Shown: positions 1 to 43,433 of the stretch, piece by piece | How positions within the stretch are numbered: position 1 is the stretch's first letter | Layout of the letters: every line of letters begins with the position of its first letter | Source of the DNA: Verrucomicrobiaceae bacterium | GTDB lineage: Bacteria > Verrucomicrobiota > Verrucomicrobiia > Verrucomicrobiales > DEV007 | Assembly (NCBI GenBank): GCA_009936795.1 | Contig: JAACDM010000340.1 | Coordinates: forward strand, 1 to 43,433 | Length of the DNA stretch: 43,433 nucleotides | Direction: 5' to 3' | Notes under the pieces: model-generated | Databases searched by the model: none | What the model saw: the letters and a program-made list of their open reading frames with translations, nothing else | Told to the model about the DNA's origin: nothing | Translations under genes and position numbers: made by a program

Positions 1-966
1 GTGTCGGTCTACAATAGGACCACCTCGGTGACCGATGATTTCATTGCGGGAGAGGCTGAGGGCAGGAATGTCGAGGGTCATGCCGAGCTGAAGGATTTCG
101 TCGAAAGTCTGTCCTCTCCGCGTAAGATCCAGATCATGGTCAAGGCCGGTGGGCCTGTGGATGCAGTGATCGAGAGCCTTCTTCCTCTCATCGACAAAGG
201 CGATCTCATCATCGATGGCGGCAATTCGCTCTATACTGATACACAACGGCGGAGCGAATATTTGGAAGAGAAGGGGATTCTCTTCGTGGGAGCTGGAGTC
301 TCTGGCGGCGAAGACGGTGCTTTGAAGGGACCAGCGATCATGCCGGGCGGGCCACTTGATTCCTGGAAGATCATTGAACCCATCTTTACGGCGATTTCAG
401 CCAAGGTGAATGGCGAGGCTTGCTGTCGTCACATGGGCGAAGGTGGCGCTGGGCACTACGTCAAGATGGTTCATAACGGCATCGAATACGGTGACATGCA
501 GCTCATCTGCGAGGCCTACAATCTGTTCAAGGCGGCGGGATTTACGGCTGAGGAGCAAGGTGAGATCTTTGAAGAATGGAACCGTGGGAAACTTGAAAGC
601 TACCTGATTCAGATCACGGCCAAGGCTTTCACGATGAAAGACGAGGAAACAGGGCAACCATTAGTTGAAGTCATCATGGACCGTGCTGGCCAGAAAGGTA
701 CGGGACGTTGGACGGTGCTCTCGGCGACGGAGCTTGGTTCTGTCATTTCTACGATTAATGCAGCTGTGGAAGCACGCATTCTTTCTTCTTGGAAAGAGGA
801 TCGTGTCGAGGCCTCGGCACATCTGCAAGGCCCCACAGAGTTCAGCTCAACTCTGAGCAAGGAAGATCTCAAGAACAAGGTGCGTGATGCGCTCTTCGCT
901 TCGAAGATCATCTCCTACGCTCAGGGCATGAACATGCTCCGTGCGGCGAGCGAGGAGCATGGCTAG
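1..966 (+). pseudogene. gnd: 6-phosphogluconate dehydrogenase, main part (5' end outside window, interrupted by in-frame TAG)
   Basis: Oxidative pentose phosphate pathway enzyme: converts 6-phosphogluconate and NADP+ to ribulose-5-phosphate, CO2 and NADPH in the cytosol. The window begins inside the gene. The first residues (VYNRTTS) match the segment following the NADP-binding glycine loop, so about 30 N-terminal residues, including the GxGxxG-type loop, lie upstream, and the GTG at position 1 is not the start. Visible family motifs are IDGGNS, GAGVSGGEDGA, the IMPGG segment and the catalytic Lys region HYVKMVHNGIEYGDMQ. The frame stops at TAG 964-966, exactly where the family has a conserved Trp (EEHG-W-DLN), and homology resumes in the same frame afterwards. 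Identity is certain. Whether the gene is truly broken or this is an assembly error cannot be told from sequence alone. Confidence 0.9.
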
Positions 967-975
967 GGACTTAAT

Positions 976-1341
976 ATGGGAGACATTGCTAGTGTTTGGC
1001 GCGGTGGTTGTATCATTCGTGCTCAGTTTCTGAACAACATAAAGGAAGCCTATGAAAAGGCTCCAGATTTGAAGAACTTAATGCTGGACGGCTATTTTAA
1101 GAGAATCCTAAATACGAATCAATCCGCTTGGCGTGAGGTTGTCGCGGTGGCGGTGAGCAATGGTATTCCAGTGCCTGCCTTCAGCGCCTCACTTGCGTAT
1201 TATGATAGCTATCGTTCTGATAGGCTGCCAGCGAACTTGCTTCAGGCGCAGCGAGACTACTTCGGGGCACACACCTACGAACGGACGGATAAGCCGGTGG
1301 GAGAATTCTTCCATACGGAGTGGCCCGAGGTGATCGATTAG
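976..1341 (+). pseudogene. gnd: 6-phosphogluconate dehydrogenase, C-terminal fragment
   Basis: Continuation of the preceding gnd frame after the TAG. It carries the C-terminal all-helical domain with the family motif [12 protein letters not shown], then [21 protein letters not shown], and ends in the typical tail with AHTYERTD and FHTEW. In the intact enzyme this part completes the dimer interface and contributes substrate-binding residues from the neighbouring subunit. The ATG at 976 is simply the internal Met of the DLN-M-GDIA segment and has no ribosome binding site of its own, so I do not think it is an independent gene. Lengths of the two parts plus the missing 5' end add up to a normal Gnd of roughly 480 residues. 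Confidence 0.9.
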
Positions 1342-1371
1342 TTCTACGTTGACCGATTCGTTTTGATGCGC

Positions 1372-1410
1372 GGATCACTAACAGCGCCTGTGACTGCGAA
1401 TAGGTGATCC
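1372..1410. repeat. Inverted repeat between gnd and ileS
   Basis: GGATCAC (1372-1378) and GTGATCC (1404-1410) form a perfect 7-bp inverted repeat with a 25-nt spacer. It sits 31 nt after the gnd stop and 122 nt before ileS. No T-run follows, so a classical intrinsic terminator is not supported. It could be a weak terminator stem or chance. The rest of the 191-nt gap shows no recognisable RNA and no T-box features. Confidence 0.3.
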
Positions 1411-1532
1411 ATGAAGTAGCAAGGCTTTATTCCCGTGACTCTGTCGGGATGCCAGAGCTACATTTACCAAATACTCCAAAGTAGACTCAGCAAAGGATTA
1501 GTGAGGACGAGAACGATTTTAAAGTACAGACC

Positions 1533-4283
1533 ATGAGTAAGAAGAACGCTTACAAGGATACCCTTAATTTACCGAACACAGATTTCCCGATGCGGGCAGA
1601 TTTGGTCAAACGTGAACCTACACGCCTTGATGATTGGGAAAAGCAGGATCTCTACCACAAGGTTCAGGCCAAGCGCCAGGCGGATGGTTGCCCTAAGTTC
1701 ATTCTTCATGATGGGCCTCCTTTTGCGAATGGCGATGTCCACATGGGCACGGCGCTGAACAAGTTGCTCAAGGACTTCATTCTCAAGTCGCGCAGCATGA
1801 GTGGCTTTGAGACGCCTTACATCCCAGGTTGGGACTGCCACGGGTTGCCGATTGAGTTTAAGGTTGTTAAGCAGGCGAAAGGGTTAGAGCCTGCGGAGAT
1901 TCGGCGCCGGTCGGAGAAGTTTGCCCGCGAGTACATTGATATTCAACGCAAGTCCTTTAAACGTCTTGGTGTGCTAGGGGATTGGGAGAATCCCTATCTC
2001 ACGCTCGATCCCAAGTACGAAGCCGATATCATCCGGGTCTTCGCTAAGTTTGTCGAGCGAGACATGGTCTATCAAAGCAAGAAGCCTGTTTCCTGGAGCT
2101 ATGGAGCGCAGACGGCACTAGCCGAAGCTGAAGTGGATTACGAAGATAAAACTTCCCCAGCCGTCTTCGTAAAGTTTCCTCTGTTGAGCGATCGGTTAGG
2201 CGAAGGGGCCTCGATGGTCATCTGGACGACGACGCCGTGGACGTTACCCGCCAACTTGGCCATCGCTGTGCATGAGCGCTTTGAGTATAACGTGGACGAA
2301 TTCGTCCACGAAGATGGTCGTAGCGAACGTCTCGTGATTACGAAGGACCTGATTGATTCCTTTGGCGAAATGACAGGCTTCAAACCTGCGGGCGGCGCGG
2401 ATGCCCGTGTGATTAAGGGTGCGGAAGTCGAGGGGCTAGAGGCTGAGCATCCTTTCTTGGATCGTGTCTCGAAAATTATTACCGCAAACTTTGTCACCGC
2501 AGAAACTGGAACGGGAGCAGTGCACATCGCTCCCGGTCACGGTCAGGATGACTATGTGGCAGGCTTGCAACATGGGTTGGAGATTCTTTCTCCGGTCGAT
2601 GATGCGGGCCTCTTTACTGACGAAGCTGGCGTGCCAGAGCTTGTGGGCGTTCACGTGTTCAAGGGAAACGCGATGGTCATCGAGATTCTCGAGTCTAAGG
2701 AGGCTTTGTTAGGCCAACACGATCACAAGCACTCTTATCCGTTCTGCTGGCGTTCCAAGACGCCGATCATCTTCCGTGCGGTGGAACAGTTCTTCATCCG
2801 CATTGATGATATTCGCAGCCAAGCGTTGGAGGAAATTCAAAAAGCGACATGGATGCCAGCTTGGGGCAAGAATCGTATTTCTGGGACCGTAGAAGCACGT
2901 CCAGACTGGTGCATCTCGCGTCAACGAACTTGGGGTGTGCCTCTACCCGTATTCCGCAAGCCTGATGGCGAGTGGATCATTGATCCAGCGATCGCTCGCA
3001 AGGTTGCTGACATCACGGAGACCGAAGGAACGAATGCGTGGTTTGAACTCAGTGACGCCGAGTGGGCGACGCGGCTAGGCTTGCCCGAGGGCACGAGGAA
3101 GGGGGGGGATACCCTGGATGTGTGGATCGATTCAGGAAGTAGTCATGTGGCGGTGTTAGATAGACGTGCGGAACTTCATCGGCCTGCGGACGTCTATATT
3201 GAAGCGACGGATCAGCATCGCGGCTGGTTCCAGTCTTCACTGATGGTCAGCATGGCGACAAATGATGCGGCCCCTTACAAGACGGTCATTACTCATGGAT
3301 TCGTGGTAGATACGTCGGGGAAGAAGCTGGCCAAGTCGGGTGACAAGCCGATCAATGCCCACCATTTCTACGATAAGTTTGGTGCCGACAATGTACGCCT
3401 CTGGGCGGCAAGTGTGGATTACAATAATGAGGTGCCGTTCTCGGAAGATCTCTTTGAGCAAGTAGTGGATGCTTATCGTCGCATTCGCAATACAGTTAGA
3501 GTGTTATTGGGTAATCTCCAGGATTTTGATGCGGCGAAGAATGCAGTGCCCTTTGCTGAAATGACGTTGATCGATCAGTGGATCCTTACGCGGTTGCAGC
3601 AGGTAACAGCGAATTGCCGCGAAGCCTACGACGGCTATGAATTCCGGAAGGTCTACAACGAACTTAACCAATTCTGTGCTGTCGATCTCAGTAGTCTCTA
3701 CGTCGATATTACTAAGGATCGCCTCTATTGTGATGCCGTTGATAGTCCACGTCGACGCGCCTCTCAGACGGCGATGGCGACGATCATGGATACGATGTGT
3801 CGCTTGCTGGCCCCTCTGATTTCATTCACCGCAGACGAAGCTTGGGAAGCGATGGGGCACGAAAACTCAGTGCATTTCGAAGTCTTTCCCGAGGCGGATT
3901 CGATAGAATCCTCGCCGGAGGCTCTGGCTCAAATTGAAGGCCTCATCGAGAGCCGTCACGTTATTCAGAAGGCCATTGAGGAAGCGCGGCAAGCCAAGAC
4001 AATCGCTCGCAATGACGAGGCTGTTATCGAATTGGTCGCCCCGAAAGACGCTGTCGTTCACCAGCTCGCCGATCAGTTAGACTTGTTGAAAGAGTTCTTC
4101 ATTGTCAGTGATCTCAAGGTCGTGGAAGGGGACGTGCACCGTGCGGCTGTGAGTTCTAGCGGCGCTGGCAAGTGTGCTCGTTGTTGGCGATACGTGAGCG
4201 ATGTGGGCAACGATGCCACTCATCCCGAACTCTGTGGGCGATGCGTTGGGGCTTTGCCACTGGGCTTCACCGTGGTTAGTTAG
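1533..4283 (+). CDS. ileS: Isoleucyl-tRNA synthetase
   Basis: Class I aminoacyl-tRNA synthetase charging tRNA-Ile, cytosolic, with a CP1 editing domain that hydrolyses Val-tRNA-Ile. At 916 residues it has the usual bacterial length. The N-terminal signature HDGPPFANGDVHMGTALNK carries the HIGH-box equivalent HMGT at residues 70-73. The editing-domain signature MVIWTTTPWTLPANLA follows, then DVWIDSGSSH and DQHRGWFQSSL. The KMSKS loop appears as KLAKS at 598-602, a diverged version. A C-terminal zinc finger is complete: C881, C884, C901 and C904. No clear Shine-Dalgarno precedes the ATG, but the N-terminal residues fit the family. lspA begins 12 nt downstream, so the two genes are probably cotranscribed, an ileS-lspA order common in bacteria. 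Confidence 0.97.
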   Translation: MSKKNAYKDTLNLPNTDFPMRADLVKREPTRLDDWEKQDLYHKVQAKRQADGCPKFILHDGPPFANGDVHMGTALNKLLKDFILKSRSMSGFETPYIPGWDCHGLPIEFKVVKQAKGLEPAEIRRRSEKFAREYIDIQRKSFKRLGVLGDWENPYLTLDPKYEADIIRVFAKFVERDMVYQSKKPVSWSYGAQTALAEAEVDYEDKTSPAVFVKFPLLSDRLGEGASMVIWTTTPWTLPANLAIAVHERFEYNVDEFVHEDGRSERLVITKDLIDSFGEMTGFKPAGGADARVIKGAEVEGLEAEHPFLDRVSKIITANFVTAETGTGAVHIAPGHGQDDYVAGLQHGLEILSPVDDAGLFTDEAGVPELVGVHVFKGNAMVIEILESKEALLGQHDHKHSYPFCWRSKTPIIFRAVEQFFIRIDDIRSQALEEIQKATWMPAWGKNRISGTVEARPDWCISRQRTWGVPLPVFRKPDGEWIIDPAIARKVADITETEGTNAWFELSDAEWATRLGLPEGTRKGGDTLDVWIDSGSSHVAVLDRRAELHRPADVYIEATDQHRGWFQSSLMVSMATNDAAPYKTVITHGFVVDTSGKKLAKSGDKPINAHHFYDKFGADNVRLWAASVDYNNEVPFSEDLFEQVVDAYRRIRNTVRVLLGNLQDFDAAKNAVPFAEMTLIDQWILTRLQQVTANCREAYDGYEFRKVYNELNQFCAVDLSSLYVDITKDRLYCDAVDSPRRRASQTAMATIMDTMCRLLAPLISFTADEAWEAMGHENSVHFEVFPEADSIESSPEALAQIEGLIESRHVIQKAIEEARQAKTIARNDEAVIELVAPKDAVVHQLADQLDLLKEFFIVSDLKVVEGDVHRAAVSSSGAGKCARCWRYVSDVGNDATHPELCGRCVGALPLGFTVVS

Positions 4284-4295
4284 GATTTCAGAACG

Positions 4296-4811
4296 ATGCC
4301 TTTTCTAAAATACTTTTTCTGCCTATCGCTGCCGCTTTACGTGCTCGATCAGATCACGAAATGGTTGATCGTTTGGAACTACAAAGAACCAAATCTTCAG
4401 CTCCATTTGGTTGATAGAACAGAAGTTATTCCTGGTTTTTTTGAGATTGTTAGGGTTCATAATACTGGAGTGGCCTTTGGTCGCTTCAATGGCGAGGCTT
4501 GGGCAAACTACGTCTTTGGGGCCGTGGCGTTTGGAGCATTGGTTGTTATTGGTATCCTTTGGCGGAAGGGGGCTTTCCCGATCAAGACGAGTCAGCTCGC
4601 GATCTTTCTTCTCTTCCCAGGAATTCTTGGCAACCTCACGGATCGCTTTGTCCACGGCTATGTCGTGGACTTCCTCAGCTTTGACCTGTGGTTTATGGTG
4701 TGGCCTTCATTCAATGTCGCAGATGCCTGCATCTGCGTGGCCGCGGGTTTACTTGCCATTTCGGCTTTCCTTGAGCCGAGGGTGGCGAAGGCCACGGCGG
4801 AAGAAGGGTAG
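4296..4811 (+). CDS. lspA: Lipoprotein signal peptidase (signal peptidase II)
   Basis: Inner-membrane aspartic protease that removes signal peptides from diacylglyceryl-modified prolipoproteins just before the lipobox Cys. The 171-residue protein has the family's four hydrophobic segments and its conserved blocks: DQITKW near residue 18, NTGVAFG near 56, GNLTDR at 112-117, and the two catalytic aspartates, D125 in VVDF and D143 in NVADA. It starts 12 nt after ileS, consistent with one transcript. A likely client in this window is the lipoprotein at 32410. Confidence 0.96.
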   Translation: MPFLKYFFCLSLPLYVLDQITKWLIVWNYKEPNLQLHLVDRTEVIPGFFEIVRVHNTGVAFGRFNGEAWANYVFGAVAFGALVVIGILWRKGAFPIKTSQLAIFLLFPGILGNLTDRFVHGYVVDFLSFDLWFMVWPSFNVADACICVAAGLLAISAFLEPRVAKATAEEG

Positions 4812-4865
4812 ACCAAGCGGGCTCTAGAGTTGTATTGGATTCGTGGCTTGTGGAGGGCGGCGGCC

Positions 4866-5156
4866 ATGAAGAGGGCTTACTATTTCGGAATCTGGATGAG
4901 CTTCGCGGGTTTAGGAGGCTTAGTAGTTGTGGCAGGAGGCGAGGAACAGCGCGTTGTCACGAAAGATTATCTCGTCAAGAAAGCAAAGACGGTCGAGTGG
5001 GCGACTTTGGAAGGAGCGACGGATTCCAAGCTTCGTGTCGTTACGTTAAAAGGCGCGCCCGGGCTCCAACAGCTAACAGGTGTTTATGGGGTGGCACCGA
5101 GCCCATACGGTCTGGTGGAAACACGGCGATTAGCGGTCGCGCCAAGAATGGTATGA
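4866..5156 (+). CDS. Small secreted protein or 5' remnant of a decayed gene
   Basis: I do not recognise this 96-residue product. It starts with a positively charged then hydrophobic stretch (MKRAYYFG, then a segment rich in Gly, Leu and Val up to AGG), resembling a signal peptide, and is preceded by a purine-rich GGAGGG about 10 nt before the ATG. The mature part begins EEQRVVTKDYLVKKAKTVEW. It follows lspA by 54 nt. Coding-like sequence continues downstream but in another frame (to about 5263, ending GGDEVEA), and again around 5580-5780. I therefore favour a frameshifted pseudogene whose first part is this reading frame; a genuine short secreted protein is the alternative. Confidence 0.4.
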   Translation: MKRAYYFGIWMSFAGLGGLVVVAGGEEQRVVTKDYLVKKAKTVEWATLEGATDSKLRVVTLKGAPGLQQLTGVYGVAPSPYGLVETRRLAVAPRMV

Positions 5157-5809
5157 TGAGCACCGTTGCGGTGAGCGAATCGCTAATGGTGATGCCAGGG
5201 GTGGTGATGGGGCGGTTTGGGGATCGCATTACCTTGATGGGTGGTGACGAGGTAGAAGCGTGAACTTGTGCGGATATCACCCAAGAGAAACTGGGCGGAG
5301 AGATGGTCGCGGGAACGGGAGCGACAAAGCTCGGGCTGGGAAACTTTCTTTGAAAGAAGGAGCAAGGGGATGGCGGGGATCAGGGATTGTTGAAAGTGAT
5401 TCCTCACCGGCAGGCGGATTTCTATGATCTGAAGGGGCGTATGAAGCGGCTAAGCTTCCTCTGCGAATCTTGCATAGAACGTAAGAGGAGAATGCGGATG
5501 GTGGAGTGATTGAGGCCGCGAAGGTTTGGTTTCCCTCGTCTTTTCCGGTTCTGGCAGAGAGAGAGAGAAGATCTTCATTATGATCAGTTGTCTCCAGTTA
5601 CCGTGGTGATTGGAGTGGGCATGAATCTCACGGCCAAGGATATTGGTTTCGAGAGCTTCCTTGATTTATCCAAGCCTCTGAAGACCAGGGTATTGGAATA
5701 ACCACATCGCACTTTGTTCGCCGATCCGAACTGGATTCTCTCTTCTCGCTTGCGTGTCTACGAGAGCGCTTTAAAGAGACGGCAGTTTTCTTTCTAGACA
5801 GCTCGAAAC
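5157..5809 (+). other. Gene-poor stretch with scattered coding-like fragments
   Basis: About 650 nt without an intact gene lie between the small reading frame and plsX. Short plausible coding pieces occur in different frames: one ending at 5263, one around 5284-5350 (KLGGEMVAGTGATKLGLG), one around 5400-5440, and one at 5580-5698 that continues in frame after a TAA to about 5796. The pattern looks like a gene broken by several indels and stops rather than regulatory DNA. I cannot assign a family. The rpmF gene that often precedes plsX in other bacteria is not here. Confidence 0.4.
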
Positions 5810-6832
5810 ATGAGAATCGCAGTGGATGCCATGGGAGGCGATTACGCTCCCGAGAATATCATCGAGGGAGTGGGACTTGCTGTGGAGCGGTATCCGCAGG
5901 TCGAACGATTTTATTTGGTGGGAGACGAGGCCCGGGTCAAGGAGCTGGCTGATCAGCATCGGTTGCCTGCAGGTCGAATCGAAGTCGTGCATGCGTCACA
6001 AGTCGTGGAAATGAGTGATTCGGCCGCCTTGTCTGTTCGCCGCAAACGTGACTCGTCAGTGTCCGTGGCGACCGAGATCGTCAAAAGAGGCGACGCCCAG
6101 GCGATCATCAGCGCTGGGCACACTGGAGCAGCGGTTGCCGCGACGACGGTGAAGCTACGCCTGTTGCAGGGTGTCTCTCGACCGGGAATTGCCTCGCCGC
6201 TGCCCAATGATCACGGTGTCTGTAATATCCTAGATGCAGGGGCGAATACCGATGCGAAGGCCAGGCACCTACTCGACTATGGCATCATGGGTAGCGTCTA
6301 TGCGAAGCACGTTTTGGGAGTGGAAGATCCTAAGGTGGGTCTCATGTCGGTAGGAGAAGAAGATGAGAAGGGCACCGAGTTTACAAAGAAGGTGTTTGGG
6401 ATGCTAAAGGAAGCCGATGTCAATTTCATTGGGAACGTGGAAGGCCACGATCTTTTTGAGAAGCCGATCGATATCGTGGTATGCGACGGCTTTACTGGAA
6501 ACGTTATCCTGAAGAGTTGCGAGGCCACAGCGAAGGCCATGTTCACCTGGTTGAAGAAAGAACTCAAGAGCACGCCGATTCGCTATGTGGGAGCAATGTT
6601 AGCTAAGGGGGCTTTCAAAGCGGTGAAAGAGCGGAGCAACTACGAGACCTACGGAGGATCCCCATTGTTGGGAGTGAAGGGCGTTGTTATCATCGCCCAC
6701 GGAGGCAGTTCGCCGCTGGCAATCTGTAACGCGGTGCGAGTCGCCGTGGAGGCTGTGTCCCATGAACTGAATCCGCACATCGAAAAAGAAATCGAACGTT
6801 ACGACAAGGCCAATGCCCGAGATCACGAATAA
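5810..6832 (+). CDS. plsX: Phosphate acyltransferase PlsX
   Basis: Peripheral membrane enzyme that makes acyl-phosphate from acyl-ACP and phosphate, the first step of phosphatidic acid synthesis in the PlsX/PlsY route. The 340-residue product has the family length and hallmark N-terminus IAVDAMGGDYAPE, followed by SVRRKRDSS, ISAGHTGA, CNILDAGAN, VGEEDEKGTE, EGHDLF, VVCDGFTGN and YGGSPLLGVKG. It ends with a 20-nt overlap into fabH, implying a shared transcript and probable translational coupling. This arrangement links phospholipid and fatty acid synthesis. Confidence 0.96.
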   Translation: MRIAVDAMGGDYAPENIIEGVGLAVERYPQVERFYLVGDEARVKELADQHRLPAGRIEVVHASQVVEMSDSAALSVRRKRDSSVSVATEIVKRGDAQAIISAGHTGAAVAATTVKLRLLQGVSRPGIASPLPNDHGVCNILDAGANTDAKARHLLDYGIMGSVYAKHVLGVEDPKVGLMSVGEEDEKGTEFTKKVFGMLKEADVNFIGNVEGHDLFEKPIDIVVCDGFTGNVILKSCEATAKAMFTWLKKELKSTPIRYVGAMLAKGAFKAVKERSNYETYGGSPLLGVKGVVIIAHGGSSPLAICNAVRVAVEAVSHELNPHIEKEIERYDKANARDHE

Positions 6833-7823
6833 TCCCAACCTAGATAGTATCCGTATTGCTGGCACGGGTAGCTATGTTCCCGAGAAGATTCTCACCAATG
6901 ACGATCTTGCTAAGAGGGTGGACACGTCAGACGAATGGATCGTTTCACGCACGGGCATCAGGGAGCGTCGCATTGCCTCAGATGCCGAAGCGACCAGTGA
7001 TCTAGCCACGAATGCTGCCAGGAAAGCGATGGAACAGGCTGGAGTTGATGCTGAAGAGCTCGATCTTATCATTGTTGCTACGATTTCGCCAGACACTTTC
7101 TTCCCGGCCACGGCCTGCTACGTGCAGCGGAACTTGGGAGCAAAGAATGCGGTCTGCTTTGATGTTTCAGCTGCTTGCTCGGGCTTTCTTTATGCGATGT
7201 CGATCGCTCGTCAGTTTATCAGTACGCGGTCTGCTCACAAAGCGCTTATCATCGGAGCAGAGAAGCTTAGCAGTATGGTGAACTGGGAGGATCGCAACAC
7301 GTGTGTGCTCTTTGGTGACGGTGCGGGGGCTGCCGTGATCACTCGCGCAGAAGGCGGGGATTCTGGAGTCATGTCGACTTACATGGGAAGTGATGGAAAT
7401 CAGACGGATATCTTGGTCGTGCCGGGTGGGGGATCGGCATGTCCAATCACTCCTAGCAATGCTGAGCAGCGTTTGAACACGATCAGTATGCAAGGTAGAG
7501 AGGTGTATCGCTATGCAGTTACCGCGATGCGTGGTGCCTGTGATAGGGTGATGGCGGATGCTAAACTGAAGTCTGAGGATATCTCCATGGTGATACCGCA
7601 TCAGGCGAATCTCCGGATCATTGACGCAATTCGCGAACGCCTGGATGTGCCGCAAGAGAAGATGTTTGTGAATCTAGAGAAGTATGGAAATACCTCCGCG
7701 GCAGCGATTGCAATTGCCTTGGACGAAGCAAATCGCACGGGGGCGATTAAGCGTGGCGACAAGATCGTTCTTGTGGCGTTCGGGGCAGGTCTGACTTGGG
7801 CCGCAGCAGCGATTCATTGGTAG
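6813..7823 (+). CDS. fabH: 3-oxoacyl-ACP synthase III (KAS III)
   Basis: Starts fatty acid chains by condensing acetyl-CoA with malonyl-ACP. The 336-residue product shows the thiolase-fold catalytic triad: the nucleophile C122 in SAACSGF, His in PHQANLRIID, and Asn in KYGNTSAAA. Other signatures are TSDEWIVSRTGIRERR near the N-terminus and FGDGAGAAV. The chosen ATG overlaps the end of plsX by 20 nt. It gives a 10-residue polar extension before DSIRIAGTGSYVP, slightly long for the family, but no better start is apparent. Confidence 0.96.
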   Translation: MPEITNNPNLDSIRIAGTGSYVPEKILTNDDLAKRVDTSDEWIVSRTGIRERRIASDAEATSDLATNAARKAMEQAGVDAEELDLIIVATISPDTFFPATACYVQRNLGAKNAVCFDVSAACSGFLYAMSIARQFISTRSAHKALIIGAEKLSSMVNWEDRNTCVLFGDGAGAAVITRAEGGDSGVMSTYMGSDGNQTDILVVPGGGSACPITPSNAEQRLNTISMQGREVYRYAVTAMRGACDRVMADAKLKSEDISMVIPHQANLRIIDAIRERLDVPQEKMFVNLEKYGNTSAAAIAIALDEANRTGAIKRGDKIVLVAFGAGLTWAAAAIHW

Positions 7824-7858
7824 ATGATTGCGAGTGCGTTCATTGAAAACCGGTTGCT

Positions 7859-8671
7859 ATGCTAATTGATTCCCACTGTCATCTGGCGAGCTATAAGTAT
7901 GCTCACGATGAACTCGATCAGGTCGTTGCCAACGCCGAAGCGGCGGGAGTGACCCGTATGGTATCGATCGGTACCGATCTTGAAGACGGTGTTGCGTGCA
8001 TTGCTCTAGCGGAGCGCTTTTCTGGTGTGTATGCTGCAGTTGGGATTCATCCGTGTTCGGTGACCGAGATCGAAGCCGACGATTGGTTAGAGCAGATTGA
8101 GAAACTTGCGATGCATCCGAAGGTCGTCGCGATCGGAGAAATTGGCCTGGACTATTTCCATGGTGCTCCCAAGGGGTGGAATGACGAGGACTATCGCGAT
8201 CGTCAGAAGGAGTTCTTTACCAAGCAGCTCGATCTTGCTTCGAAGCTTGGGAAAAACGTGATCGTACATAATCGGGATCGCAGCGAGAAAGTCCGGCCGT
8301 GTTGGGATGAGACGCTACAGACCATCCTGCCTTATAGTGGACGGCTACGTGCTGTCCTACACTGTCACACGAGTGACTGGGAATCCGCGAAGCCCCTGGT
8401 TGATCGAGGTCATCTCATTTCGTTCACGGGAATCGTGACCTACAAGAGTGCGGCGGTCGTTCTCGAAGCGGCGTCAGTCGCTGGTGCTGGTCAGTTTATG
8501 GTGGAAACAGATGCTCCTTACTTGGCGCCTGTGCCGCATCGAGGTGGTCGATGTGAGCCTGGCTATACCCGCGACATCGCCGAGTGTATTGCTAAAGCGC
8601 GGAGTGAGTCTATCGAGTCCCTGGCCACTCATACCACCGAAACGGCCGAGCGATTCTTCGAGCTATCCTGA
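7859..8671 (+). CDS. TatD family metal-dependent hydrolase (DNase)
   Basis: TIM-barrel metal-dependent hydrolase of the TatD/YcfH group; characterised relatives have 3'-5' exonuclease activity in DNA repair or turnover. The 270-residue product begins MLIDSHCHL, with the metal-binding H6 and H8. It continues with GIHP, the metal-bridging Glu in AIGEIGLDYF, His in VIVHNRD, His in LHCHTSDW, and the final Asp in VETDAPYLAP, so the full set of metal ligands is visible. It lies 35 nt after fabH on the same strand. The paralogues TatD, YcfH and YjjV cannot be separated by sequence inspection, so I give no symbol. Confidence 0.92.
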   Translation: MLIDSHCHLASYKYAHDELDQVVANAEAAGVTRMVSIGTDLEDGVACIALAERFSGVYAAVGIHPCSVTEIEADDWLEQIEKLAMHPKVVAIGEIGLDYFHGAPKGWNDEDYRDRQKEFFTKQLDLASKLGKNVIVHNRDRSEKVRPCWDETLQTILPYSGRLRAVLHCHTSDWESAKPLVDRGHLISFTGIVTYKSAAVVLEAASVAGAGQFMVETDAPYLAPVPHRGGRCEPGYTRDIAECIAKARSESIESLATHTTETAERFFELS

Positions 8672-8878
8672 ATAATCCGACAGACAGCTACCCTTTGTCA
8701 TTCCTGCAAGGTGACCACGAACGACGGAAGTCACTGAGGATCTTGGAGATGTGATATTGAGATAGGTGTATATGGCGTTTGCGTTGGATGCAATTCGTAT
8801 GAAGACTACAAACCTATGGAGGATACAGGGCTAGAAATGTCTGGCAATGGTGGAGGCGGGTTCTACGTTCCTGGATAC

Positions 8879-9919
8879 ATGAAGGCGATTTCCTCAACCC
8901 TACTTCTGATTCTTTGCGTAAGCTTGGGCAGTATCTCTTTGGTGCAGGATACACCGGGGCAGTCCTCAGTTCCCCCCGCTCACGAGGCTGATATGCCTGC
9001 AGAGAAGCCTTCGTTCTTCTCGCGCTTTCGCCGTCAGCCTACTGTTCCTGAGCAGCAAGCGGCACAGGCTGCGCCTGCCCCGAAACGTCAGTTTGGTATT
9101 CGGTTGCCACGTTTTAAGAAGCCAGACCTGTCCGGATTACCTAAGCCGCGCATGCCGAAAGTGAAATTTCCAAAGCTGCGCAAGCCGAATATTACCATGC
9201 CGAAGCTTCGTTGGCCCTTCAAGCGGCAGCAGGTATCGCGTCAGACGATTCAGAATTATCCTAACGGAGTGCGTAATCCAAAGCTTGGTGGTGCCTATGG
9301 GGTCATCATCGATGATGTCGTCAAATTTTATGAGATTGGACCGAGCCAGCCTGGCGGGCCAGATGCAAGATTGGACCGGGGATCCTTGGTAACCATTCGT
9401 AGCAATGATCGTGCATGGGCGTACATTACTCTTCGCGATGGTCGGTCTGGCTATATCGGGCTTGATCAGGTTCGGCTAGCTTCAGAGAGGGAATCCCCGA
9501 AGGCATCCGTCTCTAGGCCTCGTTCGAGTCAAGAGACGGGAACTTCTTCGTTCCTAGCAGAGAACAATAAGAGCTACGCTCCGCCGGCATTGCCAACGGC
9601 AGCCGCAGACCTATCAGATTCAGTTGAAGTGAACCCTTTACTCCAAACGTCGTCATTGGAAGAGTCCGCTCCCAGTGTCATCGAGCCAGTGGGTCAAGCC
9701 GCGGTCGTCGATGCTGAGCCTCAGCCGGTTGATTCTCCCGAGGTCCTCTTCGATCCTATTCTCGATCCGATTCAGCCTTCCCCAGGGGCGATTCCAGGCA
9801 GTTCCCAGCCGTTCCTTGAAGACCCGATTCCGTCGATCGAAGAGGAACTGCGTGCGATTCAAGAAGCTAGACTGAAAGCCAAGGAGGCTGCAGAGACCGC
9901 CTCTGACGGAGATGTTTGA
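8879..9919 (+). CDS. Secreted or periplasmic protein with basic proline-rich region and SH3-like domain
   Basis: Unrecognised 346-residue protein. I place the start at the ATG at 8879 because it begins a standard signal peptide (MKAISSTLLLILCVSLGS); an ATG at 8816 would add a polar 21-residue stretch in front. After the signal come a basic proline-rich segment, about residues 40-120, made of repeated short K/R-P units (for example LPKPRMPKVKFPKLRKP), then a bacterial SH3-like domain at about 137-200 (GVIIDDVVKFYEIG, then DRGSLVTIRSNDRAWAYI and GYIGLDQVRL). An acidic, Pro/Ser-rich tail ends in a charged helix. SH3-like domains in such proteins usually bind peptides or wall polymers, and the basic region could bind an anionic polymer; both are inference. 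Confidence 0.75.
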   Translation: MKAISSTLLLILCVSLGSISLVQDTPGQSSVPPAHEADMPAEKPSFFSRFRRQPTVPEQQAAQAAPAPKRQFGIRLPRFKKPDLSGLPKPRMPKVKFPKLRKPNITMPKLRWPFKRQQVSRQTIQNYPNGVRNPKLGGAYGVIIDDVVKFYEIGPSQPGGPDARLDRGSLVTIRSNDRAWAYITLRDGRSGYIGLDQVRLASERESPKASVSRPRSSQETGTSSFLAENNKSYAPPALPTAAADLSDSVEVNPLLQTSSLEESAPSVIEPVGQAAVVDAEPQPVDSPEVLFDPILDPIQPSPGAIPGSSQPFLEDPIPSIEEELRAIQEARLKAKEAAETASDGDV

Positions 9920-9979
9920 TCGGAGACACGGGATTTCAGGCGAGTGGCTCGTCATGTTGGTTTATGTTAGTTTAGAGAT

Positions 9980-11113
9980 ATGAAAGCGCTCACTCCGGGC
10001 TTGCGTGTGGTTTTCGCCATTGCGTGTTTGTTCGTGATTATTGGCGGACTGCGTGCTGCGGGCAGTTTCTTGGTGCCAATCATCCTCGCCTTCTTTCTGA
10101 CTGCGCTAAATATGCCATTTATCCAATGGCAGCTAAAGCGTGGCGTGCCTCATTTCTTGACCGTGATTTTGACCGTCCTGGTGAATCTGTCGCTGATCAG
10201 CGTGTTTGTTGCTTTGACAGTAAATGCGATCATGGACTTTCTGCCGGAGGCACCCTTTTATGTGGATCAGATCAGGGCAAATGTTGAGGCGTGGGGAACT
10301 CGGATCTTTGAGACGCCGATATTGCCGGATAGTGATCAGTTGAAAGAAGGGAAGGAGAACTTCTCAGAGATGCTCAGGCAAATGACTGCTCAATTTACAT
10401 ATGAGCTGCCGTCGGCTAACCAAGTGGTCGAGTCAGTGATGTCGCTTATGGGGACGGTGTTCTTTGTGTTTATCATCATGATCTTCATGATGCAGGAGTC
10501 TTTACTGATGAAGTTGCGCCTTGATGACGTGCACAAGGCGAGTGGCCCAGACTTGAACTATTTGGGACAGATATCGAAAGACATTCAGCGCTATCTACAC
10601 ATTAAGACGGCAGTCAGCCTTGCTACAGGGGCGCTTGCATGGCTGATGACGATGGCCTTTGGCCTGGAATTTCCACTCTTGTGGGGAGTGTTGGCCTTTG
10701 TTCTGAACTACATTCCATCGATTGGCTCCTTGATCGCGGCGATCCCGCCGTGCCTGCTTGCCCTTTGGCAACTAGGCATGGTTCCAGCGACGTTGATCGC
10801 CGTTGGCTATATCTCAATTAACATGGCTTTGGGTAATGTGATTGAGCCTATGTTGCTTGGACGCCGATTTGGAATTTCAACGCTTGTCGTTGTGCTCTCC
10901 GCGCTGTTCTGGGGGTGGGTGTGGGGCCCTGTAGGCATGTTTGTGGCCATCCCGTTGACCATGTTGATCAAGGTCATCCTGAATAACTCAGAGGGCCTGC
11001 GATGGATCTCTGTAGCGATGGGCAAATCCAGTGCTGAAGCAATTGACCATCGATGGGCGAATCCGGAAAGCTCTGCTTATGTGGCGGCTGATGAGGTGGA
11101 AACTCATCATTGA
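9980..11113 (+). CDS. AI-2E family transporter (PerM/YdiK-like membrane protein)
   Basis: Polytopic inner-membrane protein of the AI-2E transporter family (PF01594). Characterised members export autoinducer-2 or act as Na+/H+ antiporters, and the substrate here cannot be predicted. The 377-residue product has hydrophobic segments near residues 10-65, a soluble loop around 85-150, then the family's C-terminal half with FVLNYIPSIGSLIAAIPP, a GNVIEPMLLGRRFGIS signature and FWGWVWGPVGMFVAIPLT. These three motifs are diagnostic. It follows the SH3-like protein by 60 nt and may be cotranscribed with it. The C-terminal 35 residues are polar and cytosolic. Confidence 0.9.
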   Translation: MKALTPGLRVVFAIACLFVIIGGLRAAGSFLVPIILAFFLTALNMPFIQWQLKRGVPHFLTVILTVLVNLSLISVFVALTVNAIMDFLPEAPFYVDQIRANVEAWGTRIFETPILPDSDQLKEGKENFSEMLRQMTAQFTYELPSANQVVESVMSLMGTVFFVFIIMIFMMQESLLMKLRLDDVHKASGPDLNYLGQISKDIQRYLHIKTAVSLATGALAWLMTMAFGLEFPLLWGVLAFVLNYIPSIGSLIAAIPPCLLALWQLGMVPATLIAVGYISINMALGNVIEPMLLGRRFGISTLVVVLSALFWGWVWGPVGMFVAIPLTMLIKVILNNSEGLRWISVAMGKSSAEAIDHRWANPESSAYVAADEVETHH

Positions 11114-11167
11114 TCAATCATTAAGGCGGGGCGACAATGGGTAGATCGGCTCGAAGCGACGAATGCA

Positions 11168-14100
11168 TTATGGATTTATCAGTATGGTCCGATAGAAGCG
11201 CCGTGCATCACTGAGCGTTGTTGACGGATCCTCAATGGTGAGACTGAGGCTGGTCGCTGTCATCGTGGCTACATCTGTCCACGATTCGTCATTGAGTCCA
11301 GAGTTTATCTGCACCGTATAAGTCTTTCCTGGCACGGTTGACCAAGTGATCATTGTGGCGCCGCTAGTGCTGTTCTGAACGAGACTAGTGATTTCGAGCA
11401 CTGAATTTGAGTTCAGCGGGTCGGTGCCAGCGAGAACTTCTGCGCCGTCGATCATACCATCACCATCGGAATCTGCATTGTTAATAGAGGTTCCAAGAAC
11501 GCCCTCTTCTGCGTCTGTTAGTCCATCGGCATCTTGGTCAGGGCCGCTTCCGGGTGCGCCTGCCCCGCTTGCACTAGCAAACCAATTGCTTGGGGAATTG
11601 TAGTTGCCTCTGGTATCGATCACTTCCAACGAGGGACCTTTGCCATCCGCTGCTTCCGGCCAAGGCGCCTTGTCGTTGTAGGTAAAGTCGTGAATCACGT
11701 TTCCATTGGAGTCGCGAAGAACGATGCGCTCTCCGCTGTTGGAAAGTGCTCCGCCAGCCCACTGACCAACGATGCGAATAGCAGTACCATGTTGGGCTTG
11801 AAAGGCAGTAGTGTCTGCGACGAGCACGGCATACTCGTTCGGTGAAAGAACGATGCTAGGAAAGGTGAATGCATCAAACGGCCGAGTGGCTTCGAAAGTC
11901 ACTCCATCGAGATCGAGGTTCATAGAGCTGATGTTGGTGAGTTCAATGTATTCGAGGGACCTGCCCTCAGTAGGATAATACATCAGTTCAGAGATGCGGA
12001 GGGCCTCGAGAGCATCGGTGGTCGCCTCCGGATCGACTAGCATTGCATAGTCAAACTCGAATCGCACAGGCTCTGAAACATCGGTTGCTGCAAAGAGGCC
12101 GCCCTGGCTGGCTTGGGTTCCGATGCTAAGTGGTTGCGTATGGATGGTGAACCACTGGCCAGGTTCGCCTTGGTAGTCGAAATGGAGGTTGGCGCCTGCC
12201 CGACGCACCCTGATTGTCGCTTTGCCGTTGTTCCACGGCAAGGACGCTAGGGATAAATACGATCCTCCTTGGGCGCGCTTTACAGAAATGAAATCCCCAT
12301 CTTCCATTCCGAACACATAGCGAGTTGTGGCTGCCTCTTCTGTGTCAACGATTAGGCCTACCATGAAGTCTCCTTGCTGTAGAGTTGCCAATTCAATGTC
12401 CGTGTGAAAGGACCAATCGGTCGTTGGCGGAAGATCCCTCCAGATCATCGGATGCTGGGGCGAAAGCTGAGTGAGGAGGAGAGCGTTCTCCCCTTCGAGT
12501 TTTAAAGTGAGCCTTCCTGGCCGGTCATCGAGCGAGTACCAAGCGTTTGGCGTGCCTCCATTTCGAACGACGAGATTCTCAAGGGACCAGTACGACTCTA
12601 GCAGAGGTGTTGAGAAAGAGCTCCATCCCGAAGCTGCATAAACGGCGGCTCCACGAGTGAGCGTGCGTTCTTGAAGTACGACATCGGTTCCGGTAACGCT
12701 TATTTTGTAGAGGCCCGGTTTGGCAAAGGATACATCCGTACTGCTTGTATTCTGGGCGGTGAGACTTGCCTGGGATGATGGATTTACTACCCAGGAATAT
12801 GACAGTGCACTTCCTTCCTGGTCAAGGCTAGCCGAGGCATCGAGAGCTAACGTTTTACTGACAGCCACATTGAATGATCCGGGATCTGCGTCCACAGCCA
12901 TCACCGGAGGTGCGTTGCCCGTTCTAGTGACGGAAGTGGTGGTGGAAGCAACGACGATGTCGTTGGCGTCGACCGCTTGTACGGTGATCAAATTCGTTCC
13001 CTGCTGGAGTATGATTCCTGTCAGCGTCCAGCTCGTTTCCGAATCAAAACGCCCAATGGCTTCGGGATGACCTACGGCTCGGATGGAGAAGGCGTTGTAA
13101 GGGCTCGTTCCGGTCAACGTGATGGTATTCGAAGCCGTCGTGCTTGTTGGCGTGATGGTCAGGTTCGTAGTCAGCGCCGACCCGATATCTGTCTGGGCTC
13201 GGCCGACGCGATTGGCATTCCAAGTTGTATAGGTATCCACATTGTTTGCGTAGGATGGAGAGGCTGCTTCTTCACATTGGAACCAAGCTGTGAGCCTGGC
13301 CGAGTTGTGAGTGTATTTGTCGACCATCTCGCCGAGGTAGTAGTTCACGCGTTGGCGAATATAGGGCTTCGAATAGAAGTTGCCCACACCGGGAAGATTG
13401 CCGATGAACGGGGCGTTTGAGTTGCCGAAGGTCAGATCTGAATCCCACTGAATGAGCATCCAACGGTGGTCGGTGTTGCGTCTAAAGAAGTAGCCGTTCT
13501 TTCCTCGATTTCTCGTAAGGGTGTCCCAGTCATCGCACCAGCCCCGTACGACGGCATTGGCGGCCATCATATCGATATCCGCCATCCGTTCGATCTCTTC
13601 TCTGGTGAAGTCGTCCTCGCCAACGGATTTCACCCAGTTGATGAAGGCCCCGTAGTCGTACTCAGCTTCGCGAGAACGTTTGATCCACTCTGACTGATAA
13701 CGTTCTGGTTCGTCAGTGTCCTTGTAGGACCAGTCTGCATTGCGGTTCTGTCGGGACCAGTTGTCGTCGAACCACCATTCGTCGTCGATACGATAGAGTT
13801 CGCCTAGTTCACCATCGGGCCAATTTCGCTTCAAAAAGTCATTGGAGTTGGGCTCAACGTCTTCTCGAATGGCGGCACTATCCCCATTCACGATGACCCG
13901 AATGAACTCATTCTCGCTGGCAGCATGGCCAAATAGATAGAGCCAGTAGCGGATGATGCGGTTATGATAGGCGCGGCCACCATTGGCATCATTGTCGATC
14001 GAGCGACGGGAGTAACCTCGATAAAGATAGTCTCCCGGAGTTTTCCACTTGGCGCGCGATAGGTCTGAACCGCTTGCTCGAGTCCAAGGGCTGCCACTCT

Positions 14101-17100
14101 TCCGGAGTTCGCAGTTGTAGATGATGTCACGTTCATCACCAATGAACGTCGCGTTGAAGTAGTGGTTTGAAAGTCGAGGAAACTTAAAGTCAAATGTCGG
14201 GCTTTCGCCGTTGCCACCGAGGGCGCTAAGCGATCTTGCCGAGATTACGAACCGCTCGGTGCGAAGATCGCCGGCGATCGTGGAATCGTCTACCACCCAT
14301 AGGGCAGGTCGGACTGGGGCGTTGGATGGCTGGATGCTTGTTCCCCCGGCAGATGTAGCCTCGACGTAGAACTCGACCACGCTATTGTCGCTTAGATAGT
14401 CGCTAATAGTGACGGTGTAGAGACCGTCGTTGGCGATGGCATCACCTTGGGTGAGGCCATCGTCGGTCATGGCTGTGGTTGCCCATGCATTACTGCCGCT
14501 ACTGTTGTCGAGCCGATGCCTGAGGTTGACTGAGGTGAGCGGGATGGCTGCGGAGATTCGTGCCGTGACCTTTACGGGGTCAATGGACGTGGGAACGGCA
14601 GGCTGGTGACGCAGAGCCGAGACAGTTGGCCTTGGAGTAGCAAGGACTGCTGAGTTGGCGCTGCCTGGCGTGCCGAGGTTTACTGGAATGGGCAGGCGAA
14701 TGATTCCTCCAAAAGAGCGGTCCCAGGTCGCTACGACCAGCGTGGGCTTCCCTGAGATCCATCGAGCTTCGAAGTCAAACGTGAGCATATCATCTTGCTC
14801 GATGGCAATGATGTCTGTCTCGCATCGGTTCGCTTTGACATCTCCATGGCCATCAGAGACGAGGTGGAACACGGTGCCATTCATGTGGCTTGCATGGTGG
14901 GTTCCCTGGCAAAGCCACCCTGTGGCGCCGTCTCCGTCAGTCACGACGACTTCGCCATTGCCTGGAAGAATGGAGGCCCCAGTGCCGTTGCGCTTCAGGC
15001 TAAGGTTGCGCAGCGCAAGGTGGGAATCGCCCACCGCATGAAGATGCAACTCTTCATAGTCCGACGGCGATCCCATTGTTCTGAGTTGTTCGTAGGTTTC
15101 ACTGATACTGTAAGCAGCGAATGAAGATTTGTTAGATTCGTCCGAGTCCGCCCAAGCACTGGCCATCGCGTTGTCCATATCGGGATGGCGGAGCTCCATG
15201 CTGGAACCTTGTCCCGCAGCAAGTGCTGGCCAATCGCCTCCCGTATGATAGTGGAATGCATCTGCGATATTTCCCCATTCATCCACAAGCCGAAGGCGCT
15301 CACCGCCATTGGCAAGATTGCCAGAGTAGTCACCGATGACCGTCGCAGTGGGATGGGCGTCTGCAGTGAGGGTTCGATTGGCCGCGATGACCACGTAGGC
15401 ACCAGCAGCAAGCGTTGTGCCGCTGGGAAACGTATAGTCAATGCCCTTATCAAATTCCCATGAGGTCAGGTCGACGCTGGCACTACCCTTGTTGTAGAGT
15501 TCGACGTACTCGCCATCGCGATGACCACTGGGCGGTTCGACCATCAGTTCAGAAATAACAATGGAGGTTTGCCGATCGGGATCATTGCTCGTATCGCGGC
15601 TGCCTGCGGCCGATACATAGAATTCCTTGGAGCCATCTGGAAAGGCGGCGGTGTGCGCGCGGGTCGAATGGCTTCTAACGGATACCGAATCGAGAACCTG
15701 ATCACTTGAGTTGATGAGAAACAGAGCAATCTCTCCGTTGTCTGCGGGGAAGGCTGTGTCCCAGCTAGCGAAGCCCCATTCGCTGATGTTGCCATCCAGA
15801 GCAATCTTGTCTGAAAAGTCCCGAGTGCTTGCGATCCATAGCCCGTTCGCGCTGGTCGTGGTGTCGCTGAGGTTGTGCAGTTCGATCCAATCCGCACAGC
15901 CGTGTGCGTCAAAATGCACCTCGTTGATGGCCAGGGAACTTTCTGAGGTTCCTGTGCTTACATTTGGAAGGGCTGGGGTCGGACTGCTGAATAGAAACCA
16001 CGCGGCACTTCCTGCCGGTTTGCGTCCAAGTGACCTCCCGTCGAGCGGCATGGCAGTAGTCAGGGCGCTGGTCACGGTGCTACCGTCAGGTTCCGTGAGG
16101 TAAAGTGTCGTGGTTGCTGTCGGCGTGAATCCAGATTCGGCAAAGCCTACGGAAGCTAGACCGTTGGGGGAGACGATGATACTGCGAGGAATCAAATATT
16201 TGGTCAGGTTGGCAGGATCATCACTTAGATAGTAGCCGCTCAACGTGATGGGAGAGTCTGTAGGATTGAAGATCTCGATGAATCCGCCGTTGTTGCTTGG
16301 TAATACCTCGTTAACGAGCAGGTTAGACGCGGTAGGGGCGGCTATGTTGAGGCGCATGCCGAAGACGACATCCGAACTGGTTGCGTTGGTCTGTTTGAGA
16401 GTTGCGGCAATGACATTGACACCATCGACGAGAGGTGGATTGGCCACGCTGATTAACCCAAGCTCTTCTGTGGCGTTGGTGACGACACGAGTCGCGGTTG
16501 TTCCATGGCCTGCCGCGCTGGACGTTCCCACGCCTCCGATCCACTGGCCGTTTAGCCAGTAGCCTGCGCCATCGTCAATGATCTGATCGATCGTGATCGA
16601 GGTGCCCGTGGTCGGGCCGCTGTAGGTGAACTCTTTGCGCAAGTAGTAGGTGAGATGATTGGATGCATTCGAACTGTTGAGGAGTGCCGATTGCATGCCC
16701 GGGCTGGGGACGGCTGCGGTCTCAAAACCGTAAAGGCCTCCGTTGTTCCCGGCATCACCGATGCGTGTCCATCCTGCATCCGCGTAGGTGTAGCTCACTT
16801 CCTTCCAAGCGCTTCCGAGGTCTGTGTTCTGATCGTGGAAATCCCAGGCATCACCATAGTTCACATACGGTAGCCCATTGGTTAGGTTAATACTTGGATC
16901 TGGGTAGGGCTCCTCTGCTAGGGTGGGCTCGGGACTGCCAGGCGTGCCGCCTTTGCTCGGACTCGCTGCCCAGACACGGTAGTCATCGATGACACGACTG
17001 GTGTCGGCCAAGACCAAGCTGTGGCCGGTGCCATCGGCAGCGACAGGCCAGACGCCCTTGTCATTGTATTTTAGCGTACAACGAGTCACTCCATTCTTGT

Positions 17101-17479
17101 CTTCCAAAGAAATTCTCTCGCCGCTATCACTTAGTTTGCCAGACCAGGGGCCGAAGACACGAATGGCTTCTGGAAGGCCGTAGATTGTCCGAAACGTTGC
17201 GGGGTCCGTATCACAGAGGACAACACGTTCAAACGCCTTTAAAAAGGTGTGTGTTGGATCGGTGCCCGAGAAATCTGGAAAGGTAAACGTTACGCCCTCC
17301 TTTACTTCCCATAAAGCAATGTCGAATGGGGTGGATGTTAGGTTTTGAACTTCGATGAATTCAGGGGCCCCGTTGGAGGGGTTGTACATGACTTCGCTGA
17401 AGACCACTCGCTCGGCAACGAGCGGTGTAAGAAAGATGCCCAGGCACAGAGGAACCAGGGCTGCAGGGGACCATTTCAC
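11168..17479 (-). CDS. Giant secreted protein with five lamin-tail domains, CotH-kinase-like domain and PKD-like domain
   Basis: Surface or secreted 2103-residue protein. Its N-terminal signal peptide ends near LVAERVVFSE. Five lamin-tail-like domains begin near residues 24, 386, 516, 640 and 1826, each opening with a motif such as FSEVMYNP, LLVNEVLPS or ISELMYYP and followed by EFIEVQN- or EYIELTN-type strands. A CotH-like region spans about 1110-1400, with LYRGYSRRS, YHNRIIRYWLY and the CotH hallmark HRWMLIQWDSDLTFG near 1343. A PKD-like domain lies near 1526-1610. Asp-rich calcium-binding-type repeats (DQDADGLTDAEEG, DSDGDGMIDGAE) are near 1985, and a C-terminal module of about 60 residues ends RRFYRTILINP. 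CotH relatives phosphorylate proteins; activity here is unproven. Probable roles are adhesion or polymer binding. The gene is alone on its strand. Confidence 0.88.
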   Translation of the reverse strand: MKWSPAALVPLCLGIFLTPLVAERVVFSEVMYNPSNGAPEFIEVQNLTSTPFDIALWEVKEGVTFTFPDFSGTDPTHTFLKAFERVVLCDTDPATFRTIYGLPEAIRVFGPWSGKLSDSGERISLEDKNGVTRCTLKYNDKGVWPVAADGTGHSLVLADTSRVIDDYRVWAASPSKGGTPGSPEPTLAEEPYPDPSINLTNGLPYVNYGDAWDFHDQNTDLGSAWKEVSYTYADAGWTRIGDAGNNGGLYGFETAAVPSPGMQSALLNSSNASNHLTYYLRKEFTYSGPTTGTSITIDQIIDDGAGYWLNGQWIGGVGTSSAAGHGTTATRVVTNATEELGLISVANPPLVDGVNVIAATLKQTNATSSDVVFGMRLNIAAPTASNLLVNEVLPSNNGGFIEIFNPTDSPITLSGYYLSDDPANLTKYLIPRSIIVSPNGLASVGFAESGFTPTATTTLYLTEPDGSTVTSALTTAMPLDGRSLGRKPAGSAAWFLFSSPTPALPNVSTGTSESSLAINEVHFDAHGCADWIELHNLSDTTTSANGLWIASTRDFSDKIALDGNISEWGFASWDTAFPADNGEIALFLINSSDQVLDSVSVRSHSTRAHTAAFPDGSKEFYVSAAGSRDTSNDPDRQTSIVISELMVEPPSGHRDGEYVELYNKGSASVDLTSWEFDKGIDYTFPSGTTLAAGAYVVIAANRTLTADAHPTATVIGDYSGNLANGGERLRLVDEWGNIADAFHYHTGGDWPALAAGQGSSMELRHPDMDNAMASAWADSDESNKSSFAAYSISETYEQLRTMGSPSDYEELHLHAVGDSHLALRNLSLKRNGTGASILPGNGEVVVTDGDGATGWLCQGTHHASHMNGTVFHLVSDGHGDVKANRCETDIIAIEQDDMLTFDFEARWISGKPTLVVATWDRSFGGIIRLPIPVNLGTPGSANSAVLATPRPTVSALRHQPAVPTSIDPVKVTARISAAIPLTSVNLRHRLDNSSGSNAWATTAMTDDGLTQGDAIANDGLYTVTISDYLSDNSVVEFYVEATSAGGTSIQPSNAPVRPALWVVDDSTIAGDLRTERFVISARSLSALGGNGESPTFDFKFPRLSNHYFNATFIGDERDIIYNCELRKSGSPWTRASGSDLSRAKWKTPGDYLYRGYSRRSIDNDANGGRAYHNRIIRYWLYLFGHAASENEFIRVIVNGDSAAIREDVEPNSNDFLKRNWPDGELGELYRIDDEWWFDDNWSRQNRNADWSYKDTDEPERYQSEWIKRSREAEYDYGAFINWVKSVGEDDFTREEIERMADIDMMAANAVVRGWCDDWDTLTRNRGKNGYFFRRNTDHRWMLIQWDSDLTFGNSNAPFIGNLPGVGNFYSKPYIRQRVNYYLGEMVDKYTHNSARLTAWFQCEEAASPSYANNVDTYTTWNANRVGRAQTDIGSALTTNLTITPTSTTASNTITLTGTSPYNAFSIRAVGHPEAIGRFDSETSWTLTGIILQQGTNLITVQAVDANDIVVASTTTSVTRTGNAPPVMAVDADPGSFNVAVSKTLALDASASLDQEGSALSYSWVVNPSSQASLTAQNTSSTDVSFAKPGLYKISVTGTDVVLQERTLTRGAAVYAASGWSSFSTPLLESYWSLENLVVRNGGTPNAWYSLDDRPGRLTLKLEGENALLLTQLSPQHPMIWRDLPPTTDWSFHTDIELATLQQGDFMVGLIVDTEEAATTRYVFGMEDGDFISVKRAQGGSYLSLASLPWNNGKATIRVRRAGANLHFDYQGEPGQWFTIHTQPLSIGTQASQGGLFAATDVSEPVRFEFDYAMLVDPEATTDALEALRISELMYYPTEGRSLEYIELTNISSMNLDLDGVTFEATRPFDAFTFPSIVLSPNEYAVLVADTTAFQAQHGTAIRIVGQWAGGALSNSGERIVLRDSNGNVIHDFTYNDKAPWPEAADGKGPSLEVIDTRGNYNSPSNWFASASGAGAPGSGPDQDADGLTDAEEGVLGTSINNADSDGDGMIDGAEVLAGTDPLNSNSVLEITSLVQNSTSGATMITWSTVPGKTYTVQINSGLNDESWTDVATMTATSLSLTIEDPSTTLSDARRFYRTILINP

Positions 17480-17607
17480 AGATAGGGGGGATCTTAGGGG
17501 GACGGATTAAGTGGGAACTATCGAGCTCAGGGGAAAGTCTGTAAAGCAGCCTGGGGAGAATAGGTTTCCTCTTGTGCTTTCTCGCGTAGCCTCGGCATGA
17601 TGTTCGC

Positions 17608-18321
17608 ATGGATGCGACATCGATTTTAAGAGGAATTCTAGAAGGGAACGCAACAAACAGTGGTCGCATCCGTGCCATTCAGCGTGACCAAGGAGGTAGG
17701 AGCGGGATAGCAGAGACCCTTGAGGATCTGCTCGGAGTGCATGACGATGATGATGTTCGGCCGCAGTCTGGGTCGAGATCTCCTCAGCGGGAACGAGAGG
17801 TGGCTCCAACTCAGGGGCCACGGCAGCGTCAATCGGTTCCAAAACAGCGCTCGGGTGGCCTCCCGGAAGATTTGTTAGGGGGATTAATTGGGAAAGGGAA
17901 ACGGAGTAGCCAGCCAGCACCTGAACCTCCGCATCAGAGGCAACGAGAGCGTCGTCTGTCTCAGGAGCAGCAGGAACAGGCCGTCTTTCTCATTCGTGCC
18001 ATGTGCCACGCGGCCAAGGTGGATGGGGCCGTCGATCGGCAGGAGCAGGATGCGATACTCGGTCGATTGGGCGAGGTGACCGAAGAGGAATTGAACTTTG
18101 TCAGGAAGGAGTTGGATTCACCTCTGGACGTCACACAGTTCTGCCGATCCGTAGTGGATGACTTAGCGGAGCAGGTCTATGCGTTCTCCGTCATGGCTAT
18201 TAAGTTGGATACTTTGAAAGAGGCTGCTTATCTCGGGCGACTGGCACAAGGGCTGCAAGTAGATGAGCGCACTTGTAACCGTTTGCATGCCAAGGTTGGC
18301 GCGCCCAGTCTTTACGCCTAA
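17608..18321 (+). CDS. DUF533/TerB-like protein (YebE-like)
   Basis: The 237-residue protein has a variable, Gln/Arg/Pro-rich first half (about residues 40-115, low complexity) with a Gly-rich LLGGLIGKG stretch. A C-terminal alpha-helical domain at about 120-235 matches the DUF533/TerB-like fold: QAVFLIRAMCHAAKVDGAVDRQEQDAIL carries the acidic metal-site-like helix pair typical of TerB, then ELDSPLDVTQFC and YAFSVMAIKLDT. TerB-like proteins are linked to membrane or stress-related complexes, but DUF533 function is not established. It is divergent from the giant lamin-tail gene and followed 13 nt later by the MDR oxidoreductase. An imperfect inverted repeat overlaps the start codon (17599-17621). 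Confidence 0.8.
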   Translation: MDATSILRGILEGNATNSGRIRAIQRDQGGRSGIAETLEDLLGVHDDDDVRPQSGSRSPQREREVAPTQGPRQRQSVPKQRSGGLPEDLLGGLIGKGKRSSQPAPEPPHQRQRERRLSQEQQEQAVFLIRAMCHAAKVDGAVDRQEQDAILGRLGEVTEEELNFVRKELDSPLDVTQFCRSVVDDLAEQVYAFSVMAIKLDTLKEAAYLGRLAQGLQVDERTCNRLHAKVGAPSLYA

Positions 18322-18334
18322 GGCGCGTTCTGCT

Positions 18335-19357
18335 ATGCGACAGTATCAGCTACATTCACGGCCAGGCGAAGGCTTGGATCTTCTTTTGAAAGATGTCGAT
18401 GAACCGACTCCGCTTCCTAACGAGGTGGTCATTCGTGTAAGGGCGACCTCACTAAACTATCGTGATTTACTCATGCGAAGTGGGCAATCTGCGTCTAGCG
18501 CGAAGCCTGGAGGGACCGTGCCACTTTCGGATGGTGCGGGAGAGGTGATCTCGGTGGGGGAGGATGTTTCTCGTGTGGCTGTTGGAGATCGAGTCGCCGG
18601 GTGTTTCTTTTCCCACTGGATTGATGGGCGGTTTAACATGCGCTATCATGATACGGCACTGGGGGGCTCTGCTCAGGGCATGTTATCAGAGCAGGTCGTT
18701 CTGCCCGAGGTGGGCGTCGTTAAACTGCCTGACTATCTTAGTTTCGCTGAGGCGGCTTGTTTCCCCTGTGCAGGGCTCACTGCCTGGTATGCTCTTGTTG
18801 AGCGTGGCGAGCTCACAGCGGGTGACAAGGTCCTCATGTTAGGAACAGGTGGAGTATCTATCTTTGCGCTAAAGTTAGCTAAAGCGATGGGGGCCGAAGC
18901 TTGGATCACGTCGAGCAGTGATTCGAAGTTGGGGCGTGCTCGTGTAATAGGTGCTGATCATACGATCAATTACAAGACCTCGCCTGAATGGGAGAAGTTG
19001 GTTTGGGAGCAGACGAGTCAGAATGGAGTCGATCACGTGGTCGAGGTTGGCGGAGCAGGAACGTTGGGGACATCTATGGCTGCTGTTGGCGCTGGTGGGC
19101 ATATCGCCTTGATTGGCGTGCTAACAGGATTCAATCCTCCGGATACCACGCTGTTTCCATTGGTTGCCAGAAATGTCCGGCTCAATGGAATTTACGTTGG
19201 CCATCGGTCAGCGTTCGAGCGGCTGTTGGCTGCGGCTGAAACGCATCAACTTTGCCCGGAGATCGACAAGACGTTTGCGTTCGAAGACGCAGCAGCTGCC
19301 TATGACTACTTGGCCTCAGGCGGGCACTTTGGAAAGGTGGTTGTCGATGTCGGCTAG
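18335..19357 (+). CDS. MDR-superfamily NAD(P)-dependent alcohol dehydrogenase/quinone oxidoreductase (zinc-free type)
   Basis: Cytosolic medium-chain oxidoreductase of 340 residues. An upstream in-frame ATG at 18263 lies inside the previous gene; the ATG at 18335 (MRQYQLHSRPG) gives the normal family N-terminus. The GroES-like half has NYRDLLMRSG, PLSDGAGEV and VGDRV, but not the cysteine-rich structural zinc lobe of classical alcohol dehydrogenases. The Rossmann half has the nucleotide loop LGTGGVSIFALKLAKAMGA, then GADHTINY and DHVVEVGG. Substrate unknown; reduction or oxidation of an aldehyde, alcohol or quinone with NADP(H) or NAD(H) is expected. It converges on the leucine-rich-repeat gene with a 10-nt gap. 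Confidence 0.9.
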   Translation: MRQYQLHSRPGEGLDLLLKDVDEPTPLPNEVVIRVRATSLNYRDLLMRSGQSASSAKPGGTVPLSDGAGEVISVGEDVSRVAVGDRVAGCFFSHWIDGRFNMRYHDTALGGSAQGMLSEQVVLPEVGVVKLPDYLSFAEAACFPCAGLTAWYALVERGELTAGDKVLMLGTGGVSIFALKLAKAMGAEAWITSSSDSKLGRARVIGADHTINYKTSPEWEKLVWEQTSQNGVDHVVEVGGAGTLGTSMAAVGAGGHIALIGVLTGFNPPDTTLFPLVARNVRLNGIYVGHRSAFERLLAAAETHQLCPEIDKTFAFEDAAAAYDYLASGGHFGKVVVDVG

Positions 19358-19367
19358 TCGCCTTTCT

Positions 19368-20786
19368 CTATTCTTCTGGATCTGGAGCTCTCTCAACGCG
19401 AAACATTCCGAGGGGATTTCCCCCCACAGCTTGAGTGTAGGTCACCATTCCAGTTTCGTTCACCACACTACCCACCGAAGCCCAGGCAGAGAAATCGGTC
19501 GTGCGAAACACCGTATAGGTGCCGAGAGGCCCCGAGACTGTCAGCTTGAAATCGCCCGTTTCAGAGAGGCTGGGGCTGACGTCGGGAAGTGGCAGTGGAA
19601 TGAAGAAGATCTGATTGTCTGGATCATCCAGGAGTCGACTGAAGACAAAGATCAGATCTTCAGGGGCCCCTTCAGGTAACGTAATCTTTGCGAGATCATC
19701 ATTGTCAAATAAGTCTATGTTAGGCTCTGGGTCGGTAGGAAAGCCCCGTTGAATCGTAATTTCGGTCAGCTCATTTTCAAAGAGCTCAAGTAGCTCAAGT
19801 TTCGCCATGCCTTCAGGAAGAGTGAGTTTCTTGAGCCTGTTCTCGAAGGCGATGATCTCGATGACGTTAGGAAGCGGTCCATCGAACTCAAGTTTGGAGA
19901 GGGTGTTCTTCTCTAATCTTAATATCTCCAAACTGACGAGGCCTGCTGGTACGGTGAAGCTGGAAAGTTCGTTGTCGCGCAAGTCCAATACGCGGAGGTT
20001 GATCAAATCGTTAGCGAACGAAACAGGTCCAGTGAATACAGATCCAGCAAGATCGTTCTTAGCGATGGTGATGACCTCAAGGTTCGAAAAGCCTTCTCCG
20101 ATGACAAAGGAAGTCAACATCGACGTATTCAGATTGAGTTCCTTGAGAGAGAAGATCTCGGGCATGGTCAGCTTCTTGAAGTCATTGTCAGAAGCATCTA
20201 GGATTTCGATGGCTGTTAAGGTAGCAAGGCCATCGAGATCGGTGAGATCGTTTTTGGAGAGGTCAACAAATGTTAAGCTATCTAAGCCTTCTTCGAACGT
20301 GATTTCAGTCAGACCATTGTTACTTAGGTAGATTTCTTTGAGATTGATCAGCTCACCAGGGATGGAGAGACTAGTGAAACTGTTGCTGTTGACGCGGACA
20401 ATTTCTAATGAAGGGATATTAGCTATCAAGTTGATGTTAGGAAGGATGTTCCCTGAGAGATCGATTTCAGTTAGTTTTTCTAGATCATCCGGAAGCTTAG
20501 TCGGGCTAAAGATGGAGGGCTTCAGCCTATTGCCGCTGAGGTCGAGTACTTCGAGATTCACTAAACCTTCGGGGAGCGTGACACCTGCCTTCTCGAGTCC
20601 AGCTAGACTCAAGTTTTTCACTTTTGCCAGGTCTGATGCGCTGATATCGCCGTTGGCCTTGTTGATCTCATCGCGGATCGCGGCTTCCACATCACTATCG
20701 GAGATTTGTCCTAGGGCACCACCTGTGAGGATGGCAAACACACCGAGCGTGGCAAGAAATGCAGGGTTGGGCTTCATAGTCTTCAT
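19368..20786 (-). CDS. Secreted leucine-rich-repeat protein
   Basis: The 472-residue protein has a signal peptide (MKTMKPNPAFLATLGVFA, cleaved near GALGQ) and a helical cap, then about 13-14 leucine-rich repeats of 21-25 residues between roughly residues 55 and 380, with the pattern NLEVLDLSGNRL, KLTEIDLSGNIL, NLKEIYLSNNGLTEI and NLRVLDLRDNELSSF. A short beta-rich C-terminal module follows (TYTVFRTTDFSAW, then GMFRVERAPDPEE) that resembles the end of the lamin-tail protein. LRR arrays are protein-binding scaffolds; the partner is unknown. Export to the periplasm or cell surface is inferred from the signal peptide. It may be cotranscribed with the upstream rhodanese and DUF1573 genes on the same strand (79-nt gap). 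Confidence 0.87.
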   Translation of the reverse strand: MKTMKPNPAFLATLGVFAILTGGALGQISDSDVEAAIRDEINKANGDISASDLAKVKNLSLAGLEKAGVTLPEGLVNLEVLDLSGNRLKPSIFSPTKLPDDLEKLTEIDLSGNILPNINLIANIPSLEIVRVNSNSFTSLSIPGELINLKEIYLSNNGLTEITFEEGLDSLTFVDLSKNDLTDLDGLATLTAIEILDASDNDFKKLTMPEIFSLKELNLNTSMLTSFVIGEGFSNLEVITIAKNDLAGSVFTGPVSFANDLINLRVLDLRDNELSSFTVPAGLVSLEILRLEKNTLSKLEFDGPLPNVIEIIAFENRLKKLTLPEGMAKLELLELFENELTEITIQRGFPTDPEPNIDLFDNDDLAKITLPEGAPEDLIFVFSRLLDDPDNQIFFIPLPLPDVSPSLSETGDFKLTVSGPLGTYTVFRTTDFSAWASVGSVVNETGMVTYTQAVGGNPLGMFRVERAPDPEE

Positions 20787-20865
20787 TGTTGAGGGTGTTC
20801 TAAGGGGTTTGCGGTTGGGGTGAAAAGCAATTTAGCCGAGAATCGGAGTTGGTGCTTGGGCAAAT

Positions 20866-21300
20866 TTAGGGGTGGTGGGCCTGCCAGGCCTTCCAGCCGC
20901 CTTGGAGTCGATGGACTTTCTTCAATCCTAGGCCTTCAAGGCGCTCTGCAATGGCGTGGCTGGCTTCTTCTGGCCCGTAGATCACAAAGGTCTTTCGCTG
21001 GTCCATAAAGACTTCGAAATGGGCTTTGAGAGCGTGCTCAGCGTTGTCTGGCCGAAGGGAGATGGCGTCTGGGATGTGATTGATTGCATAGGCGGTTTCT
21101 GGTCGCGCGTCGAGCCACACTGGGTTAGCCGACCAGGTCAAGATCTCTTCAAGCGGCGTGTTCGCCTCCATCTTTGTCTTTTGAACGAGGAAGAGCGCGG
21201 GCCGGTTAGCCTTGAAGTAGAAAGTCCAGGCCGTTCCAAGAGTAGCTCCCAAAACGATAATGCCGAGTTGGAGGCAGGTCTTTCCAGCGACATTCACCAT
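20866..21300 (-). CDS. Membrane-anchored rhodanese-like protein lacking the catalytic Cys
   Basis: The 144-residue protein has one N-terminal membrane segment at about 9-28 and a single rhodanese domain at about 48-142. The fold signatures are present: VWLDARPETAYAINHIPDAISL at 61-82 and the C-terminal GLKKVHRLQGGWKAW. The active-site loop, normally starting with a Cys after a hydrophobic strand, reads FVIYGPEEASHA (105-116), with Gly where the persulfide-carrying Cys belongs. Sulfur transferase activity is therefore unlikely and a binding or regulatory role is more plausible. It starts 12 nt after the DUF1573 gene, which suggests one operon and a shared envelope function. Confidence 0.85.
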   Translation of the reverse strand: MVNVAGKTCLQLGIIVLGATLGTAWTFYFKANRPALFLVQKTKMEANTPLEEILTWSANPVWLDARPETAYAINHIPDAISLRPDNAEHALKAHFEVFMDQRKTFVIYGPEEASHAIAERLEGLGLKKVHRLQGGWKAWQAHHP

Positions 21301-21311
21301 GGCGAACGACT

Positions 21312-22199
21312 TTAAAGAGAAGGTTTACCTTCTTCAGCACTAGCTTGATTGTTATCCATGGCCTCGGGAAGAATCAACTCCACAACGGGCTCTTCTTTTC
21401 CGGATCCTTTGCCTGCTGAGGGGGGGAGCGCTTTCTTCATCTCAGGTCGCTGAATACTGTAGAAAGCGAGCTTGTTCCGATGCTTCTTGATCGCGCAATC
21501 TGTTTCGATCGTAAGCATTCCGAGCTGAACTTTCTCCGTCGTTTGAGGGGTAACGGCGATTTCGTAGCGCTTCCCTGCCTCAATTTCGTTCGTTTCTACC
21601 CTGATATTGTCACGAGAAGAACGGACTGATTTGATGTTGATAGGCTCTTCATGATCCATTGTGATTTGAATAATCTTTGTTTCCGTTTCGTCGCCCATGT
21701 CCCACTTGGTGATCTTGGGGGCAATCTGCACAATGGTTGGAACGATCAACTCGACGGTGAGGCGATCTGTTTTGGGTAGCGAGACGACAGGCTGAACAGG
21801 CTCTACTTGCTCGATGAATGCTAGGGGATCGCTGCTATCCGTCGATTGTCCAATGACTTTTGGCTTCAAAATCGGCTGGTCTTCTTCGTAAATGAGATTG
21901 ATACTCTTCGATTGCACGCCTTCACCAATGCCAATTTTGAAGACCGCCAAGACATTGCCGGACTCACCTTTCTCATAGCGCTCCTTATCCGTCTTGGCAC
22001 TGATGCAGCCGCAGTTACTCTCGACCTTCTTGATATTGATTGGATGCTTCCCTGAATTTGTGAATGAGAAGACAGCCTCAAACTGCTTCTCAGCAGGTTT
22101 GGCTTCGTAGGTCACTTGTTTAGCCTTGAAGTGGAGATCCGCCCATGTGCTGGTTGCGGCCAAGAGGCCGCAGCTGATCAAAAAGAGGGTCCGTTTCAT
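21312..22199 (-). CDS. DUF1573 domain periplasmic protein
   Basis: The 295-residue product starts at 22199, since MKRTLFLISCGLLAATSTWA forms a clean signal peptide; an upstream ATG at 22235 would put 12 polar residues before it. The DUF1573 domain at about 24-110 is Ig/ASPM-like, with the hallmark FSFTNSGKHPINIKKVESNCGC (C63, C65) and the YEKGESGNV turn. A second beta-rich half, about 145-250, looks like a diverged repeat, and the tail is Lys/Glu-rich. DUF1573 proteins are exported and common in Bacteroidota and the PVC group, but have no established function. It is followed by the rhodanese-like gene 12 nt downstream. Confidence 0.85.
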   Translation of the reverse strand: MKRTLFLISCGLLAATSTWADLHFKAKQVTYEAKPAEKQFEAVFSFTNSGKHPINIKKVESNCGCISAKTDKERYEKGESGNVLAVFKIGIGEGVQSKSINLIYEEDQPILKPKVIGQSTDSSDPLAFIEQVEPVQPVVSLPKTDRLTVELIVPTIVQIAPKITKWDMGDETETKIIQITMDHEEPINIKSVRSSRDNIRVETNEIEAGKRYEIAVTPQTTEKVQLGMLTIETDCAIKKHRNKLAFYSIQRPEMKKALPPSAGKGSGKEEPVVELILPEAMDNNQASAEEGKPSL

Positions 22200-22240
22200 G
22201 ATCCGGTAGAGTAAGGGGGAATGCGCTTCTCGCAAGTGAC

Positions 22241-23215
22241 TCAGCCTCGATTCAGCAGGAATAGAATTGCGGTGATGCTGACAAGGCTGAGCAGGGTCGA
22301 GTAAAAGACGATTCCAGTCGCGAACCGTGCATCTGCCTGAAATTCATGGGCAAGCAGAGCGGTGTTGATCGCTGTCGGCGCACCTGCTCCAAGGACGAGT
22401 AGCGCACTTACTTGACCGCTGAATCCGAACGCTTGGACCAGCGCCAGAGCGATCAAGGGTCCCCATAGAAGGCGTTGAACGAGCGCCCAGCTTAGCGAGG
22501 CATTGAGAAGAGGAGGTTTAGTTTTTGACAGCTGGACTCCAAGAGTGAGCAAGGCGACGAAGACCAGGGCCCGTTCGCCGTAGACCAGTGGCTCCCAGAC
22601 GAAGCTTGATTCCACCGCTCCGCTCAAGCCGAAGCTACGAACAAAAATTGCCAGGGCAATGGCGTAGAGAGATGGTTGTCGCAGGAGCACACTCAATCGC
22701 CGCTTCGTCCTCCCTCCTGTGCGTTTCCCTCCTTCAGCGGCGAGCAATGTTCCAAGGGAGAAGGTGCTAACGTTCATCGTCATGAGGACGAACACCTGAA
22801 GGGCGGCGATGTCAGGGTAGGCCAGAGCCATTAGCGGAATGCCGTAGTTTCCACAGTTGTAAAACATGGTGGAAAGCTGCAGGGCCCTGCGCGATGCCGA
22901 GGAGAGTCGGCATATTCTGGCGTAGGCCCAACTCAGGAGGCCCATGCTGGCAATCATACACAGGGTGAAGGCAATGATCCTCAGGGCGAGACCACCGGTC
23001 AGCGGGGATTGGGTAACTCTGACGAAGATGAAGGCAGGAACGAGTAAGTAGATGTTCAGCTTGACCAGGGAATCGAGGTCGAGTCTGAACTTGCGATCAA
23101 AGAGCCATCCAGCCCCGATGATCAAAAAGATCGGTAAGCAAATGTCCCGAAATAGCGTCAGTATCGTGGGGCTAGCTGCGATGAAATAATTGGTGGCACC
23201 GGAATTGATAGGCAC
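22241..23215 (-). CDS. AEC family (auxin efflux carrier-type) transporter
   Basis: Inner-membrane permease of 324 residues with about ten hydrophobic segments in a 5+5 arrangement. Family features include LPIFLIIGAGWLFDRKF near 27-43, VKLNIYLLVPAFIF, the NCGNYGIPLMALAY motif near 120 and a C-terminal half with ERALVFVALLTLGVQLS and GAPTAINTALLAHEF. AEC members export organic acids such as malate or malonate, or other small molecules; the substrate here is unknown. About 18 residues precede the usual family start and there is no good alternative codon. Only 20 nt separate this start from the divergent gene at 23236. Confidence 0.9.
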   Translation of the reverse strand: MPINSGATNYFIAASPTILTLFRDICLPIFLIIGAGWLFDRKFRLDLDSLVKLNIYLLVPAFIFVRVTQSPLTGGLALRIIAFTLCMIASMGLLSWAYARICRLSSASRRALQLSTMFYNCGNYGIPLMALAYPDIAALQVFVLMTMNVSTFSLGTLLAAEGGKRTGGRTKRRLSVLLRQPSLYAIALAIFVRSFGLSGAVESSFVWEPLVYGERALVFVALLTLGVQLSKTKPPLLNASLSWALVQRLLWGPLIALALVQAFGFSGQVSALLVLGAGAPTAINTALLAHEFQADARFATGIVFYSTLLSLVSITAILFLLNRG

Positions 23216-23235
23216 TAGGATTTGGCGATAAGTTA

Positions 23236-23763
23236 ATGATGTATTCAGATGAGTCGATCCAGTATGCGCTAGAGACGACCCAGGTTCTTTTAGAACCGGA
23301 TCGCCGAATCGACACGTTTGGAACTACAGTCTTTGAGTTTCACCTCATCAGTGAATTGATGGACAGTATCAATGAGGTTCGCATTCGGCGTGGGAATATT
23401 GAGGCTGCGAGGCCGATGATTGTGAGCCCGCATGCAGAAGACGGGTTGAGTTTTGAGGGATTCGGCGAGCAAGCCGAAGGATTTGCCGATTGGCTGAGAA
23501 GACAGGAGGGAACGGCAGCATTTCTCAAGTACGGCTTCAATTTTAAGCAATGGGACATCCAAGAGAGTGTCGTCCATGATCCCATTGATGATGTGCGTGA
23601 GCGAGTGCTCAAGCAGGTCACCGACTCAAACAACCCGCTGAATGCAGTGATCGAAGGTGTGGATGATACCTGGGAAATCTCGCTTCTTAGGTTTACCGTA
23701 GAAATGATTCAGAAGTCACACGGTATCAATGTGTTCGACTTTAAACGGCGCGGTCTGCTTTAG
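23236..23763 (+). CDS. Conserved-looking hypothetical protein
   Basis: I do not recognise this 175-residue protein. It has no signal peptide and no membrane segment, so it is probably cytosolic. It is acidic, alpha-rich and regular, with segments such as FEFHLISELMDSINEVRIRRGN, FADWLRRQEG and a C-terminal LRFTVEMIQKSHGINVFDFKRRGLL. No catalytic or cofactor motif stands out. It precedes the LysM protein by 9 nt and accA follows that, so the three form a likely transcription unit. ATG codons at 23236 and 23239 are both possible starts. It is divergent from the AEC permease with only 20 nt between. Confidence 0.75.
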   Translation: MMYSDESIQYALETTQVLLEPDRRIDTFGTTVFEFHLISELMDSINEVRIRRGNIEAARPMIVSPHAEDGLSFEGFGEQAEGFADWLRRQEGTAAFLKYGFNFKQWDIQESVVHDPIDDVRERVLKQVTDSNNPLNAVIEGVDDTWEISLLRFTVEMIQKSHGINVFDFKRRGLL

Positions 23764-23772
23764 TAGAAGTTG

Positions 23773-24609
23773 ATGGTCATTCGTATCTTCTTTGCCTTAG
23801 TCACACTAGCGGTCTTGGGTTTGGCCATTGGTAGCCTTGTCTACATCCTGGAGGAGGTCGAGAAGCCAAAGGTGGCCGCGGCACGGGAGATCAAGGAGGC
23901 TGCTCCGCCCAAGCCGATCGATCCCGGTATCCGTGAGTATAAGGCCGCTCTCAAATTGGCCAAGAACCGGCAGTTGGCCGCCGCCCGAGACAAGCTACGC
24001 TACATCATACGCTATTTCCCGAGGTCTGAGCGCCATCAAATGGCCCGCAATCTCTGCTCCGAGATCAATCTAGACCTTCTTATTTCTCCAAACTTTGTCG
24101 AAGGTAAGAAAGACTATGAAGTGGTCAGTGGCGACTCTCTGAGCGAGATAGCCAAGAAGCACGAAACGACGATCGAGTGTTTAAAGAGGTTGAATGGCAT
24201 GATGGATTTCAAGATCATGCCCGGAGATCACCTGTTGACTCGTTCTTTGAATTTTAAAGTTTCCGTGGATACCAAGCGTAAGACGTTGACGATGCTGGAG
24301 GATGGGGAATTCTTTGCCGAATTTCCCGTCATAGACATCCGGTTGCCGGGTAAGTTGCGGCCACCCGTTCAGGATACGGTAAGGAGCAAGCATGCGCTTG
24401 CTGGGAAATCGACCCTAATCACCACCCAGCGCGGTTACGACCTGGCCCCTAAAGAGCTCAGGTTCTCGCGTCGCGGCCTAAAAATTGTCGGCCACAAACA
24501 GAAAGAAAGCGAAGATCAGTTGGTCCAACCCGGAATAATAATGGACCCAACGGACGTTGAAGAGTTAACTATGTTACTTCGCGTGAGCACCGCTGTTCAC
24601 ATTCTCTAA
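23773..24609 (+). CDS. Membrane-anchored LysM protein with degenerate YkuD (L,D-transpeptidase-like) domain
   Basis: The 278-residue product starts at ATG 23773 (a TTG sits directly before). Residues 5-26 form a signal anchor. A helical, TPR-like segment follows at about 50-105, then a LysM peptidoglycan-binding domain at 114-156 (YEVVSGDSLSEIAKKH, then MPGDHLL). Residues 160-278 begin like a YkuD L,D-transpeptidase domain (FKVSVDTKRKTLTMLEDGEF) and end like one (MDPTDVEELTMLL, then STAVHIL). However, neither the catalytic HG pair nor the SHGCxR motif is present, and there is no Cys after residue 136. It is probably a wall-binding, non-catalytic relative. It lies between the hypothetical gene and accA. 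Confidence 0.82.
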   Translation: MVIRIFFALVTLAVLGLAIGSLVYILEEVEKPKVAAAREIKEAAPPKPIDPGIREYKAALKLAKNRQLAAARDKLRYIIRYFPRSERHQMARNLCSEINLDLLISPNFVEGKKDYEVVSGDSLSEIAKKHETTIECLKRLNGMMDFKIMPGDHLLTRSLNFKVSVDTKRKTLTMLEDGEFFAEFPVIDIRLPGKLRPPVQDTVRSKHALAGKSTLITTQRGYDLAPKELRFSRRGLKIVGHKQKESEDQLVQPGIIMDPTDVEELTMLLRVSTAVHIL

Positions 24610-24618
24610 AGGACCTCC

Positions 24619-25632
24619 ATGAAGCGCCAATACCTCGAGTTTGAAAAGCCGATCTACGAACTGCAGCAGCAGCTCGATAAGTTGAAGCGTCAGGCGGACA
24701 AAGAGAAGATGGATCTTTCGGAGGAGATGGAGGGGATTACGAAGAAGATCCGAAAGACCCGATCGGACATTTATAAAAACCTTACGCCATGGCAGCGCAT
24801 CCAGATCGCCCGTCACTACGCGGAGCGGCCCTTCATGCTCGACTATGTTGAGAATGCCTTTGAAGACTATTTGGAACTGCACGGAGATCGTCTTGTCGGT
24901 GACGATAATGCCATGCCTGCGGGTTTTGCTCGGCTTGGCAAGCAGCGGTGTGTGGTCATCGGGCACCAGAAAGGGCGAAATACGAAGGACAACCTCAAGC
25001 GTAATTTCGGCAGCGCCCACCCAGAAGGCTATCGCAAGGCAATGCGTGTCATGCGCCTGGCAGAGAAGTTTGGTTTGCCTGTCATTACGTTGATTGACAC
25101 CCCAGGAGCATTTCCAGGTATCGGGGCGGAAGAGCGAAACATTGCGGAGGCTATCGCCCATAATCTTAGAGAAATGGCCTTGTTGAAGACGCCGATTCTC
25201 TCTGTGGTCATTGGCGAAGGCGGATCTGGTGGTGCGCTCGGTATTGGCGTGGCTGACCGTATTATGATGTTGGACAATGCCTACTACTCCGTCATCAGCC
25301 CTGAAGGCTGTGCAGCCATTCTATGGAAGGATGGTAAGCGAGCAGCAGAAGCTGCCGAGGCGCTCAAGATCACTGCGGGTGATCTTAATGATCTTGGAGT
25401 CGTCGATCGTGTCATCGAAGAACCTGAGGGTGGGGCGCATGTTGATCCGCTTGCGATGGCCCTCCGCTTGAAAGAAGTTCTTATTGAGGAGTGCCGGAAG
25501 TTGATGGCGCTCTCGACGGAGGATTTGTTAGAACGCCGCTATCAAAAGTTTCGTGCTTTTGGCGAATTTGATCAGACGACCTTGGATCCAAGTAATCAGG
25601 CGGAAGCCCAAGCAGCATCAGCAGGAAGTTAA
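24619..25632 (+). CDS. accA: Acetyl-CoA carboxylase carboxyltransferase subunit alpha
   Basis: Catalyses transfer of CO2 from carboxybiotin to acetyl-CoA together with AccD, forming malonyl-CoA, the committed step of fatty acid synthesis. The 337-residue product has the usual AccA layout: an N-terminal helical part (FEKPIYELQQQLDKL), the family block RPFMLDYVENAFEDYLELHGDR, then LIDTPGAFPGIGAEER, the oxyanion-type GEGGSGGALGIGVADR and SVISPEGCAAILWKD. The start is supported by AAGGA about 7 nt upstream of the ATG. It converges on the nagB fusion gene with a 4-nt overlap. AccD and the biotin subunits are not in this window. Confidence 0.96.
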   Translation: MKRQYLEFEKPIYELQQQLDKLKRQADKEKMDLSEEMEGITKKIRKTRSDIYKNLTPWQRIQIARHYAERPFMLDYVENAFEDYLELHGDRLVGDDNAMPAGFARLGKQRCVVIGHQKGRNTKDNLKRNFGSAHPEGYRKAMRVMRLAEKFGLPVITLIDTPGAFPGIGAEERNIAEAIAHNLREMALLKTPILSVVIGEGGSGGALGIGVADRIMMLDNAYYSVISPEGCAAILWKDGKRAAEAAEALKITAGDLNDLGVVDRVIEEPEGGAHVDPLAMALRLKEVLIEECRKLMALSTEDLLERRYQKFRAFGEFDQTTLDPSNQAEAQAASAGS

Positions 25633-27494
25633 CCTGCCCACCGGCGGAAAGCCTCGATCGCCTCATAGTCTGCCAGCCCGAGCTGATCATAGTACTTGGC
25701 CACGGCCTTCTCTCGTGCGCCCGTGCTTTTCTCTTCTTGAGTGTATTGTGAGACAGCGGTGAGCTTCGACTTGAGCTGGCCTGGGCTCATCGGCACCGCC
25801 ATATCGATCTCATAAGAAGCAAACGGCTTCTCGCCAGAGCGGTAGAGCCACGTCCAGCATTCGTCTTGCCATGCCTCTTTGGCTGTTTGAGCCATGGCCG
25901 TTTGAAATAGCCGATAGCAAACGCCTGCGACACTGCTGGGATCTGAGGCGCTACCAGTCATGTAGACCTGGTGAGGTTCGAGCTTTGTCAGAATATCACA
26001 GAGGGCGGAAACGTCGTTGTCGCCTGGCTTAAAGCGGCGATAGCGACCGGATTCGTAGAAGGGAAGTTCGAGGAAATGAATGTGCTCTTCACCTAAGTTA
26101 CAGTTTCGGAGGGCGTGCCGTGCTTCACTTCGGCGAACGAGTGATTTGATAGAGCGGAGAGTGGTGTTGTCTTGGCCAAAGGGACCCTTGGCCGCGAGAT
26201 CACCAAGGAGTTGGCCTGCATAGCGTACCGGTGCTTCCCAGTTCTCTGCGGATTGGGCGTTGGCGAGCTCTTTCAACACTTCGGCAAAGCGTTCCGCGGC
26301 GTCGTCTCCAACGCCAAGATTGCCAGACGTGAGAAAGACGACATCGACCGTGTGACCTTGTTCAATGAGCCGATCAATGGTTCCTCCCATGGCGCGGAGT
26401 TCATCCGATGGCTCGGGAGCGAGGATAAGCGAGCGCTTGTGAAATGGGAGGGCACGTTCTGGCCGGTAGCGATCATCCTCATCTGGCTTGCCGCCGGGCC
26501 ACCCAGAGATGGTATGCTGCAGCTCGTTGAAGATACGGATGTTGAGCTGGTAAGCAGGACCGCAGTCAGTAAGCAAATCGCTCATGCCATGCTCATTGTA
26601 GTCCTCATCGAGCAGCTTAAGCACAGGCTTGTTCAGTTTTCGGGAGAGCCAGGTCACAGCTCTTCGAATAAGCTCGTCGGTCCAGTCGACCGATCCCACA
26701 AGCCAAGGATGCTGGTTGCGTGTGAGACTGCTGGCTGCTCCTGCGTCTAATAGAAACTGAGCATTGTCGTGAAGCTGGAGAAAACTCGCCGAAATCGCAT
26801 CGGTCACCTCGCCCTCAACCGCCTTGGCGACAATGTCAGCTTTGTTCTCACCCCATGCCATCAGGGCGATACGTCTGGCACGCATGATAGTACCGACACC
26901 CATCGTGAGCGCGAATCGGGGAACATGGTCGATTCCGAGAAAGTCTCGTGCCGCATCTTCGCGAGTGACTTTGTCTAGCGTGATCATCCGAGTCGGGGAA
27001 TCTTGTGCCGACCCTGGTTCATTGAACCCAATGTGCCCCGTACGGCCGATGCCAAGTATCTGGAGATCAATTCCGCCAGCCTCTTCGATCTTGGCCTCGT
27101 AGTCGCGACAGGCTCGGAAGACCTGCTCGCGTGAGACTGTGCCAGGCGGAATATTGATCTGGGAATCCGGCAGGTCCACATGATCGAAGAGCTGCTCGCG
27201 CATGAATCGGTAGTAGCTCTCGCGGTGCTGGGGCTCGAGGCCAAAGTACTCGTCGAGATTGAACGTGATCACATTCTGGAAGGAGAGCCCTTCCTTCTTA
27301 TGGAGGTGGATCAGTTCGCGATAGAACGGGACGGGTGTGGATCCAGTGGCCAGGCCCAGTACCGCGTGCTTGCTGCTCGCCTGACGCTGTCGAATGAGTG
27401 AGGCGACCTCGACCGCGAGGACGCGACAAGCTTCACTGGAATTTTCGTACGAGATACAGGGGATTTTCTCGAATTGCTCAGCTTCCGAAGTCAT
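25629..27494 (-). CDS. nagB: Glucosamine-6-phosphate deaminase fused to a degenerate PIG-L-type deacetylase domain
   Basis: The 621-residue product starts at 27494 (MTSEAEQFEKIPCIS), the expected beginning; the longer frame has no family support. The N-terminal half (about 1-260) is NagB, converting glucosamine-6-phosphate to fructose-6-phosphate and ammonia: LATGSTP at 48-54, the catalytic DEY in FNLDEYFGL (81-83), GIGRTGHIGFNEPGS with His154, and SASFLQLH near 235. The C-terminal half (about 350-600) aligns with PIG-L LmbE-type deacetylases, as in NagB-PIG-L fusions of Bacteroidota. Here the zinc motif HPDD(D/E) reads EPSDE (361-365) and the later HGTH-type site reads ASDPSSVAGVC (516-526), so zinc binding and deacetylation look lost. 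The gene is divergent from the DUF1549 gene with a palindrome between. Confidence 0.92.
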   Translation of the reverse strand: MTSEAEQFEKIPCISYENSSEACRVLAVEVASLIRQRQASSKHAVLGLATGSTPVPFYRELIHLHKKEGLSFQNVITFNLDEYFGLEPQHRESYYRFMREQLFDHVDLPDSQINIPPGTVSREQVFRACRDYEAKIEEAGGIDLQILGIGRTGHIGFNEPGSAQDSPTRMITLDKVTREDAARDFLGIDHVPRFALTMGVGTIMRARRIALMAWGENKADIVAKAVEGEVTDAISASFLQLHDNAQFLLDAGAASSLTRNQHPWLVGSVDWTDELIRRAVTWLSRKLNKPVLKLLDEDYNEHGMSDLLTDCGPAYQLNIRIFNELQHTISGWPGGKPDEDDRYRPERALPFHKRSLILAPEPSDELRAMGGTIDRLIEQGHTVDVVFLTSGNLGVGDDAAERFAEVLKELANAQSAENWEAPVRYAGQLLGDLAAKGPFGQDNTTLRSIKSLVRRSEARHALRNCNLGEEHIHFLELPFYESGRYRRFKPGDNDVSALCDILTKLEPHQVYMTGSASDPSSVAGVCYRLFQTAMAQTAKEAWQDECWTWLYRSGEKPFASYEIDMAVPMSPGQLKSKLTAVSQYTQEEKSTGAREKAVAKYYDQLGLADYEAIEAFRRWAG

Positions 27495-27574
27495 ATGGCA
27501 TCGAATCGTCGAAGCCAAGCTTTGGCAACAGAATCTGGGAATTTGGCACAATTATGAGAGGGGATTGGGGTTTC

Positions 27575-27588
27575 AATGTCTAGACATT
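27575..27588. promoter_or_regulatory. 14-bp palindrome, candidate GntR/NagR (DasR)-type operator
   Basis: AATGTCTAGACATT is a perfect palindrome in the divergent nagB/DUF1549 intergenic region, 24 nt before the ATG at 27613 and 80 nt before the nagB start at 27494. Its core GTCTAGAC equals the core of the DasR/NagR (GntR/HutC subfamily) operator TGGTCTAGACCA, and nagB is a classical target of those regulators. A second, imperfect copy (TTGTCTAGGC) follows at 27590-27599, 14 bp on by centre. Binding is inferred; no regulator gene is in the window. Confidence 0.5.
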
Positions 27589-27612
27589 CTTGTCTAGGCT
27601 GGCTCCCAAATC

Positions 27613-29631
27613 ATGCTCCGCGTCATTCACCTCACCCTCCTTTGCCTACTTGTATCAAGGGCTGGTGCAGAGTCGTGGTGGGCCTTCCGGCCACTGAAGC
27701 AAGGGTCACCTCCAAATCTTCCGGGACTCAAGAGCCCAGTTGATCAGTTTGTCCTCAGCCGCTTGCGGGACCAAGGCATGACGTTCGCTCCCAAAGCGTC
27801 TCGAGAGACCTTGCTCCGCCGAGTCTTTGTCACGCTTGTCGGCATGCCTCCTACTTTGGAGGAGGTAGAGGACTTTCTCGGTGCCAATCCAGAGGGAGCC
27901 TGGGAGCGACAGATCGATGCTTTGCTTGAGGATCCGCGCTATGGTGAGCACTGGGCGACGATGTGGCTGGATCTTGTTCGCTACAGTGATAGTGATGGTT
28001 GGAATCAAGATGCTTACCGCCCGCATATCTGGCGCTACCGTGACTACGTGGTCAATGCGTTCAATGACGATAAGCCTTACCCCGAGGTTGTACGTGAGCA
28101 GCTCGCAGGTGACGAACTGGACGGCGACGATCCTGAGCATCTCGAAGCGGCTGGTTACCTGCGTTTGGGCATTTATGAATACAACCAGCGTGACGTTCGC
28201 AATTTGTGGAATGATGTTCTCAACGAGATCACGGATACTACGGGAGATGTATTCTTGGGAATGAGCGTTGCCTGTGCGCGCTGTCATGATCACAAGTTCG
28301 ATGACATCACGCAGAAGGATTATTTCAAACTGCGTGCCTTCTTTGAGCCGATCATCTGGCGGGACGACCTCACAGCGTCCACGGCCAATGAAAAGGAACG
28401 CTACGCCCAACAGATGCGGAAATGGGAAGCGGCGACGAAGGCTATCCGTGAAGAGATTGCAGATTTACTGAAACCCTATCATGAGCGCAAGTGGAAGTCC
28501 ACGGTGGACAAGTTTCCACTCGATATTCAGGCCTGCTTCCACAAGCCCGTGGATGAACGTGACTCGTTGGAGCACCAGATGGCCTATCTGGTGGCCAGGC
28601 AGTTTGAGGAAGAGGGTGGAGGACCACTCAAGAACATGAAGAAGGAAGACGAGGCGACTTACGAATCTTTGAAGAAGTCTCTCGCTACCTACGATAAATT
28701 GAAGCCGAAGCCCTTGCCTCCAGTGATGACCGCGACGGCTTTTGATGGGACTCATTCGCCCACGGTGATTCCCGAAAAGTCGGAAATGGTCTCTCCTGGG
28801 TTCCTTTCTGCGATTGCAGATGATTCCAGCATCGGTTCTCAAAAGAGCCGCCTTTCTCTAGCCAAATGGATTGCCGATCCTAACAACCCGTTGACCACGC
28901 GTGTTCTCGTCAACCGCATTTGGCAGCAGCATTTCGGTGAGGGCCTTGTGTCCACCGCCAGTGACTTTGGCCGGAAGGGACAACGCGCCTCTCATCCAGA
29001 ACTCCTGGACTGGCTTGCTCATGAGTTCGTTCGCAATGGATGGAGCATCAAACAGCTCCATCGAATCATTCTTCGTTCTTGGACTTGGCAACAGTCGACC
29101 AGTCACCCAGAAGCGCGAGACTATCAGAAACGTGACCCAGAGGAAAAACTGCTTTGGCGGGCACGGGTACGTCGCCTATCAGCCGAGGGAGTTAGAGATT
29201 CCATGCTCGTGCTCAGTGGGGAATTGCTAGATGAGGTTGGCGGACCGGGAGTAGATGAGGACGTGCCACGGCGGGCACTCTACGTGAAGCGTTTCCGCAA
29301 TGACAATGACACGTTCCTTCATGCATTTGACATGACGCCAGGGCTCAAGAGCACGCCTCAGCGTAATGAGACAACAACACCGACGCAGGCACTCACGATG
29401 ATCAACGGTGATTACGTCATGGAGCGGGCCAAGGCGTGGTCCAGGCGTCTCCAGGATGATGAACGGTCTGAACACTGGTTGGTGCGGGAAGCGATGCACC
29501 AGGCTTGGGGCCGCAAGCCCTTGCCTGATGAATTCCACTCAGCGATGACTTTTATTGAGACATCCCAAGGCTCGTGGACGGATTTCTGTCACGTCCTGCT
29601 GAACTCGAACGAATTCCTCTATATTCACTAA
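27613..29631 (+). CDS. DUF1549/DUF1553 domain secreted protein (planctomycete/verrucomicrobial type)
   Basis: The 672-residue exported protein has signal peptide MLRVIHLTLLCLLVSRAGA. The DUF1549 domain covers about 38-245: SPVDQFVLSRL, LLRRVFVTLVGMPPT, RYGEHWATMWLDLVRYSDSDGW and a CxxCH haem-type motif, CARCHDHKFD (C221, C224, H225). The DUF1553 domain covers about 412-665: RLSLAKWIADPNNPLTTRVLVNRIW, GLVSTASDFGRKG, RRLSAEGVRDSML and NETTTPTQALTMING. The amino-terminal cytochrome (PSCyt1-type) domain of many relatives is missing. The function is not established. The downstream DUF1501 gene, 4 nt after, is the usual partner, so they are one operon. The pair diverges from nagB. Confidence 0.93.
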   Translation: MLRVIHLTLLCLLVSRAGAESWWAFRPLKQGSPPNLPGLKSPVDQFVLSRLRDQGMTFAPKASRETLLRRVFVTLVGMPPTLEEVEDFLGANPEGAWERQIDALLEDPRYGEHWATMWLDLVRYSDSDGWNQDAYRPHIWRYRDYVVNAFNDDKPYPEVVREQLAGDELDGDDPEHLEAAGYLRLGIYEYNQRDVRNLWNDVLNEITDTTGDVFLGMSVACARCHDHKFDDITQKDYFKLRAFFEPIIWRDDLTASTANEKERYAQQMRKWEAATKAIREEIADLLKPYHERKWKSTVDKFPLDIQACFHKPVDERDSLEHQMAYLVARQFEEEGGGPLKNMKKEDEATYESLKKSLATYDKLKPKPLPPVMTATAFDGTHSPTVIPEKSEMVSPGFLSAIADDSSIGSQKSRLSLAKWIADPNNPLTTRVLVNRIWQQHFGEGLVSTASDFGRKGQRASHPELLDWLAHEFVRNGWSIKQLHRIILRSWTWQQSTSHPEARDYQKRDPEEKLLWRARVRRLSAEGVRDSMLVLSGELLDEVGGPGVDEDVPRRALYVKRFRNDNDTFLHAFDMTPGLKSTPQRNETTTPTQALTMINGDYVMERAKAWSRRLQDDERSEHWLVREAMHQAWGRKPLPDEFHSAMTFIETSQGSWTDFCHVLLNSNEFLYIH

Positions 29632-29635
29632 CATC

Positions 29636-31024
29636 ATGGTTTTTAATCGGCGCGAATTTCTTCAAACCAGCGGTGCTGGTTTCGGTTCTGTGGCGCTGCA
29701 ATGGATGCTTCATCAAGAGTCTCAGGGCTCTCCTCATCCGTTGGTGCATCATGCAGCGAAGGCTAAACAGGTCATCTTTCTGTTCATGGAAGGTGGGCCG
29801 AGCCACCTGGACCTACTCGATCGCAAGCCTCTGTTAGAGAAGCTGTCAGGACAGTCCCTGCCTCCTAGCTTCAAGGAACCGATCACTGCGATGGGGGAGA
29901 AAGGGGCAGCTCTACTCGCTGCGCCTCGGACCTGGAAACGCCATGGTCAGAGCGGTCTTTGGGCATCCGAGTGGATGCCTCACATTGCGACCTGCATGGA
30001 TGACATCGCTGTGTTGAAGTCTTGTTGGACGAACGGGATCAATCACGCGGGTGGTGTTTGTCAGATGAACACCTGCATCAATTTCGCGGGGCGGCCATCT
30101 TTGGGTTCCTGGGTTAATTACGGTTTGGGCACCGCCAATGAGAACCTGCCGAGTTTCGTGGTGCTTTGTGATAATAAAGGGCGCCCGGTCAACGGCTCGC
30201 GCAATTGGGGTAGCGGTTTTATGCCAGCGACGCATCAGGGAGTACGGATTCGGGGTGGTGAAGGCGAGCCTATTGCGGACCTGGATCCGCCCGCCGAGTG
30301 TCCGGAAGATCGACAGCGGGCGAAACTAGCGCTGTTACAGAAGTTCAATTATTTGCATGCCTCGACTTTCCCGCAGAAGAGCGAGCTTGAGGCACGAATC
30401 CGGAGTTACGAGTTGGCCTTTCGCATGCAAGCGGAAGCTCCTGAGGCAGTTGATCTGGCCGACGAAAGTGAAGCGACGAAAGCGCTCTATGGCATGGACC
30501 ATCGCGATACAGAGGCCTTCGGCCGCAATTGTCTCTTGGCGCGTCGCCTTGTCGAGCGAGGGGTCAGGTTTGTAGAACTCTACAGTGGTACGGGGAGTAA
30601 ATGGGATTCTCATACCGGAATCGAGACGAACCACTCGCGTCTCTGTCGTTCAATGGATAAGCCTGTGGCCGGGCTACTCAAGGATCTCAAGCGACGTGGC
30701 CTCCTCGAGGAAACGTTGGTGGTATGGGGTGGCGAATTTGGCCGTACCCCCATGAGTGAGAAAGGAGATGGCCGTGATCACAACCCAACTGGCTTCTCCA
30801 TGTGGATGGCTGGAGGTGGGGTCAAAGGGGGGCAAGCCATCGGTGCGACGGATGAACTGGGTCTTTACGCGGTTAAGGATCGAATGCACGTGCATGACAT
30901 CCATGCCTCCATTCTTTGGCTGCTCGGCCTTGATAATATGGCCCTAACGTATGATCACAAAGGTCGACCCGAGCGTCCTACGATCAACGAAGGCGATTTT
31001 AACCGAAAACTGATCGGCGCCTAA
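29636..31024 (+). CDS. DUF1501 domain protein (Tat-exported, sulfatase-fold relative)
   Basis: The 462-residue protein begins NRREFLQTSGAGFGSVALQ, a twin-arginine signal (RR at residues 5-6), predicting export in folded form, often with a bound cofactor or metal. DUF1501 belongs to the alkaline-phosphatase/sulfatase superfamily but lacks the sulfatase Cys/Ser motif. Characteristic blocks are VIFLFMEGGPSHLDLLDRKP near 43-62, GGVCQMNTCI, VELYSGTGSKWDSH near 320, VVWGGEFGRTPMSE near 362 and GRDHNPTGFSMWMAGGGVKGG near 380. It follows the DUF1549/DUF1553 gene by 4 nt, so the two are cotranscribed. Its biochemical role is unknown; polymer modification is inference. Confidence 0.93.
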   Translation: MVFNRREFLQTSGAGFGSVALQWMLHQESQGSPHPLVHHAAKAKQVIFLFMEGGPSHLDLLDRKPLLEKLSGQSLPPSFKEPITAMGEKGAALLAAPRTWKRHGQSGLWASEWMPHIATCMDDIAVLKSCWTNGINHAGGVCQMNTCINFAGRPSLGSWVNYGLGTANENLPSFVVLCDNKGRPVNGSRNWGSGFMPATHQGVRIRGGEGEPIADLDPPAECPEDRQRAKLALLQKFNYLHASTFPQKSELEARIRSYELAFRMQAEAPEAVDLADESEATKALYGMDHRDTEAFGRNCLLARRLVERGVRFVELYSGTGSKWDSHTGIETNHSRLCRSMDKPVAGLLKDLKRRGLLEETLVVWGGEFGRTPMSEKGDGRDHNPTGFSMWMAGGGVKGGQAIGATDELGLYAVKDRMHVHDIHASILWLLGLDNMALTYDHKGRPERPTINEGDFNRKLIGA

Positions 31025-31025
31025 C

Positions 31026-32216
31026 CTAATAGAAGATACTCTTCTCGGAACCAATCTCCTCGTTTCGGTGGATCCACACACTTTCCACTAGACCCATGAG
31101 GAACATGCACGTGACGACAAACGTGCCTCCATAACTAACGAACGGGAGGGGGACCCCTGTAATAGGCACTATCTGGATGCACATGCCTATATTCATGAAC
31201 ACATGCCAAAAAAGAATCGAGACTGCTCCCGTGACGAGCAAACGCCCTGTTTGGTCGCGGCTATAAAACCCGATGTAGAGACATTGCAGCAAGAGGAGGA
31301 GGAAAGCCGTGATCATGATCATGGACCCGCGAAAACCATGTTCTTCACCGATGGTTCCAAAGATAAAGTCTGAAAGGTCGGGCTCAGAATCCACCAATCC
31401 CAATTCGCTCATCGTCTTTGCGTCAGGATTCTTCGCTTTGATTCGAGAGCCCTTGTGGCCTTTGCCTTCCCACCCTGCTGAACCGATCGCCATCATTAGA
31501 CGAACGCTAGAAAACGCATCGCCACGGGTGTCACGTTCCTCACCCTTCAACGCTTGGATCAACACCTGGATCCGGGGTTTCTGGTGAGGCTTGAGTCCAA
31601 ACCAATACACCAATGGCATGGCGATGAGAGCGAGCAGCGTTAGAACCGTGAGGTAGCGAAAGGGGATATTGGCAACCAGCAGCATGAAAGCTGTCCTTGG
31701 CCCCCAGACACTTGCTGATCCCACGTCTGGCTCTTTCAAAACGAGGGCCATGGGGATGGCTACAAGGCCTAAAGAAATGGCCATCCGCAGCATGTGATTC
31801 CGGAAGACGGGGTGCAGTCGGTGAAGCTCACCCAAGGTAACAGACAGGACTAGGACGCCGCTGATGAGTGCAATCTGAGAAGGTTGGATCGAATTGCTCC
31901 CAATCATGATCCAACTGGTGGCCCCGTTGAGGGTCTTTCCAATGAACGGCAAAGCAAGGAGCAGACCCATCGCTCCGAGATAGGCTGGCAATGCCAGATA
32001 CCGAATCCAGCGGTAGTCAACGAGGCTGGTGATGAGGAAGATCGGGGTGCCGACGATGATCCATTTAATCTGTTTCCTCCAGAATTCCTGGTCCTCGACT
32101 GCGGGATCGCCGTAGGCAGCGCTATAGATGGCGAAGATTCCGAAGATCATCAATCCGGTCATGGTGATGGCCACGACCCAGTTGATGCCTAGGATCTTTC
32201 GGAAGAGCGGACTCAT
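31026..32216 (-). CDS. rodA: Rod shape-determining protein RodA (SEDS glycosyltransferase)
   Basis: SEDS-family peptidoglycan glycosyltransferase that polymerises lipid II with a class B PBP in the elongasome. The 396-residue product has about ten membrane segments, beginning INWVVAITMTGLMIFGIFAIYSA. The conserved Asp region appears as KEPDVGSAS at 161-169, followed by the large periplasmic loop (SVRLMMAIGSAGWEGKGHKGS, then HGFRGS). Near the C-terminus lie MCIQIVPITGVPLPFVSYGGT and a final helix. RodA fits better than FtsW because of the IVPITGVPLPFVSYGG block and short N-terminus, but inspection cannot wholly exclude FtsW. MreB/MreC and PBP2 genes are not in the window. It converges on the DUF1501 gene. 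Confidence 0.9.
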   Translation of the reverse strand: MSPLFRKILGINWVVAITMTGLMIFGIFAIYSAAYGDPAVEDQEFWRKQIKWIIVGTPIFLITSLVDYRWIRYLALPAYLGAMGLLLALPFIGKTLNGATSWIMIGSNSIQPSQIALISGVLVLSVTLGELHRLHPVFRNHMLRMAISLGLVAIPMALVLKEPDVGSASVWGPRTAFMLLVANIPFRYLTVLTLLALIAMPLVYWFGLKPHQKPRIQVLIQALKGEERDTRGDAFSSVRLMMAIGSAGWEGKGHKGSRIKAKNPDAKTMSELGLVDSEPDLSDFIFGTIGEEHGFRGSMIMITAFLLLLLQCLYIGFYSRDQTGRLLVTGAVSILFWHVFMNIGMCIQIVPITGVPLPFVSYGGTFVVTCMFLMGLVESVWIHRNEEIGSEKSIFY

Positions 32217-32409
32217 GTGCAGGAGGGCAGACTAGCGGTGCGCTGGGTCATGGCAACGGGAAAACACCCGCCATCAAGGCCTTGCTTGAAGCTTTATTTC
32301 AGAAACACAAAGAAAGTCGATGCACACGAGAACGCGCTGATTAGATTCCCGATGGTGTCCTTGGGGGGTGGGCTTCTGGGGATGCAGTTAACCTCAAATA
32401 ACTACAGCG

Positions 32410-33081
32410 ATGAAGATACTTGGATGTATGCCATGGATCGCGGTGGGAACGTGCCTAGCACTTACGTCTTGCCGCGAAGAGATTGATGAAGGTCCAACGG
32501 AAGCAGAGATCTTGGCCGAACTGAAAGCGGAAAAACTGAAGGAGGCTGGGGAGCGGGAGCAGGCGCGTAAGGCGTCCGTCGAGAAGTTGATGGAGACCAT
32601 GCGAAGAGAGCAATTGGCGGTTGTCTCTCGAGAACAGGCTGAAGCATCTGTTCCCGCTCTTGAAGAGGGGCGCCAAGCTGAGGGGCCCGCTCCTCTTAAT
32701 TCCGCAAAGCCTACTTCTGGTTCTGAGCGGAGCAAAGCTGCTGAGTTGGCTTATGCTCGGGCCAATGACCTGGCTGATCGCCGAGATCAACTCAAGAAGA
32801 TGCGGGGAACCATCATTAATCTAAAAGCGAAGCGTCAGGCTATGGAAGAGCACATTTCTGACCACTCGGTCAAGCTGAAGGAGGCGGAATTAGCTGCCGA
32901 GATTGCCCGTCATGGAGATCCGGCATCTAGAATTAGGTTGGCTGGGTCGGATACCCGAAAAACGGCTGCTGCTGATGCTATAGTTAGTAAGATCAAGGCT
33001 CAGATCCGCAAGTTGCAGCAGTCGTGTGATGGCTTCAGCGATGCCATCGCTGAGCAGAAGGCTGCGATCAACAGCCTCTGA
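32410..33081 (+). CDS. Coiled-coil lipoprotein of unknown function
   Basis: The 223-residue protein begins MKILGCMPWIAVGTCLALTSCREE. The lipobox-like ALTSC gives an acylated Cys at 20 after LspA cleavage; the next residues, Arg and Glu, suggest no inner-membrane retention by the +2 Asp rule. The mature part is highly charged and helical with two likely coiled coils, about 30-70 (EAEILAELKAEKLKEAGERE) and 120-155 plus 190-220 (KIKAQIRKLQQ). No enzyme motif was found. It faces away from rodA across a 193-nt gap in which I see nothing recognisable, and is followed by a hairpin at 33121. I do not recognise the family. Confidence 0.75.
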   Translation: MKILGCMPWIAVGTCLALTSCREEIDEGPTEAEILAELKAEKLKEAGEREQARKASVEKLMETMRREQLAVVSREQAEASVPALEEGRQAEGPAPLNSAKPTSGSERSKAAELAYARANDLADRRDQLKKMRGTIINLKAKRQAMEEHISDHSVKLKEAELAAEIARHGDPASRIRLAGSDTRKTAAADAIVSKIKAQIRKLQQSCDGFSDAIAEQKAAINSL

Positions 33082-33120
33082 AGACAGGTCGACTTTAGCC
33101 CGCCAAGGGTGAGTATACGC

Positions 33121-33141
33121 GAGCGGGCTTCAAGCCCGCTC
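33121..33141. repeat. Perfect hairpin, terminator-like or REP-like
   Basis: GAGCGGGC (33121-33128), loop TTCAA, GCCCGCTC (33134-33141): a perfect 8-bp GC-rich stem 40 nt after the lipoprotein stop and 20 nt before the next start. No long T-run follows, only ATTTCG. The sequence GCGGGCTTCAAGCCCGC resembles the intergenic stem-loop at 37426, suggesting a dispersed REP-like family; it could equally terminate or attenuate transcription. Confidence 0.5.
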
Positions 33142-33160
33142 ATTTCGTGGTGTTTCCCCT

Positions 33161-34339
33161 ATGAAAACGCTTTTCTTAGTCCTAACGCTTGTCTTTGTTA
33201 CCTGTAATAGTTGTTTGGCTCTCGAAGAAAGCCCGCCACCCGAAGAGAGCCCGGTTCTCTACGAGGAGCTTTCCAAGACCTTGATCAAACAGACAGGGAC
33301 GGGCATTTCACCGGTAATTGGTCTGAGCTATTTCCTTCTGACGGGCGATCCTACGGTGGAAAAATACAAACCATGGATTTGGGGTGTTCTTGTGTTGTTA
33401 GGAGCGGTGCTTTTAAAAGATGTCGGCGGAACGTTTGTTCCCGGAGTTTTGAAGAAGCCACTTGATGCGGTTGAGCTCTTCCAGAATCAAGGACTGGGTG
33501 TCCTCTGTGCGGCACTGCTAGTGCCCGACTTTCATCAGAAGCTTTACGCGGTGATGGAGCGACACGTTCCCGCCGTGGAATGGGTAGGCGGAGGGGGCGG
33601 GCAGTTTATCTTGGCTGCGGCAGGTTCCGAAGGTGTCCTGCACTTCCTGACACTCCCCCTATCGATCACCGTCTTTGTTGCCGTTTGGCTTCTTTCGAAT
33701 GCAATCAATGCTCTCATCCTGCTTTCTCCGTTCTCCTTGGTCGATGCCTGTCTCAAGTCGATCAAGGTTGTCGGCTTGTCCTTGCTGGCGGGGCTAAGCG
33801 CCATTTATCCCTATGCTGGGGCGGCGCTTTCCCTTGTCATCGTCGTGGTGGCTCTTTGCCTGGCCGGAAAAGCGTTTCGTCTCTATCACTTCGGAATGAT
33901 CTTCGCTTGGGACATTCTCACTCGAAGGCACAAGCGATTCGAGCCGCATTCGGAGCACGTCATGGTCTTTCTTGATCAGGAGCTCGCAGAGGTGCCAGCA
34001 CGAACTTATGGGCGTTTGAGCCCTGATCCAACTCCCGGCCAGTGGCGTTTCACCTATCGACCATGGCTCGTTCTGCCACAATCCTCGGTTGTCATTTCCC
34101 TCGATCCGCGACCGAAGTTGGGGCGAGGCATCGTCCATGCCACGATCGAGATGTCGGAGGATGATGGAAATCTCGATACCTATTTCCATCTTTCGCCGAG
34201 GTGCCGTGGCCACGAGCAAACGATTGGGGAACGTCTCGAATTAGAGGTGGTTGATATAGGGCTCCGTCGTGGATTCGCTGTCGCATGTCGATGGATCAAG
34301 GCGGCCTTCCGCAAGACGCGAGCGGTGGCAGCGGTCTAG
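33161..34339 (+). CDS. Multi-pass membrane protein of unknown function
   Basis: I do not recognise this 392-residue protein. It begins with a signal peptide-like stretch (MKTLFLVLTLVFVTCNSCLA), then an acidic Pro-rich linker and several hydrophobic segments near residues 66-86, 148-195 (LPLSITVFVAVWLLSNAINALILLSPF in two parts) and 205-240. A soluble C-terminal domain of about 140 residues (about 250-390) contains HSEHVMVFLDQE, a Pro-rich turn, WLVLPQSSVVISLDPRP and a final basic helix. A glycine-rich WVGGGGGQF lies near 141. The stop codon overlaps the stop of the convergent sulfatase gene (CTAG at 34336-34339), so both end on the same four bases. No catalytic motif was found. Confidence 0.75.
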   Translation: MKTLFLVLTLVFVTCNSCLALEESPPPEESPVLYEELSKTLIKQTGTGISPVIGLSYFLLTGDPTVEKYKPWIWGVLVLLGAVLLKDVGGTFVPGVLKKPLDAVELFQNQGLGVLCAALLVPDFHQKLYAVMERHVPAVEWVGGGGGQFILAAAGSEGVLHFLTLPLSITVFVAVWLLSNAINALILLSPFSLVDACLKSIKVVGLSLLAGLSAIYPYAGAALSLVIVVVALCLAGKAFRLYHFGMIFAWDILTRRHKRFEPHSEHVMVFLDQELAEVPARTYGRLSPDPTPGQWRFTYRPWLVLPQSSVVISLDPRPKLGRGIVHATIEMSEDDGNLDTYFHLSPRCRGHEQTIGERLELEVVDIGLRRGFAVACRWIKAAFRKTRAVAAV

Positions 34340-35877
34340 GGCAACTTCAACGGCTCTGGTTGTCCCGTTTGCCGATTCGTTGGCCAATGAGCGGTCAACG
34401 TCATCAGTCGGTTTCGCAAGGCCGTCGCCAGTTTGGCTAGGTGCGCGGGCTCACTCTTCGCCAGATTCGTCGTTTCGCCAATGTCTTGATCTACATGATA
34501 GAGTTCCCATTGCGAGTTCTCGTAGAAGTAGATCGCTTTCCAACCGTCCTGTCGGATGCTGCTGTGTGGCTGGTAGCCGCCTCGGGGCTTGCCCGTCCAC
34601 TGGTGTGGATAGTGAAAGACGAGTGGGCGTGGATCTGGATTGGCAACTAGGATTGCGAGCGTGAGATCGACGCCGTCGACGCCAAGGTTCTCCTGACTGA
34701 CTCCCGCTGCCCAATGCAGGATCGTTGGATAGAAGTCTTCGACGAGCACGGGCGCGTTCGTCTTGCTTGCAGACATGATCGGATTGCGTTGTTGGTGCAT
34801 GTTACGGCGATCTACCTTTGCCCACGCCACGATCATGGGAATGCGCGTCCCGCCGTCATAGGCAGACCCTTTCCCTTCACGAAGTGGCCAGCAGTGGGTG
34901 TCACGGCCAGTGCCTCGAGGGGTCTTCTTGCGGGAGTGATAGGACAGCCCTCCGTTGTCTGACGCAAAGAGAACCAGCGTATCTTCGGCGATTCCTAATT
35001 GATCAAGGCTATCGAGAACATGTCCCAGCGACGCATCCATGCCTTCTATCATGGATGCGTAGATGGCTTCGGCTTGTGGAATCTTGATGTCCGTGCCTGG
35101 ATAGGTCTTACCTTCGTAATTTGCTAGGTAGCGTGGGTGTGCTTGCAGCGGCGTGTGGACCGCGTAGTGAGCTAGGTTGAGAAAGAAGGGCTTCTCAGCC
35201 CGCACCGCATCGGCGACTGCCTTGATCGCCTCTGTCGTGGTGGCTTCTGTGAGGTGTGTTTCTGTCCCGTGATAGATATCCAACCCCGGGACGTCCCAAA
35301 CACTGTTCTCCTTCTTACCAAAGTTCTGTTGGCCATGATAGTGGCCGGGCGCTCCCGCCGCGTGCCCACCGATGTTCACATCGTAACCTAACTGGAGGGG
35401 GGCGGCTCCAGCAGTGTCGACGCCTCCCCAGTGAGCTTTCCCGGCATGGATCGTTCGATAGCCAAAGTCGTCTCGTAATCGTTCTGGCAGTGTCTTGTGA
35501 GGACCGGGCTGTAAGCCCTGGCGCTTCCATTCCTCCGGTGCTTCGAGACGCGGCGTCTTTCCTGAGGTCTCGCCACGCAATGTCCAGTTCGTGGTCCCAT
35601 GCCTGGCGGCGTTCAGACCAGTCATGATCGACACCCGACTTGGCGTGCAGACAGCGCAGGCGTGGGCATTTGTGAACTTTCGCCCTTGCTTGGCCAGGCG
35701 CTCCATATTCGGCGTGCGGAAATGCTGGTTTGCTAGAGTTTTCTCTTTCCAGAACGGCACCGAGGTGTCCTGCCAGCCCATGTCGTCCACCAGGAAGAGC
35801 ACGACATTCGGTCGCTCGACGGCAATTGCTGAAAGGACTGCGAGGCCCTGAAGGGCCAAGGTGAGTAAGATTCGCAT
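34336..35877 (-). CDS. Type I sulfatase, CTPSR active-site motif
   Basis: Exported sulfatase of 513 residues; signal peptide MRILLTLALQGLAVLSAIA. The N-terminal metal site (NVVLFLVDDMGWQD, with D31, D32) and the formylglycine motif C77-T-P-S-R81 in HACAVCTPSRVSIMTG are complete, so the enzyme should need maturation by a formylglycine-generating enzyme. Later metal or substrate residues are visible in LNLAHYAVHTPLQAHP and LFASDNGGLSYHSRK. It removes sulfate esters from a carbohydrate or small molecule; the substrate class cannot be given. It is divergent (65-nt gap) from another sulfatase gene and its stop overlaps the membrane protein gene, so it is one of a three-gene sulfatase cluster. Confidence 0.94.
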   Translation of the reverse strand: MRILLTLALQGLAVLSAIAVERPNVVLFLVDDMGWQDTSVPFWKEKTLANQHFRTPNMERLAKQGRKFTNAHACAVCTPSRVSIMTGLNAARHGTTNWTLRGETSGKTPRLEAPEEWKRQGLQPGPHKTLPERLRDDFGYRTIHAGKAHWGGVDTAGAAPLQLGYDVNIGGHAAGAPGHYHGQQNFGKKENSVWDVPGLDIYHGTETHLTEATTTEAIKAVADAVRAEKPFFLNLAHYAVHTPLQAHPRYLANYEGKTYPGTDIKIPQAEAIYASMIEGMDASLGHVLDSLDQLGIAEDTLVLFASDNGGLSYHSRKKTPRGTGRDTHCWPLREGKGSAYDGGTRIPMIVAWAKVDRRNMHQQRNPIMSASKTNAPVLVEDFYPTILHWAAGVSQENLGVDGVDLTLAILVANPDPRPLVFHYPHQWTGKPRGGYQPHSSIRQDGWKAIYFYENSQWELYHVDQDIGETTNLAKSEPAHLAKLATALRNRLMTLTAHWPTNRQTGQPEPLKLP

Positions 35878-35942
35878 GCCTGGGCCGTATCAGCTCTACT
35901 TCAGCTTGTCACGTTCTCGCGCAGAAGCCTAGTGTCGCTCCC

Positions 35943-37412
35943 ATGAAGTTTCTGTTCGCCTTTGTCCTGCTCGTTTTCATTCCCGCTGCTGTTGCCCAGG
36001 ATCTGAAAGGTTCGCGGCCCAACATCATCCTCTTCATGACGGACGATCAAGGCATGGGAGATCTTTCTTGCCTCGGTAATCCGCTGCTCAAGACGCCGAA
36101 TCTCGATCGGTTTTATAAGGTCTCGACCCGATTCACGGAGTTCCACGTGAGCCCGACGTGCGCGCCCACGCGGTCGGCGTTGTTGAGTGGACGGCATGAA
36201 TTTCGCAACGGCGTCACTCACACGATCAAGGAACGCGAACGCATGGCCTTGAGCACAACGACATTTCCGCAGCTCCTTCAGAAGGCGGGTTACGGAACAG
36301 GCATCTTTGGTAAATGGCACCTTGGCGATGAGGATGCTTATCAGCCTTATAATCGTGGGTTCTCGGAAGTCTTCATTCACGGCGCCGGAGGGATTGGACA
36401 ATCCTATCCTGGCAGTTGTGCAGACTTCCCGCCAAACCGTGAGAATCGCTACTTCGATTGTCATGTCTTACAGAATGACACGATCGTGAAGACCAAAGGG
36501 TTCTGTACTGACGTCTTCTTTCATGGAGCGCTTGGTTGGATCAAAGCTCAACGCGAGGCGAACAAGTCGCACTTCGCCTACATTTCCACCAATGCCCCTC
36601 ACGGTCCTATGATTGCGCCTGAGAGTTACAAGAAGCGTTTCCTCGATCTTGGTTATGATGGCAGCACTGCCGGCCGTTATGGCATGATTGAGAACATCGA
36701 TGATAATTTCGGTAAACTCATGGAGAAGCTCGATGAATGGGAAGCCTGGGACGATACGCTCGTTATCTTTATGACAGACAATGGTCAAGCAGGACGCAAT
36801 GCGAGGCGCTTTGGTGAGCGCACCCCTCTATTCACCGCTGGCTTCAAGACGGGCAAAGGCTCTCCTTATGAAGGCGGCACGCATGTCCCCGCATTCTGGC
36901 GTTGGAAAGGCGTCCTGGGCGAGGGCGTGGACATCCCGGCACTCACCGCGCACATCGATCTTTTTAACACGTTCAGCGAGCTTTGTGGTGCGGACATTCC
37001 CGGTGACATCCAGAAGATTGATGGGCGGTCGATGCTTACGTTGCTAAAAGACCCAAAAGCGCCGTGGAAAGATCGTCTCCTATACACGCACAAGGGCCGA
37101 TGGGAGAAGGGGGCTGACCCCAATCTGAGCAAATTCAAGAGCTGCGCGGTGCGTTCGCAGCGCTGGCGTTTCGTCAACAACAAGGAACTCTACGATCTCG
37201 CCGTGGATCCTTACGAAATGACCAACGTCATCGAGAAGTATCCCCAAGTAGTCGCCGAGTTTCGCAAAGCCTACGATCAATGGTGGGAAGAAACGCTCCC
37301 GCTTATGGTGAATGAGGAGGTGCCCTTTGCCCCTCATCAACCGCAAACGGTGCGCTATGAGAAGCAGCTTAAAGACAAGGGAATACCCGACTGGGAAGTC
37401 CCCACGCTTTAA
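35943..37412 (+). CDS. Type I sulfatase, CAPTR active-site motif
   Basis: Exported sulfatase of 489 residues; signal peptide MKFLFAFVLLVFIPAAVA. N-terminal metal ligands lie in NIILFMTDDQGMGD (D34, D35). The formylglycine motif is C73-A-P-T-R77 in SPTCAPTRSALLSG, the CxPTR version common in marine PVC sulfatases. A GKWHLG block follows near 123-128, then HGPMIAPE, and VIFMTDNGQAGRNARR carries the second metal Asp/Asn pair. It lacks an obvious lipobox and is expected in the periplasm or outside. It is followed 81 nt later by a third sulfatase, with a double hairpin repeat between. Substrate unknown; a sulfated polysaccharide is likely. Confidence 0.94.
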   Translation: MKFLFAFVLLVFIPAAVAQDLKGSRPNIILFMTDDQGMGDLSCLGNPLLKTPNLDRFYKVSTRFTEFHVSPTCAPTRSALLSGRHEFRNGVTHTIKERERMALSTTTFPQLLQKAGYGTGIFGKWHLGDEDAYQPYNRGFSEVFIHGAGGIGQSYPGSCADFPPNRENRYFDCHVLQNDTIVKTKGFCTDVFFHGALGWIKAQREANKSHFAYISTNAPHGPMIAPESYKKRFLDLGYDGSTAGRYGMIENIDDNFGKLMEKLDEWEAWDDTLVIFMTDNGQAGRNARRFGERTPLFTAGFKTGKGSPYEGGTHVPAFWRWKGVLGEGVDIPALTAHIDLFNTFSELCGADIPGDIQKIDGRSMLTLLKDPKAPWKDRLLYTHKGRWEKGADPNLSKFKSCAVRSQRWRFVNNKELYDLAVDPYEMTNVIEKYPQVVAEFRKAYDQWWEETLPLMVNEEVPFAPHQPQTVRYEKQLKDKGIPDWEVPTL

Positions 37413-37425
37413 CATGTAAGGTAGC

Positions 37426-37463
37426 TCGGGCCTCCAGCCCTAGTTCCGGCCGAGAAGGCCGGA
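37426..37463. repeat. Tandem hairpins between two sulfatase genes (REP-like)
   Basis: Two adjacent stem-loops: GGGC-CTCCA-GCCC (about 37428-37440) and the perfect 7-bp stem TCCGGCC (37445-37451), loop GAGAA, GGCCGGA (37457-37463). They fill the short gap between two sulfatase genes on the plus strand. The unit resembles dispersed intergenic GC-rich repeats common in Verrucomicrobiota. Possible roles are transcript processing or partial termination; no T-run follows. Confidence 0.5.
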
Positions 37464-37493
37464 CTATCCTCGCAAGCACCTGCACATTCTAAC

Positions 37494-38960
37494 ATGAAAG
37501 CCTCTATCTATTTTCTTCTCGTCACGCTCGCAAGCGCGGTCGCTGCCGACCGCCCAAACTTGGTCTTCCTCCTTACAGACGACCAAACAACCTATTCGTT
37601 AGGCTGCTACGGAAACACGGAAGTTAAAACGCCGAATATCGACCGGTTGGCCAGCGAAGGCATGACCTTCGATCGTCACTACGTCACCACCGCTATCTGC
37701 ATGGCCAGCCGAGCCAGTATCATGACAGGGCTGTACGAATACCGACACGGCTGCAATTTCACGCACGGCGCACTAGTGCGCGAACACTGGGAGAAGGCCT
37801 ACCCAAAGTTGCTACGCAAAGCCGGCTATCGCACCGCTATTGCTGGCAAGATCGGCTTTGAAGTGTGTGAGGCCCCTGGCGAGCAGGGCACACTCCCTGA
37901 AGGCGACTTCGACTCCTGGGCTGCTGGCCCAGGCCAGACCCACTACCAGACGGCGAAGAACCCGTCCATGAAACGCTTTGCCAAGGAGTTTCCACACGCC
38001 ACGCGTGCCTATGGTGCCTTTGCAAAAGAGTTCATCATGGGCTCCGCCAAGTCAGAGCAGCCCTTCTGCCTATCGATTAGTTTCAAAGCCCCGCACAAGC
38101 CGGTGGAGCCTGATCCGATCGATGACGACGTCTACAAAGGAATGACATTCACCAAGCCCGCGAACTACGGCCGCGACAAAGGCAAACACTTTGCCAAACA
38201 GAGCCAAGGCGGGCGTCAATATGAGCGCTTCCACAGTTGGGGCTATGCCGATGACTACGATGCCGAGATGGGAAAGTACTTTCAGCAGATCTATGCGGTG
38301 GACGCTGCTGTGGGAATGGTCCGCCAGGCGCTTGCGGATTCGGAGACCGCTGCAAACACCATCGTCATCTTCACCTCAGACAACGGCTTCCTTTGTGGTT
38401 CCCATGGCTACGGTTCCAAGGTGCTACCTTATGAAGAAGCCTCGCGGGCACCTCTGATCGTCGTCGATCCCCGTCATCCCAAACACGGCCAGGCACGTCG
38501 CTGTGGTGCGCTTACTGGGAATGTCGACTTCTCTCCAACCTTGTTAGACTATGCTGGAGTGTCTATCCCAGAAGGCATCGATGGCCGCAGCCTCCGTCCG
38601 CTGCTCGATGATCCCAAGGCTTTGATTCATGAGAGCTTGCCACTGATCAATGTCTGGGGGCCGTCAGAGGTGTACAGCTTTGGTGTGGTCACAAAGACGC
38701 AGAAATACATCTTCTGGCCCGACGGCAGCAAGGGGAACACGCCAAATGAAGAGCTCTACCATTTAGACAAGGATCCCCATGAACTAGAAGCTACAAGCCT
38801 GGGCGACGAGGCGCTTCCAGCCATGCGCCAGCGCTATGATCGTGCCGTCGAAGACTGGAAAGTAAAGGCCGTGCCCTATCACCGCTACCAGCCCTTTGGG
38901 CGACACTTTGATCGCAGTGTGCCTTGGTCCGAGAAAGCGCCCGCCCGCCCAGGCACCTGA
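37494..38960 (+). CDS. Type I sulfatase, CMASR active-site motif
   Basis: Exported sulfatase of 488 residues; signal peptide MKASIYFLLVTLASAVAA. Metal ligands are seen in NLVFLLTDDQTTYSLG (D29, D30). The maturation motif is C69-M-A-S-R73 in TTAICMASRASIMTG, with Ala in place of Pro; CxAxR is still accepted within the general sulfatase pattern. A GKIGFEV block takes the place of the usual GKWH-type motif, so the substrate pocket differs from the neighbouring enzymes. IFTSDNGFLCGSHGYGSK carries the second metal pair. It follows sulfatase 35943 on the same strand by 81 nt, so it may be cotranscribed. Substrate unknown. Confidence 0.93.
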   Translation: MKASIYFLLVTLASAVAADRPNLVFLLTDDQTTYSLGCYGNTEVKTPNIDRLASEGMTFDRHYVTTAICMASRASIMTGLYEYRHGCNFTHGALVREHWEKAYPKLLRKAGYRTAIAGKIGFEVCEAPGEQGTLPEGDFDSWAAGPGQTHYQTAKNPSMKRFAKEFPHATRAYGAFAKEFIMGSAKSEQPFCLSISFKAPHKPVEPDPIDDDVYKGMTFTKPANYGRDKGKHFAKQSQGGRQYERFHSWGYADDYDAEMGKYFQQIYAVDAAVGMVRQALADSETAANTIVIFTSDNGFLCGSHGYGSKVLPYEEASRAPLIVVDPRHPKHGQARRCGALTGNVDFSPTLLDYAGVSIPEGIDGRSLRPLLDDPKALIHESLPLINVWGPSEVYSFGVVTKTQKYIFWPDGSKGNTPNEELYHLDKDPHELEATSLGDEALPAMRQRYDRAVEDWKVKAVPYHRYQPFGRHFDRSVPWSEKAPARPGT

Positions 38961-39031
38961 TGCTGCGAAGAGTCCATTCTCACCTGACCAAAGATCACTT
39001 GCCTTTTCAGGTTCCCAATCGAATCTCCGAG

Positions 39032-39047
39032 CCCGGCAGGTGCCGGG
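39032..39047 (+). other. Hairpin in the leader of the DEAD-box helicase gene
   Basis: CCCGGC (39032-39037), loop AGGT, GCCGGG (39042-39047) form a perfect 6-bp stem ending 19 nt before the helicase ATG at 39067. Its closeness to the translation start suggests that it may influence translation, as structured leaders do for some cold-induced helicases, but no longer conserved element is visible. Confidence 0.3.
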
Positions 39048-39066
39048 AATAAACCGTATCAAGCCC

Positions 39067-41055
39067 ATGGAGAAACGCCCTTTCACTGACTTCGACCTGA
39101 GTGACCAGATGAAGCAGGCGATTGACGCGCTGGGCTACGAGCTGGCAGCACCGATCCAATCTGCTGCTCTGCCACCTCTATTGGAGGGGCAGGATCTTGT
39201 GGGCCAATCTCCGACGGGTTCCGGCAAGACGGCCGCGTTCGGCATCCCGCTCGTGGAGCGATTGGATCCGAAGCTTCGCGCAGTCCAAGCGATCATTCTC
39301 TGTCCTACGCGAGAATTAGCCGTCCAGGTCGCCGGCGAACTTCACAAGTTGGCGAGTTTCATGCCAGAGCTAAACGTGCTCCCTGTGTACGGTGGGGCGT
39401 CGGTTGACCGTCAAGTTCAAGGACTCAAACGGGGGGCCCAAGTCGTTATAGGGACGCCCGGCCGTGTGCTGGATCACCTGCGTCGTGGCACGCTGAAGCT
39501 CGACCTGGCCAAGACCATCGTCCTTGATGAAGCGGACGAGATGCTGGACATGGGATTCCGTGAGGACATTGAGACTGCGCTTGCGCAAATGCCGGAAGAT
39601 CGGCAAACGGTCCTCTTCTCGGCCACGATGCCGAAGGCGATTCGAGAACTCATGAAGCGTTTCACGCGTGAGCCTGCGATCGTCACAGTGGCGCATGAGC
39701 AAATGTCGGCTCCTGACATTGAACAAATCTATTATGAAGCTCGCTTCCGCTCCAAGCCGGAAGTTTTGGCTCGTCTCCTCGACACCCATGAGGCGCGATT
39801 GACCATCGTCTTCTGCAATACGAAACGCACAGTCGACGATGTGACAGAAGATCTCGTCGCCCGTGGCTTTGGCGCCGATCGCCTTCATGGAGATGTCACG
39901 CAAATGGTGCGCACGCGCGTCATGAACGCGTTCCGCAATGGCTCGATAAGTGTGCTCGTCGCGACGGATGTGGCCGCTCGTGGACTCGATGTCGATGATG
40001 TTGACTTGGTCATCAACTATGACCTTCCCTTTGATGCTGAGGACTACGTCCACCGCATCGGCCGGACTGGCCGTGCCGGCCGCTCCGGCAAAGCCATCGC
40101 TCTCGTTGCTGGGAAGGACATCTACAAGCTCCAAACCATCCAACGGCACACCAAGCAGAAGGTGGAGCGCTTCAAGGTGCCCACTCTGGATGAACTCGAG
40201 GAGAGCCGCACGGATCGCTTCTTCAGCCAATTGCGTGATCTTTTAGCAGAGGGTGAATTTCCCAAGAGCACACGCATCATCGACCGCTTGTTAGACCAAG
40301 GATTCTCACCCACGGATATCAGTGCGGCCGCCTTGCATCTCTTGGTCAAGAGTGACACCAAGACGATCGAGCCTATTCCTGAAGATCGACCCAAGAATGC
40401 GCCGCGCGAGAAACGCGAAAGGCGAGAGCGCCCTGAGCGCCCAGCTGACGACGCGAAGCCTAGCAACCCGTTCGACAAACCCGAGCGAGGACCTCGAGCC
40501 CCTCGCGAGCAGGAGGGTGATCGCGCGAGCCTATTCGTAAACATAGGCAAAGTCATGGGCGTCTCCCCAGGTGACCTCGCCGGCGTGCTCTACAACGCGG
40601 GTGGTTTCCCTCAAGGATCCATCGGCCGCATCCAACTTTTTCCAAAACATGCCCTCATTGATGTGCCACGCGATCTTCTGGCTACAGCGTTAGAGAATTT
40701 AAAGGACGTGAAAGTGCGAGGGAAGGACGTCCGATTCAAAGAGGACAGCGGTCATCCGGGTGGGGATGGCGGCGGCTATCGCGGCGATGGCGGTGGCGGT
40801 TACAAAGGTGGAGGCGGCGGTTATAAGGGCCGTAGTGGTGGGTACAAAGGCCGTTCCGAAAACGGAGAAGACGACGGCTATAAAGGTGGTAGAAGTGGTA
40901 GAGGTTACAAAGGTCGCGGAAGCGGCGGCGGCTACAAAGGCGGCGGTGGCAACAAAGGACGCAAGCGAGACGATGAGGGAGAACGCCCTGGCGGAGCTTT
41001 TAAGCGATTTGCCAAGCCGGTCCGCAAAAAGCGTTCCGAAAGAAGGGACGACTAA
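39067..41055 (+). CDS. DEAD-box RNA helicase with DbpA-type RNA-binding domain and Gly-Tyr-Lys-rich tail
   Basis: ATP-dependent RNA helicase of 662 residues; the ATG at 39067 starts at the Q motif (MEKRPFTDFDLSDQMKQ), whereas the longer frame from 38896 overlaps the preceding sulfatase and is unsupported. Helicase motifs are complete: SPTGSGKT at 48-55, PTREL, TPGR, DEAD at 154-157, SAT, TIVFCNTKR, ATDVAARGLD and HRIGRTGRAG. A DbpA-like RNA-binding domain lies at about 487-558 (FVNIGKVMGVSPGDLAGVLY, then LIDVPRDLL). The tail has seven GYKG or GYRG units within about 570-640, rich in Gly and Lys, resembling RGG-type RNA-binding tails. Roles in ribosome assembly, RNA decay or cold adaptation are typical of the CsdA/DeaD group. 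Confidence 0.94.
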   Translation: MEKRPFTDFDLSDQMKQAIDALGYELAAPIQSAALPPLLEGQDLVGQSPTGSGKTAAFGIPLVERLDPKLRAVQAIILCPTRELAVQVAGELHKLASFMPELNVLPVYGGASVDRQVQGLKRGAQVVIGTPGRVLDHLRRGTLKLDLAKTIVLDEADEMLDMGFREDIETALAQMPEDRQTVLFSATMPKAIRELMKRFTREPAIVTVAHEQMSAPDIEQIYYEARFRSKPEVLARLLDTHEARLTIVFCNTKRTVDDVTEDLVARGFGADRLHGDVTQMVRTRVMNAFRNGSISVLVATDVAARGLDVDDVDLVINYDLPFDAEDYVHRIGRTGRAGRSGKAIALVAGKDIYKLQTIQRHTKQKVERFKVPTLDELEESRTDRFFSQLRDLLAEGEFPKSTRIIDRLLDQGFSPTDISAAALHLLVKSDTKTIEPIPEDRPKNAPREKRERRERPERPADDAKPSNPFDKPERGPRAPREQEGDRASLFVNIGKVMGVSPGDLAGVLYNAGGFPQGSIGRIQLFPKHALIDVPRDLLATALENLKDVKVRGKDVRFKEDSGHPGGDGGGYRGDGGGGYKGGGGGYKGRSGGYKGRSENGEDDGYKGGRSGRGYKGRGSGGGYKGGGGNKGRKRDDEGERPGGAFKRFAKPVRKKRSERRDD

Positions 41056-41251
41056 CTCTGCCTCGACAAGACTCTCGATTCTGGCGAAAGCAGTCCTGCT
41101 CGGGGGCGACGCTCCGTCCTCGCCGTAGTATCCATTTCGGTTGTCATGAAGTCGCTAGGCTGAGGGACTTGGAAAAAAGGAATCATCCCAAAGTGGAAAC
41201 CCTCCCGGCTCCGGATGGCGTCGTCATGATTCAAAGGATGTGAGGGTAAAA

Positions 41252-41334
41252 CTCGCAGCGTTGCGGCGGCGCAGAGATCGACAGATTTTAGAACCGGAAT
41301 CAATTCACTTTGCCAACCGCTGCGCCGCTGCGAG
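41252..41334. repeat. Imperfect inverted repeat, CTCGCAGCG...CGCTGCGAG type
   Basis: The left arm, 41252-41274 (CTCGCAGCG, then CGGCGCAG after six bases), is matched by the right arm, 41318-41334, whose reverse complement is CTCGCAGCGGCGCAGCG. The middle is AT-richer. This resembles dispersed repeats rich in CGCAG units known in PVC and other genomes. No coding function seen. Confidence 0.4.
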
Positions 41335-41397
41335 AGAACCATTTCTTACCGTGCCCCGAACCGCAGGGAAGGCAGATCGACGCTTGAGTTCCATGAC

Positions 41398-41411
41398 TGT
41401 TCATGAGAACA
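41398..41411. promoter_or_regulatory. Candidate LexA (SOS) operator
   Basis: TGTTC-ATGA-GAACA (41398-41411) is an exact match to the 14-bp LexA motif TGTTC-N4-GAACA reported for Verrucomicrobia. It sits in a longer perfect 12-bp inverted repeat (CCATGACTGTTC at 41391-41402, GAACAGTCATGG at 41407-41418) whose right end touches the ATG of the nuclease-like gene at 41419. Repression under normal conditions and induction by DNA damage are predicted. Confidence 0.75.
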
Positions 41412-41418
41412 GTCATGG

Positions 41419-42183
41419 ATGGCGAGCAACGGCGAAACAAAAGCACACCGGTTTCTAAAACAAGCCGCGCTTCACTGGGCGAAGGCCCAGCGCTACTCCG
41501 TAGTCGCACCAGAGATTCGAGTCCCGCTCTCCTCCTATCGAGCCGACGTCGCTGCCTACCGTCCCCAACGCCCGGCCGATGCGGAAGCCACGCTCGGTCA
41601 AACCGCGATCTTCGAGTGCAAGCAGTCGCGAGCAGACTTCCTCAAAGATGCCCAAGCCACCTTGCCGTCGGTCGAGCGCCTGGCCCAACTCAGACGTCGA
41701 CGTGTACGCATTGAACAACTGCTAGGCATGCATTACCCCTCACTCCGTTGCGGAGACTCGCTCTTCCCCGAGTACGAAAGTGTCGACTGCGTGCGGATGG
41801 AGCATCTCACCTGGCAGCGCATTAATCGCGACATCCAAATCCTGGAAAACCGAGTCCATCACAAGACCAAGTTCGAGAAGCTCGCGCGTTACCAATGCGC
41901 CAACCTCCTCTACCTGGTGACGCCTCCAGGCCTCGTCGACCCTTCCGAGGTGTGCACCGCCTGGGGGCTGCTCGAAGTCGCCCAACTGACAGCAGAAGCC
42001 AGCGATTCTGTTGAAGCCCTCCCAGTACAGTGTCACCTCGCCAAGAAACCCCAATGGATCGAAGCTGAACCCAAGACCCGCCTAGACCTCCTCCAAAGGC
42101 TTGCTGCAAGCGCCTCAACCCGCCTCCAGAGCGCCACAGAGCAGGTCGACACGGTCCTTAAAGGAAGTGAAATTATCGCTTGA
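41419..42183 (+). CDS. Predicted PD-(D/E)XK-like nuclease (MmcB-like), likely SOS-regulated
   Basis: The 254-residue cytosolic protein has an N-terminal domain resembling restriction-endonuclease-fold proteins of the MmcB kind: helical start (ETKAHRFLKQAALHWAK), YRADVAAY with D43, then the strand AIFECKQSRADFLKD with E66-x-K68, giving D-(22)-E-x-K as in PD-(D/E)XK enzymes. The remainder, 85-254, is helical and basic (LAQLRRRRVRIEQLLG, LENRVHHKTKFEKLARY), then strand-rich (LLYLVTPPGLV). A DNA-repair role is inferred from the fold-like motif plus the LexA box at 41398-41411, 7 nt before the ATG. Because the box runs up to the start codon, the transcript would be nearly leaderless or the true start lies slightly downstream. 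Exact family not recognised. Confidence 0.7.
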   Translation: MASNGETKAHRFLKQAALHWAKAQRYSVVAPEIRVPLSSYRADVAAYRPQRPADAEATLGQTAIFECKQSRADFLKDAQATLPSVERLAQLRRRRVRIEQLLGMHYPSLRCGDSLFPEYESVDCVRMEHLTWQRINRDIQILENRVHHKTKFEKLARYQCANLLYLVTPPGLVDPSEVCTAWGLLEVAQLTAEASDSVEALPVQCHLAKKPQWIEAEPKTRLDLLQRLAASASTRLQSATEQVDTVLKGSEIIA

Positions 42184-42228
42184 ATTCCTATTGGCTCCCG
42201 CCATTCTTTCCGCTCGGCAAAGACCAAA

Positions 42229-42303
42229 ACCTGCATAGCTCAGCGGTAGAGCGGGTGGCTGTTAACCACTAGGTCGTTGGTTCGAATCCAACTGCAGGAG
42301 CCA
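42229..42303 (+). tRNA. tRNA-Asn (anticodon GTT)
   Basis: Cloverleaf with acceptor arm ACCTGCA (42229-42235) against TGCAGGA (42293-42299), D stem GCTC/GAGC, and anticodon stem GGTGG/CCACT with loop CTGTTAA (anticodon GTT at 42261-42263). The T arm is GTTGG-TTCGAAT-CCAAC, with discriminator G and encoded CCA (42301-42303). The first base is A, giving an A1:A72 mismatch where bacterial tRNA-Asn normally has U1:A72. The 3' end abuts a truncated gene on the opposite strand. Confidence 0.95.
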
Positions 42304-43168
42304 TCTTCAAGTTCGCTGAATACATAGGGCGCATTCGGTTGGACCTTGTCTTGAACGTCTTCGAAGAGGGCGCGGGTCTTCATCCAACTGTCATTGACGC
42401 TGTTGTTCTGTTTGGCGTAGGTGTCTGCGGCTTGGTATTTATTGGTGATGACCAAACGTTTGAGCCATTTCACGGATTTGAAGCCATAGGCCTCTGGCAC
42501 GACGATGCGCACAGGTCCGCCGCGCTCGCCGGTCAGCCATTCAGCGTTGATCTTGTAACAGAGAATGACGGGTAAGAACCCGGGCGGGTCTTAGAGAACG
42601 CGATTGGCCGGAAGCCAGCATTGGAAGAACTGTTTGGGGGCGTCGTTGTGATAGCTATCGTAGTAGACGCTGCGATAGTTCGCCTGTGGCTTCGCTAACC
42701 ACAGCACATCGCGCAGCGGAACGCCTTCCCATAAGCCCATACCTAATGGCTCGAAAAGATTGTTGCAGGAGACGAGTTTGAGCAAACGAACAGCCTTCGT
42801 TTCGGTGACCTTCATGAGATCGTCGAAGGTGAAGGCATTGTCACCTACCTTGGTCATGGAGTTGTCGAGCTGGCACGCTTTCCCGGTCTCGGCTTTGTCT
42901 TCGGGATCAGTTATGTCAAGCGTCCAAGTCTCCTGTTCTAAGCCGACTTCGAGCCGCTGCTCCAGAGGCAGTTTGTAGGGCAGGGGATCGCCCCGCTCGA
43001 CGTTGTAGAAATCGCCCTGAAATACGGTGGCGACAGTTGAGCGATGGCCTCTTCGAGAACAGGTTGTCTCGCTCCCGCCGATGTCGCACCACGAATATAG
43101 GGCGGGGAGGCACACACGCCCAGTGCGGTGATGCTGACTGAGTGGTGAAGGAAGGTGTGTCGATTCAT
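42304..43168 (-). pseudogene. Sulfite oxidase/YedY-like molybdopterin oxidoreductase, broken and truncated
   Basis: Remains of a sulfite-oxidase-family molybdenum-cofactor enzyme exported to the periplasm. It starts at 43168 (MNRHTFLHHSVSITALGVCAS), a Tat-like signal with RR degraded to RH and AGGAG before the ATG. A one-base frameshift at the TTT run near 43030 moves into FYNVERGDPLPYK; the Moco-domain core SCNNLFEPLGMGLWEGVPLRDVLW, with its conserved Cys, and YHNDAPKQFFQCWLP follow. An in-frame TAA at 42591-42593 then replaces a residue between NRVL and DPPG. Homology continues (INAEWLTGERGGPVRIVVPE, YGFKSVKWLKRL) to about 42310 and stops at the tRNA-Asn; the C-terminal dimerisation domain is absent. 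Two lesions plus truncation argue for a pseudogene. Confidence 0.85.
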
Positions 43169-43381
43169 GATGATCCGTTCTCCTGTGCCTAACTTGAGTT
43201 GGAAGGCCATAGCAACGGTGTTCTGATGGGTGACTTGGGGAAGGCCTTCAAGGTGCGGAAAGGGATGAATCCAGTGCTATTGCAAGATTTATTTTAGTAG
43301 GCTTTGTTTCCGGTCATAATGAACTACGTGGAATGTTAGTTTACCCGTGTAATGGTCAATCCCCCATTCACAACCGGAGGC

Positions 43382-43433
43382 TCATATCCCCAGCTTCTTT
43401 TTGAGATAGTCGCTCGTGAGATGCTTGATAGGA
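43382..43433 (-). CDS. Possible C-terminal tail of a minus-strand gene running out of the window
   Basis: Reading the minus strand from the window edge gives PIKHLTSDYLKKKLGI followed by TGA at 43384-43382. The helical, charged ending resembles the tail of a real protein, but 16 residues are too few to identify a family. It would lie upstream of the sulfite-oxidase-like remnant in the same direction. The 213 nt between them hold nothing recognisable. Confidence 0.3.
   Translation of the reverse strand, partial: PIKHLTSDYLKKKLGI

Follow-up and report, generated by a model that had tools for sequence, protein, structure and literature searches.

The window, that is, the whole stretch of 43,433 nucleotides analyzed here, comes from a Verrucomicrobiaceae bacterium and carries near its right-hand end a gene for a protein of 254 amino acids, preceded by a LexA-type box and followed by a tRNA gene (Table 1). 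The same order of DEAD-box helicase, gene and tRNA-Asn is found in the closest relative (G002), whose product is 84% identical to the window protein. The box named in the initial annotation, TGTTCATGAGAACA (TGTTC-ATGA-GAACA), is there exactly as described, is the sole perfect match within the window and lies 7 nt ahead of the ATG, as had been proposed. It is embedded in a perfect inverted repeat, TCCATGAC-TGTTC-ATGA-GAACA-GTCATGGA, whose right arm takes in the A of the start codon (41419). The perfect dyad had thus been recognized correctly, but its length had been given as 24 bases; the repeat spans 30 nt, with 26 paired bases in 13-bp arms around a 4-nt spacer. No sigma-70-like promoter was recognized upstream of the gene, and no copies of the spacer sequence upstream of the box were found as repeats in the same genome. 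With the box so near the ATG there is little space for a Shine-Dalgarno sequence, which makes a leaderless mRNA plausible. Past the tRNA gene, open reading frame pieces on the minus strand (window positions 42240-43210) resemble a decayed gene, and an NCBIfam search with the longest piece returned no name.

Table 1. Features of the locus, in window coordinates.
Feature	Position	Strand	Basis or remark
Longer perfect inverted repeat around the box (arms 13 bp, spacer 4 nt), extending to the A of the ATG	41390..41419	.	Extension beyond the box not kept in G002
Predicted LexA box TGTTC-ATGA-GAACA	41398..41411	+	Same box before the genome's own lexA and imuA; kept in G002
Gene for MmcB-like PD-(D/E)XK protein, 254 aa	41419..42183	+	Open reading frame, fold match
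Codon of D43, predicted catalytic Asp	41545..41547	+	Asp in 91% of some 148 homologues
Codons of E66-C67-K68, predicted catalytic ExK	41614..41622	+	E 89%; K 68%, R 19%
Helical insertion, about residues 80-148	41656..41862	+	Inferred from helices 82-105 and 130-147 and from protein lengths; no room in the 146-residue 3DNX
tRNA-Asn (GTT), downstream	42229..42303	+	Order with DEAD-box helicase also in G002

The protein belongs to a family present in 123 of the 388 sampled Verrucomicrobiota genomes, nearly always as a single copy. Its invariant or nearly invariant positions include D43, E66, C67, K68, R71, E177, W182 and G183, and the residues D43 and E66-x-K68 are present as initially annotated. 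Many distant homologues (L100-L146) follow an rpsA-like gene and precede a lipid A acyltransferase-like gene, both named from their translations. Searches of Pfam, NCBIfam and PADLOC assigned the window protein to no family, the one weak NCBIfam row being noise, and tblastn against phage records gave no match. At the curated cut-off of PF06319, the MmcB family, neither the window protein nor any of 18 aligned members matched, and a PF06319 search of the source genome (G000) found none. Among PDB sequences, the family profile matched 3DNX best (E 0.038), with ECKxSRxDF in register. Two phage families described as “DNA repair protein”, phrog_2776 and phrog_5429, match both the window protein and an annotated MmcB of Sinorhizobium meliloti, which itself matches 3DNX at 3.9e-30 (phmmer) and PF06319 at 1.6e-79. 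When the family was compared directly with four rhizobial MmcB sequences by hhalign, the match was weak (probability 0.3%, E 0.21); the four resemble one another at 78-99% and yield a poor profile, which is why we relied on the fold instead.

An AlphaFold2 model of the window protein (mean pLDDT 83) gave a single Foldseek match below 0.001, again 3DNX (SPO1766; E 1.7e-6). VIA-align superimposed 143 of the 146 residues of 3DNX on the model (Z 16.3, rmsd 3.3), with PaqCI as the runner-up (Z 10.7); the predicted model thus shares the fold of this MmcB relative. D43 is part of strand 41-48, and strand 61-67 ends at E66-x-K68; these are adjacent strands of the core, the arrangement known from PD-(D/E)XK proteins. 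The likeness to MmcB suggested by the initial annotation therefore stands on the fold and on the largely conserved residues, but not on a match to PF06319. Judging from the model, the protein is MmcB-like rather than MmcB proper, a wording we chose because of the missing PF06319 match and the helical insertion of about 70 residues.

A protein of this fold under SOS control might still not be a repair nuclease; it could, for instance, bind DNA and have weak catalytic activity. Several features fit such a role: K68 is replaced by R in 19% of the homologues (K in 68%), some distant family members have no ExK, and the helical insertion is large. We nevertheless regard it as unlikely, given the fold match to MmcB and the conservation, over about 148-150 homologues, of D43 (91%), E66 (89%), R71 (97%) and W182-G183 (99-100%). 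The gene is also constrained: dN/dS between the window gene and its orthologue in the closest relative is 0.13, which indicates purifying selection over most of their divergence.

The box was then viewed against the rest of the source genome (6.64 Mb in 739 contigs). Verrucomicrobial LexA reportedly recognizes TGTTC-N4-GAACA. This pattern occurs perfectly six times genome-wide, compared with once for the reversed control pattern; at up to one mismatch the counts are 138 and 115, which is near noise, and we therefore set the one-mismatch boxes aside and restricted the evidence within this genome to perfect boxes. Four of the six lie at lexA, at imuA, at a PA0069-family radical SAM gene adjoining nrdR, and at the window gene. 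The genome's only lexA scores above the TIGR00498 cut-off, and its ATG follows the box at a distance of 8 nt; the same box is thus found at lexA and in the promoter region of the window gene. At the imuA-like gene (NF033429 below cut-off, E 8e-5), which is followed by a Y-family polymerase-like gene, the box lies 6 nt ahead of the start. The third separates nrdR, a name taken from the translation, from the radical SAM (splB-like) gene. The remaining two are located on contig C689, between an aroD-like and a selB-like gene in convergent orientation, and on contig C453, with no obvious SOS gene nearby.

Some of these sites have features of their own. The perfect box between the aroD-like and selB-like genes is kept in both the source genome and the closest relative (L026:3373-3386 and L147:1001-1014), and it does not precede a gene start. 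The imuA box of the same two genomes (L004:1490-1525 and L154:1490-1525) is placed inside a longer perfect inverted repeat that runs on for another 11 bp at either end of the box; extended inverted repeats surround two of the six perfect boxes of the source genome. The recA match in the source genome (C601:6505-6720) covers the last 72 profile positions only and falls below the cut-off, reflecting either a contig break or an unusual recA.

The lexA and imuA loci of related genomes served as a control. A box with at most one mismatch was found at 26 of 31 lexA loci and 19 of 28 imuA loci, most of them perfect, with a shuffled expectation below 0.1. The distance from a perfect box to the start was 8-11 nt in 11 of 18 lexA loci and 2-9 nt in 7 of 13 imuA loci, and the 7 nt of the window gene are therefore typical. 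As box and kind of spacing are the same as at lexA and imuA, LexA control is the natural reading of the sequence, and the window box is best read as a candidate LexA operator. A GT following the box, which seemed to be conserved among the sites of the source genome and the closest relative, was discarded as a further mark of such sites (4 of 18 lexA and 4 of 13 imuA sites).

Examining the homologues of the window gene gave a narrower picture. Among 147 homologous loci with upstream sequence across Verrucomicrobiota, a perfect box was found in two, the window gene and its orthologue in the closest relative, and 144 showed no box within one mismatch; the third locus has a one-mismatch box about 117 nt from the expected start, which is near chance. 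Apart from the window gene and this orthologue, the homologous loci match the shuffled expectation. G001, of the same genus, has no box, and its gene lies directly behind a yifB/comM-like gene; the contig of G003 begins inside the gene and hence has no upstream region. The closest relative, in turn, carries the box TGTTCATAAGAACA, also 7 nt before the ATG. All ten arm positions are retained, in noncoding flanks of which 52 of 73 ungapped positions (71%) are identical; given this flank identity, the chance of such retention is about 0.03. The extension of the repeat outside the box is not kept. The gene behind this box (L027:1141-1894) is broken: the frame shifts near residue 27, a TAG interrupts it near residue 61, and there is an E66K replacement; the box is intact. 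The damage may reflect decay or, in part, an assembly error, and since the copy is broken, retention of its box may be due to inheritance rather than present selection.

The box could accordingly be a chance match or a relic in front of an MmcB-like housekeeping gene that, as in the rest of the phylum, is free of SOS control. The 144 loci without a box, the broken gene of the closest relative and the two perfect boxes on C689 and C453 that are not clearly at SOS genes all agree with this. Against it stand the perfect box in the lexA/imuA geometry, its full retention in the closest relative amid diverged flanks, and the number of boxes that chance would put this close (within 20 nt) to gene starts in such a genome, estimated roughly from the control counts at about 0.03. 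Taken together, we consider a chance or relic box decidedly unlikely. We reject as very improbable that the 30-nt inverted repeat acts mainly as an RNA hairpin hiding the start codon, with the likeness to a LexA box secondary: the predicted hairpin is stable (-29.6 kcal/mol, z -6.9) and covers the start, but the closest relative keeps the box and not the hairpin (z -0.03), and a similar extended repeat surrounds the imuA LexA box.

These comparisons bear directly on the initial proposal of an undescribed member of the verrucomicrobial SOS response, against which homologues lacking the box were to count. As a general statement about the phylum it fails by that criterion, on the 144 of 147 loci; conservation extends to the closest relative and not to the other homologous loci with upstream sequence. 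As a local claim it holds, the closest relative having kept both box and spacing. With the box in two of 147 loci, the predicted SOS control is lineage-specific and, from the upstream sequences, looks like a local recruitment rather than a general rule. Gain of the box within the lineage would be simpler than its loss everywhere else, a polarity that we infer.

We conclude that the window gene is probably an SOS gene repressed by LexA, and that its MmcB-like PD-(D/E)XK product is most likely a nuclease of DNA repair. This conclusion draws on the fold match and the conserved residues of the protein, and on the box with its geometry, its counterparts at lexA and imuA of the same genome and the copy of it in the closest relative. 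By occupying the box, which overlaps the start region, LexA would block the promoter of the window gene. When DNA is damaged, LexA would cleave itself under stimulation by RecA and leave the box, and the window gene would be switched on together with lexA and imuA-imuB. By analogy with MmcB, the product would be a damage-induced nuclease, and its substrate may be crosslinked or otherwise damaged DNA.

A broader proposal, for which we see about even chances, is that the family as a whole is an undescribed, Verrucomicrobiota-wide sister family of MmcB, distinguished by the helical insertion, which acts as a DNA-damage nuclease and was independently recruited to the SOS response in one lineage, in parallel to MmcB in Alphaproteobacteria. 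For the family, which has no Pfam model and is present in those 123 of 388 sampled genomes, the present findings suggest a function that can be tested. They also offer a clear example of a repair gene that one lineage of a genus has under predicted SOS control, with its relatives outside the regulon.

Compared with known systems, the source genome resembles the verrucomicrobial LexA regulon in its TGTTC-N4-GAACA box and in carrying it at its own lexA and imuA. We know of no MmcB-like gene described in that regulon. DUF1052 is the former name of PF06319. A survey of the PD-(D/E)XK superfamily mentions DUF1052 (PMC1189080). The window protein differs from the MmcB family (PF06319; Caulobacter MmcB, SPO1766/3DNX) in its length, 254 aa compared with about 150-175, in the additional helical segment of about 70 residues, in a W-G-L motif near the C-terminus that is nearly invariant in its own family, and in an SOS box confined to one lineage. 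It shares with the MmcB family the restriction-endonuclease-like core, the RAD...ExK..S..DF motifs and a C-terminal helix, in the same order. Similarly, Caulobacter MmcB is SOS-regulated, as predicted for the window gene; it confers protection from mitomycin C, and a role in removing crosslinks has been proposed for it (PMC9578287).
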